Assembly (NCBI GenBank): GCA_023395555.1
Contig: JAEWYQ010000032.1
Coordinates: 16,323 to 80,322, forward strand
Length of the DNA: 64,000 nt
Direction: 5' to 3'
Origin: Bacillota bacterium
Lineage (GTDB): Bacteria > Bacillota > Clostridia > Lachnospirales > Lachnospiraceae
Numbering within the stretch: the stretch's first letter is position 1; every line of letters begins with the position of its first letter. The notes beneath the pieces are model-generated. The model worked only from the letters and a program-made list of their open reading frames with translations, was not told the DNA's origin and made no database searches. Positions 1 through 64,000 of this stretch are shown piece after piece. The translations under genes were made by a program, and so were the position numbers.

Positions 1-630
1 TTAACCTACACTAAGAATGTGCTGTGCTGCGATATCCATACCCGTGCACGCACAAAGCGTATCCTCGGGGCAGCCGGAGGGGAGCATATCTATGGAATGG
101 ATGACATTCTCAGCTCTTCTGTGGACGGCAGCGGCTTCAACGAGCGTTTCGGCCTGCTGGGCTCGAATAAGTCAACAGAGGACAAGGTTAAGCTGTTCCC
201 CCGGGATTGTGATCCCCTGGTAAAGGAAATCCAGAAAAAACTGCTGGATGCAACGGGAAGACATATTGAAGTCATGGTCTACGGTGACGGCGCATTTAAA
301 GATCCGGTAGGAAAGATATGGGAGCTGGCCGATCCCTGTGTTTCGGTGGCCAATACGCCGGGCCTGGATGGCACACCCAATGAAATAAAGCTAAAGTATC
401 TGGCTGATAATGATTTTGCCGACCTTTCCGGTGAAGCATTGCAAAAAGCCATTGAGGGCCGTATTAAGGAAAAGAAGGAGAACCTGGTGGGAGATATGGC
501 CTCCCAGGGGACAACGCCCCGCCGGCTGACCGATCTTATCGGTTCGCTCAGCGATCTGACCAGCGGTTCCGGAGACAAGGGAACGCCCATCATACACATT
601 CAGGGTTATTTTGATAACTTCACTAACTGA
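1..630 (+). CDS. coenzyme F420-0:L-glutamate ligase-like protein (CofE family), 5' end cut off
   Basis: The reading frame is open from the first base, so this is the C-terminal part (about 210 residues) of a gene that starts outside the window. The visible part resembles CofE-type gamma-glutamyl ligases, which add glutamate to a cofactor or small acceptor with GTP. Supporting stretches are a DIHTRARTKRI segment, a GDGAFKDP motif, and an ending with ASQGTTPRRLTDLIGSLSDL. Many Lachnospiraceae carry such a homologue without making F420, so the acceptor is unknown. A GTG at base 19 is an internal codon, not the start. guaA follows 54 bases later on the same strand. Family assignment is from recall of homologues; the substrate is not inferable. 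Confidence 0.7.
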   Translation, partial: LTYTKNVLCCDIHTRARTKRILGAAGGEHIYGMDDILSSSVDGSGFNERFGLLGSNKSTEDKVKLFPRDCDPLVKEIQKKLLDATGRHIEVMVYGDGAFKDPVGKIWELADPCVSVANTPGLDGTPNEIKLKYLADNDFADLSGEALQKAIEGRIKEKKENLVGDMASQGTTPRRLTDLIGSLSDLTSGSGDKGTPIIHIQGYFDNFTN

Positions 631-641
631 TGATTACGGCG

Positions 642-666
642 GCAGTCAACACGGTGCTTTGACTGC
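642..666 (+). other. small hairpin before guaA
   Basis: An 8-bp perfect inverted repeat (642-649 with 659-666) lies between the ligase and guaA. No T-run follows, so it is not a classical terminator; it ends just upstream of the guaA ribosome binding site (GAGGAAAGG) and could shape translation or be a processing site. Function is not shown by the sequence. Confidence 0.35.
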
Positions 667-684
667 TGAGGAAAGGAAAATAAA

Positions 685-1992
685 ATGAAACAGGATATGA
701 TTGTTATACTTGATCTGGGCAGCACAGATAACACCGGAGTTGCCCGCGCGGTGCGTTCTCTGGGTGTATACAGCGAGATCTATCCCCATGACATCTCATC
801 AGCGGAGCTTGCCGCTCTGCCCAATGTGAAAGGAATCATCGTCAACGGGGGTCCTAATGACGTGATTGACGGAGAGAAAATCTCTGTTTCTTCTGAGATC
901 TACGAGTGCGGCATCCCGGTGCTGGCGGTTGCCCATGATCGGGCTCCCGGCGGCGAGAAGCTCCCGTCCTGGCCGGAGGAGGAGAAGGACATGGCCGCGG
1001 TTTTGCATTCCTTTGTCTTTGGAAGCTGTAAGGCTGAGGCTAACTGGAATATGACCAACTTTATTGCTGACCAGATTGAACTGGTACGCCGCCAGGTAGG
1101 CGACAGTAAGGTTCTGCTTGCCCTTTCCGGGGGAGTGGACTCCTCGGTGGTTGCGGCACTGCTGCTGAAGGCTGTCGGCAGTCAGCTTACCTGCGTTCAT
1201 GTCAATCATGGTTTGCTGCGCAAGGGAGAACCGGAGCAGGTGGTGGAGGTCTTCGGAAAGCAGCTGAATGCCAATCTGGTTTATGTGGATGCAAGCGAAC
1301 GGTTTTTGAATAAGCTGAAGGGCATCTCCGATCCCGAAGAGAAGCGCAAGATCATCGGAGCGGAATTTATCCGTGTGTTTGAAGAAGAGGCCCGCAAGCT
1401 GGAGGGAATTGATTATCTGGCACAGGGTACCATATACCCGGATATCGTGGAGAGCGGCACCAAGACGGCGAAGATGGTCAAATCCCATCATAACGTGGGC
1501 GGTCTTCCCGACGATATGGAATTCCGATTGGTAGAGCCGCTGCGGCAGCTGTTCAAGGATGAGGTGCGCGCCTGCGGTGTGGAACTGGGTCTGCCGGATC
1601 AGATGGTTTACCGCCAGCCGTTTCCGGGTCCCGGTCTGGGTGTGCGCTGTCTCGGAGCTATCACTCCGGATCGCCTGGAATGCGTTAGAGAGTCCGATGC
1701 CATTCTGCGCGAGGAATTTGCCAAGGCAGGGCTGGACAAGAAGGTATGGCAGTACTTCACCGTTGTGCCGGATTTTAAGTCCGTCGGAGTGCGGGATAAC
1801 GCCCGCAGCTTTGAATATCCGGTCATTCTGAGAGCGGTCAACACCATTGATGCCATGACTGCCGATGTGGAACAGATCGATTGGCCGGTGCTTCTTCGGA
1901 TCACCGACCGGATTCTCAAGGAAGTGCCCGGAGTTAACAGGGTCTGCTACGATCTGTCACCCAAGCCCCCTGCTACGATTGAATGGGAATAG
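685..1992 (+). CDS. guaA: GMP synthase with collapsed glutamine amidotransferase domain
   Basis: GuaA converts XMP to GMP using ATP and ammonia, normally released from glutamine by an N-terminal GATase domain of about 200 residues. The synthetase half is intact: P-loop SGGVDSS at residues 148-154, AQGTIYPDIVESG, KSHHNVGGLP, the PFPGPGLGVRCLG signature and the C-terminal KPPATIEWE. The N-terminal half is only about 115 residues. Where the catalytic Cys motif (GICYGMQ) should be, the sequence reads CGIPVLAVAHD, and the His-Glu pair (FHPE) is missing. The protein is 435 residues against about 510-525 for the family. The rest aligns in one open frame, so this looks like an in-frame loss rather than a sequencing error. 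I infer an ammonia-dependent enzyme. A second, complete guaA may exist elsewhere in the genome. Confidence 0.85.
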   Translation: MKQDMIVILDLGSTDNTGVARAVRSLGVYSEIYPHDISSAELAALPNVKGIIVNGGPNDVIDGEKISVSSEIYECGIPVLAVAHDRAPGGEKLPSWPEEEKDMAAVLHSFVFGSCKAEANWNMTNFIADQIELVRRQVGDSKVLLALSGGVDSSVVAALLLKAVGSQLTCVHVNHGLLRKGEPEQVVEVFGKQLNANLVYVDASERFLNKLKGISDPEEKRKIIGAEFIRVFEEEARKLEGIDYLAQGTIYPDIVESGTKTAKMVKSHHNVGGLPDDMEFRLVEPLRQLFKDEVRACGVELGLPDQMVYRQPFPGPGLGVRCLGAITPDRLECVRESDAILREEFAKAGLDKKVWQYFTVVPDFKSVGVRDNARSFEYPVILRAVNTIDAMTADVEQIDWPVLLRITDRILKEVPGVNRVCYDLSPKPPATIEWE

Positions 1993-2040
1993 GGCAGGCA
2001 CTGGATTTCATTTATATGAAAAAGAACGGAGGCAGAAGAA

Positions 2041-2742
2041 TTGTTAGAACAATTAAAAAAAGAAGTATATGATGCCAATATGGAATTACAGCAGAGGGGC
2101 ATGGTAATCTATACCTGGGGAAATGTAAGCGGCATTGACCGGGAGAAGCAGCTGGTAGTAATTAAGCCCAGCGGAGTGGAATATGGCGAAATGAAGCCGG
2201 AGGATATGGTGGTTGTGGATCTGGATGGGAATGTGGCAGAAGGGCATTACAAGCCCTCCTCCGATACCGCTACCCACCTGGAATTATACAAGAAGTATCC
2301 GGCAATCGGAGGTGTGGTGCATACTCATTCTACCTGGACGGTTACCTTTGCCCAGGCCGGAATGGCAATCCCGGCCTTTGGCACGACACATGCGGACTAT
2401 TTCTATGGGGATATCCCCTGTACCCGCGAACTGACGCAGGAGGAGATAGAAGAAGCCTATGAGCTGAATACGGGCAAGGTAATTATTGAGACCATAGGTG
2501 ATAATGATCCTATGGCCATTCCGGGTATCCTGGTGAAGAACCACGGTCCCTTTGCCTGGGGAAAGACACCTGCCGGATCTGTGTATAATACGGTGGTTAT
2601 GGATAAGGTGGCAGAGATGGCCTACAAGACCATGACCTTGAATCCCAGAGTTCCCAGGGTGTCCCAGTACCTGCTGGACAAGCATTATTTCAGAAAACAT
2701 GGAGCCAATGCCTATTACGGTCAGGGATCGGAAGACCACTAA
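2041..2742 (+). CDS. araD: L-ribulose-5-phosphate 4-epimerase
   Basis: Class II aldolase-fold epimerase that interconverts L-ribulose-5-phosphate and D-xylulose-5-phosphate, linking arabinose use to the pentose phosphate pathway. It is 233 residues, the usual length. Zn-binding histidines are visible in VVHTHSTW and in [10 protein letters not shown], and [11 protein letters not shown] is typical. The start is TTG at 2041: an ACGGAGG site at 2026-2032 is correctly spaced and no ATG fits. It lies 48 bases after guaA on the same strand, with no other arabinose gene nearby, so it may act as a stand-alone pentose epimerase. Confidence 0.92.
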
Positions 2743-2783
2743 AGCCTTTTACGGACGAACCAGCCTATCCCCATGCGATTTTT

Positions 2784-3153
2784 TTAACGGGACAGGGACG
2801 GCTCCACGCCCAGGATGTAGATGACGGTCATGGTGACAGCCACGGTCAATAATGCGACGGTGAACTTTATGATATTGAACCAGTAGAAAAACAGGATCAT
2901 GGGAAGACCCGTTAATATCAACTCTAAAAGCATACTGCGAAAAAGCAGCGTATATCTGCTGACACGTACCGTATGCTTTTTTGTTGGATAGAATTTCAGC
3001 AGGGCGGCACTTTTCCATCCGGAGGCCTGCATTACAAAGACGATTTTGTCCGCCAATGATTTATAATCGAAAAAGGGACCGGAATCCAGAACAAAGCCAA
3101 GGGCTTCCTTCGCCTCCGCCCTTAATCTCCAAAGCCGGTATTTCCCGCATCAT
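2784..3153 (-). pseudogene. frameshifted small membrane protein downstream of the GntR gene
   Basis: An ATG at 3153 overlaps the stop of the GntR gene by one base (TAATG) and opens a frame (MMREIPALEIK...) that stops after about 30 codons. A second frame continues without interruption to 2784, giving a protein with two hydrophobic segments (LILTGLPMILFFYWF and FTVALLTVAVTMTVIYILG). Removing one C from the CCC run at 3119-3121 joins both frames into a continuous product of about 122 residues. Either the gene is broken or the run was misread; a TTG at 3056 could restart translation. In YtrA-type operons this position is usually held by ABC transporter genes, so a transporter-associated membrane protein is plausible but not proven. 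Confidence 0.55.
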
Positions 3154-3536
3154 TATGCCTCCTGTTCATTATCATATAAAAGACGGATCATAGTAATCAT
3201 GTCTTCCCTGGCCAGATTGGCGCTTTTACACTGCCGTATCAGCTCCAGCATCTGATTCTCCAGCGCCTGTATTTTCTTTTCCTTCAGCAGCTCCGTCTTA
3301 AAGGGGCTGACATAGAAGCCCTTGCCGGGGAGGGAGTAGATTAGTCCCTCTGCCTGCAGTTCCTCATAGGCCCGGCTGGTGGTGATGACACTGATCTGCA
3401 GATCCCGTGCAAGGCTGCGGATAGAAGGAAGCGCTTCATCCGCCCGAAGCTCCTGCTTAATAATTGCGTCCTTGATCTGTTCCATAATCTGCTCATAGAT
3501 GGCCAGATGGCTGGTGTTTGAAATCATCAGGTTCAT
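3153..3536 (-). CDS. GntR family transcriptional regulator, YtrA subfamily
   Basis: A 127-residue repressor-type protein. Residues 1-75 form the winged helix-turn-helix (YEQIMEQIKDAII, LPSIRSLARDLQISVITTSRAYEELQAEGLI, GKGFYV) and the short remainder is the dimerisation tail typical of YtrA-type regulators, which control adjacent ABC transporters in response to envelope stress. Its ATG overlaps the stop of an upstream 29-codon reading frame (ATGA), and its own stop overlaps the next ATG, so it sits in a translationally coupled operon. A long dyad at 3652-3703 upstream is the likely operator. Confidence 0.88.
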   Translation of the reverse strand: MNLMISNTSHLAIYEQIMEQIKDAIIKQELRADEALPSIRSLARDLQISVITTSRAYEELQAEGLIYSLPGKGFYVSPFKTELLKEKKIQALENQMLELIRQCKSANLAREDMITMIRLLYDNEQEA

Positions 3537-3622
3537 GACGGCTTCATGGAGAAGTGGATATCCTCTAACTTAAAGGAGTCAAAAGACTTTGTCATGTGTT
3601 CTACGCAAATGCAATTGATCAT
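3533..3622 (-). pseudogene. 29-codon leader peptide, remnant of an ABC transporter ATPase N-terminus
   Basis: An ATG at 3622 follows a good GGGAGG site and encodes 29 residues that read like the start of an ABC ATPase: VEHMTKSFDSFKLEDIHFSM, the segment normally just before the Walker A region. It then stops at TGA within the ATGA overlap with the GntR start. Nothing resembling the rest of an ATPase follows. I infer that the ATPase was deleted and the start region kept, now serving as a translated, coupled leader for the GntR gene. Confidence 0.6.
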
Positions 3623-3651
3623 AAGGTTCCTCCCGTCTGGCCCGCAATAAA

Positions 3652-3703
3652 AAGGCTGTATATATACTGTTCATATTAATATATACAGTATATATACAGC
3701 CTT
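3652..3703. promoter_or_regulatory. long dyad, probable GntR operator
   Basis: Two perfect 19-base arms (3652-3670 and 3685-3703) flank a 14-base AT-rich centre. Each arm contains CTGTATATATACTGT, itself nearly palindromic. It lies between the parC stop and the GntR leader ORF, in the region expected to hold the GntR promoter, and contains TATA-rich sequence on both strands. YtrA-type repressors bind their own promoters at such dyads; direct evidence is lacking. Confidence 0.6.
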
Positions 3704-3724
3704 GTCAAGGCTTTTATTTTATAA

Positions 3725-5974
3725 TTAATTTAATACGGCTTTTTGTCCCTTGTCTCCCCGTTTTCTCATCCGCACCTTCTTTGCGTTCAGAACCTTATCG
3801 TTATACTGGAAGCTTTCTGCGTTCTGGTTTAAAGCGGTGGCATAACATATAAAATCATTTTTCTCAAGGGAGATTGCTTTAACGCCCCGGCTGGTTTTCT
3901 TTAATTCGCTGACCTCGGAGAGGGGGAAGCCCAGGGAAAGCCCTTTGTCTGTGAGAAGGATTACCTTCTGACTGCCTTCCAGAATTTCATGGGCGGATAA
4001 AAGGCTGATGGCTACAACCTCATCCTGCTCCTCCAGCTTGGTAGAAGCGATCTGCGAACGGTTGGTTTCAAATTCCACACCGGATACCTGCTTGATATAT
4101 CCGGACCGGGTGGTAAACAAAAGCTGGGATTCAAACAGCTGCTCAAAGGAGGCATATAGGATGACATTTTCCTTGTTCAGCTTACACAGGGTGTGAATTA
4201 GAACACCCTTATCCTTCAGCTTGCACCTTGGAATGGCCTCTGCCTTCACCTGGTACATATTCCCCTCGGCTGTGAACACACAGAGGCGGTCCGTGTTCTT
4301 CATCATAATAATATGGGGGAATTCCTTCAGGCTATCCTCCGCCGCTCTGGAATAGCTGGTCGTGTCAATTGATTTGCAATAGCCGAAGCGGTCAATTAAC
4401 ACATAGATATCCTCGATCTTAACCTCCTCCACATAGTCGGCGAGGGCGGCATTGGCAAGCATGGTTTTCCGGGGCCGGTGGAACAGCTTCTTATACTCTT
4501 TCAGACGATTCTTAATCACTTTATACAGCTCTCGGGTATCCGCCAGTATCTTGCGGTACTCCTCAATGGAACTGCCGAGAGAATCGTTTTCCTCATGAAG
4601 CTTCAGAATCTCCAGTCCGATTAATTTACTGAGCTGCATGGAGAGGATGGCATCTGCCTGGCGCTCTGTGAAATCAAGTCGGGAGGCTTCTTTCCGGGAG
4701 TCATCGGTTTTGAATTTGATGCCCTCGGTGTTTCCCTCCATGAGACAGGTTCTGGCCTGTTTGATGGAAGAGCTCCCTCTTAAAATCTCTATGATCAGAT
4801 CAATAATGTCCGTAGCCTTAATCAGACCGCCCACGATCTCAAGGCGTTTTAAGGCCTTGTCCAGGAGGTATTCATATTCCTTGGTATACAGGGAGACCTG
4901 AAAATCTACGAATTCGGCAATCAGGCTTTTTAGGTTGAATATGATGGGCTGCTGGTCCTTTACCGCAAGAAGATTGACGGAATAGGTACCCTCCATGGAG
5001 GTTTTTTTATAAAGGCCGTTCAGAAGGTTATTAAGATCCCGATCCTTCTTCACCTCGATGACGATCCGGATTCCCTCTTTGGAGGACTCGTCCCGTACAT
5101 CATAGATTTCTTCAAATACCTTGTCCTTAATTAAGGTGGCCAGCTCCTCCACCAGCTTGGTTTTGTTTCCTGTAATGGTGTAGGGAATCTCGGTAATAAT
5201 AATATTCTTGCGTCCGTTCTCCCCGTTTTCAATCTCTACCTTGGAACGGATCCGGATTCTGCCTTCGCCGGTCTCATAAAGGGCAAGGAGATCATTCTGG
5301 TTGGTGATGATGCCGCCGGTGGGAAAGTCGGGGGCCGGGATATGATCCATCAGCTTCTGCACCGTGATGTTCGGATTGTCCATATAGGATATAACGCCGT
5401 CAATGACTTCATCCGGGTTATGGGGAGGAATGTTGGTAGCCATGCCGACAGCAATGCCTGTGGTTCCGTTGATCAAAAGATTTGGAACCATGGCGGGGAG
5501 AACCGTGGGTTCTTTCTCACTGTCGTCAAAATTAGGAACGAAGTCGATCAGCCCCTTTTCCAGGTGATCCAGCAGGGCCATGGAGCCGGGGGACAGTCTG
5601 GCCTCAGTATAACGCATGGCGGCGGCACCGTCTCCGTCGATGGAACCGAAGTTCCCGTGCCCATCCACCAGAGGAAGCATCATCGAGAAGTCCTCGGACA
5701 TATGTACCAGGGCATCATAAATGGAGCTGTCCCCATGGGGGTGGTATTTACCCATGGTATCACCGACGATACGGGCGCTCTTTCTGTGGGGCTTGGAAGG
5801 GTCCAGGCCCAGTTCTATCATAGAATAGAGAATTCGTCTTTGCACCGGCTTCAGGCCGTCGCGCACATCCGGCAGAGCCCGGGCAATAATAACGCTCATG
5901 GCATAATCACGGAAGCTGTTTTTCATTTCCTCGGAAAAATCCATCTGTATAATTTGATCCATTGTATTCTTCAT
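3725..5974 (-). CDS. parC: DNA topoisomerase IV subunit A (GyrA/ParC family)
   Basis: The breakage-reunion subunit of a type IIA topoisomerase, 749 residues. The catalytic tyrosine is in [13 protein letters not shown]; the quinolone-resistance region reads [37 protein letters not shown] is also conserved. The C-terminal part has repeated beta-propeller-like elements (for example [12 protein letters not shown]) but no clear GyrA box (QRGGKG), which favours topoisomerase IV over gyrase. It follows the ParE gene with about 80 bases between, and its start has an AGGTTTTTT-region GGAGG site. Clostridia usually carry this pair in addition to gyrA/gyrB. Confidence 0.88.
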
Positions 5975-6055
5975 AAAAAACCTCCATTCTGCCGCAATCT
6001 GCGAATTTGGGCGGCAGCACTAATTTGCCGTGTGAAACTTTTCACACTACCTCCT

Positions 6056-7987
6056 TTAAACATCCAGCTTGGCATACTTTGCCTCTTCCATAATAAAGGT
6101 TCGGCGCGGCGGCACATTGCTGCTCATGAGCAGGGTAGTGATCTCATCCGCTTCTACGGTATCGCTGATGGAGATCTGGGCCAGGGTCCGGGTCTCCGGG
6201 TTCAGGGTGGTCTCCCACAGCTGGTGGGCGTCCATTTCTCCCAGACCTTTGTATCGTTGAAGGCCGGCAATTTTATGCCCCCCCTGCTTACGGAATTTCT
6301 CCAGTTCAAAATCGTTGAACAGATACTCGGAGCGTTTGGTTTTCTTTCCTCTTACCGTGGTCTCATAATCCACCTTATAGAGCGGCGGGAGACCCCGATA
6401 AACCTTTCCTTCCAGGATAAGCTCCGGCATAAAGCGATAGAAAAAGGTCAGCAAAAGAGTACTGATGTGGGCACCATCCACATCGGCATCGGTCAGAATG
6501 ATGATCTTGTCATAGCGAAGCCTGGAGAGATCGAACTCGTCTCCGATTCCGCAGCCGAAGGTGGCAATCATGGATTTGATCTCATTGTTTACTAATATTT
6601 TCTCAAGGGTGGCTTTTTCCACATTCAGGATCTTTCCCCGCAGAGGGAGGACAGCCTGGGTCCTGCGGTTCCTGGCGGTCTTCACCGTACCGCCGGCAGA
6701 ATCACCCTCCACAATATATAGCTCGCATTCCTCCGGCTTTTTAGAAGAACAGGAGGCCAGCTTGCTCCGGGTATCCACATCGTTTAACTGCTTTAAGACG
6801 GCAACTCTCGCCTTGTCACTGGCCCGCCTTGCATTGAAGGATTTCAAAGAGTTCTCCAGAATGCTGCGAAGCACCTCCACGTGCTTGTCAAACCAGCGCT
6901 GCGCTTCGGAGGAGAAGACATCCTCCACCGCGCCCTTGGCATCCGTGTTGCCCAGCTTTGTCTTGGTCTGTCCCTCAAACTGGGGGTCCGGGTGCTTGAT
7001 GGAGACAATTGCTACCAGGCCGTTGCGGATATCCTTGCCGTCAAAGTTCTCGTCCTTTTCCTTCAAGATGTTCAACTCTCTTGCGTATTGATTCATAACC
7101 CGTGTCAGGCCGCTCTTAAAGCCGGTGACCAGTGTGCCCCCGTCAACAACGTTGATGCGGTTGCAGTAGGCGTTGATCTGCTCCGAGAAGCTGTCCGTAT
7201 ACTGGAGAGCAATCTCCACCTCAATCTCCCCGCTCCTTCCCTCCAGGTAAATGGGCTCCTCGTGGAGGGGAGTCATTTCTCTGGTAAGATAGGAGACAAA
7301 GCTTTTAATACCGAACTCCTCCTGATAGGTCTTGGTCACACCGTTGATCTGGTCTGTGAACTGTATGATCAGATTTTTATTCAAATAGGCGATTTCCTTC
7401 AGCTTCTTCTGGATAATATCCGCCTTGAATTCTACAGCTTCAAATATGGTATCGTCGGGATAGAAGGTAACCTTTGTACCGGTATCCGACTTATTGCATT
7501 TGCCGATTACAGGCAGAAGGCCGTTCTCCAGCTCCGTCACCGGGTGGCCGCCGTTCCCATATTCATCCCGGTAGATCTTGCCATCCCGCCGGACTTCGAT
7601 GATCATCCTTTTGGAGAGGGCATTGACTACGGAGGCTCCCACGCCGTGAAGACCGCCGGAGACCTTATAGACGGAGCTGCCGAACTTGCCGCCGGCATGA
7701 AGAATCGTATAAACTACCCGAACTGTGGGGATATGCTTCGTCGGATGGATATCCACCGGAATTCCCCGCCCGTTGTCACATATTTCAATTCCGCCGTCCT
7801 TTAATAAAGTAACGCTGATTTTGGTACAAAAGCCGGCCAGACTCTCATCAATACCATTATCTATGATCTCCCAGATTAAATGATGCAAACCTCTGGAGCC
7901 GGTGCTTCCGATGTACATACCCGGCCGCTTGCGGACTGCTTCCAGCCCTTCCAAAACAACGATTTGACTGCCGCTATATTGTTCCAT
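6056..7987 (-). CDS. parE: DNA topoisomerase IV subunit B (GyrB/ParE family)
   Basis: The ATPase subunit that partners the ParC-like protein encoded downstream. Starting at the ATG at 7987 (AAGGGG site upstream) gives 643 residues and the expected N-terminus with LEGLEAVRKRPGMYIGSTG. Also visible are the GHKL ATP-binding motifs (EIIDNGIDESLAG, DNGRGIPVD, GGLHGVGASVVNALS), QTKTKLGN, and the Toprim motifs EGDSAGG and DADVDGAHI; PLRGKILNVEKA is conserved. The frame stays open to 8110, but that extension is encoded by short tandem repeats (see 8040-8093) and is unlikely to be translated. Confidence 0.9.
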   Translation of the reverse strand: MEQYSGSQIVVLEGLEAVRKRPGMYIGSTGSRGLHHLIWEIIDNGIDESLAGFCTKISVTLLKDGGIEICDNGRGIPVDIHPTKHIPTVRVVYTILHAGGKFGSSVYKVSGGLHGVGASVVNALSKRMIIEVRRDGKIYRDEYGNGGHPVTELENGLLPVIGKCNKSDTGTKVTFYPDDTIFEAVEFKADIIQKKLKEIAYLNKNLIIQFTDQINGVTKTYQEEFGIKSFVSYLTREMTPLHEEPIYLEGRSGEIEVEIALQYTDSFSEQINAYCNRINVVDGGTLVTGFKSGLTRVMNQYARELNILKEKDENFDGKDIRNGLVAIVSIKHPDPQFEGQTKTKLGNTDAKGAVEDVFSSEAQRWFDKHVEVLRSILENSLKSFNARRASDKARVAVLKQLNDVDTRSKLASCSSKKPEECELYIVEGDSAGGTVKTARNRRTQAVLPLRGKILNVEKATLEKILVNNEIKSMIATFGCGIGDEFDLSRLRYDKIIILTDADVDGAHISTLLLTFFYRFMPELILEGKVYRGLPPLYKVDYETTVRGKKTKRSEYLFNDFELEKFRKQGGHKIAGLQRYKGLGEMDAHQLWETTLNPETRTLAQISISDTVEADEITTLLMSSNVPPRRTFIMEEAKYAKLDV

Positions 7988-8039
7988 GGTTAAAATACCC
8001 CTTCTTGTTTGTTTTTGATACAGCAGAGTTTTTGTGAGC

Positions 8040-8093
8040 CTTGCTCTCCGGCATGCTTCGTTCTTCCGGCATGCTTCGTTCTTACAGCATACT
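8040..8093. repeat. short tandem repeat upstream of parE
   Basis: Two nearly perfect 18-base copies built around CGGCATGCTTCGTTCTT, with a third diverged copy (ACAGCATACTCTGC). They lie about 60 bases upstream of the parE start, in the 5' untranslated or promoter region. Copy number may vary between strains. Confidence 0.7.
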
Positions 8094-8110
8094 CTGCTTC
8101 CCGTGGACAT

Positions 8111-8620
8111 TGTATCACAGTTAAATTGAATTTTCCAGAATTTTTAGAAGCCTGGCCATTCATACCTGGTCCCCGGCATACTGTTGTGCGGCTGATGGAA
8201 GGCAGTTATAGTGCAAGAAGAGCATATGAATGCTTCAGATACTAAAAAGGTCCCAGACGGGCCTGGCAGGAGACCTAAGGGGCAGAAACAGGCGGCGTGG
8301 TATTAAGCTTTGTTATAATCACCCATAAAGAAGGGAATATTTCGTGATTATGTCTATGAGAAGTTTCTGGAATTATGGATCCCTCTGTGCTAAAATAAAA
8401 ACAAGATACATCCTTTCTATCTTTGAAATTCTTTCCTGCTAATAATTTCACGGCAGAACAATCCATTTATAATCAAAAAATCGAATGAAATACAGCAGAA
8501 TGGTCTTTTGTCCGTATTGCATCCGTTTCAGGTATTTGCTATACTTTATTTCAGAAGTGTAACAATGAAGCAATGGCTGTAATACCGCAGAATCCTTCTA
8601 TTACAAAGGGGACAGGTATT
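8111..8620. other. intergenic region without recognised gene
   Basis: About 500 bases between the divergent parE and Rpn-family genes. Short frames on either strand show no protein-like pattern. A TATAAT-like hexamer occurs near 8314-8319 and a TATACT near 8540, without strong -35 partners. I see no structured RNA or repeat here. Confidence 0.4.
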
Positions 8621-9628
8621 ATGAAGTATGAAGAAGCAGTAATTGGAAGTTGTACAATCCGAAATGACAGCGCTCTGATGCATTATAATTATAGCATCCG
8701 GATGAATGGAAACATGCTGAGGGAAGAAAGCATTGGGTATCGTCTGAATCCCCTTAATGATTATCTCTTTAAGCAATACATGGGTACAGAAGAGTGCAAG
8801 ACCTGCCTGCTTTCGTTCCTGCGGGCCGTGCTGGAGGAAGAGATTGAGGATGCAGAGATAATAGAAAATCTGGAGCTGCCCAAAGAAAACCCGGACGGGA
8901 AGTTCTCCAGGCTGGATATAAGAGCGAAGCTGCCGGACGGAACACAGATCAATATTGAGGTTCAGCTATTAGATGAACACAATATGGTCAAACGAAGCCA
9001 GTACTATAACGGAAGGCTGTATGTATCCGGAATAACGAAAGGTGAGGATTATAGCAAGCTGGGCAGGGTGATATCCATTAATATTATGAACTTCAATTAC
9101 CTGGATTGCCCCGAATTCCATACCAGTTCCCGCTTTCGGCTGGACCAGCACCCGGAGAAGATTCTCAGCAATGATCAGGAGCTTCATTTCTTAGAGCTTA
9201 AGAAGTTTCACCAGAATACAGACTATGACATCAACAATCCGCTGCATCGTTGGTTGATGTTTTTTAACCGGAACCTTAGTGATGATCAATTGAAGGAGTT
9301 GATTCAAATGGATGGAGCAATCAGGCTGGCAGAAGAGAAGAGCCGGCAGGTAGCAGCCAGTGAGAAGGAGATGCGCCTGTATGAAGCCATGGAGGATGCC
9401 AGGAGAAACAGGATAAGCGCGCAGAACTATTTTGAGGCAATTGGAGAGCAGAGAGGAGAGCAGAGAGGAGAAAAGAGAGGCATAAAAATAGGAGCTAGAA
9501 TAGAAGCGGCTAAGTTTGCACAATTAGTCAAATGTCTTCTGGCAGATAGCAGAATGGAAGAACTGGAACGGATTACGGAAGATGAGGAGCTTCGTGAGCA
9601 GTTGTACAAAGAGTACGAAATATCATAG
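8621..9628 (+). CDS. Rpn-family PD-(D/E)XK nuclease / transposase-like protein
   Basis: Member of the Rpn/PD-(D/E)XK transposase-like family, DNA endonucleases linked to RecA-independent recombination and, in some cases, phage defence. The family opening is NPLNDYLFKQYMG; the catalytic core is RLDIRAKLPDGTQINIEVQL (Asp and Glu-x-Gln), followed by KRSQYYNGRLY. The C-terminus has a charged GEQRGEQRGEKRG repeat typical of this family. I chose ATG at 8621 (335 residues) because an AAAGGGG site precedes it; an ATG at 8573 is in frame but has no site. These proteins are often present in many copies per genome. No terminal inverted repeats were seen, so this is not a complete insertion element. Confidence 0.82.
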   Translation: MKYEEAVIGSCTIRNDSALMHYNYSIRMNGNMLREESIGYRLNPLNDYLFKQYMGTEECKTCLLSFLRAVLEEEIEDAEIIENLELPKENPDGKFSRLDIRAKLPDGTQINIEVQLLDEHNMVKRSQYYNGRLYVSGITKGEDYSKLGRVISINIMNFNYLDCPEFHTSSRFRLDQHPEKILSNDQELHFLELKKFHQNTDYDINNPLHRWLMFFNRNLSDDQLKELIQMDGAIRLAEEKSRQVAASEKEMRLYEAMEDARRNRISAQNYFEAIGEQRGEQRGEKRGIKIGARIEAAKFAQLVKCLLADSRMEELERITEDEELREQLYKEYEIS

Positions 9629-9652
9629 CAGGATTTATTAGGAGGAAAGAAT

Positions 9653-10588
9653 ATGATTTATCAGGATTATAAGTTTACAGTACCAGAGGAAAAGATGATT
9701 CGCCTGATCACCAATACCGATGCGAAGAATGAAGGGGATGATCAATTTGCCATAGTACATGCCCTGCTTTCTCCCAAGTTTGACCATGTGGGGATGATTG
9801 CCGCCCATTACGGTATCGGAAGAGATAAGGACAGCATGGAGAAAAGCTACGAGGAAATACAGCTTATTCTGGGGAAGATGGGAATGAAGGATCAGGTGCC
9901 GGTTTATAAGGGAGCTTCGGTACCCATGGAAGACAGGACTACTCCGGTTGTTTCCGAAGGTGCCCGCCTGATTATTGAGGAGGCCATGAAGGAGGATGAC
10001 AGACCGCTTTACGTGATCTTTCTGGGCCCGCTGACCGATATGGCCAGCGCCTATTTAATGAAGCCGGAGATTGCAGGAAGACTGACTGTGATCTGGATCG
10101 GAGGGGGCCGGTATCCTGCAGGCGGGCCGGAGTTCAATCTGGGCAACGATATTCATGCCGCCAATGTGGTGTTTTCCTCCCCCATTCCGGTATGGCAGGT
10201 TCCTAAAAATGTATATGAGATGATTCCCGTGAGTATGGCGGAGCTGGAGTACAGGGTGGAACCCTGCGGAGAGATCGGCAAATATCTTTTTGACCAGCTG
10301 GCGGAACATAGTCTGGAGCCAATTCCGAGGAAGAGTGCATTTCGCACGGGAGAGGTCTGGGTACTGGGAGACAATCCGGCGGTAGGATTATTGCTGTATG
10401 AGCACAGATTTTGCTTTGACTGGGTGGAAGCGCCGTTGATCGGAAGCAGTTCGGAGTATATTCATACCGGATTAAACAGGCCGATCCGGGTATATAACAG
10501 TATGGATCCGAGATTAATTATGGAGGATTTTTATAGCAAATTAGCCTTATTTCATAAAAAACATCCCGGGACTCCATTGGTGATGTAG
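9653..10588 (+). CDS. nucleoside hydrolase (IunH family)
   Basis: Calcium-dependent N-glycosidase that splits a ribonucleoside into base and ribose, serving purine/pyrimidine salvage. The 311 residues have the family fold: an N-terminal metal motif TNTDAKNEGDDQFAIVHAL, FLGPLTDMA, and a FNLGNDIHAANVVF segment equivalent to the catalytic NxxxDxxAAxxV region. The first Asp of the usual DTDxxxDD motif is Asn here. It begins 24 bases after the Rpn gene with an AGGAGG site. A GC-rich hairpin at 10705-10732 closes the unit. Confidence 0.82.
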   Translation: MIYQDYKFTVPEEKMIRLITNTDAKNEGDDQFAIVHALLSPKFDHVGMIAAHYGIGRDKDSMEKSYEEIQLILGKMGMKDQVPVYKGASVPMEDRTTPVVSEGARLIIEEAMKEDDRPLYVIFLGPLTDMASAYLMKPEIAGRLTVIWIGGGRYPAGGPEFNLGNDIHAANVVFSSPIPVWQVPKNVYEMIPVSMAELEYRVEPCGEIGKYLFDQLAEHSLEPIPRKSAFRTGEVWVLGDNPAVGLLLYEHRFCFDWVEAPLIGSSSEYIHTGLNRPIRVYNSMDPRLIMEDFYSKLALFHKKHPGTPLVM

Positions 10589-10704
10589 ATACATTTCGAA
10601 AGCTTGATCTGAATAAAACGGCAGGAAAGATTGGCGAATTAAAAAAAATGATTGAAAAAAACGTAGAATGATGTATAATAGGAATAATTATTATATAACA
10701 TTAC

Positions 10705-10740
10705 CCCCCCGTCGAAGTTATGTGACGGGGGGAATTTCTT
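10705..10740 (+). terminator. probable terminator after the nucleoside hydrolase
   Basis: Perfect 9-bp stem (10705-10713 with 10724-10732: six C and GTC against GAC and six G), 10-base loop, then AATTTCTT. The T-run is weak, but the stem is very GC-rich. Confidence 0.55.
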
Positions 10741-10833
10741 CGATAGTCGAGAGTTGATTGAAATAGTAAAAATATCACATATTAATACAGTGGTATAAAT
10801 ATGCATTTATCTATTAGAAAGCCGAGGATGTTT

Positions 10834-11523
10834 ATGAGCCTGTTTTTATATGAAACGCATTTGCACACCTCTGAGGCCAGTGCCTGCGCTATTTTTAGCG
10901 GCGCGCAGCAGGCGGAGTATTATAAGAAGGCCGGTTACAGCGGGATTGTTGTGACAGACCATTTTTTTAACGGCAACAGTTGTATACCCCGGGGGCTGCC
11001 TTGGGAAGAGCGGGTGGACCGGTTCTGCCGGGGATATGAGGAGGCGAAAAAGGTTGGAGACCGGATCGGTTTATCCGTATTCTTAGGCTGGGAAGCTAAT
11101 TTCGGGGGGACAGAATTTCTTATCTATGGGCTGGATAGGGAATGGCTGGTCAGCCATCCGGATATATTATCCTGGTCGGTAGAGCAGCAATATAAGCAGG
11201 TACATGAAGCAGGCGGATATATTGTTCATGCCCATCCCTTCCGCCAGAGGGATTATATTAAGAAAATACGTCTGTATCCGGATTGTGTGGACGCGGTGGA
11301 AGGAATCAATGTGGGGAACCGCAATGATGGGTTTGACCGGAAGGCAACTGACTATGCCGGGAAACATAAGCTTCCGGTTACGGGAGGAACAGATGCCCAT
11401 GGAATGGAAACCCTCCGCAGCGGGATTGCTTTTCGGAGGAAGGCGGAGAATATCAGGGATTTTATTGATATGATTAAGGAAGGTAAACATGAGTTGATTC
11501 AACCTCATACCCCAGGTGTGTAA
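10834..11523 (+). CDS. PHP-domain phosphoesterase
   Basis: Metal-dependent hydrolase of the PHP superfamily, related to histidinol phosphatase and 3',5'-phosphoesterases. Metal-binding motifs in order are ETHLHTSEAS near the N-terminus, VVTDHFFNG, a Glu in GWEANF, HAHPFRQ, and the C-terminal GGTDAHG. I chose ATG at 10834 because GAGG at 10824-10827 is well spaced; an in-frame ATG at 10801 lacks a site. The true substrate cannot be told. It ends 39 bases before the LysA-type gene and could be co-transcribed with it. Confidence 0.78.
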   Translation: MSLFLYETHLHTSEASACAIFSGAQQAEYYKKAGYSGIVVTDHFFNGNSCIPRGLPWEERVDRFCRGYEEAKKVGDRIGLSVFLGWEANFGGTEFLIYGLDREWLVSHPDILSWSVEQQYKQVHEAGGYIVHAHPFRQRDYIKKIRLYPDCVDAVEGINVGNRNDGFDRKATDYAGKHKLPVTGGTDAHGMETLRSGIAFRRKAENIRDFIDMIKEGKHELIQPHTPGV

Positions 11524-11562
11524 GAAACAAATAGTCCATGAAGACAGGAATAGGAGGTTTTT

Positions 11563-12822
11563 ATGAAGAAACCCTTTGTGAGTTTAGAACAGTTAAAGGA
11601 AATTACCAAAACATATCCAACCCCCTTTCATATTTATGATGAAAAGGGAATTCGGGAGAATGCCAGAAGGCTTTATCAGGCATTTGCCTGGAATAAAGGG
11701 TTTAAGGAGTATTTCGCCGTAAAGGCCACACCCAATCCCTATATTATCAAGATATTAAAAGAAGAGGGCTGCGGTGTGGACTGTTCCTCCCTGACTGAGC
11801 TGATGATAGCCGAGGCTCTTGATTTTGCGGGAGATGAGATTATGTTTTCCTCCAATGCCACACCGGCGGAGGAGTTTGTGAAAGCGGCGCAGCTGAAGGC
11901 AGTCATCAATCTGGATGATTATACGCATATTGATTTTCTGGAAAAAACGGTTGGGATACCGGAAACGATCTGCTGCAGATATAATCCCGGAGGTGTGTTT
12001 GTCACCGCCAACGGAATTATGGATAATCCCGAAGAAGCCAAATACGGCTTTACCAAAGAACAGCTGATTGACGGTTTTCGCAGGCTGAAGGAGAAGGGTG
12101 TGAAGAATTTCGGAATTCATTCTTTTCTTGCCAGCAATACGGCGACAAGTGAATATTATCCGACCCTGGCGGGTATCTTATTTCAGCTGGCAGTGGAGCT
12201 GAAGGGGCTTACCGGTGCGGATATCAAATTTATCAATCTTTCCGGCGGAATTGGGATCCCGTATCAGCCCGATGCCAAAGCCAATGATATTATGGAGATC
12301 GGCGAAGGCGTCCGTAAGGTATTTGAGGAAATTCTGGTTCCCGCGGGAATGGGGGATGTGGCAATCTACACCGAGCTGGGCCGTTATATGCTGGCGCCCT
12401 ATGGGCATCTGGTGGCAAAGGCGATTCATGAGAAGCATATTTATAAGGAATACATCGGCCTTGATGCCTGTGCGGTCAATCTTATGCGCCCGGCAATGTA
12501 TGGTGCATATCATCATATCACCGTGGCAGGGAAGGAGGATGCGCCTCATGACCATAAATATGATGTGACTGGCTCCCTCTGTGAGAATAACGATAAATTT
12601 GCTGTTGACCGTATGCTCCCCCGGATTGAGATCGGGGATTATATTGTAATCCATGATACGGGTGCCCACGGCTTTGCAATGGGCTACAACTATAACGGAA
12701 AACTGAGATCGGCGGAGCTTCTGTTAAGGGAGGATAAATCGGTTCAATTGATCCGCAGAGCCGAGACACCGAAAGATTATTTCGCAACTTTCGATTTTTG
12801 TGACCTACTTAATTATTCATAA
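11563..12822 (+). CDS. lysA: diaminopimelate decarboxylase family protein
   Basis: PLP-dependent fold III decarboxylase; LysA makes L-lysine from meso-diaminopimelate. 419 residues. The PLP lysine is K54 in FAVKATPNP; also seen are GVDCSSLTEL, the glycine-rich phosphate loop NLSGGIGIPY, ELGRYMLAP and the Cys in VTGSLCENND with AHGFAMGYNYN. The HSFLASNT segment differs from the HIGS of classical LysA, so related carboxynorspermidine- or other amino-acid decarboxylases remain possible. AGGAGG precedes the ATG. Confidence 0.82.
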   Translation: MKKPFVSLEQLKEITKTYPTPFHIYDEKGIRENARRLYQAFAWNKGFKEYFAVKATPNPYIIKILKEEGCGVDCSSLTELMIAEALDFAGDEIMFSSNATPAEEFVKAAQLKAVINLDDYTHIDFLEKTVGIPETICCRYNPGGVFVTANGIMDNPEEAKYGFTKEQLIDGFRRLKEKGVKNFGIHSFLASNTATSEYYPTLAGILFQLAVELKGLTGADIKFINLSGGIGIPYQPDAKANDIMEIGEGVRKVFEEILVPAGMGDVAIYTELGRYMLAPYGHLVAKAIHEKHIYKEYIGLDACAVNLMRPAMYGAYHHITVAGKEDAPHDHKYDVTGSLCENNDKFAVDRMLPRIEIGDYIVIHDTGAHGFAMGYNYNGKLRSAELLLREDKSVQLIRRAETPKDYFATFDFCDLLNYS

Positions 12823-12888
12823 ATCAAAAGAATATTTTCACTATAGTGAAGATATGATATAAGGAAAGCGTAGGTAAGCAGTGTGAGA

Positions 12889-12961
12889 AAAGCATTCGCA
12901 CGGCGGGAAGAACATTCGCATGGCGGGAAGAACACTCACACGGCGAGAAGAACATTCGCAC
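12889..12961. repeat. 20-bp tandem repeat before greA
   Basis: About 3.5 imperfect copies of a 20-base unit (consensus AACATTCGCACGGCGGGAAG) between the LysA-type gene and the greA promoter. Copies differ at a few positions. They do not encode a protein and end about 40 bases upstream of the -35 box. Confidence 0.8.
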
Positions 12962-12999
12962 CAATAAAAGAAGTGAGAAAAGCGGTAAAAGTTACACGG

Positions 13000-13028
13000 T
13001 TGACAACGTACCGGTGATGGGATATAAT
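13000..13028 (+). promoter_or_regulatory. sigma-A promoter of greA-lysS
   Basis: Consensus TTGACA at 13000-13005, a 17-base spacer, and consensus TATAAT at 13023-13028; the greA start codon is about 50 bases downstream. Confidence 0.85.
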
Positions 13029-13076
13029 ACGTTGAATGTATGGTAGTATACAAGCAATATGGAGGAAGGGTGTTTT

Positions 13077-13559
13077 ATGGTAGAAAAGAAGAACATATTG
13101 ACTTATGAGGGATTACGACAACTGGAAGAAGAGCTTCACGACTTAAAGGTAAACCAGAGAAAGCTGGTAGCTCAGAAAATCAAGGAAGCCAGAGAGCAGG
13201 GGGATCTTTCTGAGAATGCGGAGTATGATGCGGCCAAGGATGAACAGAGGGACATTGAAGCAAGAATTGAGGAGATTGACAAGATTCTCAAGAATGCTGA
13301 GGTTGTCGTAGAAGATGAAGTGGATGTCAACGTAATTAATATAGGCTGTAAAGTTAAAATCCTGGACATGGAGTATGACGAGGAACTGGAATATAAGCTG
13401 GTAGGCTCAACAGAGGCCAATAGCTTAAGAGGCAAGATTTCCAATGAATCTCCCTTGGGAAAGGCCCTGATCGGCGCCAAGGTCGGCGATGTTGTAAGCG
13501 TTGAGGCCCATGCCGGAATCATGCAGTATAAGATTTTGAAGATTGACAGGTCAAATTAA
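13077..13559 (+). CDS. greA: transcription elongation factor GreA
   Basis: Binds RNA polymerase through the secondary channel and stimulates cleavage of backtracked RNA. 160 residues from ATG 13077. The N-terminal coiled coil (LTYEGLRQLEEELHDLKV, EQGDLSENAEYDAAKDEQ) carries the acidic tip, and the C-terminal FKBP-like domain ends with SPLGKALIGAKVGDVV. An ATG at 13059 is in frame, but the GGAGGAAGGG at 13061-13070 is the ribosome site for 13077. Expressed from the strong promoter at 13000; lysS follows 73 bases later. Confidence 0.95.
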   Translation: MVEKKNILTYEGLRQLEEELHDLKVNQRKLVAQKIKEAREQGDLSENAEYDAAKDEQRDIEARIEEIDKILKNAEVVVEDEVDVNVINIGCKVKILDMEYDEELEYKLVGSTEANSLRGKISNESPLGKALIGAKVGDVVSVEAHAGIMQYKILKIDRSN

Positions 13560-13632
13560 TCAGATGGAACAGGCAGGCCGTACCGGAAGATAAAAGATTG
13601 GAGTACGTTTGCCGGGATAAGAGGTGAGATTC

Positions 13633-15123
13633 ATGGCAGAGGAAAGAAACCAGGCGGAGCAGGATATTAATGAGCTGCTGAAGGTAAAGAGAGCAAAGCT
13701 TGCAGAGCTTCAGGAGAACGGCAGGGATCCTTTTCAGATTATGAAGTATGAGGTGACGAACCACTCCGGGGAGATTATCTGCAAATTTGAAGAATTTGAA
13801 GGAAAATGTGTATCCATCGCAGGGCGTATGATGTCCAAGCGTGTTATGGGCAAGGCATCCTTCTGCAATATCAGGGATATTCAGGGTGATATTCAGGCTT
13901 ACGTAAAAAGGGATGACATCGGCGAAGAGCCTTATAAGGAATTTAAAAAATACGATATTGGTGATATTGTCGGAATTGAGGGTGAGGTATTTAAGACCCA
14001 TACGGGAGAGGTATCCATCAAGGTGCAGAAAATTGTTCTTTTGACCAAGAGTCTGCAGATTCTGCCGGAGAAGTTCCATGGCCTGAAGGACACGGATACC
14101 AGATATCGTCAGAGATACGTGGATCTGATTGTAAATCCTGAAGTGCGGGATACCTTTATCAAGAGGTCCAACATTATCCGGGAGATTCGCAATTATCTGG
14201 ACGGCAGGGATTTTATCGAGGTGGAGACGCCGGTGCTGGTACCCAATGCCGGCGGAGCGGCTGCCAAGCCTTTTAATACGCATCACAACGCATTGGACGA
14301 GGATCTGCATCTTCGCATTTCTTTGGAGTTGTATTTGAAGCGTCTCATTGTAGGTGGTCTGGAGAGGGTATACGAGATCGGCAGAGTATTTCGTAATGAG
14401 GGACTGTCAGTGAGACACAATCCTGAATTCACCCTGCTGGAGCTTTATCAGGCATATACGGACTATTACGGAATGATGGATCTGGTGGAGGAACTGTTCC
14501 GTACCGTAGCACAGAGGGTGCTGGGTACTACGGCTATTTCTTATGACGGAGTGGAGATTGATCTGTCCAAGCCCTTTGAGAGATTGACCATGATAGAAGC
14601 GATTAAGAAATACGCAGGTGTGGATTTTGAGCAGATTCCCGATGAGGCGGCCGCGAAGGCTCTTGCGAAAGAACGTCACATCGAATTTGAGGATCGCCAT
14701 AAGAGGGGGGATATCATTAATCTCTTCTTTGAGGAATATGTGGAGGAGCACCTGGTGCAACCCACCTTTATTATGGATCATCCGGTGGAGATCTCTCCGC
14801 TGGCCAGCAGAAAGCCGGACAACCCGGATTATACCGAGCGATTTGAATTATTCATTACAAAGCGTGAGATGGCCAATGCTTTCTCCGAGCTGAATGATCC
14901 TTTGGACCAGAGAGGGCGTTTTGAGGCGCAGGAGGCTTTAAGGGCGGCCGGAGACGAGGAAGCCAACCAGCTGGATGAGGATTTCCTGACGGCGCTGGAA
15001 TACGGTATGCCCCCGACAGGCGGAATTGGGATCGGAATAGACCGGTTTGTAATGCTTCTGACGGATTCCCTGGCAATCCGGGATGTGCTGTTATTCCCCA
15101 CGATGAAATCATTAGATAAGTAA
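13633..15123 (+). CDS. lysS: lysyl-tRNA synthetase, class II
   Basis: Charges tRNA-Lys. 496 residues from ATG 13633, preceded by GAGGTG; the GTG at 13624 lies inside that site. The N-terminal OB-fold anticodon-binding domain (about 55-160; [19 protein letters not shown]) is followed by the class II catalytic domain: motif 1 near residues 170-215, motif 2 [20 protein letters not shown], motif 3 [14 protein letters not shown]. The greA-lysS pairing is common in Firmicutes. A strong terminator follows at 15206. Confidence 0.95.
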
Positions 15124-15205
15124 TATCCCCAAAAATATAAGATGTAGTAACTTTACCATATCTTTTGCGGCGAATCCGATGAAGCAGGACGGCGCAACAC
15201 GAAGA

Positions 15206-15244
15206 GCTGACCCAACAATGATAAGTTGTGGTCAGCCTTTTTTT
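15206..15244 (+). terminator. intrinsic terminator of greA-lysS
   Basis: Stem GCTGACC (15206-15212) with GGTCAGC (15230-15236), extended by CAAC/GTTG past a one-base bulge, followed by seven T. Confidence 0.88.
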
Positions 15245-15248
15245 CGAC

Positions 15249-15545
15249 AGTATTCTTGTTAGTTCAAGCAGAGGCCTTACGTCAAGCGGCGTAGTAGTAC
15301 CTGATGTTGCGGCCCCGGGATTTGAGCTTATCTGCCCTATCCCCAATAATTTGTATGGAAGTGCGACAGGAACAGGGCAGCAGCTCATAGTGCCGGTATT
15401 GTTGCAATTCTGATGGAATGGGCATTCAGAAGATTGACGTAGGAAAATTCGCTTAATGACATTGGTTCAGAGGGTGGCCGGGGCGGAATTAACTTGAACG
15501 TTTTGCAGGTATATGATAGACTTATTCATAACTTTTTACCGCAGA
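15249..15545 (+). pseudogene. remnant of an S8 (subtilisin-like) serine protease, C-terminal end
   Basis: In one frame the region reads SSRGLTSSGVVVPDVAAPGF, ending PIPNNLYGSATGTG, which matches the S8 segment around the catalytic Ser (SRGxTxxGxxKPDxxAPG...GTS). At about 15376 the match moves to another frame: AAAHSAGIVAILMEWAFRR, then a stop, then GRGGINLNVLQVYDRL, matching the usual C-terminal REWGYGxLNVxxxx. The Ser of GTS is lost, there is at least one frameshift and one stop, and the N-terminal two thirds are absent. It lies immediately after the lysS terminator. Identification is from family pattern only. Confidence 0.62.
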
Positions 15546-15558
15546 AAAGGAGGTTGCT

Positions 15559-16716
15559 ATGCCTGCAATCAGTGTTATGCTCAAGCCCTCTTCCGGGTTG
15601 TGCAATATGTCCTGTGACTATTGTTTTTACTGCGATGAGATGCGGAACCGAGAGCAGAAGACCTATGGTTTCATGTCAGAAGAGACCTTAAAAAATATAA
15701 TTCGAAGGACAATTCTTCGGGCCGAAGGAGAGGTTACCTATGCGTACCAGGGAGGGGAGCCTACCTTGTCCGGTCTGGAATTCTTTGAGAAGGCCGTTTA
15801 TTATCAAAAGAAATATAATAAACACCGGATTCGTGTCAATAATGCACTGCAGACCAACGGATATGCCCTGACAGGGGAGTGGTGCCGTTTCTTTAAGGAG
15901 AATCAGTTTTTGATTGGTGTATCGGTGGATGGTACGGAGGAAATTCATGATGCCTGCCGGCATGACAAAAACGGGAATGGAACCTATGAACGGATCCTGC
16001 AGGGTATCCGGCTGCTGGATCAGTACCAGGTGGATTATAATATACTGACCGTTGTGAACCGCATGGTTGCTGCTCATATTGAAGAGATCTATGAACTGTA
16101 TCAGAGGCGGGGGTGGAATTACCAGCAGTATATCCCCTGTCTGGAGCCTCTGGGGGAGGAGCACGGCCTCAAGACTTATGCTCTGAGTCCTGAAGAATAC
16201 GGCATATTTTTATGCAGGCTCTTTGAACTTTGGCGTCATGATCTGCAGCAGGGGAAGCAGCCCTATATTCGCCAGTTGGAAAACTATATCGGAATTCTTG
16301 CGGGGCATCCCCCGGAGGCCTGTGACCAGAGAGGCAACTGCAGCATTCAATATGTGGCGGAGGCTGACGGCAGCGTCTATCCATGTGATTTCTATATGCT
16401 GGACGAGTACCGTCTTGGGAATTTCAACAAGGACCAGCTGGATGCCATTGATGAACGGCGCCGGAGTCTTCATTTTATAGAAAGGTCGATGAAAATCAGC
16501 GAAGAGTGCATCGTCTGTCCCCATTATAAAATCTGCCGGTGCGGATGTCAGCGAAACAGGGATCTGGAGGAGCAAACCGGGCTATACCGGAATTATCTGT
16601 GCGAAGGGTATCGGATATTTTTTGATCAATGCGGCGGGCGGATGGCGGAGATTGCGCGAAAGCTGACATTGCCGGCTGAACTGTCGCGGCATAGCGGTAC
16701 CTTTTTACAAAAATGA
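15559..16716 (+). CDS. radical SAM/SPASM protein, anaerobic sulfatase-maturase-like
   Basis: 385-residue radical SAM enzyme. The SAM [4Fe-4S] motif is CNMSCDYC (C15, C19, C22); AYQGGEPTLSG is the GGE-type SAM contact, and the C-terminal SPASM region has several cysteines (GNCSIQYVAEADGSVYPCDFY, CIVCPHYKICRCGC) for two more clusters. It resembles anSME, which converts a Ser or Cys of a sulfatase to formylglycine. No sulfatase gene is nearby, so the substrate is not established; other SPASM peptide-modifying enzymes are the alternative. AAAAGGAGG precedes the ATG. Confidence 0.83.
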   Translation: MPAISVMLKPSSGLCNMSCDYCFYCDEMRNREQKTYGFMSEETLKNIIRRTILRAEGEVTYAYQGGEPTLSGLEFFEKAVYYQKKYNKHRIRVNNALQTNGYALTGEWCRFFKENQFLIGVSVDGTEEIHDACRHDKNGNGTYERILQGIRLLDQYQVDYNILTVVNRMVAAHIEEIYELYQRRGWNYQQYIPCLEPLGEEHGLKTYALSPEEYGIFLCRLFELWRHDLQQGKQPYIRQLENYIGILAGHPPEACDQRGNCSIQYVAEADGSVYPCDFYMLDEYRLGNFNKDQLDAIDERRRSLHFIERSMKISEECIVCPHYKICRCGCQRNRDLEEQTGLYRNYLCEGYRIFFDQCGGRMAEIARKLTLPAELSRHSGTFLQK

Positions 16717-16748
16717 AAAAAGTCCTCGAAATTAACTCCTGCCTATGC

Positions 16749-16754
16749 TATAAT
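16749..16754 (+). promoter_or_regulatory. extended -10 promoter for the c-di-AMP region
   Basis: TGCTATAAT is an extended -10 box; a weak -35 (TCGAAA) lies 17 bases upstream at 16726-16731. The start codon of the next gene is 100 bases downstream. Confidence 0.55.
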
Positions 16755-16765
16755 GTCCAAGAGAG

Positions 16766-16838
16766 GCAGATTGGTTCATGCAACGTGAGTGCAAGGACGA
16801 AGTCCTTGTGCTTCCAATTTGCAGCAGATTGGTTCATG
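16766..16838. repeat. 15-bp direct repeat enclosing a hairpin in a 5' leader
   Basis: GCAGATTGGTTCATG occurs at 16766-16780 and again at 16824-16838. Between them is a perfect 7-bp hairpin with a 3-base loop (16792-16798 with 16802-16808). All of this lies in the leader between the promoter at 16749 and the ribosome site of the next gene. Confidence 0.6.
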
Positions 16839-16854
16839 GAATTTTGGAGGAATT

Positions 16855-17253
16855 ATGTTAAATACCAATAAGATCAGACTTATGACAAAGCTCGCCCTCT
16901 ATGAGACAAAGGAGGGAAAAGAGGATATACGTCTTAGTAAATATTATAAAACAGATTACGTAAGATATCAGGTGATCAAATCGGTTCTGTGTGCCACCTT
17001 TGGCTTTGCGTTGATTCTGCTTCTGATTTTTATCTATAAGGCAGAGTACATTGCAGGCAATGCAGTGACCCTGGATTATAAGACGATAGGAGTTTACATT
17101 CTGTGCATCTATATTATAGTAGCCGCGATCTACGGCTTGGGTGCATGGGTGGGTTATGCGATCAAATACGATGCGTCGCGTAAGAAGTTATCCCGCTATT
17201 ATAAGCTTCTCAACCGATTGAATAAAATCTACAGGGAAGAGACACCGGAGTAG
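16855..17253 (+). CDS. small membrane protein of unknown function
   Basis: 132 residues from ATG 16855, preceded by TTTGGAGGAATT; the longer frame from 16789 lacks a site. Two hydrophobic helices (about residues 43-63 and 77-103) separate basic cytoplasmic ends rich in Lys, Arg and Tyr (SKYYKTDYVRYQ; SRKKLSRYYKLLNRLNKIYR). No known domain recognised. It precedes the cdaA region on the same strand, so a link with membrane-associated c-di-AMP metabolism is possible, by position only. Confidence 0.7.
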   Translation: MLNTNKIRLMTKLALYETKEGKEDIRLSKYYKTDYVRYQVIKSVLCATFGFALILLLIFIYKAEYIAGNAVTLDYKTIGVYILCIYIIVAAIYGLGAWVGYAIKYDASRKKLSRYYKLLNRLNKIYREETPE

Positions 17254-17258
17254 ATGCA

Positions 17259-17318
17259 GACACGGAGTAAACGTAGACACGAGTAAACGTAAATACGGAG
17301 TAAACGTAAATACGGAGT
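17259..17318. repeat. 17-bp tandem repeat in intergenic spacer
   Basis: Units of 17, 16, 17 and about 10 bases with consensus RAYACGGAGTAAACGTA, filling most of the 87-base gap before the next gene and ending just before its TTTGGAGG site. Confidence 0.8.
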
Positions 17319-17340
17319 CTTAAAATTTGGAGGAAAAAAC

Positions 17341-18408
17341 ATGATGCCATTACTGGTGTTCAGAGAACGTGTAAAGAATTTCTATCAAAGACATGATATA
17401 TACATTAATCCGGCAATGAAATTTATCTTTGCTTTTGTATCATTTACCGTGATCAATAACGAGATTGGCTTTGATTCCAGGCTGAAGTCCATTGCGGTAC
17501 TGCTAGCGCTGTCACTGGTCAGTGCATTCACTCCTTCGGCAATTATGGTGTTGATTGCGACACTGATGGCGGCTATGCATATCTATTATGCTTCGCCGAT
17601 TTTATCGATTTTGGTAATCATCCTGCTGATGATCTTATACTTTTTATTTGCCAGATTTACACCCCGCTACGGTTATGTGGTGCTGGCAATGCCGATTTTG
17701 TATTTTCTGAAGATTCCCTATGTGATGCCCATCCTGCTGGGGATCGTTGCTGCACCTGTGGCCATTGTTGCTACGGGCTGCGGTGTGATCATATATTACA
17801 TTCTCCAGCTGGTGAAGACCGCGGTGAATGTACAGGTAAATCCCTCTGTGGACGATGTGCTGAAGCTCTATACGGATGTAATTGATGCATTGCTGAATAA
17901 TAAGCAGATGATTATGGCGGTCGTTATCTTTGTTTTAATCCTCCTGGTAGTGTACTATGTCCGGCGGATGAAGTTTGACTATGCATTTGAGATATCCATT
18001 GCTGCAGGTGTTTTGACCAGTATTCTCGGGTTTCTCATCAGTGACATTATTCTGGATAAATCAGAACAGATTCTTGCCATGATCCTGGGCACACTGGTAT
18101 CGGGAGTTATTGCATATATAGCGCATTTCTTTAAGCTTACCCTGGATTATTCAGGAGTGGAGCATGTCCAGTTCGAGGATGATGTTTATTATTATTATGT
18201 GAAGGCAGTCCCTAAGGTCACGGTAACAGCACCTCAGAAGAAGGTGAAGCATATCAATGTGAAGAACGCAGGAGTAGATCCGGCCAGGACCGGGCTTCGC
18301 AGACAGGATACAGAGGATATGGAAGAAGAATACGACGAGGACGATGATGTTTATTCCGGCAGAGACGAGGATTACAGCTATAGGCAGAATGGTATGGATG
18401 ATGAATAA
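17341..18408 (+). CDS. polytopic membrane protein upstream of cdaA
   Basis: 355 residues. About seven to eight hydrophobic helices occupy residues 25-275 (for example VLLALSLVSAFTPSAIMVLIA, ILVIILLMILYFLF, AVVIFVLILLVVYYV). A strongly charged C-terminal tail follows, with an acidic Tyr-rich end (EEEYDEDDDVYSGRDEDYSY). No enzymatic motif recognised. It is 23 bases upstream of cdaA and very likely in the same operon; a role in cell-envelope or osmotic physiology with c-di-AMP is inference from context. Confidence 0.7.
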   Translation: MMPLLVFRERVKNFYQRHDIYINPAMKFIFAFVSFTVINNEIGFDSRLKSIAVLLALSLVSAFTPSAIMVLIATLMAAMHIYYASPILSILVIILLMILYFLFARFTPRYGYVVLAMPILYFLKIPYVMPILLGIVAAPVAIVATGCGVIIYYILQLVKTAVNVQVNPSVDDVLKLYTDVIDALLNNKQMIMAVVIFVLILLVVYYVRRMKFDYAFEISIAAGVLTSILGFLISDIILDKSEQILAMILGTLVSGVIAYIAHFFKLTLDYSGVEHVQFEDDVYYYYVKAVPKVTVTAPQKKVKHINVKNAGVDPARTGLRRQDTEDMEEEYDEDDDVYSGRDEDYSYRQNGMDDE

Positions 18409-18431
18409 AGAGATGCGGTAGGAGAGGGACT

Positions 18432-19307
18432 ATGGAGGCAATCAGAAGATTAATCAGAGAATACTCGGTATGGATGTCAATCCGGAAGATTTATCTTACG
18501 GATATCTTTGAGATTATTGCTCTGGCATTCCTGATCTATCATGTGGTGAAATGGATCAAAACGACGAGGGCCTGGGCCCTGGTCAAGGGGTTGGCGGTCA
18601 TAATGGCCTTCTGGCTGTTGACTGTAATATTTGATCTGAATGTAATAGCCTGGATTATCAAGAATACAATCAATGTGGGCATAATTGCCATTGTTATTAT
18701 CTTCCAGCCAGAATTTCGTAAGGCGTTGGAGCAGTTGGGACAGAAGAATTTGGTGAAATCCATTATCCCCTTTGACGACAACAAGGAGAGTGAGAAGTTC
18801 TCCGATCATACCTTGAATGAGATCGTCCGGGCGACCTTTGAATTGGCCAGGACGAAGACGGGAGCGCTGATCGTCATGGAGGAGGATACGCCGCTGAACG
18901 ATTTTGAAAACACCGGTATCTATATCGACAGTCTCATCAGCAGTGAGCTTCTGATTAATATTTTTGAACATAACACACCCCTTCATGACGGAGCGGTAAT
19001 TCTCAGAGGAAACCGGATTGTGGCGGCAACCTGCTATTTGCCTCTTTCGGATAATATGCAGCTCAGTAAGGATTTGGGGACAAGACATAGAGCAGGAATC
19101 GGTATCAGTGAGGTATCGGACAGCTTGACCATAATTGTGTCGGAAGAGACGGGAAGGGTGTCCATCGCCAGGGAAGGCAAGCTGATCCGTAATGTCGACG
19201 GTGATTATCTGAGGGCGAAGCTGATAGATGTACAGAAGAAATCAGCGGAACCCAGGAAATTAAAATTATGGAAGGGAAGAATAAAGAATGAAAGAGAAGT
19301 TGACTAG
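18432..19307 (+). CDS. cdaA: diadenylate cyclase CdaA
   Basis: Membrane-bound enzyme making cyclic di-AMP from two ATP. 291 residues: three N-terminal transmembrane helices (about 25-95) followed by the DAC domain with the DGA motif at 186-188 (PLHDGAVI) and RHR at 218-220 (GTRHRAGIG). c-di-AMP is an essential second messenger for potassium and cell-wall homeostasis in Firmicutes. It overlaps the start of cdaR by 20 bases, so the two are translated together. Confidence 0.95.
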   Translation: MEAIRRLIREYSVWMSIRKIYLTDIFEIIALAFLIYHVVKWIKTTRAWALVKGLAVIMAFWLLTVIFDLNVIAWIIKNTINVGIIAIVIIFQPEFRKALEQLGQKNLVKSIIPFDDNKESEKFSDHTLNEIVRATFELARTKTGALIVMEEDTPLNDFENTGIYIDSLISSELLINIFEHNTPLHDGAVILRGNRIVAATCYLPLSDNMQLSKDLGTRHRAGIGISEVSDSLTIIVSEETGRVSIAREGKLIRNVDGDYLRAKLIDVQKKSAEPRKLKLWKGRIKNEREVD

Positions 19308-20517
19308 AAACATCGGCTTAAAGGTTCTGTCTATTATTCTTGCCGCCATTCTGTGGCTTATTATAACAAATGTGGATGATCCGGTGGTTCCGGCCTCTTT
19401 TTCCAATGTACCGGTAAAGATATTAAATGAAGATGCCATTCTTTCCCAGGAGATGGTATATGAGATCGTAGAAGGGGCTGCCATTGACTTTACTGTGGCG
19501 GTGAGACGATCCATTAAAGAGACCCTTACTTCATCTGATTTTGAAGTGACGGCGGATTTTGCCAAGCTCTCCGATGTCAATGCGGTTGCCATAGAGATCA
19601 GATCTCCGAAATATGGAGCGGATGTTACCGTAACAGAAGGACGCTACCAGATGATGAAAATTAATCGGGAGGAGCGGATCAGCAAGAAGTTCAAGGTTGC
19701 GGTGGTGACCAAGGGAGAGCCTGCCGATGGCTACCATGTGGGAGGGAAGTCCGTCAGCAATCTGATTACCGTATCGGGGCCTAAGAGTATGATAGAACGA
19801 ATCAAGGACGTTGTGACCGAGGTAAATGTATCCGGTTCCTCAGAGACCTTTACCGCCTATGAGAAGCCGAAGGCCTATGATGAAGATGGTGAGGAAGTAG
19901 TAGGTAAGAATCTGACCTTTGGACAGAGTTATATTTCTGTCAAGATAACGATATATGAGACCAAGGAGATTGCTCTTACCATCAATCCTGTCGGAGAACC
20001 GGCCTATGGCTATACCGTGACCAAGGTAGAGTATGAGCCGCGGACCATTGAAATTGCCGGCCCGGAACATCTCCTTAGAGGCATGGAGGAGCTGGTGATC
20101 AATGAGGATATCAGCGAAATGGGGAAGAGTGTCCAGAAGGATATAAATATTCAGGAAGAACTGGAAGACGGACTCCAGCTGGTAGAGGACGACCATATGG
20201 CGTTCATTGATATTACCATTGAGAGGGCGGATACAAAAGTGATCACCTTCTGGCCGGGAGATATTGAGATACGTAATCTTCCTCCGGATTTGTACGGCAG
20301 CTTTCTGACAACCGGATCGCTGAATCTGAAGGTGATGGGTCCGGCAGATGAGTTAAAGGATATTTCCAGGAGTTCGCTGAAGCTATATGTTGATCTGAAG
20401 GACTATACCCCCGGAACTTATTCTGTTAAAGTGCAGGCGGATCTGGAGGGCTACTCCAAGTTAGCCAGCAGCCCGGATGTAAATGTCTATATTGCTCCTG
20501 AGGTTTCCGGTGATTAA
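19288..20517 (+). CDS. cdaR: YbbR-domain regulator of CdaA
   Basis: 409 residues: one N-terminal membrane anchor (LKVLSIILAAILWLIITNV) and an extracytoplasmic part with about four YbbR repeats (for example VSGPKSMIERIKDVVTEVNV, IAGPEHLLRGMEELVIN, VMGPADELKDISRSSLKLYV). CdaR binds and tunes the cyclase CdaA at the membrane. In many Firmicutes glmM follows; here an HPr-like gene does. Confidence 0.9.
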   Translation: MKEKLTRNIGLKVLSIILAAILWLIITNVDDPVVPASFSNVPVKILNEDAILSQEMVYEIVEGAAIDFTVAVRRSIKETLTSSDFEVTADFAKLSDVNAVAIEIRSPKYGADVTVTEGRYQMMKINREERISKKFKVAVVTKGEPADGYHVGGKSVSNLITVSGPKSMIERIKDVVTEVNVSGSSETFTAYEKPKAYDEDGEEVVGKNLTFGQSYISVKITIYETKEIALTINPVGEPAYGYTVTKVEYEPRTIEIAGPEHLLRGMEELVINEDISEMGKSVQKDINIQEELEDGLQLVEDDHMAFIDITIERADTKVITFWPGDIEIRNLPPDLYGSFLTTGSLNLKVMGPADELKDISRSSLKLYVDLKDYTPGTYSVKVQADLEGYSKLASSPDVNVYIAPEVSGD

Positions 20518-20568
20518 GTCAGTCAGGGCGGAAGCGTCTGCAGTTGACTTTGTGATAGGAGGGATGGC

Positions 20569-20844
20569 ATGGTTAGTACCAAGCTGGTGGTGAATATTCC
20601 TGCGGGATTGCATCTGAGACCAATCAGCGTATTATGCAACAGGGCCATTGAATTTAAATCCACGATTACGATCCGTATCGGAGAGAAGTCCGTGAATGCC
20701 AAGAGTGTGCTGGGCGTCTTATCGGCCTGTGTGAAGCATGGGGATGAGATAGAACTGCTGTGCGAGGGTTCCGACGAGCTTCTGGCGTTGGAAGAGCTGA
20801 GCAATATAATAAGAGGCGGTCTGGGCATGGAGCTGCCAAAGTAG
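20569..20844 (+). CDS. HPr-family phosphocarrier protein
   Basis: 91 residues. His15 (PAGLHLRPIS), the residue phosphorylated by enzyme I, and Ser46 (NAKSVLGVLSA), the HPr kinase site, are both at their canonical positions. It could be the PTS HPr or a regulatory paralogue such as Crh; the presence of His15 argues against Crh. No enzyme I gene is adjacent. It starts 52 bases after cdaR with AGGAGGGAT as ribosome site. Confidence 0.85.
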   Translation: MVSTKLVVNIPAGLHLRPISVLCNRAIEFKSTITIRIGEKSVNAKSVLGVLSACVKHGDEIELLCEGSDELLALEELSNIIRGGLGMELPK

Positions 20845-20877
20845 GAAAACCCTAGGAGATTAATTTATAAAAAATAG

Positions 20878-20961
20878 TTGTAATTGAAAATACGGGATGC
20901 TATAATGGAGGTCACTATCAATCGAGGCGCAAAAGCGCTGCAGGTTGCAGTGACCTTTTTT
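20878..20961 (+). promoter_or_regulatory. promoter with immediate terminator hairpin (leuA leader)
   Basis: TTGTAA at 20878-20883, 17-base spacer, TATAAT at 20901-20906. Directly after comes a hairpin: GGTCACT (20910-20916) with AGTGACC (20949-20955), an inner GCGC-AAAA-GCGC, and six T at 20956-20961. It may be an attenuator or short RNA at the head of the leuA leader, or the terminator of the cda-HPr operon with a chance -10. The rest of the leader to 21185 holds two more inverted repeats (21088-21115, 21141-21168) and no gene. No T-box signature (GGTGGNACC) was found. Confidence 0.55.
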
Positions 20962-21196
20962 GGGATTAAAATTACCAATTTATCAGGGAAAGGATTTGAT
21001 GCTGTTGGGACTCGCGTAGATAATACCACGTTATTTATTATCAAGAAATACAGCGTAATTTATCGACTCCGTAGCTAGAATGGGAAGTGTCTCTGCAGGC
21101 TTTGCAGCTGAGACGTTGAAAATTGCATGAATTTGATGTGCCGGCGCGGCAATGTGCTGCCGCTGGCGTATACCTATAATAGCCAGGAGGATAATT

Positions 21197-22864
21197 ATGA
21201 TGAATTTTAAGAGATATCAGAGAAATCCCGTTGTGGATTTACCAGACAGACAGTGGCCGGGAAAGCAGATTACAAAGGCGCCGATTTGGTGCAGTGTGGA
21301 TTTAAGAGATGGAAATCAGGCGCTGATTGAACCCATGGTAGTGGAGGAAAAGATTGAGTTTTTCCAGCTTTTGGTGAAGCTTGGCTTTAAGGAAATTGAG
21401 GTTGGATTTCCCTCCGCATCCCAGATTGAATATGATTTCTTAAGACAATTAGTCGACCGGAGGCTGATCCCGGAGGATGTCACAATCCAGGTTCTGGTGC
21501 AATGCAGGGAGCATTTGTTGAAAAGAACCTTTGAATCGCTGGAAGGTGTAAAGCGGGCCATTGTCCATATTTATAACTCTACTTCTACTTTACAGAGAGA
21601 TGTGGTATTCCACATGTCCAGGAAAGAGATTAAGCAGATTGCATTGGATGCGACAAAGATGGTAAAGGAATATGCGAAGGATTTTCCGGGTGAGATTATT
21701 CTGGAATATTCCCCGGAGAGCTTTACCGGAACAGAGGTGGATTTTGCTCTGGATGTCTGCACCGGGGTGCAGGACATTTGGCAGCCGACGCCGGAGAAGA
21801 AGATTATCTTCAATCTTCCCGCAACGGTTGAGATGAACACACCCAATGTGTATGCGGATCAGATCGAATGGATGAGCCGTAATTTTAAAAACCGCGATTC
21901 CATCATTCTCAGCGTTCATCCCCACAATGACCGGGGCACAGGCGTGGCGATTGCAGAGCTGGCTCTGCTTGCCGGTGCGGACAGGGTGGAAGGAACCCTT
22001 TTTGGCAATGGAGAGAGAACGGGTAATGTCGATATCTTGACGATAGCTTACAATATGTTTTCCCAGGGGATTAATCCCGAGCTGGAGATTGATAATGTTA
22101 ACGAACTCATTGAAGCGTATGAGCGTCTGTGCAAGATGAAGGTGCACGAGAGACATCCATATGCGGGGAAATTGGTATTTACCGCATTCTCAGGTTCCCA
22201 CCAGGATGCCATTAATAAGGGGGTTCAGGCGATGAAGGAGCGTAACAGCGCTCACTGGGCCGTTCCCTACCTTCCTATAGATCCTGCGGATATCGGAAGA
22301 CAATATGAGCCGATTGTCCGTATCAACAGCCAGTCCGGCAAGGGCGGTGTTGCCTTTGTTATGGAGAACTACTTTGGATTCAAGCTGCCCAAGGGCATGC
22401 ATAAGGAATTTGCCGATGTTATTCAGCGTATATCCGAGAACCAGGGTGAGGTTTCACCGGAGCAGATCATGAATGAATTCAAGATTTGCTATCTTGAGAG
22501 AAAAGAGCCCCTGCATTTTAGAAGATGCAGAATTGAAGATATTGCGGATCGGGATGAAGCCAGCACCAAAGCGGAAGTGGTTTACACCAATGCAGGTGAG
22601 GAGAGGACCTTCACGGCCATCGGCAATGGACCTATTGATGCGGTTCAGAGAGGCCTCATGGAGGAGCTTGGCATCGAGATCAAGGTATTGGATTATACAG
22701 AGCATGCCTTGAGCGGCGGAGCCGGTGCGCAGGCAGCGGCATACATTCATATGCTGGACGCGAAGAGCGGAAGAGTTACCTATGGTGTCGGCGTAAGCTC
22801 TAATATAACCAGGGCTTCGATCCGTGCCATCTTCAGCGCCCTTAACCGATTGGAGTTAAAATAA
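21197..22864 (+). CDS. leuA: 2-isopropylmalate synthase (LeuA2 type)
   Basis: First committed step of leucine synthesis: acetyl-CoA plus 2-oxoisovalerate. 555 residues from ATG 21197 (AGCCAGGAGG upstream); the in-frame ATG at 21152 has no site. Catalytic TIM barrel: DLRDGNQAL (residues 35-43), metal histidines in LSVHPHNDRGTGVA, GTLFGNGERTGNVD; C-terminal LeuA dimer/leucine-feedback domain from about 440 (DYTEHALSGGAGAQAAAYIHM). The length and DLRDGNQA motif put it in the long-type group shared by actinobacteria and clostridia. No other leu gene follows. Confidence 0.93.
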   Translation: MMNFKRYQRNPVVDLPDRQWPGKQITKAPIWCSVDLRDGNQALIEPMVVEEKIEFFQLLVKLGFKEIEVGFPSASQIEYDFLRQLVDRRLIPEDVTIQVLVQCREHLLKRTFESLEGVKRAIVHIYNSTSTLQRDVVFHMSRKEIKQIALDATKMVKEYAKDFPGEIILEYSPESFTGTEVDFALDVCTGVQDIWQPTPEKKIIFNLPATVEMNTPNVYADQIEWMSRNFKNRDSIILSVHPHNDRGTGVAIAELALLAGADRVEGTLFGNGERTGNVDILTIAYNMFSQGINPELEIDNVNELIEAYERLCKMKVHERHPYAGKLVFTAFSGSHQDAINKGVQAMKERNSAHWAVPYLPIDPADIGRQYEPIVRINSQSGKGGVAFVMENYFGFKLPKGMHKEFADVIQRISENQGEVSPEQIMNEFKICYLERKEPLHFRRCRIEDIADRDEASTKAEVVYTNAGEERTFTAIGNGPIDAVQRGLMEELGIEIKVLDYTEHALSGGAGAQAAAYIHMLDAKSGRVTYGVGVSSNITRASIRAIFSALNRLELK

Positions 22865-22885
22865 AGGATTACATTATAAAAAGAT

Positions 22886-22937
22886 CTGCAGCCATAGGAA
22901 CTGCCCATAGGGGCAGCTTTCTGTGGCTGTAGTTTTT
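22886..22937 (+). terminator. terminator of leuA
   Basis: Long stem: 15 bases (22886-22900) pair with 22918-22932 through GU and a few mismatches, and an inner perfect CTGCCC-ATAG-GGGCAG, followed by five T. Confidence 0.85.
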
Positions 22938-23266
22938 ATCGTATAGAAAAGTTCATCCTATACGGCAAAATGCTACGCAGGATGTACATGCCGCGCAAAA
23001 TGCACATTCTGTGCATGGGCAGATGTTGCCTGAAGGCAACCGTGCGGCAGCACAAAAGTCCGCAAGCAATAATATGGAAAAAGACAATTAAAAAAGGTGT
23101 TTTAAGGGAAGAATAGATATAATAAAATGTTCCGGAAGTGCCTTTGATGGTAAAGGAAGGGGCCTTGCTTGACGAATTCTTCCCTGAAATGCTATAATTT
23201 CTATGTCGCGCTTTCCGTAAGGAAAAGGAATAGTTGTTGGATTTCAGGATATATGGAGGGTATAAC
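22938..23266. promoter_or_regulatory. intergenic spacer with promoter of the teichoic-acid-like cluster
   Basis: The spacer holds small inverted repeats near 23000-23030 (TGCACA/TGTGCA, GTTGCC/GGCAAC) and, at 23169-23198, a promoter: TTGACG, 18-base spacer, TATAAT. The first gene starts about 70 bases later. No gene is seen in the spacer. Confidence 0.65.
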
Positions 23267-25690
23267 ATGAAGATAAGTATTATTATTCCGTACCACGAAG
23301 GCGAGAGCTATCTACGTGACTGTCTGGACAGTTTGTCCGAGCAGGCGGTCAGGGATATGGAGGTTCTTCTGATCTGTGACCGGGTAAAGGAAAAGGAGCT
23401 GGAGATGCTTTCGGATTATGAAGGCTTGTCCATCCGTGTACATCGTCTCAAGGGAAAGACAGGTGTGGCAGCTGCACGGAATCTGGGTCTGGAGAAAGCA
23501 TGCGGTGAGTATGTGTATTTTCTGGACAGTGATGATTATTTGTATGGTGACACCCTTGAGAAGCTGCTTCAGGCTGCCCAGGACTGGGAAGCGGATATTG
23601 TCTATGGCAAGAAAATCCCCACCTGGTTTGGAAGAGCTGTTTTTCTGGCAAGAAAGCTGGAGCAGGATGCCGGGGATGAGGAGACGGAGAATGAGGGAAG
23701 CGCCTCGGATACGGCTCAGCTGGACGCGGAAAACGGCGGTAATGACCGCGGCGGAGCAGACAGAGGCAATGATGATACAGATAATGACGATACAGATAAC
23801 GGAGATACAGACAATGATGATACAGACAATACGGATAAGGACAAAGCGGGTGATGCAGGCAGAAGAATCCTAGAGGATGATAGTAACAGTGAAGATGGAA
23901 CAGAAGAGATGTCCGAGGAGGAACTGTTTCGCCGGAAGGAGGCCCGAATCAGGAAGGCATACCGAGTTTTGGTGGTAAAGCGGAAGGGAGTTCGCAATAT
24001 ATCAGTACTGGGAATATTGTTTCGCAGAAGTTTTATTGAAGAGCATCACTTGCGGTTTCCGGAAAATATTATTTATTTGTCGGATGCTCCTTTTCTGGTA
24101 GAAGCCCTGTCTAAGACGGAACGATTCTGTAAGAGGCTGAGTGCAAAGTATATAAAGAGAAAGCACAATGATGCCATTAATCTGCCTTCTCTGTCACAAG
24201 TAAAGGATCCCAACCGTTTTTTTGATTTTTTAGATACCTATTATGAAACAATCAAGAGGATACCCCCGGATTCCGAATTGCGGTATCTCTTTGACAGAAA
24301 ATATATTATGTATTATACCGGGGTTTATGCCCCAAAGCTGAAGCGAAGCATGAATTCTGCCTGGCGTGAGGAGAATTTCATTCGTATGAGCGACCTTATG
24401 AACCGGATCAGTCCGAGGGCAATAAGATCAGTGAGAGGCTATAAAAGGCGTATTGTCAAAGCTCTGATGCGCCGGGATGTGCAGGCGGCCCAAAGGATTG
24501 TTACCCGTCATCTGGCCTGGCAGAAGCTGAAAAGAGTGGTCCGGAGCAGGAAAGCCCTGTATATGGCCTTCTATTTTCATGTGTTTATGAAACGGCCGAT
24601 GAAGAATTATATTTTATTTGAAAGCTTTTTTGGTAAGAATTATTCGGACAGTCCCAAATATATCTATGAATATTTGGCGAAGCACTATCCGGATCAATAT
24701 AAATTTATCTGGGTCATTAATAAAAGAAATACCCGGATACCGTACCGGCACAGGAAGATCAGACGCTATAGTCTGGCTTATTACTATTATCTGGCATGCA
24801 GCAGATATTATGTATTCAACGGAAGACAGCCGGAATGGGTAATCAAGAGGCCGGGGAATATCTTTCTGCAGACCTGGCATGGGACGCCGTTAAAGAAGCT
24901 GGTCTTCGATATTGAGGAGATCACCTCGGCAACTCCCAAATATAAGCAGCAGGTATACAAGCAATCCCGCGCCTGGGACTACTTGATTGCACCCAATGCC
25001 TTCTGCAGCGTAACCTTCCGCAGATGCTTTATGTATGAGAATCAGATGCTGGAAACCGGCTATCCCAGAAATGATATTTTACATGATCCTGACCGGGAAG
25101 AGCTGTCCCGTCAGATTCGCAGCAGGATAGGAATTCCTCAGGATAAAAAAGCAATTCTCTATGCGCCGACCTGGAGGGACGATGAGTTCTATGGCAAGGG
25201 GCAGTACAAATTCGAATTAAATCTGGATCTGGAGAAAATGCGCCGTGATTTAGGGGAGGAGTATGTAATCTTGCTCCGGACCCATTATTTTATCGCAGAT
25301 TCCCTGGATGTGAGGGCCTTCTCCGGCTTTGCCTATAATTTAAGCAGGTATGATGATATATCGGAGCTGTACCTGATCTCGGATATTCTGATTACGGATT
25401 ATTCCTCTGTCTTCTTTGACTATGCCAATTTGAAGCGGCCGATGCTGTTTTATACCTATGATCTGGAAAAATACCGGGATGTACTCCGGGGCTTTTATTT
25501 TGACATTGAAAAAGAAGTACCGGGACCCCTGTTGTTTACCACAGAGGAGGTAGTTGAGGCAGTCCGGGGGATCGATGAAGTGGCGGCGAAGTATCAACAG
25601 CGGTACGATGAGTTTTACAACAGATTTTGTGCATGGGAAGATGGACATGCAGCTAAAAAAGTGGTAGAATCAGTATTCAGAGTACCATGA
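23267..25690 (+). CDS. fusion glycosyltransferase: GT2 domain plus CDP-glycerol glycerophosphotransferase
   Basis: 807 residues from ATG 23267 (ATGGAGGG upstream). Residues 1-270 are a GT-A family 2 domain (ISIIIPYHEGESYLRDCLDSL, GVAAARNLGLEKACGEYVYFLDSDDY). It is interrupted at about 130-215 by an acidic low-complexity insert containing DDTDN repeats. From about 430 a TagB/TagF-type domain follows: QTWHGTPLKKL, APTWRDDEFYGKGQYKF, LRTHYF, ITDYSSVFFDYANL, GFYFDIEKEVPGP. Such proteins add a sugar and then poly(glycerol-phosphate) units to an undecaprenol-linked acceptor at the inner membrane face. First gene of the cluster that ends at 30280. Confidence 0.85.
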   Translation: MKISIIIPYHEGESYLRDCLDSLSEQAVRDMEVLLICDRVKEKELEMLSDYEGLSIRVHRLKGKTGVAAARNLGLEKACGEYVYFLDSDDYLYGDTLEKLLQAAQDWEADIVYGKKIPTWFGRAVFLARKLEQDAGDEETENEGSASDTAQLDAENGGNDRGGADRGNDDTDNDDTDNGDTDNDDTDNTDKDKAGDAGRRILEDDSNSEDGTEEMSEEELFRRKEARIRKAYRVLVVKRKGVRNISVLGILFRRSFIEEHHLRFPENIIYLSDAPFLVEALSKTERFCKRLSAKYIKRKHNDAINLPSLSQVKDPNRFFDFLDTYYETIKRIPPDSELRYLFDRKYIMYYTGVYAPKLKRSMNSAWREENFIRMSDLMNRISPRAIRSVRGYKRRIVKALMRRDVQAAQRIVTRHLAWQKLKRVVRSRKALYMAFYFHVFMKRPMKNYILFESFFGKNYSDSPKYIYEYLAKHYPDQYKFIWVINKRNTRIPYRHRKIRRYSLAYYYYLACSRYYVFNGRQPEWVIKRPGNIFLQTWHGTPLKKLVFDIEEITSATPKYKQQVYKQSRAWDYLIAPNAFCSVTFRRCFMYENQMLETGYPRNDILHDPDREELSRQIRSRIGIPQDKKAILYAPTWRDDEFYGKGQYKFELNLDLEKMRRDLGEEYVILLRTHYFIADSLDVRAFSGFAYNLSRYDDISELYLISDILITDYSSVFFDYANLKRPMLFYTYDLEKYRDVLRGFYFDIEKEVPGPLLFTTEEVVEAVRGIDEVAAKYQQRYDEFYNRFCAWEDGHAAKKVVESVFRVP
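23771..23830. repeat. 4 x 15-bp in-frame repeat encoding DDTDN
   Basis: Four successive 15-base units (GAYGATACAGAYAAY type) code for three DDTDN and one GDTDN in the acidic insert of the fusion glycosyltransferase. The unit is a multiple of three, so copy-number change would keep the frame. Confidence 0.85.
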
Positions 25691-25763
25691 AAGCGAAGGT
25701 TACGGTTCCGTCTGCGATGTCATCCAGGAGAAACCATAACAAGCAAGGAAGCGGAGGATCAAT

Positions 25764-26540
25764 GTGAGACAATTATGGAAGAATTTTAGCAAATACCGCT
25801 TTTTACTGGGGGAATTGGTAAAGAAGGATATCCGGCTGCGGTACCGCAGATCCTATCTGGGGATTCTCTGGACGCTGTTGGAGCCGATTCTGACCACGGC
25901 AGTACTGGCCTTTGTATTCGGCGGTCTGCGTAAGGTAAAGGACCCTCAGTTTCCGGTTTATATTCTGACAGGACGGCTGTTGTACAGCTTCTTTTCTGAT
26001 GCGACAAAATCAGCAATGAAATCAATCCGCAGCAACAGCGGCATGATCAAGAAGGTATATGTGCCGAAGTATATCTATCCCCTGTCCGGCGTGCTCTCCA
26101 ATTATGTAATATTTCTTATTTCCATGTTGGTGCTATTCGGCGCGGCTGTTATCTTTAAAGTGCGGCCCACGGTATATGTAATACAGGCAGTCATACCGTT
26201 GTTTTTACTGCTGGTGCTGGCGCTGGGCTTTGGAATGATATTAGCTACCATGGCTGTATTTTTCCGTGATCTGGAGTATTTATGGGGGGTTGTGCTGATG
26301 CTTATTATGTACACCAGCGGAATTTTCTACCATGTAGAGGACCTGCGTCTTGGGGATAAGGCATGGGTGCTTAGGTTGAATCCGCTCTATACGGTAATCA
26401 GTAATTTTCGGAATGCTATCTTCGGCGCACCCATGAATCAGACGATGCTGCTGCTGTCTGTATGCTATAGCTTTGGCGCGCTGGCGATTGGGTTTGTATT
26501 GTTTTACCGGAAGCAGGATGAATTTATTCTTAACATATAA
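25764..26540 (+). CDS. tagG: ABC-2 type permease, teichoic acid/polysaccharide exporter
   Basis: 258 residues with six predicted membrane helices and the ABC-2 pattern (KKDIRLRYRRSYLGILWTLLEP at the N-terminus; ATMAVFFRDLEYLW; FYHVEDL; LNPLYTVISNFRNA). TagG/Wzm-type permeases flip lipid-linked polymers outward with the ATPase encoded next. The start is preceded by GCGGAGG. Gene symbol follows teichoic acid context; a Wzm-type polysaccharide role is equally compatible. Confidence 0.85.
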   Translation: MRQLWKNFSKYRFLLGELVKKDIRLRYRRSYLGILWTLLEPILTTAVLAFVFGGLRKVKDPQFPVYILTGRLLYSFFSDATKSAMKSIRSNSGMIKKVYVPKYIYPLSGVLSNYVIFLISMLVLFGAAVIFKVRPTVYVIQAVIPLFLLLVLALGFGMILATMAVFFRDLEYLWGVVLMLIMYTSGIFYHVEDLRLGDKAWVLRLNPLYTVISNFRNAIFGAPMNQTMLLLSVCYSFGALAIGFVLFYRKQDEFILNI

Positions 26541-26549
26541 GGATGCGGG

Positions 26550-27332
26550 ATGGATAGCATCCGGACAGCTGTGATTGAGGAGGATTATGTGAAGGAACAG
26601 GTATTGGTAGTTGAGAATGTCAGTATGAAATTTAACCTGATGGAGAACAAGGTTGATAATATTAAGGAATATTTTATTAAGATGCTGAAGAACGAGCTGC
26701 GTTACCAGGAGTTCTGGGCCCTGCATAATGTCTCCTTTACCGTCAATAAAGGGGACAGGCTGGGGATTCTGGGGCTGAACGGAGCCGGGAAGAGCACCCT
26801 GCTTAAGATTATTGCAGGGGTGTTGAAGGCGACAGAGGGCAGTGTCTCCATCCGGGGAAAGATTGTGCCCCTGCTTGAGCTGGGGGCAGGCTTTGATGCT
26901 CAGTATACGGGGGCGGAAAACATCTATCTATACGGAGCGGTGCTGGGATATTCCAGGGATTTTATCCGGCAGAGGTATGATGAAATTGTTGATTTTTCCG
27001 AGCTGGGAGATTTCATTAATGTTCCGGTGAAGAACTATTCCTCCGGTATGAAGGCGAGACTTGGTTTTTCTATAGCAACCATCGTGGAGCCGGAGATTCT
27101 GATTCTGGATGAGGTTCTGGCGGTGGGAGACGCAAAGTTCCGCAAGAAAAGCGAAAAGAAGATAAAGAGTATGTTCGACGGCGGAGTTACGGTTTTATTT
27201 GTATCCCATTCCCTGGAGCAGGTGAACCGTCTGTGCAACCGGGCAATTCTCCTGGATAAGGGGAGCTTGATTGCCAAGGGCAAGGTGGGAGATGTCAGTG
27301 CGATCTATGAAGCAAAGATAAATGAATTTTAA
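26550..27332 (+). CDS. tagH: ABC transporter ATPase, teichoic acid/polysaccharide exporter
   Basis: 260 residues. Walker A GLNGAGKSTLLK, a shortened signature region (NYSSGMKARLGFSI), Walker B ILILDEVLAVGDAKFRKK and switch His in VSHSLEQ. The AVGD after the Walker B Glu and the N-terminal VSMKFNLMENKVDNIKEYF are typical of TagH/Wzt/RfbB ATPases. There is no C-terminal carbohydrate-binding domain, unlike Wzt of group 2. It starts 9 bases after the permease. Confidence 0.88.
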   Translation: MDSIRTAVIEEDYVKEQVLVVENVSMKFNLMENKVDNIKEYFIKMLKNELRYQEFWALHNVSFTVNKGDRLGILGLNGAGKSTLLKIIAGVLKATEGSVSIRGKIVPLLELGAGFDAQYTGAENIYLYGAVLGYSRDFIRQRYDEIVDFSELGDFINVPVKNYSSGMKARLGFSIATIVEPEILILDEVLAVGDAKFRKKSEKKIKSMFDGGVTVLFVSHSLEQVNRLCNRAILLDKGSLIAKGKVGDVSAIYEAKINEF

Positions 27333-27391
27333 GGCCATGACCTGAAAGGAGGAAGCTCCCGTCCGGCACGGATATACCGGACCGGGGCACA

Positions 27392-27796
27392 ATGACGATG
27401 AAGAAAGTAATTACTTACGGGACCTATGATTTGCTGCATGTAGGGCATATCAATCTGCTGAGGAGGGCCAGGGAACTGGGGGATTATCTGGTGGTAGTGC
27501 TCTCCTCTGATGAATTCAATGCGCTGAAGCATAAGACGGCCTATCATTGCTATGAAGACCGCAAGATCATACTGGAAGCTATCAAATACGTGGATGAAGT
27601 GATACCGGAGTATACCTGGGAACAGAAGATACAGGATGTGGTTGACAACCAGATTGATGTGTTTGTCATGGGCGATGACTGGGCAGGACAGTTTGATTTC
27701 CTGAAAGAGTATTGTGAAGTGGTATATCTGCCGCGTACCGATGGGATTTCCACAACAAAGATTAAGAAAGACCTGAATATGGGAAATACAAATTAA
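27392..27796 (+). CDS. tagD: glycerol-3-phosphate cytidylyltransferase
   Basis: Makes CDP-glycerol from CTP and glycerol-3-phosphate, the donor for the three CDP-glycerol transferases of this cluster. 134 residues; signature TYGTYDLLHVGHINLLRRA with the HVGH CTP-binding motif and the C-terminal RTDGISTTKIKK. A second in-frame ATG at 27398 is an alternative start; neither has a strong ribosome site. Confidence 0.93.
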   Translation: MTMKKVITYGTYDLLHVGHINLLRRARELGDYLVVVLSSDEFNALKHKTAYHCYEDRKIILEAIKYVDEVIPEYTWEQKIQDVVDNQIDVFVMGDDWAGQFDFLKEYCEVVYLPRTDGISTTKIKKDLNMGNTN

Positions 27797-27862
27797 GGGG
27801 AAAGCGTTAAAATTGCTGCGCACAAGTTAATAATATAAAATGAATATTGAAAAGAGGAACAT

Positions 27863-29077
27863 ATGAGTCTATCACTGCCGAACAGATTCAAAAAGCAGAA
27901 GCAGAAAGTGAAGAAGAGGCTGAAATCTCTGGTGTTGGGAGTATACCGGCTGGGTGTCAGATGCCTGCCGGTGAATAAAAAGATTATTTTATTTGAGAGC
28001 AATCTGGGACGGAATTATACGGGAAACCCCAGGGCAATCTACGAGGAAATGGTGCGCCAGGGACTGGACCGGCAATACCGTTGTTACTTCATTCTGGAGG
28101 ATGTGAGAACTCCGCTTCCGGGAGCGGCTGTTCCGGTAAAAAGGAGCCGCTTTCTCTATTTTTATTTATTTGCGGCAGCAGGAATCTGGGTATGTGACAC
28201 CCGTCTGCCCAAATATATCGTCAAGAAACCGGGCAGTACCTATATCCAGACCTGGCATGGAACGCCGCTGAAGAAGCTGGCCCTGGATATGGATGCCGTA
28301 TTTATGGCCGGAGAAGGCGGGATTGAGAATTATAAAAAGAATTTCTATAACAATACCAGGACATGGGACTATCTGATTTCCCAGAATCATTATTCTACCG
28401 AGATATTCCGGAGGGCCTTTGCCTTTGATAAGGAGGTATTGGAGATCGGCTATCCCAGGAATGACGTTCTGTTTGCAAAGAACAACCCGGACAGTATCCG
28501 GGAGCTGAAACGGAAGGCGGGGTTGCCCCAGGATAAGAAGATCCTGCTCTATGCGCCGACCTGGAGGGATAATGAATTCTATGGAAAGGGAAAGTATAAG
28601 TTTAATCCTGCCCTGGATTTTGCCGAGCTTCAGAAGAGGCTTGGAGAGGAATATGTTCTGATTGTAAAGTACCACTACCTTGTGATGGACCAGATTGACT
28701 GGAGCCCTTACCAGGGCTTCATCTATCCCTGTGATTTAAGCTATGATATCTCAAATCTATACCTGGTCTCCGATATGCTCATTACCGATTATTCCTCGGT
28801 TATGTTTGACTACAGTCTGCTGAGAAGACCCATGTTCTTTTTCTGTTATGATCTGGAGGAGTATAAGGACACCTTAAGGGGCTTCTATTTTGATTTTCTT
28901 GCAGAGGCTCCCGGACCGGTGACGATGACCACCGGGGAGCTGATCGAGGCAATTAAGAACTATGACCGGGCAGAGTATAGGGAACGGGAGGAAGCCTTCT
29001 ATCTCAAATACAACCATGCGGATGACGGAAGGGCTTCTCAGAGGGTGACCCAGCTGATTCAGACCCTGACACAATAG
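27863..29077 (+). CDS. CDP-glycerol glycerophosphotransferase family protein
   Basis: 404 residues with a single TagB/TagF-type domain preceded by a basic, probably membrane-associating N-terminus (RFKKQKQKVKKRLKS). Motifs: ESNLGRNYTGNPRAIYEEM, QTWHGTPLKKLALDMD, IGYPRNDVLF, APTWRDNEFYGKGKYKF, ITDYSSVMFDYSLL, RGFYFDFLAEAPGP. Adds or polymerises glycerol phosphate onto the lipid-linked acceptor. It is closely similar in motif wording to the C-terminal half of the fusion protein, suggesting duplication within the cluster. Confidence 0.88.
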   Translation: MSLSLPNRFKKQKQKVKKRLKSLVLGVYRLGVRCLPVNKKIILFESNLGRNYTGNPRAIYEEMVRQGLDRQYRCYFILEDVRTPLPGAAVPVKRSRFLYFYLFAAAGIWVCDTRLPKYIVKKPGSTYIQTWHGTPLKKLALDMDAVFMAGEGGIENYKKNFYNNTRTWDYLISQNHYSTEIFRRAFAFDKEVLEIGYPRNDVLFAKNNPDSIRELKRKAGLPQDKKILLYAPTWRDNEFYGKGKYKFNPALDFAELQKRLGEEYVLIVKYHYLVMDQIDWSPYQGFIYPCDLSYDISNLYLVSDMLITDYSSVMFDYSLLRRPMFFFCYDLEEYKDTLRGFYFDFLAEAPGPVTMTTGELIEAIKNYDRAEYREREEAFYLKYNHADDGRASQRVTQLIQTLTQ

Positions 29078-29137
29078 ATTTTATTCCGCGATCTTACATA
29101 CAAAGGCCGGAGAAAACGGAGGATAGGAGTAACGCTC

Positions 29138-30280
29138 ATGATGAAAACCCTTGGTTACCGCCTGTTTGCACTGGTTTATAATCTGTGCCGGCTGGCACCC
29201 GTTCAAAAGAAAAGAGTATTTTGCATTATGACCCATGATGACGGACCAGGAAGCAATGTGAGCATCGCTGCCGCAGTGTTGAAGAACCGTCGGGAGGGTT
29301 ATACCTTTTCCTATCTGACCAAAAAAGAGACAGGGGCGGTAAGGCGTCTGTCCGGAATCAGAACCCTGCTGGCTTTCTTCTTTCAAAAACCCTATGAGCT
29401 GGCAAGAGCGGAGCTGGTGCTGCTGGATAATGTATTCCTTCCCTATGCCTATCTTCGCAGGCGAAAGGGAACGAAGGTGGTGCAGCTGTGGCATGGCACC
29501 GGTACCATCAAGAAATTTGGGCAGGATGTCAACACAGGACGTCTGGGAAAGCTGGAGAAGAGAGCCAATAAAAATATTACTCATCTGATTGTGAATTCCC
29601 CGGATATAAAGCAGCTCTATGCCGGAGCCTTTGGCGTGAAGGAGGAAGTGGTTTATCCCATCGGCCTTCCCAGAACGGATGAGCTGCTTCGCAGAATCCA
29701 GGAGGCGAAGGCTGCGGGAAGCAGCAGGGAGAAGGAGTATATTTACGCAAAATATAAAATACCCGGGGAGAAGAAGCTGATTCTGTATGCACCCACGTTC
29801 CGGGACGACCCCCGGCAGAATCCCCGTCTCATCGAAACCATCAGAGAGCTGGGCAGAGAGCTGCCGAGGGATTATTGCCTGGCACTGAAGCTGCATCCGC
29901 AGATTGCCGGAGCCTTCCGGCAGGTAGAACTGGGAGAGAATATTCTTCAGCTCTCCTTTGAGAAAGATATTAATACGGTGCTGCTGGCATCGGATATTCT
30001 GATTACGGATTATTCCTCCATTATATTTGAATACTGCCTTACCGGACGCCCCATGATCTTTTACGCTTATGATTATGAGGAATTCTCAGAGCAGGGAAGG
30101 GGCTTCTACTACGAATATGCCTCCTTTGTCCCCGGTCCGGTGGTCTATACCGCTCATGAGGCGGCAGAGATCATCCGTCGGGAAGCCTTTGAATTACACA
30201 AGGCCTCCCGTTTTACGGAGCGCTTCTATGGAATCAGGGATGCCAGGGCAACAGAACGTCTGCTGGCTTTGTTGGAATGA
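29138..30280 (+). CDS. CDP-glycerol glycerophosphotransferase family protein, TagB-like
   Basis: 380 residues, more diverged than the two relatives upstream: QLWHGTGTIKKFGQD, IGLPRTDELL, APTFRDDPRQNP, LALKLHPQ, ITDYSSIIFEYCL, GFYYEYASFVPGP. The LWHGTG...LKLHPQ wording is more like TagB, which adds the first glycerol phosphate (priming step), than TagF. A second ATG follows directly (29141). It ends only 13 bases from the stop of the convergent LCP gene. Confidence 0.85.
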   Translation: MMKTLGYRLFALVYNLCRLAPVQKKRVFCIMTHDDGPGSNVSIAAAVLKNRREGYTFSYLTKKETGAVRRLSGIRTLLAFFFQKPYELARAELVLLDNVFLPYAYLRRRKGTKVVQLWHGTGTIKKFGQDVNTGRLGKLEKRANKNITHLIVNSPDIKQLYAGAFGVKEEVVYPIGLPRTDELLRRIQEAKAAGSSREKEYIYAKYKIPGEKKLILYAPTFRDDPRQNPRLIETIRELGRELPRDYCLALKLHPQIAGAFRQVELGENILQLSFEKDINTVLLASDILITDYSSIIFEYCLTGRPMIFYAYDYEEFSEQGRGFYYEYASFVPGPVVYTAHEAAEIIRREAFELHKASRFTERFYGIRDARATERLLALLE

Positions 30281-30293
30281 GAGAAACGGCGGA

Positions 30294-31319
30294 CTATTTG
30301 CTTGTACGGATTCCCTCCACGTAGGAAGAATAATCCATCACGGTAGAACTGGGGGTATACCCGGTTTTGTCATATAGGAATTCATGGAGTCTGGCCACAT
30401 TCTCCTGCAGGTTAATGGGGAACACATAGGATACCTTTTTATAGTTATGGGCGTCTTTTTCAAAAGGAAAGCCGGTGTTATCCACGATATCATAAGAGAA
30501 GACATCCTTAACCAGAGCCAGGATCTCCGCGGCGGTGAGATTGGTATAGATCTGGGGCAGCATCTCATCCACGATGGAATTGACAGTGGAGAGATCGGAA
30601 TCCTTCACCTTGTCCAATATTTTCTGGATTACGATGCGCTGGCGTTCTGTCCGTTTAAAATCATCCCCTGAGGTGTAGCGAATTCTTGCATAAGCGGTAG
30701 CCTGGGTACCATTCACCAGCTGTGTTCCGGCTGATTTCAGGCCGGATACCTGAGTGGAGTTGATTTTGTTCAGCTCCCGGACATAACCATTTAAATATTT
30801 TAATTCGTTCTTGGCAATATCCAGTTCAATTCCTCCCAGAATATCAATGACATTGACAATGGCTGCAAAATTAACGGTGACGAATTCACTGATGTCCAGG
30901 TCAAAATTCCGGTTGATGGTGCTGAGGGCCAGGGAGTATCCGCCCTTAAAATAAGCAGCGTTGATCTTATCATAGCCCTCTCCCGGGATATTCACATAGG
31001 TATCCCGGTAAATGGAAGCTAATTTTATATCCTTGGTTTTATTATTGATGCTGACAATCATGATGGTATCGCTGTGGGTATTCTTCTCCAGAGCATTGCT
31101 CCGGGAGTCCACACCAAACAGGGCGATGCTGCGGTAGCCTTCCGTCTTAATCTCAACTTCATTTTTCTGAATGGAATGGTCGTTTACATTCACATAATTA
31201 ATTCGGCTCATCTTGCCATTAATATAGAATATAGCGAAAATCGATAAAATAGCAAATACTTCAAAAAACAGGACAAGATATAGCTTGCCTTTTTTCTTTC
31301 TTTTCCGTTCCCGCGCCAT
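30294..31319 (-). CDS. LytR-CpsA-Psr family cell-wall polymer ligase
   Basis: 341 residues: basic N-terminus, one membrane anchor (YLVLFFEVFAILSIFAIFYI) and an extracytoplasmic LCP domain (SIALFGVDSRSN, HSDTIMIVSINNKTKDIKLASIYRDTYVNIPG, KINAAYFKGG, RIRYTSGDDFKRTERQR). LCP enzymes transfer undecaprenyl-linked teichoic acids or polysaccharides onto peptidoglycan. Placement convergent to a teichoic-acid-like cluster and directly downstream of a sugar phosphotransferase fits that job. A GAGGG site precedes the ATG. Confidence 0.92.
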   Translation of the reverse strand: MARERKRKKKGKLYLVLFFEVFAILSIFAIFYINGKMSRINYVNVNDHSIQKNEVEIKTEGYRSIALFGVDSRSNALEKNTHSDTIMIVSINNKTKDIKLASIYRDTYVNIPGEGYDKINAAYFKGGYSLALSTINRNFDLDISEFVTVNFAAIVNVIDILGGIELDIAKNELKYLNGYVRELNKINSTQVSGLKSAGTQLVNGTQATAYARIRYTSGDDFKRTERQRIVIQKILDKVKDSDLSTVNSIVDEMLPQIYTNLTAAEILALVKDVFSYDIVDNTGFPFEKDAHNYKKVSYVFPINLQENVARLHEFLYDKTGYTPSSTVMDYSSYVEGIRTSK

Positions 31320-31361
31320 TGCTGCCCTCGTACCTGCCTTTCCTGTCCGGTTCAGACTGTG

Positions 31362-32792
31362 TCAGTATGCATTTTTATTGATAAATCCTTTAAAAATAGT
31401 TAAGAATAATATTTTAAAATCAAGGCCCAGAGTCCAGTTCTCGATATAATACAGATCATGATCAATACGCTTGCGTATGGAGGTATCGCCCCGGTAGCCG
31501 TTGATCTGTGCCCAGCCTGTAAGACCGGGAGAAACCTGATGCTTGATCATATAGCGGGGAATCTCCTCCTTGAACTTCTCTACAAAGAAGGGGCGCTCCG
31601 GCCGGGGTCCCACCAGACTCATATCCCCTTTTAATACATTAAAGAACTGGGGAAATTCATCGATGCTGGTTCTTCGGATAAACTTACCGATGCCGGTCAC
31701 CCGGGGATCGCTGCGGGTGGTCCAGGCTTTTTTCTCTTCCTTCTCTACCTGGATCTCCATGGAACGGAACTTGTACATTTTAAATTCCTTATTATGCCTT
31801 CCGATGCGAACCTGGGAGAAAATCACCGGTCCTGGAGAGGTGAGCTTGATCAGAACCGCTACCAGCACCATGGGAATGGCGAACAGAATCAAAGCAGCGA
31901 TTGCTCCCACGATGTCGATCATCCGCTTGATTACCTGGTTATAGGTATTGCTTAAGGGAACGTTGCGGATATTAATGACGGGCAGACCGTACAAATCCTC
32001 CGTATAGGGGGTAGTCGGTATGAAACTGTAGTAATCCGGAACAAATTTGGTGTGAACACCGGATTTTTCACAGATAGCCACAATGCTTTCCAGCTTTTCA
32101 TATTCATTGACACTTAAGGTGATTGCGATTTCATCCAAGGTCATTTTCTCCAGGAAGGCTTCCAGATGCGTGATGCTCCCAATGACCGGAATCTTCTTAT
32201 ACATGGTGCCGGCCTCGATGTTATCATCCAGGATACCGTGGATATAATAACCCCATTGGGGGTTGGCGAAGATGCGGTCAATATAAGCCTCCGCAGCATG
32301 TCCATATCCAACCAGGATCACATGCTTTAAATTATAGCCCTTCCGTCTGACGGTCCGCAGAATCTGGGACAGGACCATTCGTGAAGCGATGCCCAGGGCA
32401 ATGTTCAAAAGGAAGAAAAAGCCCAGGAAAAGCCGGGAGATGTTGAAATTCAAATCCTTGGTCATATACAGGAAGGAAAGGAAGGTGGTAAAGCCGAAGG
32501 TATTAGCCAGAATGAGATTAGACACCTCGGCCAGCCTGCGCTTACCCCGCTTGGGGGTATACAAATGGGCAAAATAATATACGAACAAATACACCGGAAT
32601 GATAAAGGTCAGCCTCAGCGCATATACATCAACGGAGTAGAAGGTATTCCTCTCTGCTTTCAGGATGGTGAACAGGCTTGTCAAAGGGCTGTGGAACCGG
32701 AGATAATAGGAGAACAGGTAGGCAATAGCTATGGTACAGGCATCCATCAGGACGTGGAGCCGATTAAACATCTTTTGATTATCTTTAATCAT
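31362..32792 (-). CDS. undecaprenyl-phosphate glycosyl-1-phosphate transferase (WbaP type)
   Basis: 476-residue polyprenyl glycosylphosphotransferase, starting polymer synthesis by loading a sugar-1-phosphate on undecaprenyl phosphate. About four N-terminal helices, a nucleotide-binding-like CoA_binding_3 region (VILVGYGHAAEAYIDRI), one helix (ALILFAIPMVLVAVLIKL), then the catalytic domain: SPGPVIFSQVRIG, FKMYKFRSM, RTSIDEFPQFFNVLKGDMSLVGPRPE, PGLTGWAQINGYRG. It lies 42 bases upstream of the LCP gene in one operon. Confidence 0.9.
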   Translation of the reverse strand: MIKDNQKMFNRLHVLMDACTIAIAYLFSYYLRFHSPLTSLFTILKAERNTFYSVDVYALRLTFIIPVYLFVYYFAHLYTPKRGKRRLAEVSNLILANTFGFTTFLSFLYMTKDLNFNISRLFLGFFFLLNIALGIASRMVLSQILRTVRRKGYNLKHVILVGYGHAAEAYIDRIFANPQWGYYIHGILDDNIEAGTMYKKIPVIGSITHLEAFLEKMTLDEIAITLSVNEYEKLESIVAICEKSGVHTKFVPDYYSFIPTTPYTEDLYGLPVINIRNVPLSNTYNQVIKRMIDIVGAIAALILFAIPMVLVAVLIKLTSPGPVIFSQVRIGRHNKEFKMYKFRSMEIQVEKEEKKAWTTRSDPRVTGIGKFIRRTSIDEFPQFFNVLKGDMSLVGPRPERPFFVEKFKEEIPRYMIKHQVSPGLTGWAQINGYRGDTSIRKRIDHDLYYIENWTLGLDFKILFLTIFKGFINKNAY

Positions 32793-32837
32793 ATCAACAC
32801 CTACTTTGCTGTATTAATGAGCTGCATCACCTCTAAT

Positions 32838-32866
32838 ATAATACATGATCGCAGGGATTTCAACAA
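32838..32866 (-). promoter_or_regulatory. promoter of the glycosylphosphotransferase-LCP operon
   Basis: On the minus strand: TTGTTG (32866-32861), 17-base spacer, TATTAT (32843-32838), about 45 bases upstream of the start codon. Confidence 0.6.
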
Positions 32867-32950
32867 CATAAATTTTCTTAAGTTTATTTTAAGACAGCCG
32901 ACAAAAATATATAAATATTACGGATATTTTCACAATCTAAACACAAAAAG

Positions 32951-32960
32951 GTGGTATACT
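32951..32960 (+). promoter_or_regulatory. extended -10 promoter of the HtrA gene
   Basis: GTGGTATACT contains an extended -10 (TGG-TATACT). The -35 region is weak. The HtrA start codon is 57 bases downstream. Confidence 0.5.
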
Positions 32961-33016
32961 GCTTCTAAAAAAGAATTCATGGAAATATTCCGATAGACGA
33001 AAGGAGTGGAGTTTTA

Positions 33017-34801
33017 ATGGATGATTTTGATAACAACAATGTAAGGCCGGAAGAAAATGATAAAAATACAAACAACCCTCAGAATCCCAATGGCAGGGTT
33101 CCTGAATATAGCTTCTGGGCAGAGAATATATCCAATGGAGTGCAGCCCGGGAATCCTGGCAGCTATTCCGATAATCCATATGCGGGTGGCAATGCGGGTC
33201 TGAATCAATCCGGCATGAACCAGGGCGGTTTCAATCCGGGCAATTCGAATCCCGGAGGTTTTAATTCCAATGGTCCGAATTATAATAACCCGAATCCCGG
33301 AGGTCCGAATTATTACCCGGGCGGTGCCGGCACCGGGTATCCGAATTCCAATTTCAATAATGCGGGACAAGGTTATTCCCATCCCGGCTATCATCATAAT
33401 GGATCTCCCAATAATGCCGGCGGGAATTATTCGCATCCCAATGGTTTCCGGCAGATTACTCCTCATCCGAATTATTCCCAGCCAAATTTCAGCCAGCCCG
33501 GCCATAACCAAAACGGCTATCATTCGGGTGCAAATTCCTGGCAGTATGGCACCGACCAGATGGGCAATGGGGAGAAGAAGCAAAAAAAGGAGCGTAAGCC
33601 GGCCAATAAAGCGGTGAAATTCGTTACCAAGGCGGTGAGCTTCGGGCTGATTGCAGCCGTAAGCTTTGTCGGCTTCCAGCAAATTTATTATGCAATGAAT
33701 CCGGATTCCTCCCCTGACCGGATGAGCAAAATCTTTACTGAGGCAAACGCCCCGAATGAGAAATATAAGATTGCCTTCACCTCACCGGGAAAGGTGACAG
33801 TGGGGGAACGCTCGGCTGTCAGCAAGATTGTGGAGGGGGCCATGCCCTCCATCGTTTCCATCAATATCACAGGTACCCAGGCTGTGGATTGGTTCGGCAG
33901 GCAGTACAACCAGGAGGTGGAAGGCTCCGGTTCCGGTTTCATTGTAGGAAAGAATGAAAAGGAACTGTTGATAGCAACCAATAATCATGTGGTGGCGGGA
34001 AGCAGTGCCATCAAGGTAACTTTTATCGACGGGAAAGAAGCGATGGCGGTCATTAAGGGAACGGATGCGGTAGCGGATCTTGCAGTGGTATGCGTGGATG
34101 TGGAAAGCTTGGAACAGTCCACACTGGATGCCATCTCCGTATCCAAACTGGGGGATTCCGAGAATACCAAGGTCGGCCAGATGTCAATTGCCATAGGCAA
34201 TGCCCTGGGCTACGGCCAGTCGGTCACCGTGGGCTATGTCAGCGCAAGGGACCGGGAGGTAGAGGTAACGGACGGCTATGAAACAAATAAGATGATTCTG
34301 CTCCAGACCGATGCGGCCATCAATCCGGGCAACAGCGGCGGAGCCCTGCTCAACCTGGACGGTGAGGTAATCGGAATCAACACGGTAAAATATGCCTCCA
34401 ACGAGGTGGAAGGTATGGGCTATGCCATTCCCATTTCCCGTGCGGTTCCAATTATCAATGAACTGATGAGCCGGGAGATTCTGAAAGAGGAGGAGCAGGG
34501 ATACCTGGGCATTGCAGGAGATGATGTCACGGAGGAGATATCTTCTTACCTCAACATGCCGATTGGAGTATATGTGAAAGAAGTGTCGCCGGGAGGGGCT
34601 GCTGAGAAAGCGGGTCTGCTGTCAGGTGATATCATTACCCGGGTCGATGATATTGAGATAACCTCCATCACCCAATTGAGGAATTATGTTACCAGCAAGC
34701 GTGTGGGAACTTACGTCGAGGTGACCTATATGAGAAAATCCTCCAGCGAGTATCGGGAAGGAAGGGTAAGTATCAGTCTGGGGAAGAGACCGGCAGAGTA
34801 A
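33017..34801 (+). CDS. HtrA/DegP-like S1C serine protease with long Asn/Gly/Pro-rich N-terminal region
   Basis: 594 residues. Residues 1-185 are low-complexity and very rich in Asn, Gly, Pro, Tyr and His; a basic stretch (KKQKKERKPANKAVKF) and one membrane helix (about 203-225) follow. The extracytoplasmic trypsin-like domain has the triad His324 (ATNNHVVAGS), Asp354 (AVADLAVV) and Ser440 (NPGNSGGALL), and one PDZ domain (about 500-590; VKEVSPGGAAEKAGLLSGDIITRVDD). It degrades or refolds damaged exported proteins. The N-terminal tail, predicted cytoplasmic, is far longer than in B. subtilis HtrA and its role is unknown. AAAGGAGTGGAG precedes the ATG. Confidence 0.9.
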   Translation: MDDFDNNNVRPEENDKNTNNPQNPNGRVPEYSFWAENISNGVQPGNPGSYSDNPYAGGNAGLNQSGMNQGGFNPGNSNPGGFNSNGPNYNNPNPGGPNYYPGGAGTGYPNSNFNNAGQGYSHPGYHHNGSPNNAGGNYSHPNGFRQITPHPNYSQPNFSQPGHNQNGYHSGANSWQYGTDQMGNGEKKQKKERKPANKAVKFVTKAVSFGLIAAVSFVGFQQIYYAMNPDSSPDRMSKIFTEANAPNEKYKIAFTSPGKVTVGERSAVSKIVEGAMPSIVSINITGTQAVDWFGRQYNQEVEGSGSGFIVGKNEKELLIATNNHVVAGSSAIKVTFIDGKEAMAVIKGTDAVADLAVVCVDVESLEQSTLDAISVSKLGDSENTKVGQMSIAIGNALGYGQSVTVGYVSARDREVEVTDGYETNKMILLQTDAAINPGNSGGALLNLDGEVIGINTVKYASNEVEGMGYAIPISRAVPIINELMSREILKEEEQGYLGIAGDDVTEEISSYLNMPIGVYVKEVSPGGAAEKAGLLSGDIITRVDDIEITSITQLRNYVTSKRVGTYVEVTYMRKSSSEYREGRVSISLGKRPAE

Positions 34802-34824
34802 TTTTTAAAGAAACAGATTCAGAA

Positions 34825-34865
34825 AACGGAAGCATTGCAGTTCTTTGCATTGCTCCCGTTTTTTA
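34825..34865 (+). terminator. terminator after the HtrA gene
   Basis: Imperfect stem (AACGG-AGCA-TGCA against TGCA-TGCT-CCGTT) with a short loop, followed by a run of T ending near 34864. Confidence 0.75.
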
Positions 34866-34982
34866 TTAAATATTAATGAAAGCTTAAAGAATAGACTATT
34901 GTGTGATACCTGCAGATAAGCTATAATATTTGATAAAATGACGCTTCTCCACAGCAAATGGAGGGAAGAAACGGAGGAAATA

Positions 34983-36419
34983 ATGAGTAATAATTTTGAC
35001 GATATTAACATAGACGGCACCAAGGATTCTACTGATCAGGAGCATAAGGGCCAGAATGAACATAAGGATTATGAGGAGGTCTGCTATCTTTGCAGGAGAC
35101 CGGAAAGCAAAGCCGGCAAGATGATTCATATTCCCAACCAGATCACTATCTGTGCGGATTGTATGCAGAAAACCTTTGATACCATCAACAAGCCGGACAA
35201 TCCATATCTGCAGATGATGGGCTTTAATCCCAACATGAATATCATGAATCTGTCCGGAATGCCGGGGGATATTCCTAACGCTCAGAAGCTGAAGAAGAAA
35301 AAGCCGGAGGAGGGCAAGGCTCCCCAGTCCTTTGACAGGAAAAGCATACCGTCACCCCATGTGATCAAGGCGAGCCTGGATGAATTCATTGTAGGACAGG
35401 AGCATGCGAAGAAGGTTATCTCTGTTGCTGTTTATAATCACTATAAGCGCATCGGAAACCATACGCAGCCGGAGGTGGAGATTGATAAATCCAATATGCT
35501 GATGATAGGCCCTACCGGCAGCGGAAAGACCTATCTGGTGAAGACTCTGGCCAGACTGCTGAATGTTCCCCTGGCAATCACAGATGCCACCTCCCTGACG
35601 GAGGCCGGATACATCGGTGATGATGTGGAAAGCGTGATATCCAAGCTGCTCCAGGCCGCGGATAATGATGTTGAGAAGGCGGAGCGGGGAATTGTGTTCA
35701 TTGATGAGATTGACAAAATCGCCAAGAAGCGCAATACCAACAGCCGTGACGTGAGCGGGGAATCCGTGCAGCAGGGATTGCTGAAGCTTCTGGAGGGAAG
35801 CAGCGTGGAGGTTCCTGTGGGCGCATCCTCCAAGAATGCAATGGTTCCCATGACTACGGTGAACACACAGAATATCCTATTCATTTGCGGCGGAGCATTC
35901 CCGGATCTGGACAAGATCATAAAGGCACGTTTGAACAAGCAGAGCTCCATCGGCTTCAGGGCGGATTTGAAGGATAAATACGATGATGAACCGAATTTGC
36001 TGCAAAAAGTCAATCTGGATGATCTGAGGGAGTATGGCATGATTCCGGAATTCCTGGGCAGGCTTCCGATTCTCTTCTCTTTGGAAGGGCTGACAAAGGA
36101 CATGCTGGTTCAGGTGCTTCAGGAGCCGAGAAACGCCATACTGAAGCAGTATCAGACCTTGCTGGCTATGGATGAGGTGGATCTGCAGTTTGTACCGGAG
36201 GCGCTGGAAGCAATCGCGGCCAAGGCATTGGAGAAAAAGACCGGTGCGAGGGCATTGCGCGCCATATTAGAGGAGCTTATGCTGGATATCATGTATGAGA
36301 TCCCGAAGGATGAGAACATCGGAAGAGTCATTATTACCAGGGATTATATTGAGGGCAGGGGCGTTCCGGTGATTGAAATGCGCGGTGTGAGCAAACAGAT
36401 ACTCCTATCGGGAAAATAA
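34983..36419 (+). CDS. ClpX-like AAA+ unfoldase (paralogue)
   Basis: 478 residues from ATG 34983 (ACGGAGG upstream); a longer frame from 34938 has no site. N-terminal Cys4 zinc finger (C34, C37, C57, C60), Met/Asn-rich linker (about 75-115), Walker A GPTGSGKT at 176-183, pore loop GYIGDDVES, Walker B VFIDEID at 238-244, and an IGF tripeptide at 323-325 that docks ClpX on ClpP. It recognises and unfolds proteins for ClpP. No clpP, tig or lon is adjacent, and the linker is longer than in canonical ClpX (about 420 residues), suggesting a second, divergent ClpX. Confidence 0.85.
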   Translation: MSNNFDDINIDGTKDSTDQEHKGQNEHKDYEEVCYLCRRPESKAGKMIHIPNQITICADCMQKTFDTINKPDNPYLQMMGFNPNMNIMNLSGMPGDIPNAQKLKKKKPEEGKAPQSFDRKSIPSPHVIKASLDEFIVGQEHAKKVISVAVYNHYKRIGNHTQPEVEIDKSNMLMIGPTGSGKTYLVKTLARLLNVPLAITDATSLTEAGYIGDDVESVISKLLQAADNDVEKAERGIVFIDEIDKIAKKRNTNSRDVSGESVQQGLLKLLEGSSVEVPVGASSKNAMVPMTTVNTQNILFICGGAFPDLDKIIKARLNKQSSIGFRADLKDKYDDEPNLLQKVNLDDLREYGMIPEFLGRLPILFSLEGLTKDMLVQVLQEPRNAILKQYQTLLAMDEVDLQFVPEALEAIAAKALEKKTGARALRAILEELMLDIMYEIPKDENIGRVIITRDYIEGRGVPVIEMRGVSKQILLSGK

Positions 36420-36481
36420 TATAAAAGGAATGCCGGAAAATCAATGGTTTTAATATCTGGAAGCGGAAGGGGGAATGGGGT

Positions 36482-36814
36482 ATGTCATTATTAAAAAAAC
36501 TTTTTCGCAAAAGCAAAGCCGCAGGAAGAACAGCGGAGGACGGCTTCAGAAAGGATATCTCAGAAGATGAAATACCGGAGGAAGACTTTGTGGAAGAGGA
36601 CCCGGCGGAGGATTCGGAGACCGGTGAAGAGGGCTGGGGATATGGCAGTGAGGAAAGCCAACGGGATACGGAAGACCCGGAGGAGGATCCCGATCTGGAG
36701 TACGAGATCGTGGAACGGGAGATACTGCCGGCCAAAATCATCTGCCCCGATTGCGGAGGAATTACCCTGGAGGGGCTGGATTTCTGCGATAAATGCGGGG
36801 GAGAACTATCCTAG
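36482..36814 (+). CDS. acidic zinc-ribbon protein
   Basis: 110 residues. A basic N-terminus (LLKKLFRKSKAAGR), a strongly acidic, probably disordered middle (about 20-75), and a C-terminal zinc ribbon (CPDCGG...CDKCGGELS) ending the protein. Function unknown. It begins 62 bases after the ClpX paralogue on the same strand with a GGAAGGGGG site, so it may be co-expressed as an adaptor or partner; that is a guess from position. Confidence 0.7.
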   Translation: MSLLKKLFRKSKAAGRTAEDGFRKDISEDEIPEEDFVEEDPAEDSETGEEGWGYGSEESQRDTEDPEEDPDLEYEIVEREILPAKIICPDCGGITLEGLDFCDKCGGELS

Positions 36815-36841
36815 ATTAAATTGGTGATGCGGGGATCGCGG

Positions 36842-36875
36842 GGATTGGTGCCTGACACCAATCTGACACCAATCC
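36842..36875. repeat. short inverted/direct repeat
   Basis: GATTGGTG at 36842-36849 is followed by two copies of a CTGACACCAATC-type word, so either copy can pair with the first arm. It lies between the zinc-ribbon gene and the liv promoter. No T-run follows. Confidence 0.5.
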
Positions 36876-36957
36876 TTGTACTGTGTGTAGGGCATTATGT
36901 CCGGTTGTATCCGCAGGTTGGTCTGTCACACATACTTTAACACATTAAAAGATTATA

Positions 36958-36986
36958 TTGACAAATCAATTATGCGGGGTTATTAT
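36958..36986 (+). promoter_or_regulatory. promoter of the liv operon
   Basis: TTGACA at 36958-36963, 17-base spacer, TATTAT at 36981-36986. The livJ start codon is 155 bases downstream, leaving a long structured leader. Confidence 0.75.
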
Positions 36987-37000
36987 ATAACCTAAGATAA

Positions 37001-37085
37001 AGACGTTCGCACATCAAGGACATTTGTCCTAGCCACGCACGAACGCCTTATTGTATTATAGGAAGGAAATTCTTCTTCCTGTAAT
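37001..37085 (+). promoter_or_regulatory. structured 5' leader of livJ
   Basis: Two hairpins: a long one with outer arms GTTCG (37004) and CGAAC (37042-37046) and an inner perfect AGGACA-TT-TGTCCT (37017-37030); and a second, AGGAAG (37062) pairing with CTTCCT (37076-37081). No T-run or known riboswitch signature. It may be a stability or regulatory element for an amino-acid transporter mRNA. Confidence 0.5.
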
Positions 37086-37140
37086 AGAGAGTTCATGTAT
37101 TAACGGCTTCCTCGGAAGTCCAATCAACAGGAGGGATTTT

Positions 37141-38271
37141 ATGAAAAAGAATATTAAGAAAATGATGGGGTTAGGCCTGATCCTTTCTCTGACAGCAGCA
37201 TCCCTTGCAGGCTGCGGTCCTGCGGCGGGGGACAAATTTATAATCGGCGGTATCGGACCGATCTCCGGTGATGCCGCTTCCTACGGCACCTCTGTAAAGC
37301 AGGGAGCTGAAATTGCCATCGAAGAGATCAATAAGGCAGGAGGAGTTACGGTTGGCGGCAAGAAGCTTACTCTGGAGCTGAACTTTATGGATGATGAAGC
37401 TCAGCCGGACAAAGCAGTAACTGCATTCAATGCCTTAATGGATGCTAAAATTAATGCGCTGATGGGAACGGTAACCTCGGATGCCGGACTGGGTATCATC
37501 GATCTGACTAAGGAGGAAGGCATTCTGATGCTGACACCCTCCGGTTCTGCAGCAGGTCTGACTAAGTATGACAACGCCTTCCGTCTCTGCTTTACCGATC
37601 CTCTGCAGGGTGTGACCATGGCGAATTATGCGAAGGACAATGGATATACTAAAATTGCAGTAATTTATAACAATTCCGATAACTACAGTACCGGCATGAT
37701 GCAGGCCTTTGTTGATCAGGTTGCCGTAAACGGAGGAACGGTTGTGGCGAATGAATCCTTTGTAGAGGGTGATGTTGATTTCAATACCCAGTTAACGAAG
37801 ATTAAGGGCACGGATGCGGAAGTGATTTTCATTCCTTCCTATTATAAGGAAGCAGCTCTGATTACTACTCAGGCAGCCGGGCTGGGAATGAGCCTTCCCT
37901 TCCTGGGCGGCGACGGCTGGGACGGTGTTATTGCTCAGACCGTTGATCCCGCTGTGTTAGAGGGTGCCGTATTCTTAACACCCTTCAATGCCAGTGCAAC
38001 AGATGCCAAGACCGCAGATTTTGTTAAAAAGTATGATGAGAAGTATAAGGCAATACCGGATCAGTTTGCAGCAGACGGCTATGACAGTATCTATGTAATC
38101 GCGGCAGCGCTGGAGAAGGCCGGAAGCACGGATAATGACAAGTTAATCGCAGCCATGACACAGATCACGGTTGATGGTTTAACGGGTTCCATGACCTTTA
38201 ATGCCAATGGCGAACCCAATAAGGGAGCTAACTTTGTAGAGATCCGTGACGGAAAGTATATATCGAAATAA
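37141..38271 (+). CDS. livJ: branched-chain amino acid ABC transporter, substrate-binding lipoprotein
   Basis: 376 residues from ATG 37141 (AACAGGAGGG upstream). A lipoprotein signal peptide ends in the lipobox LAGC; the mature protein is a type I periplasmic-binding fold (IGGIGPISGDAASYGTSVKQGAEIAIEEINKAGGV, MDDEAQPDKAVTAFNALMD, AADGYDSIYVIAAAL). It captures leucine/isoleucine/valine or similar ligands for the permease encoded downstream. The long frame from 37051 is leader sequence. Confidence 0.92.
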   Translation: MKKNIKKMMGLGLILSLTAASLAGCGPAAGDKFIIGGIGPISGDAASYGTSVKQGAEIAIEEINKAGGVTVGGKKLTLELNFMDDEAQPDKAVTAFNALMDAKINALMGTVTSDAGLGIIDLTKEEGILMLTPSGSAAGLTKYDNAFRLCFTDPLQGVTMANYAKDNGYTKIAVIYNNSDNYSTGMMQAFVDQVAVNGGTVVANESFVEGDVDFNTQLTKIKGTDAEVIFIPSYYKEAALITTQAAGLGMSLPFLGGDGWDGVIAQTVDPAVLEGAVFLTPFNASATDAKTADFVKKYDEKYKAIPDQFAADGYDSIYVIAAALEKAGSTDNDKLIAAMTQITVDGLTGSMTFNANGEPNKGANFVEIRDGKYISK

Positions 38272-38285
38272 ATACCCTGTTGCTC

Positions 38286-38372
38286 CCGGCAATTCATTGC
38301 CGGAAAAACAGCAATATAAGTTGATTTACATAAGAACGAGGGGGAGACGCTATGCCTCCTTTTCGTTCTTAT
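38286..38372 (+). other. intercistronic hairpins between livJ and livH
   Basis: A perfect CCGGCAAT/ATTGCCGG hairpin (38286-38303) and a longer one, AAGAACGA...TCGTTCTT (38332-38370) with inner GGAG/CTCC. Both lack a good T-run. Such structures commonly protect the mRNA of the binding protein and reduce readthrough to the membrane subunits. Confidence 0.65.
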
Positions 38373-38463
38373 CTGTGGTTTTATATAATCCTGTTCAAAG
38401 GGGAAGTTCGAAGGATAAGGCTGAAAAATGCCCTTTCAGCCGGAAAATATGAGGTGAGGCTTA

Positions 38464-39351
38464 ATGAATAGCGTGATTGAACTGATTGAGCAATTAATCA
38501 ACGGATTGAGAACAGGAAGTATCTATGCATTGATTGCGCTGGGCTATACCATGGTGTACGGCATCGCCAAAATGATCAATTTTGCTCATGGTGATGTTAT
38601 TATGGTAGGGGCCTATGGTCTTTACGTGTTTGTGGTTTTGCTGAAACTGCCTGTACCGCTGGCGGTTCTGCTGACCATCGTATTATGTGCGGTGTTTGGA
38701 ATTACGATAGAGCGGATTGCATATAAGCCGCTGAGAAAGGCGCCTCCCCTTGCGGTGCTGATTACGGCGATCGGTGTCAGCTTCTTTCTTCAGAATGCGT
38801 CGATGCTGATTTTTACCGCCAATCCCAAGCCTTTTGCATCTATCGTAAATGTTAAGACGATTACAATCGGGAAGGTATCCATTGCCGGAATAACAGCCGT
38901 AACTCTGCTGGTAACTCTGGTAACGATGATTATATTAACCCTGTTTATCCATAAAACAAAAGCGGGCAGTGCCATGCGTGCGGTGTCGGAGGATAAGGGT
39001 GCGGCACAGCTGATGGGAATCAATGTGAACCGGACCATATCCCTGACCTTTGCCATTGGCTCCAGCCTGGCAGCAATTGCAGGTGTCCTGTATCTGAGCC
39101 AGTACCAGTCTCTGAATCCCACCATGGGTGCGCTGCCCGGTATCAAAGCCTTTGTAGCGGCAGTGCTGGGGGGAATCGGAAGTATCCCCGGCGCAATGCT
39201 GGGAGGCATTATTCTCGGTCTGATCGAAAGTATCTCCAAGGCATATATCAGCTCAGAGCTTGCCGATGCAATTGTATTCGGCGTTCTGATCCTGGTGCTC
39301 TTACTTAAGCCTACAGGACTGCTGGGCAAGAAACGTATTGAGAAAGTGTAG
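38464..39351 (+). CDS. livH: branched-chain amino acid ABC transporter permease LivH
   Basis: 295 residues, about eight membrane helices, with the LivH family N-terminus (LINGLRTGSIYALIALGYTMVYGIAKMINFAHGD) and the conserved GIKAFVAAVLGGIGSIPGAMLGG loop that contacts the ATPase. A GAGGTGAGG site precedes the ATG. Confidence 0.95.
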   Translation: MNSVIELIEQLINGLRTGSIYALIALGYTMVYGIAKMINFAHGDVIMVGAYGLYVFVVLLKLPVPLAVLLTIVLCAVFGITIERIAYKPLRKAPPLAVLITAIGVSFFLQNASMLIFTANPKPFASIVNVKTITIGKVSIAGITAVTLLVTLVTMIILTLFIHKTKAGSAMRAVSEDKGAAQLMGINVNRTISLTFAIGSSLAAIAGVLYLSQYQSLNPTMGALPGIKAFVAAVLGGIGSIPGAMLGGIILGLIESISKAYISSELADAIVFGVLILVLLLKPTGLLGKKRIEKV

Positions 39352-39396
39352 GACCTATGAATTTGTATGCAGGCTTTTGTGAGAATGGAGGAGAAT

Positions 39397-40425
39397 ATGA
39401 AGATTGAAAAAGCATCAGAGATCAGGAAGCCGGGCTCCGGAACCAGAGGCATTATAATAAAGCTGGCGGTCATTGCAGCAGTATATCTGATCATCACCGC
39501 TCTTGTGGAATTGAACATTTTAAACCGGCAGAGCAAGGCTCTTCTGGTACCGATCGGGGTTAATATAATTCTTGCGGTATCCTTGAATCTGGTAACGGGC
39601 TTTTTGGGAGAGCTGAGTCTGGGACATGCAGGATTTATGTCCCTGGGAGCCTTTGCCGGGGCATTATTTACACTGAATGTAAATCTGCCGGGTCCCATTG
39701 AATTCCTGATCGCGATTTTACTGGGAGGTATTCTTGCCGCCCTTGCCGGCTTCTTAATCGGGATTCCGGTACTGCGTCTCAGGGGAGACTATCTTGCAAT
39801 TGTTACTTTGGCTTTTGGTGAAATCATCCGTTCCGTTATCAATGCCTTGAAGCTGCCGGCAGGAAGGAATGAAGCGGGTAATCTGATTGTAAATAAAGGA
39901 ACCATGGGGGTATCCGGAATTGAAACCTATGCCAACTACACCTGGGTGTATATTGCGGTAGTTCTTACGATTATTCTATGCAGGAATCTGGTTAACTCCA
40001 GGCATGGAAGGGCGATCACCTCCATACGGGATAATATTATTGCGGCGGAATCCATCGGAATTCATACCAGCCGGTATCGGATTATGGCCTTTGCTGTGGC
40101 TGCGTTTTTTGCCGGGGCGGCGGGAGCCATCGGCGGACATAATGTATCCATTATAAAACCCAGTAGCTATGGTTATGACCGCTCCATCGATATTCTGGTC
40201 TATGTGGTTCTGGGCGGTATGGGCAGCATCAAGGGCTCCGTTATCGCGGCAACGATTTTGACGGTATTGCCGGAGTTCCTGAGGCCGATCCGGGATTACC
40301 GGATGCTGATGTACGCAGTACTGTTAATTGCAATGATGCTGTTTAACCATTCCAATCTGAAGATCAGAATGCAGGAAAGTGACCGATTTTCCAAGCTTTC
40401 CAAGATCTTGGGATTTGGTAAATAA
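39397..40425 (+). CDS. livM: branched-chain amino acid ABC transporter permease LivM
   Basis: 342 residues from ATG 39397 (ATGGAGGAG upstream); the in-frame ATG at 39367 has no site. About eight to nine membrane helices; LSLGHAGFMSLGAFAGA, RLRGDYLAIVTLAFGEIIR and the VYVVLGGMGSIKGSV ATPase-contact loop are family marks. Confidence 0.94.
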   Translation: MKIEKASEIRKPGSGTRGIIIKLAVIAAVYLIITALVELNILNRQSKALLVPIGVNIILAVSLNLVTGFLGELSLGHAGFMSLGAFAGALFTLNVNLPGPIEFLIAILLGGILAALAGFLIGIPVLRLRGDYLAIVTLAFGEIIRSVINALKLPAGRNEAGNLIVNKGTMGVSGIETYANYTWVYIAVVLTIILCRNLVNSRHGRAITSIRDNIIAAESIGIHTSRYRIMAFAVAAFFAGAAGAIGGHNVSIIKPSSYGYDRSIDILVYVVLGGMGSIKGSVIAATILTVLPEFLRPIRDYRMLMYAVLLIAMMLFNHSNLKIRMQESDRFSKLSKILGFGK

Positions 40426-40458
40426 GAAGCCTGCGGGTATATCTTGGGAGGATTAAGT

Positions 40459-41217
40459 ATGGCATTATTAGAAACAAAAAACCTGGGAATTTCCTTCGGC
40501 GGGCTTCGCGCCGTAGATGAAGTGAATTTAAAGATAGAAGAGGGGCAGCTCTTTGGGCTCATCGGCCCCAACGGTGCGGGAAAAACTACGGTTTTTAACC
40601 TGCTGACCGGTGTATACCAGCCGACAGACGGAGTGATTCTGCTGGATGGGATGAGTATCGCCGGGAAATCCACTTCAGACATCAGTATCGCCGGAATCGG
40701 GAGAACCTTTCAGAATATCCGGCTGTTTCGGAATATGTCTGTTCTGGACAATGTAAAGGCCGCCCTCCACAACCGGGAGAAGTATTCCTTTTTTGCAAGC
40801 TTGCTGCGGCTTCCTTCCTATCATAAAACGGAAGAGAAGATGAATCAGACAGCCAGAGAGATTCTGGAGGTGTTTGGTTTGGACCGGGAGGAGCATACAT
40901 TGGCTTCCAATCTTCCCTATGGGAAACAGAGAAAGCTGGAAATCGCCAGGGCCCTGGCGACCAATCCCAGGCTGCTCTTACTGGACGAACCGGCGGCAGG
41001 CATGAATCCCAATGAAACAGCGGAGCTGATGGATACCATCCGGCTGATCAGGGATCGATTTCATATTACGATTCTACTGATTGAGCATGATATGAAACTG
41101 GTAGCAGGAATTTGTGAGGAACTGCTGGTATTGAATTTCGGCACGGAGCTGGCAAAGGGAACTCCGGAGGTGGTGCTTCATAATCCGGCGGTGATTACGG
41201 CATATCTTGGCGAATAA
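40459..41217 (+). CDS. livG: branched-chain amino acid ABC transporter ATPase LivG
   Basis: 252 residues from ATG 40459 (GGGAGG upstream). Walker A GPNGAGKTTVFN, an LPYGKQRKLEIARAL signature (variant of LSGGQ), Walker B LLLLDEPAAGMNP, switch His in IEHDMKLV. The FQNIRLF segment is typical of LivG. Confidence 0.94.
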   Translation: MALLETKNLGISFGGLRAVDEVNLKIEEGQLFGLIGPNGAGKTTVFNLLTGVYQPTDGVILLDGMSIAGKSTSDISIAGIGRTFQNIRLFRNMSVLDNVKAALHNREKYSFFASLLRLPSYHKTEEKMNQTAREILEVFGLDREEHTLASNLPYGKQRKLEIARALATNPRLLLLDEPAAGMNPNETAELMDTIRLIRDRFHITILLIEHDMKLVAGICEELLVLNFGTELAKGTPEVVLHNPAVITAYLGE

Positions 41218-41295
41218 TACGAAGAAGGAACATCCGGATTTTGTGCCGTGCACATTGCGGTAATAAATAAAGCTTAGAAGATTAGGAGGGGCGGC

Positions 41296-42069
41296 ATGGC
41301 CTTATTATCTGTCAGAGATTTGAATGTATACTACGGGGTTATCCATGCGATTAAGGGTATTTCTTTTCATGTAAATGAAGGAGAGGTTATTGCTTTGATT
41401 GGTGCAAACGGTGCGGGCAAGACTACTATTTTGCATACCATCACCGGTCTGGTACCTGCCAAGTCCGGCTCCATGGAGTTTGACGGAGGGGACGGCAGCC
41501 ATGATGCAAAGAGCGGCAAAGCCCAAGGAGGCGGTTCCTCTTCCGGTATAGTGGAGCTGGGGAAGCTTCCGGCTCATAGGATTGTATCCATGGGAATGGC
41601 CCATGTCCCTGAGGGGCGGAGAATCTTCCAGGAGCTTACGGTATTGGAGAATCTGAAGCTTGGTGCTTATACCAGAAGGGACAAAGAAGAAATTGATGAG
41701 ACTGTGGAGAAGGTGTATCGGCGTTTTCCCAGACTGAAGGAGCGGAAATCCCAGATTGCCGGTACCTTGAGCGGAGGCGAACAGCAGATGCTGGCTATGG
41801 GAAGAGCCTTGATGTCCCATCCGCGCATTATCCTGATGGACGAACCCTCCATGGGGTTATCTCCGATTCTGGTAGAGGAAATTTTTGATATTATTAAAGA
41901 GATCAGCCAAAGCGGAACCACGGTGCTGCTGGTAGAGCAGAATGCTAAAAAAGCCCTTTCCATTGCAAACCGTGCATATGTTTTGGAAACTGGAAGTATA
42001 GTGTTAGAAGGAGACGCATCGAAGCTGATGAACGATGAATCTGTGAAGAAGGCATATCTGGGTGAATAA
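41296..42069 (+). CDS. livF: branched-chain amino acid ABC transporter ATPase LivF, with insert
   Basis: 257 residues. Walker A GANGAGKTTILH, FQELTVLENLKLGAY, signature LSGGEQQMLAMGRAL, Walker B IILMDEPSMGLSP, and the C-terminal YVLETGSIVLEGDA. Compared with the usual 235-240 residues there is an extra Gly/Ser-rich stretch of roughly 20 residues at about 62-85 (between FDGG and LPAHRIVSMG), inside the nucleotide-binding domain before the Q-loop. AGGAGGGGC precedes the ATG. Confidence 0.93.
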   Translation: MALLSVRDLNVYYGVIHAIKGISFHVNEGEVIALIGANGAGKTTILHTITGLVPAKSGSMEFDGGDGSHDAKSGKAQGGGSSSGIVELGKLPAHRIVSMGMAHVPEGRRIFQELTVLENLKLGAYTRRDKEEIDETVEKVYRRFPRLKERKSQIAGTLSGGEQQMLAMGRALMSHPRIILMDEPSMGLSPILVEEIFDIIKEISQSGTTVLLVEQNAKKALSIANRAYVLETGSIVLEGDASKLMNDESVKKAYLGE

Positions 42070-42164
42070 CGCACCGTTTGTCATGGCTTTCTTCCAAGTG
42101 TTGATGTGTTCTTCCGACAGGTGCAGGCGGAATGATTAACTGCAGCAAGAAAGGCAGGGGTTAT

Positions 42165-42785
42165 ATGGAAAAGTATGTAATTACAATAGCGCGGGGATAC
42201 GGAAGCGGCGGCCGTACCATCGGCAAGATGCTTTCGGAGGAGCTGGGGATACCCTACTATGACAGGGATCTGCTCCGGCTGGCTTCCGATGACAGCGGGA
42301 TTAATGAGCAGCTTTTTGCAAAGGCGGATGAAAAGCTGAAGAAGAGCCTGCTCTTTAAGATAGCCAGCAATATTTATAAAGGAGAGCTAATTCCTCCGGA
42401 CAGCGATGATTTTGTATCCAATGATAATTTATTTAATTATCAGGCCAAGATCATCAAGGAACTGGCCAATACAGAGAGCTGTATTATTATAGGAAGATGT
42501 GCCGATTTCATCCTGAAAGATTATCCGAATCTGGTTCGTCTGTTTGTTCATGCTCCCTTGCAGGATTGTATCAACACTATGATGGAACTCACCGGGAAAT
42601 CGGAGAAGGAGGCGGAGAAGCAGATTCTTGCCATTGATAAGCACCGGGCGGAGTATTACAAATACTACACCGGAAGAGAGTGGGAGAATGCCAGGCATTA
42701 TGATCTTTGCTTAAACAGCAGCAAGCTTGGTTTTGATAAATGTGTGGAGATTGTAAAATCATATCTGGATATCCGGTTTCGGTAA
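42165..42785 (+). CDS. cytidylate kinase-like P-loop protein
   Basis: 206 residues from ATG 42165. N-terminal P-loop ARGYGSGGRTIGKMLSEELG, PYYDRDLLRLAS, CIIIGRCADFIL, and a C-terminal YYKYYTGREWENARHYDLCLNSSKLG. This is the 'cytidylate kinase-like family' common in Clostridia, distinct from Cmk; the phosphate acceptor is not known. It stands between liv and the aminotransferases on the same strand. Confidence 0.82.
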   Translation: MEKYVITIARGYGSGGRTIGKMLSEELGIPYYDRDLLRLASDDSGINEQLFAKADEKLKKSLLFKIASNIYKGELIPPDSDDFVSNDNLFNYQAKIIKELANTESCIIIGRCADFILKDYPNLVRLFVHAPLQDCINTMMELTGKSEKEAEKQILAIDKHRAEYYKYYTGREWENARHYDLCLNSSKLGFDKCVEIVKSYLDIRFR

Positions 42786-42865
42786 GCTTTTTTGAATAAT
42801 AAACCTAAGGAGACGGCTTGCCGTTGGTCAGTGTTTGTGTGGCTGCGGCGGAAAAGAGGGATACG

Positions 42866-44053
42866 ATGATTTCAGAAAAAATGATTGGATTAGTAAAGAA
42901 CAGCTCTGTCATCAGAGCGATGTTTGAAGAAGGGAAGAGGCTGGCTGCAATCCACGGTGCGGAAAATGTATTTGATTTCAGCCTGGGCAATCCCAGTGTA
43001 GAACCGCCCGCAGAGATTAAGGAATCACTTCTTCAGGTGATTCAGGAGGATTCACCGAATTTACTTCACGGATATATGAACAATTCCGGTTTTGAGGATG
43101 TCAGAGAGAGGATAGCAGGCTCCATTAACGGCAGATATGATACGAATTTTAATTATGAAAATATCGTGATGACCGTAGGAGCTGCAGGAGGATTGAATGT
43201 AATCCTTAAGACATTATTGAATCCCGGAGATGAAGTCATGGTATTTGCACCATTCTTCGGGGAGTACCGCAATTATGTCAGCAATTTTGACGGAGAGCTG
43301 GTGGTGGTCAGTCCCAACACGGTTGATTTCCAGCCGAATCTGACGGAATTTGAGCAGAAGCTTTCCGGAAGAACCAAGGCGGTTATTGTCAATACCCCCA
43401 ATAATCCCACCGGAGTGGTATATTCCGAGGAAACAATACGGGAGCTGGCAGAGATTCTGTATCGTAAGCAGAAAGAATATAATACCTCCATCTACCTGAT
43501 CTCAGATGAGCCTTACCGGGAGCTGGTTTATGACGGGGCAGAGGTGCCATATATTACCCAATACTATAAGAATACCATTGTAGGCTATTCCTACAGCAAA
43601 TCCCTTTCCCTTCCCGGAGAGAGAATCGGATATCTTGTAATTCCTTCGGAGGTGGACGATTTTGCAGAGATAGCGGCAGCGGTCAATGTGGCGAACCGGA
43701 TACTGGGCTATGTGAATGCCCCTTCCCTGATTCAGCGGGCGGTGGCAAGGTGCCTGGAGGCTAAAGTGGATGTGGAAATCTATAACCGCAACCGGGAATT
43801 GCTGTATAACAATTTGGTTTCCTTCGGCTATGAATGCGTAAAGCCCCAGGGAGCCTTCTATCTCTTTGTAAAAGCTCTGGAGGAGGATGATAAGGCATTC
43901 TCCGCCGCGGCTAAGAAGCATAATCTTCTGGTTGTGCCGGGATCTTCCTTCGGATGTCCGGGCTATTGCAGAATTGCCTACTGTGTGGATTATGGCATGA
44001 TTGAGCGGTCCCTGCCCAGATTCCGTCAGCTTGCGAAGGAGTATGGGAGATGA
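42866..44053 (+). CDS. PLP-dependent aminotransferase, class I
   Basis: 395 residues from ATG 42866 (GAGGG upstream); a TTG at 42818 opens the frame earlier but has no site. Fold I aminotransferase: FSLGNPSVEPP, TVGAAGGLNVIL, NTPNNPTGVVYS, SDEPYRELVYDG, PLP lysine in SYSKSLSLPGERIGY, and the substrate Arg in CRIAYCV. It probably makes an amino acid from its oxo acid (aspartate/aromatic type). Its stop overlaps the hisC-like start (ATGA), so both are translationally coupled. Confidence 0.85.
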   Translation: MISEKMIGLVKNSSVIRAMFEEGKRLAAIHGAENVFDFSLGNPSVEPPAEIKESLLQVIQEDSPNLLHGYMNNSGFEDVRERIAGSINGRYDTNFNYENIVMTVGAAGGLNVILKTLLNPGDEVMVFAPFFGEYRNYVSNFDGELVVVSPNTVDFQPNLTEFEQKLSGRTKAVIVNTPNNPTGVVYSEETIRELAEILYRKQKEYNTSIYLISDEPYRELVYDGAEVPYITQYYKNTIVGYSYSKSLSLPGERIGYLVIPSEVDDFAEIAAAVNVANRILGYVNAPSLIQRAVARCLEAKVDVEIYNRNRELLYNNLVSFGYECVKPQGAFYLFVKALEEDDKAFSAAAKKHNLLVVPGSSFGCPGYCRIAYCVDYGMIERSLPRFRQLAKEYGR

Positions 44054-45144
44054 GGAGACCTTGGGAAAAAAATATTCGTTCTGTAGTTCCTTATATTCCG
44101 GGAGAACAGCCGGACAGCAGGGATATGGTGAAGCTGAACACCAACGAGAATCCGTATCCTCCGGCTCCCGGAGTAAAGGCCGTTCTGGAAGAGCTGGACG
44201 CGGATCTTTTACGACGGTATCCCGATGTGAAGGGGGAGCCCCTGGTTTCGGAACTGGCCCGTTACTATCAATTGAAGCCGGAGCAGGTTTTTGTGGGAGT
44301 GGGATCGGATGATGTACTTGCCACAGCATTTTTGACCTTTTTTAATTCCGGGAAGCCCGTATTATTCCCCGACATTACCTACTCCTTTTATCCGGTCTGG
44401 TGCGATCTGTATCGTATCCCGTACGAGAGGCCGGAGCTGGATGAGAACTTCCGAATCAGAAGAGAGGATTATTATAAGGACAACGGGGGAATTGTCATTG
44501 CCAATCCGAATGCCCCTACCTCCATTTACGAGGAACTATCTCTGACAGAGGATATCCTGAAGCACAATCAGGATGTGATCGTGATTGTGGATGAAGCATA
44601 TATTGATTTTTCCGGCGCATCAGCGGTGGAGCTGATCGGGCGGTATGATAATCTTGTGGTGGTTCAGACCTTCTCTAAGTCCCGCTCCATGGCAGGGATG
44701 AGAATTGGCTATGCGATGGCGAATCCGGCACTGATTAAAGCATTGAACGATGTGAAATATTCTATCAATTCGTATACCATGAATCTGACCTCCATCCAGG
44801 CAGGAGTGGAGGCGGTGAAGGATGCGGAGTATTATAAAAACAGGATATCCAGGATTTTGCAGACCAGGGCAAGATCGGAGCAGAGACTTCGGGAGCTGGG
44901 CTTTCATTTTCCAGAATCCGGGGCCAACTTTATCCTTGCCTCCCACAAGAGACTTCCGGCAAAGGAAATTTTCGAGGCATTGAGAAGGAATCGCATCTAT
45001 GTCCGCTATTTTAATGCCCCCAGAATTGATAATTATCTGAGGATTACGATCGGCACGGATGAGGAAATGGAGCGTTTGTTTTCTTTTTTAGAGGATTATT
45101 TAAAGGAAAACGGAGAATCTTATCAGGAGCAGCGTAACACTTAA
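44050..45144 (+). CDS. hisC: histidinol-phosphate aminotransferase-like protein
   Basis: 364 residues. HisC-type pattern: VKLNTNENPYPPAPGV, RRYPD, GVGSDDVLATAFLTFF, IANPNAPTSIY, VDEAYIDFSG, PLP lysine in TFSKSRSMAGMRIGYA, RITIGTDEEME. It catalyses glutamate-dependent transamination of imidazole acetol phosphate, though HisC-like enzymes also serve aromatic or phosphonate pathways. No other his gene is nearby, so the symbol is by similarity. Confidence 0.83.
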   Translation: MRRPWEKNIRSVVPYIPGEQPDSRDMVKLNTNENPYPPAPGVKAVLEELDADLLRRYPDVKGEPLVSELARYYQLKPEQVFVGVGSDDVLATAFLTFFNSGKPVLFPDITYSFYPVWCDLYRIPYERPELDENFRIRREDYYKDNGGIVIANPNAPTSIYEELSLTEDILKHNQDVIVIVDEAYIDFSGASAVELIGRYDNLVVVQTFSKSRSMAGMRIGYAMANPALIKALNDVKYSINSYTMNLTSIQAGVEAVKDAEYYKNRISRILQTRARSEQRLRELGFHFPESGANFILASHKRLPAKEIFEALRRNRIYVRYFNAPRIDNYLRITIGTDEEMERLFSFLEDYLKENGESYQEQRNT

Positions 45145-45170
45145 CTATTTTAACCGGGAGGAAGAAGGGA

Positions 45171-45563
45171 ATGAGAGTGTTATTAGCAGAAGATGATTTT
45201 GTAAGCAGAAAATTTATGATGAGATTTTTACAAAAGTATGGAGAATGCGATATTACGGTAGACGGCCAGGAGGCGGTGGAGGCCTTTACCATGGCTTTGG
45301 AGGCCGGGGAAGGCTATGACCTGGTCTGCCTTGACATTATGATGCCGGGCATGGACGGATATGCGGCCCTGAAGAAAATCCGGGAAATCGAGAAGGAGCA
45401 TCAAATTCCATTTGAAAAGACGGCCAAGATCATTATGACGACCGCCTTGAACGAGGGCAGAAACGTGACCAAAGCATTTGAACTGGGCTGTACGGCATAT
45501 GCGGGAAAGCCCATTGACCAGGATAAATTTGAGAATATATTAAGGAAGCTGGAGCTGATCTAG
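45171..45563 (+). CDS. stand-alone response regulator receiver protein
   Basis: 130 residues, a CheY-like receiver domain only. Acidic pair E7-D8-D9, phospho-acceptor Asp55 (LVCLDIMMPGMDGY), Thr in IIMTTAL and Lys in GKPIDQDKF. No output domain and no kinase adjacent, so the signal and target are unknown. Its stop overlaps the queH GTG start. Confidence 0.85.
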   Translation: MRVLLAEDDFVSRKFMMRFLQKYGECDITVDGQEAVEAFTMALEAGEGYDLVCLDIMMPGMDGYAALKKIREIEKEHQIPFEKTAKIIMTTALNEGRNVTKAFELGCTAYAGKPIDQDKFENILRKLELI

Positions 45564-46192
45564 TGCATCAAACTACGAATTATCAGAAGGAATTGGACAA
45601 ATTGATTGAAAGACTTGGGGAGGAGAACCGCAGACCGAAGCTGTTGATTCACAGCTGCTGCGCACCCTGCAGCAGCTATGTGCTGGAGTATCTTTCCCAT
45701 TATTTCGAGATCACGGTTTTTTATTACAATCCCAATATCTATCCCCCGGAAGAATATTCCCGAAGGGAAGAGGAGCAGAAGAATTTGATCGGGACAATGC
45801 CTCTTGCCGGCAAAGTTCATTTTCGGGCCGGGACATATGAGCCGCAGCGGTATTATGAAGCGGTCCGGGGTAAAGAAGGTGAGCCGGAGGGAGGGGACCG
45901 CTGCTTCGAATGCTATGAACTCCGGCTTCGGGAGGCGGCACGCATGGCGAAGGAGGAAGGCTTTGAATATTTTGTATCCACCCTGTCCATCAGCCCTCAT
46001 AAGAATGCGGATAAATTAAATGAAATCGGAAACCGGCTGGCAGCAGAGTATGGGCTCCGGTATCTGCCTTCGGATTTCAAGAAACGAAATGGATACAAAC
46101 GATCCATCGAGCTTTCCAGGGAATATTCCCTGTATCGTCAGGATTATTGCGGCTGTGTTTATTCCATGAGAGGAAACCGGGAGACGAAATAG
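45563..46192 (+). CDS. queH: epoxyqueuosine reductase QueH
   Basis: 209 residues, GTG start overlapping the previous stop. QueH (DUF208) reduces epoxyqueuosine to queuosine in tRNA. Its iron-sulfur cysteines are visible: SCCAPCSSYV (C32, C33, C36), DRCFECYELRL, and the C-terminal YCGCVYS. YYNPNIYPPEEYSRREEEQ is also conserved. A terminator follows. Confidence 0.92.
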   Translation: MHQTTNYQKELDKLIERLGEENRRPKLLIHSCCAPCSSYVLEYLSHYFEITVFYYNPNIYPPEEYSRREEEQKNLIGTMPLAGKVHFRAGTYEPQRYYEAVRGKEGEPEGGDRCFECYELRLREAARMAKEEGFEYFVSTLSISPHKNADKLNEIGNRLAAEYGLRYLPSDFKKRNGYKRSIELSREYSLYRQDYCGCVYSMRGNRETK

Positions 46193-46223
46193 ACGGCGCG
46201 GCCGATAACTTATCATATGGAGG

Positions 46224-46262
46224 AAAGACCTGATTCCAAGGAAGGAAATCAGGTCTTTTTTC
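46224..46262 (+). terminator. terminator of queH unit
   Basis: Perfect stem of at least 10 bp (AAGACCTGATT at 46225-46235 with AATCAGGTCTT at 46247-46257), then a T-run to 46261. Confidence 0.9.
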
Positions 46263-46462
46263 AACCATCTGAGTGCGCAGCTTTATGCATTCATATACAA
46301 CGAACGGAGCGGCGGATCTCCGATATTTTCGTTGCTATCGGGTAGTATGACCGGCATCTTGCAGCCTAATCAACTACCTACTATATCATATTCAGCTGGT
46401 GGAGAAATGTGTCGATTATAGATGAAAAAAAGATTATATTGGCAAAGGGGAATATCCTTCGG
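46263..46462. other. spacer between queH terminator and feo promoter
   Basis: About 200 AT-rich bases. I see no gene, repeat or structured RNA in it. Confidence 0.4.
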
Positions 46463-46491
46463 TTGACAAAAGGGATGTATAAGATTATAAT
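46463..46491 (+). promoter_or_regulatory. promoter of feoAB
   Basis: Consensus TTGACA (46463-46468), 17-base spacer, consensus TATAAT (46486-46491). The Fur-like box starts 12 bases downstream. Confidence 0.88.
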
Positions 46492-46502
46492 GTAGGAGCG
46501 AA

Positions 46503-46517
46503 TGATAATTATTATCA
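46503..46517. promoter_or_regulatory. Fur-like iron box
   Basis: TGATAATTATTATCA is a perfect 7-1-7 inverted repeat, matching the Fur core of Firmicutes. It lies just after the expected transcription start of feoA, where bound repressor would block transcription when Fe(II) is plentiful. Confidence 0.85.
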
Positions 46518-46562
46518 ATTACAGCAAAAGTTTTACATTTCGACTGAGAGAGGAAGCGTACT

Positions 46563-46790
46563 ATGACACTATTGGATGCTGAAATAGGATCGACCTATAA
46601 GGTCAGCTCATTGAATCTGGATATTGCGACGAGACGGAGACTGGAGGCGCTGGGACTTACCCGGGGAACCAGTATTAATGTGCTGAATCGAAGCCGCAGC
46701 GGGGCTGTGATCATTATGGTCAGGGGCACCAGGCTGGCCGTGGGGGAAAAAATTGCGGAGACGATACATACGAAGGAGGCATCCCGATGA
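46563..46790 (+). CDS. feoA: ferrous iron transport protein A
   Basis: 75 residues, an SH3-like FeoA domain (YKVSSLNLDIATRRRLEALGLTRGTSINVLNRSRSGAVIIMVRGTRLAVG pattern). FeoA assists FeoB-mediated Fe(II) uptake. Its stop overlaps the feoB start by four bases. Confidence 0.93.
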   Translation: MTLLDAEIGSTYKVSSLNLDIATRRRLEALGLTRGTSINVLNRSRSGAVIIMVRGTRLAVGEKIAETIHTKEASR

Positions 46791-48862
46791 AGAATGAATT
46801 ACAGGTAGGCTTTGTCGGAAATCCCAACTGCGGAAAGACGACGCTGTTTAATGCATATACAGGGGCTAATTTGAAGGTGGCGAACTGGCCCGGAGTTACG
46901 GTAGAGAAGAAGGAAGGGGCCTTCCGGTATCACGATCACCGCTTCCGGCTGGTGGATCTGCCGGGAATCTACAGTCTCACCTCCTACACCATGGAGGAAC
47001 GGCTTACCCGTGAATACATCCTGGATTCTAATGTGGATGTCATAATTAATATTGTGGATGCCTCCAGCCTGGAGAGGAATCTGTACCTGACCCTGCAGTT
47101 GATCGAGCTGGGAAAACCGGTGGTTCTTGCATTGAATATGATGGATATTGTGGAAGAACGGGGAATGGAGATTGATCTTCACCGCCTTCCGGAGATGCTG
47201 GGCATTCCCGTTATCCCTGTATCCGCAAGGAAGAAGACCGGTCTGGATATACTGATGCATACCGTATCCCATCACAAGGATAAGACGCTGGATTCTAACC
47301 TGGAGCATCATCATGACAGAAGGGGCGGGAAATATGCCCATAAGCTGGAGGATGGCCGGAAGCACCGTCATGAGCACCATAAGGAATATCCTGTTGTGTA
47401 CAGTGACGACATTGAGGATAAGATTGACGAGGTCAGTGAGCTGCTCACGAATCAATACGGCCAGATCCCCAACCTCCGCTGGCATGCAATCAAGCTTCTG
47501 GAGATGGATGAAGCCGTTATGGCAAAGTATCCGCTGGAGCTTTCCAGAGTCATTAAGCACAGTTATGAGGAAGAAATTATAAATCAAAAATATGATTTTA
47601 TAGAAGAAATCATAGAGGAAGTACTGGTAAATAAGGATAAAAAAGCTGCATCCACCGATAAGGTTGATCGGATTTTGACCCACCGGTTTTTCGGTCTGCC
47701 GATCTTTTTGGGAATTATGGCTCTGGTATTCTTCTTCACCTTCCAGATCGGTGACTGGATCAAGGGAGGCTTTGAGGTGGGCTTGGAAGTGTTTTCTGAT
47801 GGGGCGGTCTTCCTCCTTGAGAAAATCAATGCAGGGCATTTTGTGACCTCCCTTATAGTGGATGGAATTATTGCCGGAGTAGGGGGAATCCTGACCTTTC
47901 TCCCGAATATATTCATTTTGTTCCTGGCTCTGGCATATCTGGAGGACAGCGGATATATGGCCAGAGTAGCCTATGTTATGGATGGAATTATGGGCAAGCT
48001 GGGTCTGTCCGGAAGGGCATTTATCCCGATGCTGCTGGGGTTTGGCTGCACGGTGCCTGCAATCATGGCGTCCCGTTCTCTTGAGAACATGCGGGACCGG
48101 AGGAAAACAATATTGGTAACTCCCTTCATGTCCTGCAGTGCCAGGCTTCCCATCTATGTGCTGTTCTCTCAGATGTTCTTTGGGAAAAATGCGATGCTGG
48201 CAGCATACTCCATGTATCTCATCGGAATTACAGTGGCGATCCTGGTAGCCTTTGCCCTGACCAACAAATCAGACCGGAGTGCAAGCAACACCCTGCTGAT
48301 CGAGCTGCCGGAATACAAATCCCCCAATATGCGGACCATTTTTATTTATGTATGGGAGAAGGTAAAGGAATATCTTACGAAAGCAGGGACAACAATATTT
48401 GCAGCATCTGTTGTAATCTGGTTTATCCTGAACTTCGGTCCGTCGGGAATGGTAAGCGATATGTCGGAAAGCTTCGGCGCCATCGCCGGAAGAGCAGTTG
48501 CCCCGGTGTTAAAGCCGGCAGGCTTGGGAATGTGGCAGATTGTAGTGGCTCTGATCTCCGGCATTGCAGCCAAGGAAGTGGTGGTATCCAGCTTCAGTGT
48601 ATTGTTTCAAATAGGAAATATCACTTCTCCCCAGGGAATGCAGAGCCTGACGGAGATTCTTGCAGGCAGCGGCTTTGGCGCACTGAATGCATATGCCCTG
48701 ATGGTATTCAGCCTTTTGTATATTCCCTGCGCAGCCACCATCGGCGTAATCCAGAGAGAGATGCGTTCGGCAAAGTGGACGGTATTCACCATCCTGTTCC
48801 AGCTTGGGATTGCCATGCTGGTATCTACCCTGATTTACCAGATTGGAAGCCTGTTTCTATAG
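46787..48862 (+). CDS. feoB: ferrous iron transporter B with His-rich insert
   Basis: 691 residues. N-terminal G domain: G1 GNPNCGKTT (11-19), G3 DLPGIYSL, G4 NMMD; a spacer of about 45 residues, very rich in His (at about 163-205), lies between the G domain and the helical GDI-like domain. The C-terminal membrane part has about eight helices with the Gate motifs (GLSGRAFIPMLLGFGCTVPAI, MSCSARLPIYVLF, AAKEVVVSSF). It takes up Fe(II). The His-rich segment could bind metal on the cytoplasmic side; this is inference. Coupled to feoA through ATGA. Confidence 0.95.
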   Translation: MKNELQVGFVGNPNCGKTTLFNAYTGANLKVANWPGVTVEKKEGAFRYHDHRFRLVDLPGIYSLTSYTMEERLTREYILDSNVDVIINIVDASSLERNLYLTLQLIELGKPVVLALNMMDIVEERGMEIDLHRLPEMLGIPVIPVSARKKTGLDILMHTVSHHKDKTLDSNLEHHHDRRGGKYAHKLEDGRKHRHEHHKEYPVVYSDDIEDKIDEVSELLTNQYGQIPNLRWHAIKLLEMDEAVMAKYPLELSRVIKHSYEEEIINQKYDFIEEIIEEVLVNKDKKAASTDKVDRILTHRFFGLPIFLGIMALVFFFTFQIGDWIKGGFEVGLEVFSDGAVFLLEKINAGHFVTSLIVDGIIAGVGGILTFLPNIFILFLALAYLEDSGYMARVAYVMDGIMGKLGLSGRAFIPMLLGFGCTVPAIMASRSLENMRDRRKTILVTPFMSCSARLPIYVLFSQMFFGKNAMLAAYSMYLIGITVAILVAFALTNKSDRSASNTLLIELPEYKSPNMRTIFIYVWEKVKEYLTKAGTTIFAASVVIWFILNFGPSGMVSDMSESFGAIAGRAVAPVLKPAGLGMWQIVVALISGIAAKEVVVSSFSVLFQIGNITSPQGMQSLTEILAGSGFGALNAYALMVFSLLYIPCAATIGVIQREMRSAKWTVFTILFQLGIAMLVSTLIYQIGSLFL

Positions 48863-48903
48863 CGGTTGTCAGTATGTTTGTTTTAGGGAAAGGAGAATTG
48901 CTT

Positions 48904-49047
48904 ATGCCTGGAATCATTCTTATTGTATTAATTCTCGGCTATACCGGATTTGTAATTTATAGAAAGACAAGGAATATTAAGGAAGGGAAGTCCTGTTGTG
49001 ACGGCTGTTCCTCCTGTGGCTCAAAGGATAAATGCGGCAAATCCTGA
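48904..49047 (+). CDS. FeoB-associated Cys-rich membrane protein
   Basis: 47 residues: one membrane helix (GIILIVLILGYTGFVIY) followed by a Lys-rich linker and a Cys cluster (SCCDGCSSCGSKDKC). AAAGGAGAATT precedes the ATG. Small proteins like this follow feoB in many Firmicutes; they are annotated as FeoB-associated and thought to help metal handling. Confidence 0.85.
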   Translation: MPGIILIVLILGYTGFVIYRKTRNIKEGKSCCDGCSSCGSKDKCGKS

Positions 49048-49124
49048 AGACTGGCACGATTCAATCATTCTTTGGCGGGCTGCGGTAAGGAAGCCTTGCT
49101 GCGAATGAGAATAATTTATGTAAG

Positions 49125-49166
49125 GCCCGGGTTATGGGAAATGGGTTTCCTGTAATCCGGGCTTTC
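49125..49166 (+). terminator. terminator of the feo operon
   Basis: Stem of about 17 bases (49125-49141 with 49145-49161) with two mismatches and a very short loop, followed by TTTCCTT. Confidence 0.8.
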
Positions 49167-49391
49167 CTTAATCCTACTTAATATAAAACAAGCGAATTCT
49201 TGCCGCTCGTCCTTGCATCAAATTTAATCTAAAAATAAAAAAGGAAATAGAAGTACTATGTAGAATATTAGTAGTATAGGCTATAAGGACAACCATATTT
49301 ACATTGTATCCTGAGATTGTAGGAACACGCATTATATTCCTGTAACATGGGACTTTATTTTGTAATATGGATGCAGAAGGGAGGAATTGAT

Positions 49392-50432
49392 ATGGAACAG
49401 AGTACAGATTATCGGCAGTGCAGCAATATCCGGCAGAGGCTGGAGCTGAGAGAGCATGAGATACTGAGTCCCTATGCAGCATTTTCCGACCAATCCAGAG
49501 GCAGGGAAGTGGAGGAAAAACCCTGTGATATCCGCCCGGTCTATCAGAGGGACAGGGATCGCATCCTGCACTGTAAGGCTTTTCGAAGACTGAAGCATAA
49601 GACTCAGGTCTTTCTGGCTCCGGAGGGGGATCATTACAGAACCAGATTAACCCATACCCTTGAGGTGTCCCAGATAGCGCGTACCATAGCAAAAGCCTTA
49701 CTGCTGAATGAGGATCTGACGGAGGCCATTGCCCTGAGTCATGATCTGGGGCATACGCCCTTTGGTCACGCCGGAGAGAGAGCCTTAAACCGAATTTGTC
49801 CCACGGGCTTCGAGCATCATCTGCAAAGTATTCGGGTGGTCGAGGTGCTGGAGAATCACGGAAGGGGGCTGAATCTGACGGCTGAGGTAAGGGACGGCAT
49901 CCGCAATCATCAGACGGAGGGAAGGCCGGCTACCCTGGAAGGAAAGATTGTTCGGTTATGTGACAAGATAGCATATATTAACCATGATATAGATGATGCA
50001 ATCCGAGGACGGATTATCCGGGAAGAAGAGCTTCCGGGAGAATATACGGATATCCTGGGACATAATCTGGGAAAACGCCTGGATACCCTGGTGCATGATA
50101 TTATAACCAACAGTGAGAATAAGAATGATATTATCATGTCTCCTGACATAGAGGCAGCCATGCGCTGTCTGCGGGAATTCATGTTTAAGAATGTATATAT
50201 GAATCAACGGGCCAAGAGCCAGGAAGAACAGGCGGAGCGTCTGCTGGAGACCTTATTTGTGTATTATATGGAGCATCTGGAGAAGCTCCCGGAGGAATTC
50301 ATACAGAGAATGAAGAACCTGGACGAGCCGCCCTATCGTGTGGTGTGTGACTACATTGCCGGTATGACGGACCGTTATGCGGTGGCGAAATTCAAGGAAT
50401 TGATGATCCCGTCTGCATGGAGCGTATATTAA
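49392..50432 (+). CDS. dgt: deoxyguanosinetriphosphate triphosphohydrolase-like protein
   Basis: 346 residues from ATG 49392 (AAGGGAGG upstream). HD-domain dNTPase: RAFRRLKHKTQVF-type segment, metal motif TRLTHTLEVSQIA, HDLGHTPFGHAGE, and DKIAYINHDIDDA. It hydrolyses dNTPs to nucleosides and tripolyphosphate. First gene of the dgt-dnaG-rpoD macromolecular synthesis cluster typical of Clostridia. Confidence 0.93.
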   Translation: MEQSTDYRQCSNIRQRLELREHEILSPYAAFSDQSRGREVEEKPCDIRPVYQRDRDRILHCKAFRRLKHKTQVFLAPEGDHYRTRLTHTLEVSQIARTIAKALLLNEDLTEAIALSHDLGHTPFGHAGERALNRICPTGFEHHLQSIRVVEVLENHGRGLNLTAEVRDGIRNHQTEGRPATLEGKIVRLCDKIAYINHDIDDAIRGRIIREEELPGEYTDILGHNLGKRLDTLVHDIITNSENKNDIIMSPDIEAAMRCLREFMFKNVYMNQRAKSQEEQAERLLETLFVYYMEHLEKLPEEFIQRMKNLDEPPYRVVCDYIAGMTDRYAVAKFKELMIPSAWSVY

Positions 50433-50513
50433 ATACCATATGGGAATATTAAGTATGTTTGATACTGCATTTACGGGACAGAAGATAGAATGGACAGAAA
50501 GAGGAGGAGCACG

Positions 50514-52298
50514 ATGTTTTATCCGGACGAGCTGGTGGAAGAAGTCAGAAGCAGAAATGATATCGTAAGTGTGATCGGCTCCTACATAAGGTTGCAGAAA
50601 AAAGGCAGTAATCACATGGGATTATGCCCGTTCCATAATGAGAAGACCCCTTCCTTTTCCGTGAGCGGTTCCAAGCAGATGTACCATTGCTTCGGCTGCG
50701 GAGTCGGCGGCAATGTCTTTACCTTCATTATGGAATATGAAAATTATACCTTTCTGGAAGCCCTTCGTCATCTGGCGGAGAGAGCGGGGATTGCGCTCCC
50801 GGAGCAGGAGATGACCGAGGAACAGAAGAGACAGTCCGACCTCAGGGGGAGATTATTGGAAGTAAATAAACTGGCGGCCATGTATTTTTATTATCAGTTT
50901 AAAAACCCGGAGGGGCAGGCAGCCTATGACTATCTGGTGAAGCGGGGACTGGAGGAGAGTATCATCCGGCATTTTGGACTGGGCTATTCCAACCGGTACA
51001 GTGATGACCTGTACCGTTATCTGAAAAAGCAGGGCTATGAGGATGATTTCCTATCCCAGACAGGTCTGGTAACCATCGACGAGCGCCTGGGCGGAAGGGA
51101 CAAGTTCCGGGACAGGGTAATGTTTCCCATTATGGATGCCAACCACAGGGTGATCGGCTTTGGCGGCAGAATTATGGGCAATGCCGGGCCGGAGGTGCCC
51201 AAGTATCTCAATACGCCGGAAACAAGAATATTTGAAAAGAGCCGGAATTTATACGGGCTGAACTTTGCAAAGGCCTCCCGGAAATCCTATTTTCTCATTT
51301 GTGAAGGCTACATGGATGTAATTGCCCTGCATCAGGCGGGCTTTACCAATGCGGTAGCCGCGCTGGGAACGGCATTCACCAGCTTCCATGCCAGTCTGCT
51401 GAAGCGCTACACAAGCGAGGTGCTCCTGACCTTTGACAGTGACAAGGCGGGAACCCAGGCGGCGCTCCGTGCCATTCCGATTCTGAAAGAAGCCGGTCTC
51501 AGTATTAAGATCGTTGACATGCGGCCTTATAAGGATCCGGACGAATTCATTCAGAATCTGAGTGCAGGGGAATATCAAAAACGGATTGAGGAAGCAAAAA
51601 ACAGTTTCTTTTTTGAGATTGACGTTCTGCAGAAGGAATATGATATGTCCGACCCGGAACAGAAGACGAAGTTCTTCCATGAAACCTCCAGACGGTTAAC
51701 GGTCTTCCGGGAGGAGCTGGAACGTAATTTTTATATTGAAGCGGTGGCAAAAGCGTACCAGATCGACGTGGAACAGCTTCGCAGGCTGGTGAACCGGATC
51801 GGCTCCCAGCTGGTCACCGGTATCAATGAGCCGAAGGAGAGCAGGGGAGAGGGCAGCCGCCGGGGAAAGCCCCAGGAGGACGGAATATCCAGGTCCCAGA
51901 AGCTTATGCTGACCTGGCTCATTGAGGATAACACGCTCTTTGATAAGATAAAAGACGTTCTTTCCCCTGAGGATTTTACAGAGGGAATTTATAAAGAGGT
52001 GGCGGCGCTTGTCTTTGGCCAGTTTGAGAAGGAAGGGGCGGTCAATCCGGCGAAGATCATCAGCTTTTTCGAGAGCAGGGAGGAGCAGTCCGAGGTGGCG
52101 GCTCTATTTTCCGCAGGTATCCGCGGTGAGATGGATGAAAACGGATGGCAGAAGGCAGTGGCGGATACCGTAATGCGGCTGAAGGAGAACAGCCTGGACC
52201 GGCAGAGCCAGAAGGCAATTGAAGTGAATGATACGGAATTGCTGATGAAGATCATTCGTGAGAAGGCGGAACTGAAGAAGCGGAGTATTCATTGGTAA
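50514..52298 (+). CDS. dnaG: DNA primase
   Basis: 594 residues from ATG 50514 (GAGGAGGAG upstream). N-terminal zinc-binding domain CPFHNEKTPSFSVS...CFGCG; RNA polymerase domain with YLNTPETRIFEKS, Toprim EGYMDVIALHQAG and FDSDKAGTQAA; C-terminal DnaB-interacting helical region. Makes RNA primers for replication. Confidence 0.96.
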   Translation: MFYPDELVEEVRSRNDIVSVIGSYIRLQKKGSNHMGLCPFHNEKTPSFSVSGSKQMYHCFGCGVGGNVFTFIMEYENYTFLEALRHLAERAGIALPEQEMTEEQKRQSDLRGRLLEVNKLAAMYFYYQFKNPEGQAAYDYLVKRGLEESIIRHFGLGYSNRYSDDLYRYLKKQGYEDDFLSQTGLVTIDERLGGRDKFRDRVMFPIMDANHRVIGFGGRIMGNAGPEVPKYLNTPETRIFEKSRNLYGLNFAKASRKSYFLICEGYMDVIALHQAGFTNAVAALGTAFTSFHASLLKRYTSEVLLTFDSDKAGTQAALRAIPILKEAGLSIKIVDMRPYKDPDEFIQNLSAGEYQKRIEEAKNSFFFEIDVLQKEYDMSDPEQKTKFFHETSRRLTVFREELERNFYIEAVAKAYQIDVEQLRRLVNRIGSQLVTGINEPKESRGEGSRRGKPQEDGISRSQKLMLTWLIEDNTLFDKIKDVLSPEDFTEGIYKEVAALVFGQFEKEGAVNPAKIISFFESREEQSEVAALFSAGIRGEMDENGWQKAVADTVMRLKENSLDRQSQKAIEVNDTELLMKIIREKAELKKRSIHW

Positions 52299-52466
52299 AG
52301 CAAGTGCCTTTCAAAGGGAGGAAGGCTATCGGCTTTGATGGAATGAGCCTGGCGGGCAGTCCGGTATGGCCGGTCAGATTTGTGCCAGGCGGGGACATGC
52401 AGGAATTGCATATTTCATCAAATGATGGTTAAAATATAAAAAGAGCGGAAGAAGGAAGGATTATCT

Positions 52467-53561
52467 ATGGACGAAAATATTGTAAAGTTTACGGAGAGGC
52501 TGAAGGAACTGTTGGTTTTTGCCGAGAAGAAGAAGAATGTCCTGGAGTACCAGGAGGTCAACGATTTCTTTGCGGATATGGAACTGGATCCTCAAAAGGT
52601 TGAGAAAATATATGATTTTCTGGACAAGCACAACGTCGATGTCCTCCGGATATCCGAAGATGAGGAAGAAGAGGACATTATCCTGGAAGAGGAAGAGCTG
52701 GAGCCTCTGGATCTGTCCATCCCGGAGGGTATCAGCATAGAAGATCCGGTAAGGATGTACTTGAAGGAGATCGGCAAGGTACCGCTGCTAAATGCGGATG
52801 AAGAGATAGAGCTGGCCAGGAAGATGGAGGATGGTGACGACTATTCGAAAAAGCGTCTCGCCGAGGCGAATCTCCGGCTTGTGGTCAGCATTGCAAAGCG
52901 CTATGTCGGCAGGGGAATGCTGTTCCTGGATCTGATACAGGAAGGGAATCTGGGACTGATCAAGGCCGTAGAGAAGTTTGATTATCGCAAGGGTTACAAG
53001 TTCAGTACTTATGCTACCTGGTGGATCAGACAAGCTATCACAAGAGCAATCGCAGACCAGGCAAGGACAATTCGAATTCCGGTTCATATGGTGGAAACAA
53101 TCAATAAATTAACCCGTGTACAGCGCCAGCTGCTTCAGGAATTAGGCAGGGAACCGTCCCCGGAGGAGATCTCCGAGGTTATGAACATGCCGGTGGACAG
53201 AGTACGGGAGATACAGAAAATCTCTCAGGAACCGGTATCTCTGGAGACTCCCATCGGCGAAGAAGAGGACAGCCATCTGGGAGACTTTATTCAGGATGAT
53301 AATGTGCCGGTGCCGGCAGATGCGGCCGCCTTTACTCTTTTGAAGGAGCAATTGGTGGAGGTGCTGGGCACCTTGACCGAACGGGAGCAGAAGGTTCTCC
53401 GGCTTCGTTTCGGTCTGGATGACGGACGAGCCCGGACACTGGAAGAGGTGGGCAAGGAGTTCAATGTGACCAGGGAGCGAATTCGCCAGATTGAGGCAAA
53501 AGCGCTCCGAAAGCTGAGACATCCCAGCAGAAGCCGTAAGTTAAAGGATTATTTGGAATAA
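52467..53561 (+). CDS. rpoD: housekeeping RNA polymerase sigma factor
   Basis: 364 residues. Region 1.2 ([16 protein letters not shown]), region 2 ([48 protein letters not shown]), region 3 ([15 protein letters not shown]), region 4 ([48 protein letters not shown]). The acidic N-terminal part (about 60-90) is short, as in Firmicutes SigA. Directs transcription from TTGACA/TATAAT promoters such as those listed here. Confidence 0.97.
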
Positions 53562-53586
53562 AAAGTTACAGAACATTTGTTGGAAA

Positions 53587-53640
53587 AGGCTGTGGATTTT
53601 CTGCGGCGGTGCAGGCCGGGAAAATTCACAGCCTTTTTGC
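53587..53640 (+). terminator. terminator of dgt-dnaG-rpoD
   Basis: Stem GGCTGTG-ATTTTC (from 53589) with GAAAAT-CACAGCC (to 53633), then five T. Confidence 0.85.
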
Positions 53641-53757
53641 GCGGAAGGTTGCCGGTATTTCTTTGCGGGGATTTAAAATCGGTATGGAAATCAGCAGTAA
53701 AAAATGTTAAGATAAAAATATGCGGATATGGAAAAATTCATAGAAATGGAGACAATT

Positions 53758-54474
53758 ATGCAGCTGTCAAAGCGTTTGCATGCGGTGGCCAGTCTTGTGA
53801 CACCGGGCTACAGAGTTGCCGATATAGGCTGTGATCATGCATACACCTCAATCTATCTGGCAGAGCATGGGATAGCGGAGCACATCATTGCAATGGATGT
53901 GAACCGGGGGCCCATCGAGCGTGCCGGGGAGAATATCGTAAAATACGGCTTATCAGATAAGATAGAGACCAGAAGGTCCAACGGTCTGGAGAAGCTGAGG
54001 CCAGGAGAGGCCGACATTCTTCTGATTGCAGGAATGGGAGGAGCCTTAACAAAACAGATCCTGGAGGAGGGACCGGAATGCTTTCATCAAGCCAGGGAAG
54101 TCATATTGCAGCCCCAGTCTGAAATAAATAAAGTGAGGGAGATGCTGGCAGAGCATCGGTTTCTTATTATAAAAGAGAATATGCTGACAGAGGACGGTAA
54201 ATATTATATGATGATGAAAGCGGTCCCGGGGAAGTTGGTGGGTGCGCCGGAGCTTTATTCTCTTACAAAAAGGGAACATTTCTATTATGGAAGGCTTCTG
54301 CTGGAGGAAAAGCACCCGGTATTGTATTCTTATCTGAATTGGGAGCGGGAATTATGTGAGAATATCCTGCGGCTTCTGCATAAGGAGGAGACAGAGAACG
54401 CATGGATCAGAAGCAGGGAAATGGAAGAGAAGCTGGGGCTGATTCAGAGCGGATTGGAATACTTTCGGGAGTAA
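53758..54474 (+). CDS. trmK: tRNA (adenine22-N1)-methyltransferase
   Basis: 238 residues from ATG 53758 (GGAGA upstream); an in-frame ATG at 53728 is less likely. SAM-binding motif VADIGCDHAYTSIYLAE, AMDVNRGPIERA, RRSNGLEKL, IAGMGGALTKQIL, LQPQSEINKVREML. TrmK methylates A22 of tRNAs in Gram-positive bacteria. It follows rpoD, as in many Firmicutes. Confidence 0.92.
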   Translation: MQLSKRLHAVASLVTPGYRVADIGCDHAYTSIYLAEHGIAEHIIAMDVNRGPIERAGENIVKYGLSDKIETRRSNGLEKLRPGEADILLIAGMGGALTKQILEEGPECFHQAREVILQPQSEINKVREMLAEHRFLIIKENMLTEDGKYYMMMKAVPGKLVGAPELYSLTKREHFYYGRLLLEEKHPVLYSYLNWERELCENILRLLHKEETENAWIRSREMEEKLGLIQSGLEYFRE

Positions 54475-54566
54475 CTATATTTCTGTAACCATAAAAATAA
54501 AAAGAGCCGGGATGCGGGTGTTATTAAGCTTTGAACCTGCTCTTAGAAAGAAAAGAGGTAGATCGA

Positions 54567-56243
54567 ATGAGTACTCAGATGGACGAGAAGATAAGAGTTG
54601 AGATTAACGGAAAGGAATACGAATATCCGGCCAACACTTCCCTTCTGGCAATCAGCAGGGATTTTCAGAAGGATCACAATGATCAGATCATACTGGCCTT
54701 TGTCAATCATAAGCTGCGGGAGCTTTTCAAGAGAGTGACGGCATCCTGCTCCATTCGTTTTGTAACCACAGCCGAGAGCGCGGGGCAGAAGACCTATCAA
54801 AGAGGAATGATTCTGATGATGCTCAAGGCCTTCTATGCGGAATTCGGAAATGAGAACGTGGACGAGGTATCCGTGGAATATATGGTTGGCAATGGGCTTT
54901 ACTGTGATTACAAGGGGAAGGAGCCCCTGACGCAGGAACGCCTGCTTGCGGTCAAGAGAAGAATGGAGGAGCTGGTCCGCAGGGATATCCCCTTTATGAA
55001 ACGCAGCATTGGAACAGATGATGCAATCGAATTATTCCGCTGCTATCGCATGCATGATAAAGAGAAGCTGTTTCGTTACCGCCGTGTTTCCAAGGCTAAT
55101 ATCTATAGTCTGGACGGCTTTGAGGATTATTATTACGGCTATATGCCGCCAAGCTCCGGCATGTTAAAATACTTTGATCTGCTCCAATACGATGAAGGTT
55201 TTCTGCTCCTGCTGCCGGAGAGGAAGAACCCTGCTGTTGTAGCCCCGTTCATTCCCCAGCCCAAGCTCTATGAGACCTTAAAGGAATCGAACATCTGGGG
55301 CCAGATGATGGACATTCGCAATGTGGGAGCGTTAAATGACGTGATCTCCAGCGGCAGCCTGAACGAATTAATTCTGGTACAGGAAGCGCTTCAGGAGAAG
55401 AAAATCAGCGATATTGCGGAAATGATAAAACGTGCCGAAGGAAAGAAATTCATCATGATTGCCGGGCCGTCCTCCTCGGGAAAAACTACCTTTTCCCACC
55501 GTCTCAGCATTCAGCTGAAGGCACACGGCCTAAAGCCTCATCCTATCGCAGTGGATAATTATTTTGTTGACCGGGAGAAGACTCCCCTGGATGAGGATGG
55601 GAATTATAATTTTGAATCCCTGTATGCCATTGACCTGGAGCAGTTCAACCAGGATATGACCTCCTTGCTGAAGGGCGAGACGGTGCAGATACCGGAATTT
55701 AACTTCGTATCCGGGCGGAGGGAATATAAAGGGAATTTTCTGAAGCTGGGACCGGAGGATATTCTGGTGATTGAGGGAATTCACGGCTTAAATGACGCAT
55801 TATCTTATTCCCTTCCGAGAGAAAGCAAATTTAAGATCTATATCAGCGCTCTGACGCAGTTAAATATTGATGAACACAATCGGATTCCTACCACGGACGG
55901 GCGGCTGCTGCGGAGAATGGTAAGGGATGCCAGAACCAGAGGGGCTTCCGCTCAGAAGACAATTTCCATGTGGCCCTCCGTAAGGCGCGGCGAGGACGAG
56001 AACATCTTCCCCTTCCAGGAGGATGCGGATGTTATGTTCAATTCGGCTCTGATATACGAATTATCGATACTGAAACAGTATGCCGAACCGATCTTATTTG
56101 GAATTGACAGAAATTGCGAGGAATATGTGGAAGCAAAACGGCTTCTGAAGTTTCTGGACTATTTCATCGGGGCTCCCAGCGAAACGGTGCCGAAGAATTC
56201 CATTTTGAAAGAATTTGTAGGAGGAAGCTGTTTTAAGGTATGA
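54567..56243 (+). CDS. TGS-domain nucleoside/uridine kinase-like protein
   Basis: 558 residues from ATG 54567 (AGAGGTAGA upstream). An N-terminal TGS-like domain (about 1-75), a middle ThrRS second-additional-like segment (VEYMVGNGLYCDY, KRRMEELVRRDIPF), then a P-loop kinase from about 290: Walker A GPSSSGKTTFSHRL, PIAVDNYFVDREKTP, VIEGIHGLND, and RTRGASAQKTISMWPSVRRGE. It is expected to phosphorylate uridine or another nucleoside. Its stop codon touches the 3' end of rnpB on the other strand. Confidence 0.88.
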   Translation: MSTQMDEKIRVEINGKEYEYPANTSLLAISRDFQKDHNDQIILAFVNHKLRELFKRVTASCSIRFVTTAESAGQKTYQRGMILMMLKAFYAEFGNENVDEVSVEYMVGNGLYCDYKGKEPLTQERLLAVKRRMEELVRRDIPFMKRSIGTDDAIELFRCYRMHDKEKLFRYRRVSKANIYSLDGFEDYYYGYMPPSSGMLKYFDLLQYDEGFLLLLPERKNPAVVAPFIPQPKLYETLKESNIWGQMMDIRNVGALNDVISSGSLNELILVQEALQEKKISDIAEMIKRAEGKKFIMIAGPSSSGKTTFSHRLSIQLKAHGLKPHPIAVDNYFVDREKTPLDEDGNYNFESLYAIDLEQFNQDMTSLLKGETVQIPEFNFVSGRREYKGNFLKLGPEDILVIEGIHGLNDALSYSLPRESKFKIYISALTQLNIDEHNRIPTTDGRLLRRMVRDARTRGASAQKTISMWPSVRRGEDENIFPFQEDADVMFNSALIYELSILKQYAEPILFGIDRNCEEYVEAKRLLKFLDYFIGAPSETVPKNSILKEFVGGSCFKV

Positions 56244-56634
56244 GCAGCACGATAAGCCGGGTTCTGTCTCGGATGATCATCTATCTTGACCGCATGTTAC
56301 CATGCGGCTCCAGTACCGCCTGCGCATACTTGCGCATGCGCAGGCAGATACTACGCGACCTACCCTAAAGCACGGCGGGCAACCGTATCGCTTTATGTTC
56401 GGTCTTGCTTCGAGTGGGGTTTACATAGCCCCTACTGTTACCAGTAAGGCGGTGGTCTCTTAAGCCACCTTTCCACCCTTACCGGAAAATACGTTGTTAA
56501 CAACGTATTTTCCGGCGGTATATTTCTGTTGCACTGGCCTTGGAGTCGCCTCCACCGGACGTTATCCGGCACTCTGCCCTGCGAAGCCCGGACTTTCCTC
56601 ACCTTATAAGGCGCGATCACCTGTGCTGCTCACA
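56242..56634 (-). ncRNA. rnpB: RNase P RNA, class A
   Basis: Read on the minus strand. P1 is formed by GAGCAGCAC near the 5' end (56631-56623) and GTGCTGCTC at the 3' end (56250-56242). Conserved blocks: GAGGAAAGTCCGGGC (P4/CR-I), ACAGAAATATACCGCC, the AGGGTAGGTCGCG block and the 3' ACAGAACCCGGCTTAT. P12 is a perfect 34-base palindrome (see findings). Catalytic RNA that matures tRNA 5' ends. The exact ends are estimated from P1 and the promoter. Confidence 0.95.
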
Positions 56635-56640
56635 GGTTGT

Positions 56641-56669
56641 ATTTTATCATGGGCGGAGGGACATGTAAA
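56641..56669 (-). promoter_or_regulatory. promoter of rnpB
   Basis: Minus strand TTTACA (56669-56664), 17-base spacer, TAAAAT (56646-56641), placing the start near 56634. Confidence 0.75.
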
Positions 56670-56749
56670 GTACTTATCTTTGGAAGACTTCCTTGTTAAT
56701 GCATCTTTCTAAATTAAATACATATAATATATATTGTAAATACATCGTA

Positions 56750-56778
56750 TTGACAAAAGCTTATTGAAAAGATATAAT
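56750..56778 (+). promoter_or_regulatory. promoter of the antitoxin gene
   Basis: Consensus TTGACA (56750-56755), 17-base spacer, consensus TATAAT (56773-56778); the start codon is 41 bases downstream. An AT-rich near-palindrome just upstream (about 56712-56743) may be an operator. Confidence 0.82.
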
Positions 56779-56819
56779 GAAGATGAAATTAAAATTTATA
56801 ATAGAAAGGAGCGGTAAAT

Positions 56820-57092
56820 ATGGCGCAAACCATGGTTAGTATTCGTATGGACGAGGAACTGAAAAAGAGTATGGAACAGACATGTCAGGAATTGGGCTTA
56901 AATATGACAACTGCATTTACTATTTTTGCAAAAAAAATGAGCCGGGAAAAGAGAATACCATTTGAAGTCTCCTATGACCCTTTTTATTCTGAAAAGAATA
57001 TGCTGGCGATTTCGGAAAGTATGGAGCAGCTGAAGCAAGGTAAAGTTGTTGTAAAAACAATGGAAGAATTAGAGGAAATAGCAAATGGGTGA
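56820..57092 (+). CDS. RelB/DinJ-type antitoxin
   Basis: 90 residues. The N-terminal ribbon-helix-helix (TMVSIRMDEELKKSMEQTCQELGLNMTTAFTIFAKKM) is the RelB/DinJ DNA-binding and dimer domain; the C-terminal MEELEEIANG tail is the toxin-binding part. Antitoxins of this group repress their own operon and neutralise YoeB/RelE/YafQ toxins. Here the partner is decayed (57101-57238). AGAAAGGAGCGG precedes the ATG. Confidence 0.85.
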   Translation: MAQTMVSIRMDEELKKSMEQTCQELGLNMTTAFTIFAKKMSREKRIPFEVSYDPFYSEKNMLAISESMEQLKQGKVVVKTMEELEEIANG

Positions 57093-57100
57093 GCTGATCT

Positions 57101-57238
57101 GCTCTTTTGAAAGATATTGACCGTAATCATTTTGAAGGGATTGGCAAGCCTGAGATGCTGAAAAATTATGAAGGCAGCTGGAGCAGACGAATCGATGAAG
57201 TGAATAGGCTTGTTTTCTGCACTGCAAACCTGCCATAA
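57101..57238 (+). pseudogene. truncated YoeB/Txe toxin remnant
   Basis: In one frame 45 codons read ALLKDIDRNHFEGIGKPEML, then KNYEGSWSRRIDEVNRLVF, the central segment of YoeB/Txe mRNA interferases (LLxDIxRxPFEGIGKPExL...WSRRIxxExRLVY). The N-terminal 30-35 residues are missing and the C-terminal end with the catalytic His/Tyr is replaced by CTANLP and a stop. An ATG-led frame overlapping the antitoxin stop breaks after 11 codons. The toxin is therefore inactive. Confidence 0.8.
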
Positions 57239-57259
57239 AATACGATTGGAGTTGGTAAC

Positions 57260-57961
57260 ATGGAACAGATCGGGATTTTAGTAGTGGATGATGATAAGGA
57301 TATCGCGGATCTGGTGGAAATTCATCTGGTCAGCGAGGGCTATCAGGTTTATAAGGCCAATAGTGCCAGAGCAGGACTGCAGCTTCTGGAGGCAGAGGAT
57401 ATTAAGCTGGTGATCCTGGATATCATGATGCCTGGAATGGACGGGCTCACTATGTGCAAGAAGATCCGTGAGACCAGCACGGTGCCGATTATCATGCTGA
57501 GCGCCCGCTCCGCCGATCTGGATAAGATCATCGGACTTGGGACCGGCGCGGATGACTATGTGATCAAGCCCTTTAATCCTCTGGAGCTTACGGCAAGAGT
57601 AAAATCCCAGCTCAGAAGGTACACAAAATTTAACCCGAATTCCCATGATGAGAAGCAGGATAGGGAGATTGTCCTGGATCATCTGACAATAAATAAAGAG
57701 AATCATAAAGTTACGGCATACGGCAAAGATGTAAAATTAACACCCATTGAATTCGAAATATTATACCTGCTAGCAAGTAACGTAGGCCGGGTATTTTCCA
57801 CCGACGATATCTTTGAGCGTGTCTGGAATGAGAAGATGTATGAAGCAAATAACACGGTGATGGTTCATATCCGCAGAATCCGGGAGAAGATAGAGATGGA
57901 TTCCAGGGACGCACAGATCATTAAGACGGTATGGGGAGTAGGATACAAGATTGAAGAATAA
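57260..57961 (+). CDS. OmpR-family response regulator (VanR-like)
   Basis: 233 residues. Receiver domain with acidic DDD, phospho-acceptor Asp54 (LVILDIMMPGMDG), Lys in YVIKPFNP; C-terminal winged helix (LTPIEFEILYLLASNVGRVFS, VMVHIRRIREKIE, VWGVGYKIE). Its end overlaps the kinase start by 11 bases. The pair is VanRS-like in general architecture, with no resistance genes nearby, so the signal is unknown. Confidence 0.9.
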   Translation: MEQIGILVVDDDKDIADLVEIHLVSEGYQVYKANSARAGLQLLEAEDIKLVILDIMMPGMDGLTMCKKIRETSTVPIIMLSARSADLDKIIGLGTGADDYVIKPFNPLELTARVKSQLRRYTKFNPNSHDEKQDREIVLDHLTINKENHKVTAYGKDVKLTPIEFEILYLLASNVGRVFSTDDIFERVWNEKMYEANNTVMVHIRRIREKIEMDSRDAQIIKTVWGVGYKIEE

Positions 57962-59066
57962 ATACAAAAGTATCAGACTGGATAACAGCATATTTAAAAG
58001 CTTTCGTTTTGAGATTGTCCTATATAGTATTCTGAGTCTGCTGTACATGCTGCTGACCATTGGGATACTTTATATCGGTGCCTATATACTGCTGCGAAAA
58101 AGCATCCAGGAGCTCTCAGGAGCCTCGGCAGCGCTTGTAATGATTATAACAGCGGCAGTGGGAATAGTGCTGTTCATCTTTTATTTCCTGCTGCTTACAA
58201 AGAAATTCATAAACTATATTACGGAAATGATAGATGGAATTAATCAGATATCCCAGGGGAATTTCGGAAACCGGATAGAAATCAACAATGAGGACGAATT
58301 TGCCCTGCTGGCGGAGAAGCTGAATCAGATGGCTGATAATATCAAAGAGATAATGGAAAATGAGCGGCGGAGTGAATATGCCAAGAATGAGCTGATCACC
58401 AGTGTTGCCCATGATCTTCGTACGCCCCTCACCTCCATTATCGGATACCTGGATCTGGTATCCTCCAAGGAACTGTCGGAGGACACCCAGATGAAATACA
58501 TCGGCATCGCCTACAGCAAGTCGAAGCGTCTGGAAAAGCTCATCGAGGATTTGTTCACTTATACAAAGTTCAATTTTGGCGAGGTTAAAGCGGAATTTAC
58601 CGAGGTGGACATGGTAAAGCTGCTCAACCAGCTGGTGGATGAATTCTATCCCAGCTTTTCAGAGTATAATCTGGAATACGAATTCCGGACCATGACGGGC
58701 GCTGCCGTAATCATGGCGGACGGATACCTTCTGTCCAGGGCGTTTGCCAACCTGATCAGCAATGCCATCAAGTACGGCCGTGAGGGCAGAAAGATCATAA
58801 TACAGCTCATAAAGCAGGAAACCGATGTGACCATAAAGGTGACTAATTTTGGGGACATCATCCCTCCGGAGGATCTAAAGCGCATCTTCCAACGCTTCTA
58901 CCGGATTGAATCCTCGCGCTCCAGTGAGACAGGGGGAAGCGGCCTCGGTCTTGCCATTGCCCAGAGTATAATCGGGATGCATGGAGGTACCATTGAGGCT
59001 CAGAGTGACATGGAAGGAACGGTATTTACTGTCGTCCTTCCCAGCCAATTGCAAGTGACTTTATAA
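57951..59066 (+). CDS. membrane sensor histidine kinase (VanS-like)
   Basis: 371 residues, TTG start inside the response regulator gene. Two membrane helices (about 22-48 and 61-83) with only a short external loop, then HAMP (about 84-137), HisKA with His154 (SVAHDLRTPLTSIIGYL), and HATPase_c (LISNAIKYG; GGSGLGLAIAQSII). The small extracellular loop suggests intramembrane sensing, as in BceS/VanS-like kinases. Its end overlaps the tail of the convergent AP2 gene by six bases. Confidence 0.9.
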   Translation: MKNKYKSIRLDNSIFKSFRFEIVLYSILSLLYMLLTIGILYIGAYILLRKSIQELSGASAALVMIITAAVGIVLFIFYFLLLTKKFINYITEMIDGINQISQGNFGNRIEINNEDEFALLAEKLNQMADNIKEIMENERRSEYAKNELITSVAHDLRTPLTSIIGYLDLVSSKELSEDTQMKYIGIAYSKSKRLEKLIEDLFTYTKFNFGEVKAEFTEVDMVKLLNQLVDEFYPSFSEYNLEYEFRTMTGAAVIMADGYLLSRAFANLISNAIKYGREGRKIIIQLIKQETDVTIKVTNFGDIIPPEDLKRIFQRFYRIESSRSSETGGSGLGLAIAQSIIGMHGGTIEAQSDMEGTVFTVVLPSQLQVTL

Positions 59067-60002
59067 ACCGCCGTAACCGATCTTGCTGTGGGGCTGTCCT
59101 TTACCCAGCCCCTCCGCATAATGAATCAATTTCTTGGAGATCCGAAGCTTTTGAAAAACAGAGGCATAAGTAATAGCATCCATCCCCTCTATAAAATTCT
59201 GAGGAAAGTTCTTTTTCATTCCCTTATTTCTTAATAAGAGAGCCGCCTTATTATAAGCGATGGCCGCCTCTTCCGCGCTCTGATACCGCCCAATCAAATA
59301 ATCCCCGTTAATATGTATTTTGGCAAGATAGCAGGGCATCCCCTTAAAAGAAATCTGCGTTACTCCGTGATAAGGATTAATTACTTCTATATTATAATAA
59401 CTATAATCCGTATTGTCTCCGTTAGCAAAGACATAATCCTTTCCGGGAACGGCATAGTTCTTAATGCCGTACCGGGACAGGATATTCACCTGCATCCCGT
59501 AATCCGATACAAAGAGATGCCCTCCCCGCCTCATGATCTTATGATGGGCATAATAAAAAAGATCCTCGGCATCAAACCGCAGGCAGGTATTCTGATCCAG
59601 ATAATAAAGGAAATATCTTTTCTTAAGATAAATCGGATTCTTAAAGTACATGCCGTTATCCCGGAAATTAATCAAAACCACCCATTTATGAAAGGAAAGA
59701 GCGCAGTCATCAGGATAGTCTCCGACTGCCGGACCGCCTGCATCCCTAAAACAGATTGGGCTGTCCGTGCCGGTTCCGGGGACTGCAGTGTCTGTGCTGT
59801 CAGCGGCTGTGCCGCTGAAGCAGGGGGCTCCGGAAGCCTCCTCTCTCAGATTCAGTGCCGCCTGTGCCTCCCGGTAAGCCCGTCCGGCTTCCGCTTCAGT
59901 GGCATAGCTCCCCAGACTGATGTGCTTGCCCAGATAAGTAATACTTGCCCGATAATATACCTTCCCGGCCTTTGTGCAGGCCAGATAGACTCCAGGTAAC
60001 AT
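59061..60002 (-). CDS. AP2-domain protein with degenerate HNH-like centre
   Basis: 313 residues. Residues 4-50 (GVYLACTKAGKVYYRASI, LGKHISLGSYATEAEAGRAY) and 212-268 (GVTQISFKGMPCYLAKIHI, IGRYQSAEEAAIAYNKAALLL, then NFP) each read like AP2/ERF DNA-binding domains: a beta sheet, then a helix starting EEA.AY. Between them residues 105-210 look like the HNH segment of HNH-AP2 homing endonucleases; the block at 187-208 keeps NGD and the downstream N-x-E-V-I pattern, but the catalytic His positions are occupied by Phe-Ala. Residues 52-100 are a low-complexity linker. I infer a DNA-binding protein derived from a homing endonuclease, with no cleavage activity. Function unknown. Confidence 0.65.
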   Translation of the reverse strand: MLPGVYLACTKAGKVYYRASITYLGKHISLGSYATEAEAGRAYREAQAALNLREEASGAPCFSGTAADSTDTAVPGTGTDSPICFRDAGGPAVGDYPDDCALSFHKWVVLINFRDNGMYFKNPIYLKKRYFLYYLDQNTCLRFDAEDLFYYAHHKIMRRGGHLFVSDYGMQVNILSRYGIKNYAVPGKDYVFANGDNTDYSYYNIEVINPYHGVTQISFKGMPCYLAKIHINGDYLIGRYQSAEEAAIAYNKAALLLRNKGMKKNFPQNFIEGMDAITYASVFQKLRISKKLIHYAEGLGKGQPHSKIGYGGL

Positions 60003-60022
60003 AAACTCACCGCCTTTTAACC

Positions 60023-60051
60023 AATATAGCAGAAATGGAATATCGGTGCAA
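60023..60051 (-). promoter_or_regulatory. promoter of the AP2 gene
   Basis: Minus strand TTGCAC (60051-60046), 17-base spacer, TATATT (60028-60023); the start codon is about 20 bases downstream, giving a very short leader. Confidence 0.65.
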
Positions 60052-60354
60052 GGATCCTATTTCCAATAATGAGAGCTGAAACGACAAAAAATATATTAAC
60101 AATTTATTACGGTCCATTTGTGTAGAATGACCCATTTGGAGTTCCAAAAACGTACTAAAGCAGTAGAATATGTATAAACATTTGAAAAAGCAGTAAAAAA
60201 ATTTAATATATCGTTAATAAAATGTTAAATTTAGCTTGTGCAAAATAAATGAAAATATTGCGGCTGAAATGGAATAATATTGTTGCATTTTTCCTATACT
60301 GGTAAATAGAGGAGCTCTGTGATCGTGGTTTATAACGAAATTGAAGTTGCGTTA
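60052..60354. other. AT-rich intergenic spacer
   Basis: About 300 bases, strongly AT-rich, between the AP2 gene promoter and the SleB-like gene promoter. I see no gene or clear structure in it. Confidence 0.4.
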
Positions 60355-60420
60355 TTGACACAAAATCATCAGTTGCCTATAATGCTGATATCATTACCAA
60401 ACGTTCCATTAAATGGAAAC
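60355..60420 (+). promoter_or_regulatory. promoter and operator-like palindrome of the SleB-like gene
   Basis: TTGACA (60355-60360), 17-base spacer, TATAAT (60378-60383). A palindrome TTCCAT-TAA-ATGGAA at 60404-60418 lies some 15 bases after the expected start and could be a repressor site. Confidence 0.7.
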
Positions 60421-60447
60421 AATTATCAGTGAAAAGAGGAAAAATTT

Positions 60448-61449
60448 ATGTCATTAATAAATATGTTTCTTCAAAAGAGAAAAATGCATGAAAGCCAATA
60501 TGGCTTTGTAATGGTTTTCATTGCATATGCATTATCCGTAATGATGCTGTTTGTAGGCTCCGATGTATTTTACAATATTAATTCGGCAGCGGCAGGGATA
60601 AGCACAACAGATGAAGAGACAGCAACGAAGAAGAAGGAGGACCAGCCCGTTCCGGAACCTGCAAAGATTACGGCAAGAGTCCTTCAGTCAAAGGAATTAT
60701 ATCCTTATGCCATGGCAGAACTATCTGGAATGGGCCTTGGAAGGATGGGGCAGGAACAACAGCTTACCGGCGATTTATACCCGGAAGAATTTATCCCCGC
60801 CATGGGATCCGTCAGCAGTATAGTTGCACTGCCAAAGACCGATCAGAATGAGATCTACAGCTTATCTGCGGATTTATCAGGAGAGGGAAATGAAACAGCG
60901 GAGGATGCCGGGAGCGCCGCGGTAAGTGAAACAGCAGCGATAACCGAAACAGCAGAGGCCGCCGGAAAAGCAGGAACGAGTGAAAAAGCAGAAACGAACG
61001 AAAAAGCAGGGAAGGCCGGGAAAGAGGCTAAAGAGGCAAAGAGTGAATATGTCTATGATATAACCGAAAAAGAAATTGGTATGCTGCAGCGGATTGTTCA
61101 GGCGGAAGCCGGGGGCGAGGATGCCATAGGCAAGATATTGATCGTTAACGTAATCATGAACCGAATTGCCGATAAGAACTTTCCGGATACTGTGGAGGAT
61201 GTAATATTCCAAAACAAGGACGGCGAGTATCAGTTCTCCCCCATCGAGAATAAGAGCTATTGGTCCGTGAAGGTGTCGGATAAAACCAAGAAGGCAGTAG
61301 CACGCGCACTGAAGGGTGAGGATCATTCTGAGGGCGCCCTGTATTTCATGGCGAGAAAGATAACCTCATCGCGTAACGCCAAGTGGTTTGACAGGAATCT
61401 GGTATGGCTGTTCAAGCATGGCGGCCACGAGTTCTACAAGGAAAAGTAA
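60448..61449 (+). CDS. SleB-like cell wall hydrolase
   Basis: 333 residues: an N-terminal membrane anchor (GFVMVFIAYALSVMMLFVGS), a low-complexity stalk (about 130-205) rich in Ala, Glu, Lys and Gly with repeated ETAE/KAGK words, and a C-terminal Hydrolase_2 domain (about 210-333; MLQRIVQAEAGGEDAIGKI with the catalytic Glu, VMNRI-type NVIMNRIADKNFP, FSPIENKSYW, GALYFMA). SleB/CwlJ enzymes are lytic transglycosylases in spore germination or vegetative wall turnover; the anchor suggests it works outside the membrane. AAGAGGAAAAA precedes the ATG. Confidence 0.87.
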   Translation: MSLINMFLQKRKMHESQYGFVMVFIAYALSVMMLFVGSDVFYNINSAAAGISTTDEETATKKKEDQPVPEPAKITARVLQSKELYPYAMAELSGMGLGRMGQEQQLTGDLYPEEFIPAMGSVSSIVALPKTDQNEIYSLSADLSGEGNETAEDAGSAAVSETAAITETAEAAGKAGTSEKAETNEKAGKAGKEAKEAKSEYVYDITEKEIGMLQRIVQAEAGGEDAIGKILIVNVIMNRIADKNFPDTVEDVIFQNKDGEYQFSPIENKSYWSVKVSDKTKKAVARALKGEDHSEGALYFMARKITSSRNAKWFDRNLVWLFKHGGHEFYKEK

Positions 61450-61466
61450 AACAGAGAAAAAGCGTA

Positions 61467-61495
61467 TTGTGTCTGCTGGAACACCATGTTATAAT
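61467..61495 (+). promoter_or_regulatory. promoter of thrC
   Basis: TTGTGT (61467-61472), 17-base spacer, TATAAT (61490-61495), 35 bases before the start codon. Confidence 0.7.
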
Positions 61496-61530
61496 ACTTG
61501 AAACTTCAAGTAAAGGGGATCAAAACAAAT

Positions 61531-63036
61531 ATGAACCTAATGTACAGGAGCACAAGAGATTCAAGCAGAAGGGTAACCGCATCCCAGGCTGTGTTACAGG
61601 GATTGGCCCCGGACGGAGGCTTATTCGTTCCGGAGACGATCCCGGTTTTTCAAAAAACAGTAAAAGAGCTGTCCGAGTTGGATTACCGTGAGACGGCTTA
61701 TGAGGTAATGAGACTGTTTTTGACTGATTATACCGAAGAGGAGCTGAAGGATTGTATTGCCAGTGCCTATGACGCCAAATTCGATACACCGGAGATCGCT
61801 CCTTTACGGAAGGCAGGCGAAGCATGCTTTAATAAAGTATGGTATCTGGAGCTGTTTCACGGAGCTACGATTGCGTTTAAGGATATGGCCTTATCCATCC
61901 TGCCTCATCTGCTGACCAAGGCGGCCAGAAAAAACAAGGTAGAGGAGGAGATTGTCATATTGACCGCTACCTCCGGAGATACAGGAAAGGCGGCATTGTC
62001 CGGTTTTGCCGATGTGGAGGGAACCAGAATCATCGTGTTCTACCCCAAGGATGGTGTCAGCCCCGTCCAGGAGAAGCAGATGGTGACCCAAAAGGGAGAG
62101 AATACCCATGTCATCGGAATTCGCGGCAATTTTGACGACGCCCAGACAGGGGTTAAGAATATATTCAGTGACAAGGATCTGGCTGCCCGTCTGAAGGCCG
62201 GCGGGTATCAGTTCTCCTCCGCCAATTCCATCAACATCGGCAGGTTGGTGCCCCAAATTGTATACTATGTCTATTCTTATATTTCTTTATATAAGAGAGG
62301 AGAGCTGGCTGAGGGAGAGAAGATTAATTTTGTCGTTCCCACCGGTAATTTTGGCAACATCCTTGCCGCGTATTATGCGAAGTCCATGGGACTCCCCATT
62401 GATAAGCTGATCTGCGCGTCCAATGAGAACAAGGTGTTATATGATTTCTTTAAAACCGGCTGCTACGACAGGAACCGGGAGTTCATATTAACAGAATCAC
62501 CCTCCATGGACATTCTGGTATCCAGCAACCTGGAGCGCCTTATTTATCACATTGCCGACGGAGATTCGGACAGAACAGCGGAGCTGATGAAGGCGTTGTC
62601 TGCAAGGGGCGCTTATGATATTACGCCGCAGATGAAGGCCAATCTGGCCGGCTTTTTCGGCGGATGGGCTTCCGGGGCAGAGACCAGGGAAGCTATTGCC
62701 AAGGCATATAAAGAGCATGGATATGTCATAGACACCCATACCGCGGTTGCCGCCGGCGTATACGATAAGTATGCGGCAGAAACAGGGGATACCACGAAGA
62801 CGGTAATTGTGTCCACTGCCAGCCCGTACAAATTCGGCTCCAGTGTTCTGGAAGCCCTTGGCCTCCCGGAGATCCCGAAGGACGATTATGAGCAGGCGCT
62901 GCTGCTGGCCGAAGTATCGAAGACGGAGATTCCGAAGGCGGTGGAGGAGCTACGCATGGCCCCGGTACGGCATACCAAGGTATGTGATACGGAAGAAATG
63001 CAGGAAATGGTGAAAGAAATTTTGAAAATAATCTAA
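61531..63036 (+). CDS. thrC: threonine synthase
   Basis: 501 residues from ATG 61531 (AAAGGGG some 12 bases upstream; ATG at 61540 is the alternative). PLP enzyme converting O-phosphohomoserine to threonine. Typical N-terminus (YRSTRD...LQGLAPDGGLFVPE), PLP lysine K117 in GATIAFKDMALS, ATSGDTGKAAL, GNFGNILAAYYA phosphate loop, and TESPSMDILVSSNLERLIY. Length and pattern match the longer, E. coli/clostridial-type enzyme. Confidence 0.95.
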   Translation: MNLMYRSTRDSSRRVTASQAVLQGLAPDGGLFVPETIPVFQKTVKELSELDYRETAYEVMRLFLTDYTEEELKDCIASAYDAKFDTPEIAPLRKAGEACFNKVWYLELFHGATIAFKDMALSILPHLLTKAARKNKVEEEIVILTATSGDTGKAALSGFADVEGTRIIVFYPKDGVSPVQEKQMVTQKGENTHVIGIRGNFDDAQTGVKNIFSDKDLAARLKAGGYQFSSANSINIGRLVPQIVYYVYSYISLYKRGELAEGEKINFVVPTGNFGNILAAYYAKSMGLPIDKLICASNENKVLYDFFKTGCYDRNREFILTESPSMDILVSSNLERLIYHIADGDSDRTAELMKALSARGAYDITPQMKANLAGFFGGWASGAETREAIAKAYKEHGYVIDTHTAVAAGVYDKYAAETGDTTKTVIVSTASPYKFGSSVLEALGLPEIPKDDYEQALLLAEVSKTEIPKAVEELRMAPVRHTKVCDTEEMQEMVKEILKII

Positions 63037-63060
63037 TTATGACAAAGGCGTGACATAGAT

Positions 63061-63088
63061 TTGACATAATCTAAGTGCATATTATAAA
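63061..63088 (+). promoter_or_regulatory. promoter of the structured RNA region
   Basis: TTGACA (63061-63066), 16-base spacer, TATAAA (63083-63088), predicting a start near 63095. Confidence 0.65.
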
Positions 63089-63094
63089 CATAGT

Positions 63095-63290
63095 CAAGGC
63101 AACAGTAGCAAAACCGCAGAATTGAACCCGGGCGAAGATGAAGTCACATCCTAATTCTACATCGGCGCAGGGGGGAGAGGGAAGCGGTGAATGCTATGAG
63201 GCGGGCAATATCCCCGCAAGCATTTTGACTAAGATATAGTCTGTCCGGCGCAGGGAATTACAGCGATTTCGGATGAAACGGCTGGTAAAA
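63095..63290 (+). ncRNA. candidate structured RNA, class not recognised
   Basis: Several nested helices: ACCGC (63112-63116) with GCGGT (63185-63189); within it AGAATT/AATTCT and GATG/CATC; then AATGCT/AGCATT enclosing GCGGG/CCCGC (63192-63226); GACT/AGTC (63229-63243); and a final CAGC...GCTG hairpin (63262-63285). It is unusually G-rich in purine runs for an intergenic region here. It lies between its own promoter and the separate promoter of the following secreted-protein gene. No signature of c-di-GMP, c-di-AMP, cobalamin, SAM, T-box or tmRNA was recognised. It may be a riboswitch-like element or a small RNA. Confidence 0.5.
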
Positions 63291-63296
63291 AATCCA

Positions 63297-63314
63297 AATT
63301 AACTTGGATAAAAA
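63297..63314 (-). terminator. hairpin acting as a possible minus-strand terminator
   Basis: ATCCAA-ATTAAC-TTGGAT; on the minus strand it is followed by six T, on the plus strand by AAAAAG. No minus-strand gene is known to need it. Confidence 0.35.
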
Positions 63315-63318
63315 GACT

Positions 63319-63347
63319 TGACCTTTTTTTCCTTTATTGTTATAATC
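63319..63347 (+). promoter_or_regulatory. promoter of the secreted Ig-like protein gene
   Basis: TTGACC (about 63319-63324), 17-base T-rich spacer, TATAAT (about 63342-63347). The gene starts some 130 bases later, so it has a long leader ending in a strong AAGGAGGAAG site. Confidence 0.75.
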
Positions 63348-63480
63348 ATCTTGTTGTTGGAAGATTATATTAGGCGTTACCTTTTCTATATTTTGCGGGG
63401 TTTACAGACTTTGTGAAGGTAGTGAGAGGGAAGCGCAGGATATAATACCAAACCATATATTTTAAGGAGGAAGTAAGAAT

Positions 63481-64000
63481 ATGAAGACAAAATTCTTTAA
63501 GAAGTTGTCCTTCGTTCTGGCATTTGCGATGGTTCTTTCCGTATTCGCTCCTGCCGCTGGAGTTTTCGCTGCTGCAAAGCCGAAACTCAATTCTACCAAC
63601 AAGTACTTACATCTTGGCGTAGATAAACTGGACGAATACAACTTCAACATTTCCGGCAAAGGAAACGGTTGGAAATATTATTGGGAATCTGCTAACGAAG
63701 ATGTTGCAGTAGTTAACGAGAAGAACGGTGTTACAACTGCTACAGGCGTTGGTAAGACAAAAGTAACTGTTACAATTACAGACAAGGATAAGGAAGTTGT
63801 AGCTAAACTTTCCGCAACCGTTACTGTAAGAGATAACATCAAAACAGTTAAGATTAGCAATCCGGTAGAGAAGCTGGCTGTTGGTGAAGAGCATGACTAC
63901 AACAGAAGCTATACAACAGTATCGGGAAGCACAAAGAAGACTTCTGCCATCACCAGATGGACAGTAAATTCTGACAAAGCTACCATCAATGACAGTGGTG
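63481..64000 (+). CDS. secreted S-layer-type / Ig-like domain protein, 3' end cut off
   Basis: The first 173 residues of a protein that continues outside the window. A Sec signal peptide (basic KTKFFKKL, hydrophobic SFVLAFAMVLSVFAPAAG, likely cleavage after VFA-AA) is followed by beta-rich sequence like bacterial Ig-like (Big_2) domains: YYWESANEDVAVVNEKNGVTTA, GVGKTKVTVTI, and another repeat starting KTVKISNPVEKLAVGE. Strong promoter, long leader and optimal ribosome site suggest high expression, as for an S-layer or major surface protein. Anchoring domains cannot be judged. Confidence 0.8.
   Translation, partial: MKTKFFKKLSFVLAFAMVLSVFAPAAGVFAAAKPKLNSTNKYLHLGVDKLDEYNFNISGKGNGWKYYWESANEDVAVVNEKNGVTTATGVGKTKVTVTITDKDKEVVAKLSATVTVRDNIKTVKISNPVEKLAVGEEHDYNRSYTTVSGSTKKTSAITRWTVNSDKATINDSG

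Follow-up and report, generated by a model that had tools for sequence, protein, structure and literature searches.

What does a chromosomal gene do if its protein has two AP2-like domains around a centre that keeps the frame of an HNH nuclease and lacks the catalytic histidine? Such a gene lies on the minus strand at 59061..60002 of a 64,000-nucleotide stretch of DNA, the whole of which we call the window here; its frame opens with the ATG at 60002 and encodes 313 aa. A first-pass annotation had taken it for a probable domesticated HNH-AP2 homing endonuclease, lying next to a two-component system. Our analysis favors, with a probability of roughly 0.58, a domesticated and catalytically dead HNH-AP2 descendant that acts as a local, site-specific DNA-binding regulator.

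The gene and its protein

The open reading frame is not a chance one, since 5719 of the 6782 candidates from a protein database search qualify as homologues at E ≤ 1e-3, and dN/dS is about 0.1. Among the best 120 of the 5719 matches, the source names are mostly "hypothetical protein" or missing, with one entry called AP2/ERF domain-containing. Most of these 120 relatives are 260–290 aa long, and the closest is P0001 from Anaerotaenia torta, which is 97% identical, so that the window probably stems from this genus or a near one.

The layout first described, in which an HNH-like centre carrying DYVFANGDNTDYSYYNIEVIN stands between two AP2-like domains, is confirmed. On the minus strand, profile and structure comparisons place an N-terminal AP2-like domain of beta-beta-beta-alpha form at about residues 1 or 4 to 50 (59853..60002) and a C-terminal one at residues 213–262 (59217..59366). 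Between them lie a linker, delimited by alignment and the structure model (residues 51–103; 59694..59852), and the HNH-like centre, delimited by profile comparison and residue counts (residues 104–212; 59367..59693). The linker carries a long insertion, which is why the window protein is longer than most relatives. In an alignment of 30 rows, consisting of the window protein and 29 of the 120 listed matches, this insertion is common to the window protein and P0001 only, and P0069 has a different, shorter insertion at the same place. Much of it is disordered in the predicted structure, where residues 59–80 and 83–86 have pLDDT values under 50.

AP2 folds and their relatives

To describe the family as a whole we used an alignment of 97 rows, comprising the window protein and 96 of 119 distinct locus proteins, the number left from 126 family matches after identical proteins were removed. 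The window protein scores 13.1 bits against Pfam AP2 (PF00847; E = 0.12), far below the curated cut-off of 33.3, and 41 of the 97 members match that profile at E ≤ 1, the best at 2.9e-7. A match to PHROG 99, "HNH endonuclease", was obtained at 7.5e-12, with its best stretch in the N-terminal AP2 part; a profile search of NCBIfam gave no match for the window protein. The claimed similarity to AP2 and HNH families was thus found, with the window member itself under the AP2 cut-off.

Structure prediction yielded both AP2 folds. An AlphaFold2 model built on the 97-member alignment (pLDDT 89.5) contains the three-stranded sheet plus helix of AP2 twice, and its centre is better than the poor one obtained with 30 close relatives (pLDDT 66.8). 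Among solved structures, AP2 domains of plants come closest and head the PDB list. In a comparison with viral structure models, 27 matched at E ≤ 1e-3, with 1.5e-9 as the lowest value. The named ones are mostly HNH endonucleases, and the TM-scores are low (0.09–0.39 in these first 27). Designed TIM barrel profiles that matched the 97-row alignment were dismissed as artefacts, as no stretch passed alone.

An HNH-like centre that has lost nuclease residues

As comparators we used 29 intact HNH-AP2 proteins, taken from the 98 matches of a search with an HNH-AP2 protein (L127) of genome G001, which also holds a member of the dead-HNH/AP2 family. Asp73, His74, Asp81, Asn82, Asn86, Asn95 and Asn98 are present in all 29 comparators and Asn76 in 28, and the set matches the solved HNH homing endonuclease 1u3e (E = 1.6e-7). 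When aligned to these proteins with hhalign, the family gives a probability of 96.3% (E = 1.8e-9) and is collinear over the centre and AP2, the lead-in to HNH aligning too. Without its AP2 part, the centre still gives an ordered alignment of 76 columns that contains a single gap. The score of this alignment, 21.6, for which the tool gives a probability of only 11%, is higher than those of all 100 column shuffles (18.1 at most) and of a reversed control (15.6).

The alignment divides the comparator residues into two groups. At position 191, opposite Asp73, none of the 97 members has Asp (Val in the window protein). At position 192, opposite His74, 96 have Phe, the window protein included, one has Gln and none has His, so the absence of the catalytic His from a retained HNH frame holds family-wide. 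Position 200, opposite Asn82, is Phe in 57, Tyr in 26, Leu in 13, Met in 1 and Asn in none (Tyr in the window protein), and Asn95 falls into a 7-residue gap of the family. Asn98 stands opposite N209, an Asn in 93/97, as a lone residue between two gaps, which makes its placing uncertain. Asn76, Asp81 and Asn86, in contrast, are kept in every member as N194, D199 and N204, and with D189 these residues are identical in all 97 rows. Because N194, D199 and N204 are conserved and the Asp, His and Asn positions are replaced, we regard the HNH frame as kept and the active site as lost. None of the matches at E ≤ 1e-6 in 398 genomes of the phylum and 381 of the class struck us as having an intact HNH between two AP2 domains, the residues being read in aligned members.

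The dead centre is not decaying, because it is under strong purifying selection. Twelve pairs have a dS of 0.1–2; they overlap in their members and so are not independent. Across these pairs the median dN/dS of the protein is 0.10; for residues 96–212 dN/dS is 0.03 to 0.085, below the whole protein in 12 of the 12 pairs. Wherever they could be computed, the values for these residues are also below those of either AP2 domain, with the exception of the C-terminal AP2 domain in the pair L086/L087.

Distribution and copy number

In the genomes sampled, the gene scarcely occurs outside one bacterial order, if at all. With the genome of Mobilitalea sibirica (G001, the source of L004) as the point of reference, it occurs in 81 of 200 genomes of the same family, 27/96 of the order, 13/391 of the class (12/381 when the class was drawn again, with some overlap, and searched with a broader profile) and 5/398 of the phylum. 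Eleven of the 13 class-level positives recur in the order or family draws, and the other two are G355 and G390. Titles naming a foreign phylum are attached to 3 of 80 named loci, which are the best of 566 (L014, L031 and L057); mis-binning is likely for L014 and L031 because thrC adjoins the gene in both.

With few exceptions, each positive genome has a single match. The exceptions in the family draw are G407, with a scrap of 45 residues, and G490, where two matches that overlap on the profile may be two copies; in a separate check, 2 of 6 genomes had an extra match at E of about 0.005 in a 161-aa frame. Five genomes at the order level carry a divergent form of 340–352 aa, in which the dead centre is the same but another AP2-like domain, the third, lies at the C-terminus; the neighbours of this form differ from those of the main family.

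Mobile genetic elements contributed little. There were no matches among 72,556 plasmids, and 2 among 50,697 phage records, both unannotated; these appear to be stretches of bacterial chromosome, since thrC and leuD are present in one and leuC and leuD in the other. Three viral contigs match: L226 has leuCD adjoining the gene, with phage-like genes beyond (judged by eye), L227 is a match of 43 residues, and L228 encodes an intact phage HNH-AP2 protein. The mobile, patchy occurrence in phages, introns and prophages that is expected of an HNH-AP2 homing endonuclease is thus not what we observe.

The conserved side of the locus

In the window, the gene is divergent from a cell wall hydrolase gene (PF07486, Hydrolase_2), which we call sleB here (60448..61449, plus strand), beyond which lies the threonine synthase gene thrC (61498..63036, plus strand), a conserved neighbour. 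This side of the gene is its constant one. Among the 80 related loci (again the best of 566, and therefore leaning towards the window), the immediate upstream neighbour is a divergent sleB in 63 of 79, thrC in 6 and another gene in 10; L032 is absent from this count, its AP2 frame having been displaced by an overlapping one, and unclustered open reading frames under 110 aa were ignored as neighbours. By tblastn, 59 of the 76 loci with enough sequence, which share the lean towards the window, have a divergent sleB within 1.4 kb, and 71 of the 76 have that or thrC within 3.5 kb. A second sample, 34 of whose 41 loci entered the neighbour count, gave sleB or thrC in 26 of 32 (17 with sleB, 9 with thrC only, 6 with neither). 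Where sleB is missing, the gene often abuts thrC divergently, and in L031, L033, L060 and L091 it lies ahead of thrC in the same direction.

The downstream side varies (a kinase in 15 of 75 loci, leuD in 11, others in the rest), so the two-component system is one of many neighbours. The tail overlap with it that the first-pass annotation had pointed out is real in the window (6 bp, 59061–59066); as a conserved arrangement it does not stand, and we rejected the system as a constant partner, a histidine kinase being directly downstream in only 15 of 75 loci. Distances between the proteins track those between the ThrC proteins of the same loci (r = 0.51 over 62 loci including the window, a value reached in 0 of 1000 permutations), which fits the prediction of vertical inheritance.

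The intergenic region

The region between the AP2 gene and sleB contains several candidate control elements. On the minus strand, a promoter-like TTGCAC-N17-TATATT for the AP2 gene (60023..60051) was identified by eye and is not listed by the consensus scan; its TTGC and most of its -10 box are conserved in seven aligned sequences, those of the window and six relatives. It is followed by a Shine-Dalgarno-like AGGCGGTGA (60007–60015, minus strand; by eye). On the plus strand, the consensus scan found a sigma-70 promoter for sleB, TTGACA-N17-TATAAT (60355..60383), that is largely conserved in the seven sequences. Alignment with the six relatives also brought out TTAAC-type direct repeats with an 11-bp period (60202..60231, minus strand), which may resemble response-regulator boxes.

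Motif searches and alignment point in addition to a palindromic element A, TTCTACTGCTTTAGTA, of the form TWCTA-N6-TAGWA (60153..60168, minus strand), and to an element B of the same form, TTCTACACAAATGGAC (60112..60127, minus strand), whose right arm is degenerate in the window and which lies 41 bp from A. This spacing is about four helical turns. The threshold was set at 11.75 bits, which corresponds to the 99th percentile for shuffled regions. Leave-one-out scoring finds the palindrome at or above it in 26 of 35 loci, and scoring by the full matrix in 28. Half of these 28 loci (14) have a second copy of at least 2 bits at exactly +41; every other offset examined, from 17 to 70 in both directions, occurs in fewer than 4 loci. 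The 35 loci (group 1) are those nearest to the window plus some picked after matches were visible, and relatives share descent, so these counts describe the window's clade only. None of 80 other loci reaches 11.75 bits, the best having 9.9, and separate motif searches in these 80 gave no such palindrome, finding an extended -10 promoter and A/T-rich palindromes instead. One leuD-linked clade has a palindrome of its own, GTATTTTTT...AAAAAATAC, near the likely start site.

The likelihood of the motif is 156.6, versus 28.0 for shuffles. Per sequence, control upstream regions of the same loci give 3.6–6.1 and the sleB/AP2 intergenic region 3.5–5.2; coding sequence in the control regions and shared ancestry account for some of this similarity. 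Control motifs being of comparable likelihood, shared ancestry explains part of the conservation of the palindrome. Likelihood alone therefore proves nothing, and the argument for an operator rests on palindromy, the repeated element and the fixed spacing.

Over all listed loci, the palindrome lies 92–464 bp from the AP2 gene and 152–504 bp from the start of the sleB frame. In L004 and L007 it is about 300 bp from sleB, with the AP2 gene 464 and 303 bp away (sleB starts set by eye). In 16 whole genomes the pattern TTCTAC-N5-TAGTA has 108 matches versus 112 for the reversed pattern; counts at the control level show no regulon, and we rejected a large one. Eight of 30 fetched sleB loci have no AP2 gene. 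The closest, L188, has no intergenic match of 11.75 bits and one of 18.2 bits inside the upstream gene, and L191, also without the AP2 gene, has a match of 11.9 bits beyond sleB. Of the fetched sleB loci that do bear the AP2 gene, only 5 of 22 have any match of 11.75 bits; the loci compared are mostly distant ones.

Discussion

That the family descends from an HNH-AP2 homing endonuclease and has lost nuclease residues, as the first-pass annotation had proposed, is supported here by the profile and structure comparisons, the residue counts and the distribution of the gene, and domestication by purifying selection, copy number, the conserved locus and protein distances that follow those of thrC. 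Selection on the protein and the retention of the same neighbours despite the loss of the cutting residues suggest that the protein now regulates genes, presumably as a transcription factor. How might it do so? DNA binding through both AP2 domains is very probable, and each could grip one half-site. The centre would still be folded and non-cutting, and might set the spacing of the AP2 domains or serve as a contact surface. From the intergenic region between its own gene and the divergent (sleB-)thrC side, the protein would act locally and tune both. That it regulates the adjacent divergent genes together with its own seems somewhat favored, without repression being told apart from activation; that elements A and B are its sites is a tentative proposal, on which we would put slightly less than even odds.

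Several other explanations have to be weighed, beginning with those that concern the centre. An AP2 pair built around a domain unrelated to HNH would account for the probability of only 11% for the centre alone, for the modest showing of Pfam HNH_3 (PF13392; E ≤ 1 in 12 of 97 members, best 0.0098), whose counts are similar to those of unrelated families such as Phage_FRD3 (14/97, best 0.0023), and for the absence of solved HNH structures from the listed fold matches, a comparison that barely covered the centre. We consider it very unlikely in view of the collinear 76-column match, which beats the 100 column shuffles and the reversed control, and of the viral HNH endonuclease models that align over about 350 columns, gaps included. 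Even less probable is a nuclease, selfish or defensive, that is still active or has been re-invented with other conserved residues. D189, N194, D199 and N204, identical in 97/97 rows, could be put forward for such an enzyme, but the Asp, His and Asn positions of HNH-AP2 proteins are replaced in 97/97, and there is mostly one match per genome, in a conserved locus, with no plasmid match.

The remaining alternatives concern the target. A response regulator, a repressor or some other protein that controls sleB might own the palindromic pair, with the AP2 protein acting elsewhere. That another protein may own the palindrome follows from L004 and L007, which keep the distance to sleB and have long spacers on the AP2 side, and the TTAAC repeats with their 11-bp period alongside suggest further regulators; the lack of an intergenic 11.75-bit match in L188 speaks against it, weakly, given the match in L191 and the 5 of 22 AP2-bearing loci. 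We regard this as doubtful. Unlikely, too, is that the domesticated, dead HNH-AP2 protein leaves its neighbours unregulated and binds DNA as a global or architectural factor like WhiA, its synteny with sleB/thrC then being inherited gene order. WhiA itself has a degenerate homing-endonuclease domain and a regulon of many targets (PMC3781837), the palindrome is missing from distant clades in which protein and locus are conserved, and plain inheritance could explain the synteny on the thrC side. Yet the other flank differs widely while the sleB/thrC side is mostly kept, and the palindrome shows no genome-wide excess, though the true site may be another. We continue to prefer a local regulator derived from an HNH-AP2 homing endonuclease.

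The conversion of homing endonucleases into regulators is of a known kind, plant AP2 factors and WhiA both being interpreted in that way (PMC10448857, PMC3781837). With the HNH-AP2 homing endonucleases (PHROG 99; HNH_3 plus AP2), the family shares an HNH-like core followed by AP2; unlike them, it has the Asp, His and central Asn replaced, Asn95 gapped, an extra N-terminal AP2 domain and a fixed chromosomal locus. It has the AP2 fold in common with the plant AP2/ERF factors ERF1, WRI1, TEM1 and ERF096. Plants retained AP2 alone, whereas the bacterial family keeps its dead HNH-like centre, and keeps it strongly constrained. The plant factors are presumed to descend from HNH-AP2 endonucleases (Magnani 2004, cited in PMC10448857). 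WhiA (DUF199) is a bacterial regulator whose LAGLIDADG homing-endonuclease domain lacks metal-binding and catalytic residues (PMC3781837). It belongs to another nuclease class and binds DNA through an HTH that is absent from true homing endonucleases, whereas the family described here would use AP2 domains of the ancestral kind. The CapR repressor of the PLE satellite, a regulator derived from the DNA-binding domains of T5orf172 homing endonucleases (PMC10448857), is a phage-satellite protein and comes from a nuclease family other than HNH-AP2. Our searches of open-licence papers, outside which most subscription journals lie, gave no report of a bacterial chromosomal regulator from the HNH-AP2 class, and the term AP2 does not occur in the main text of one review (PMC8987985).

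It is almost as likely as not that the family represents an independent bacterial passage from HNH-AP2 endonuclease to chromosomal AP2 regulator, in which the nuclease core is dead but folded and selected, two AP2 domains read a palindromic operator pair, spaced by four helical turns, between divergent promoters, and a sister group of the same order carries a third AP2 domain. If this is true, WhiA would be joined by another bacterial example, from a different nuclease class, and thousands of proteins would gain a function. Plant AP2 regulators presumably arose from HNH-AP2 homing endonucleases as well, but the steps are no longer visible. The bacterial family, which combines a dead, folded centre with a fixed locus and a candidate operator, opens that transition to test and, if the reading is correct, would have been caught at the stage of the conversion that plants no longer preserve.

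Related families and genomic context

The main family, in which two AP2-like domains flank a dead HNH-like centre, has a divergent order-level sister subfamily of five members (L122, L123, L124, L125 and L126) that carry the same dead centre and three AP2-like domains. Neither sleB nor thrC lies near the AP2 gene in any of these five loci. In L122 and L124 the divergent upstream gene is, with names judged by eye, a transketolase, and the upstream sequence of L123 points, by the same judgment, to a likewise divergent transketolase; L125 and L126 share one neighbour, by eye a different gene.

Proteins L128-L133, which carry repeated CxCG-type motifs and an AP2-like domain at the C-terminus, with no HNH visible by eye, are a separate AP2 family. 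In genomes G004 (C1:829873-830013) and G006 (C228:12383-12523), the part of the family profile where HNH meets AP2 has an additional weak match in a 161-aa frame (E ~0.005 in each).

Two compared loci (L229 and L230) come from records labelled Bacteriophage sp., MT836856.1 and MT837267.1. Because thrC, leuC and leuD are present across the two, both look, from gene content, like pieces of bacterial chromosome.

Elsewhere in the window, the bacterial class A RNase P RNA gene (56237-56632, minus strand; Rfam RF00010, 278.8 bits) is flanked by a PRK-domain gene and a RelB-type antitoxin gene (56820-57092, plus strand; PF04221), next to which no toxin ORF was noticed.

Elements upstream of the AP2 gene

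Three TTAAC-type repeats with an 11-bp period (60202-60231, minus strand), which we take to be similar to OmpR-family sites, adjoin the palindromes between the AP2 gene and sleB. They are kept in relatives, and also occur in L011, a locus without nearby two-component genes. In Mobilitalea sibirica (L004), a long inverted repeat, GATGATATACATTGCTAT...ATAGCAATGTATATCATC, ~150-210 bp ahead of the AP2 gene, separates the palindromic element from that gene and is perhaps a small mobile element.

In front of the AP2 gene, directly 3' of its -10 box, loci L028, L029, L043, L051 and L059 of a largely leuD-linked clade have a palindrome resembling GTATTTTTT...AAAAAATAC; L025, L046, L061 and L066 have it in weaker form. 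This palindrome is a possible autoregulatory site specific to the clade.
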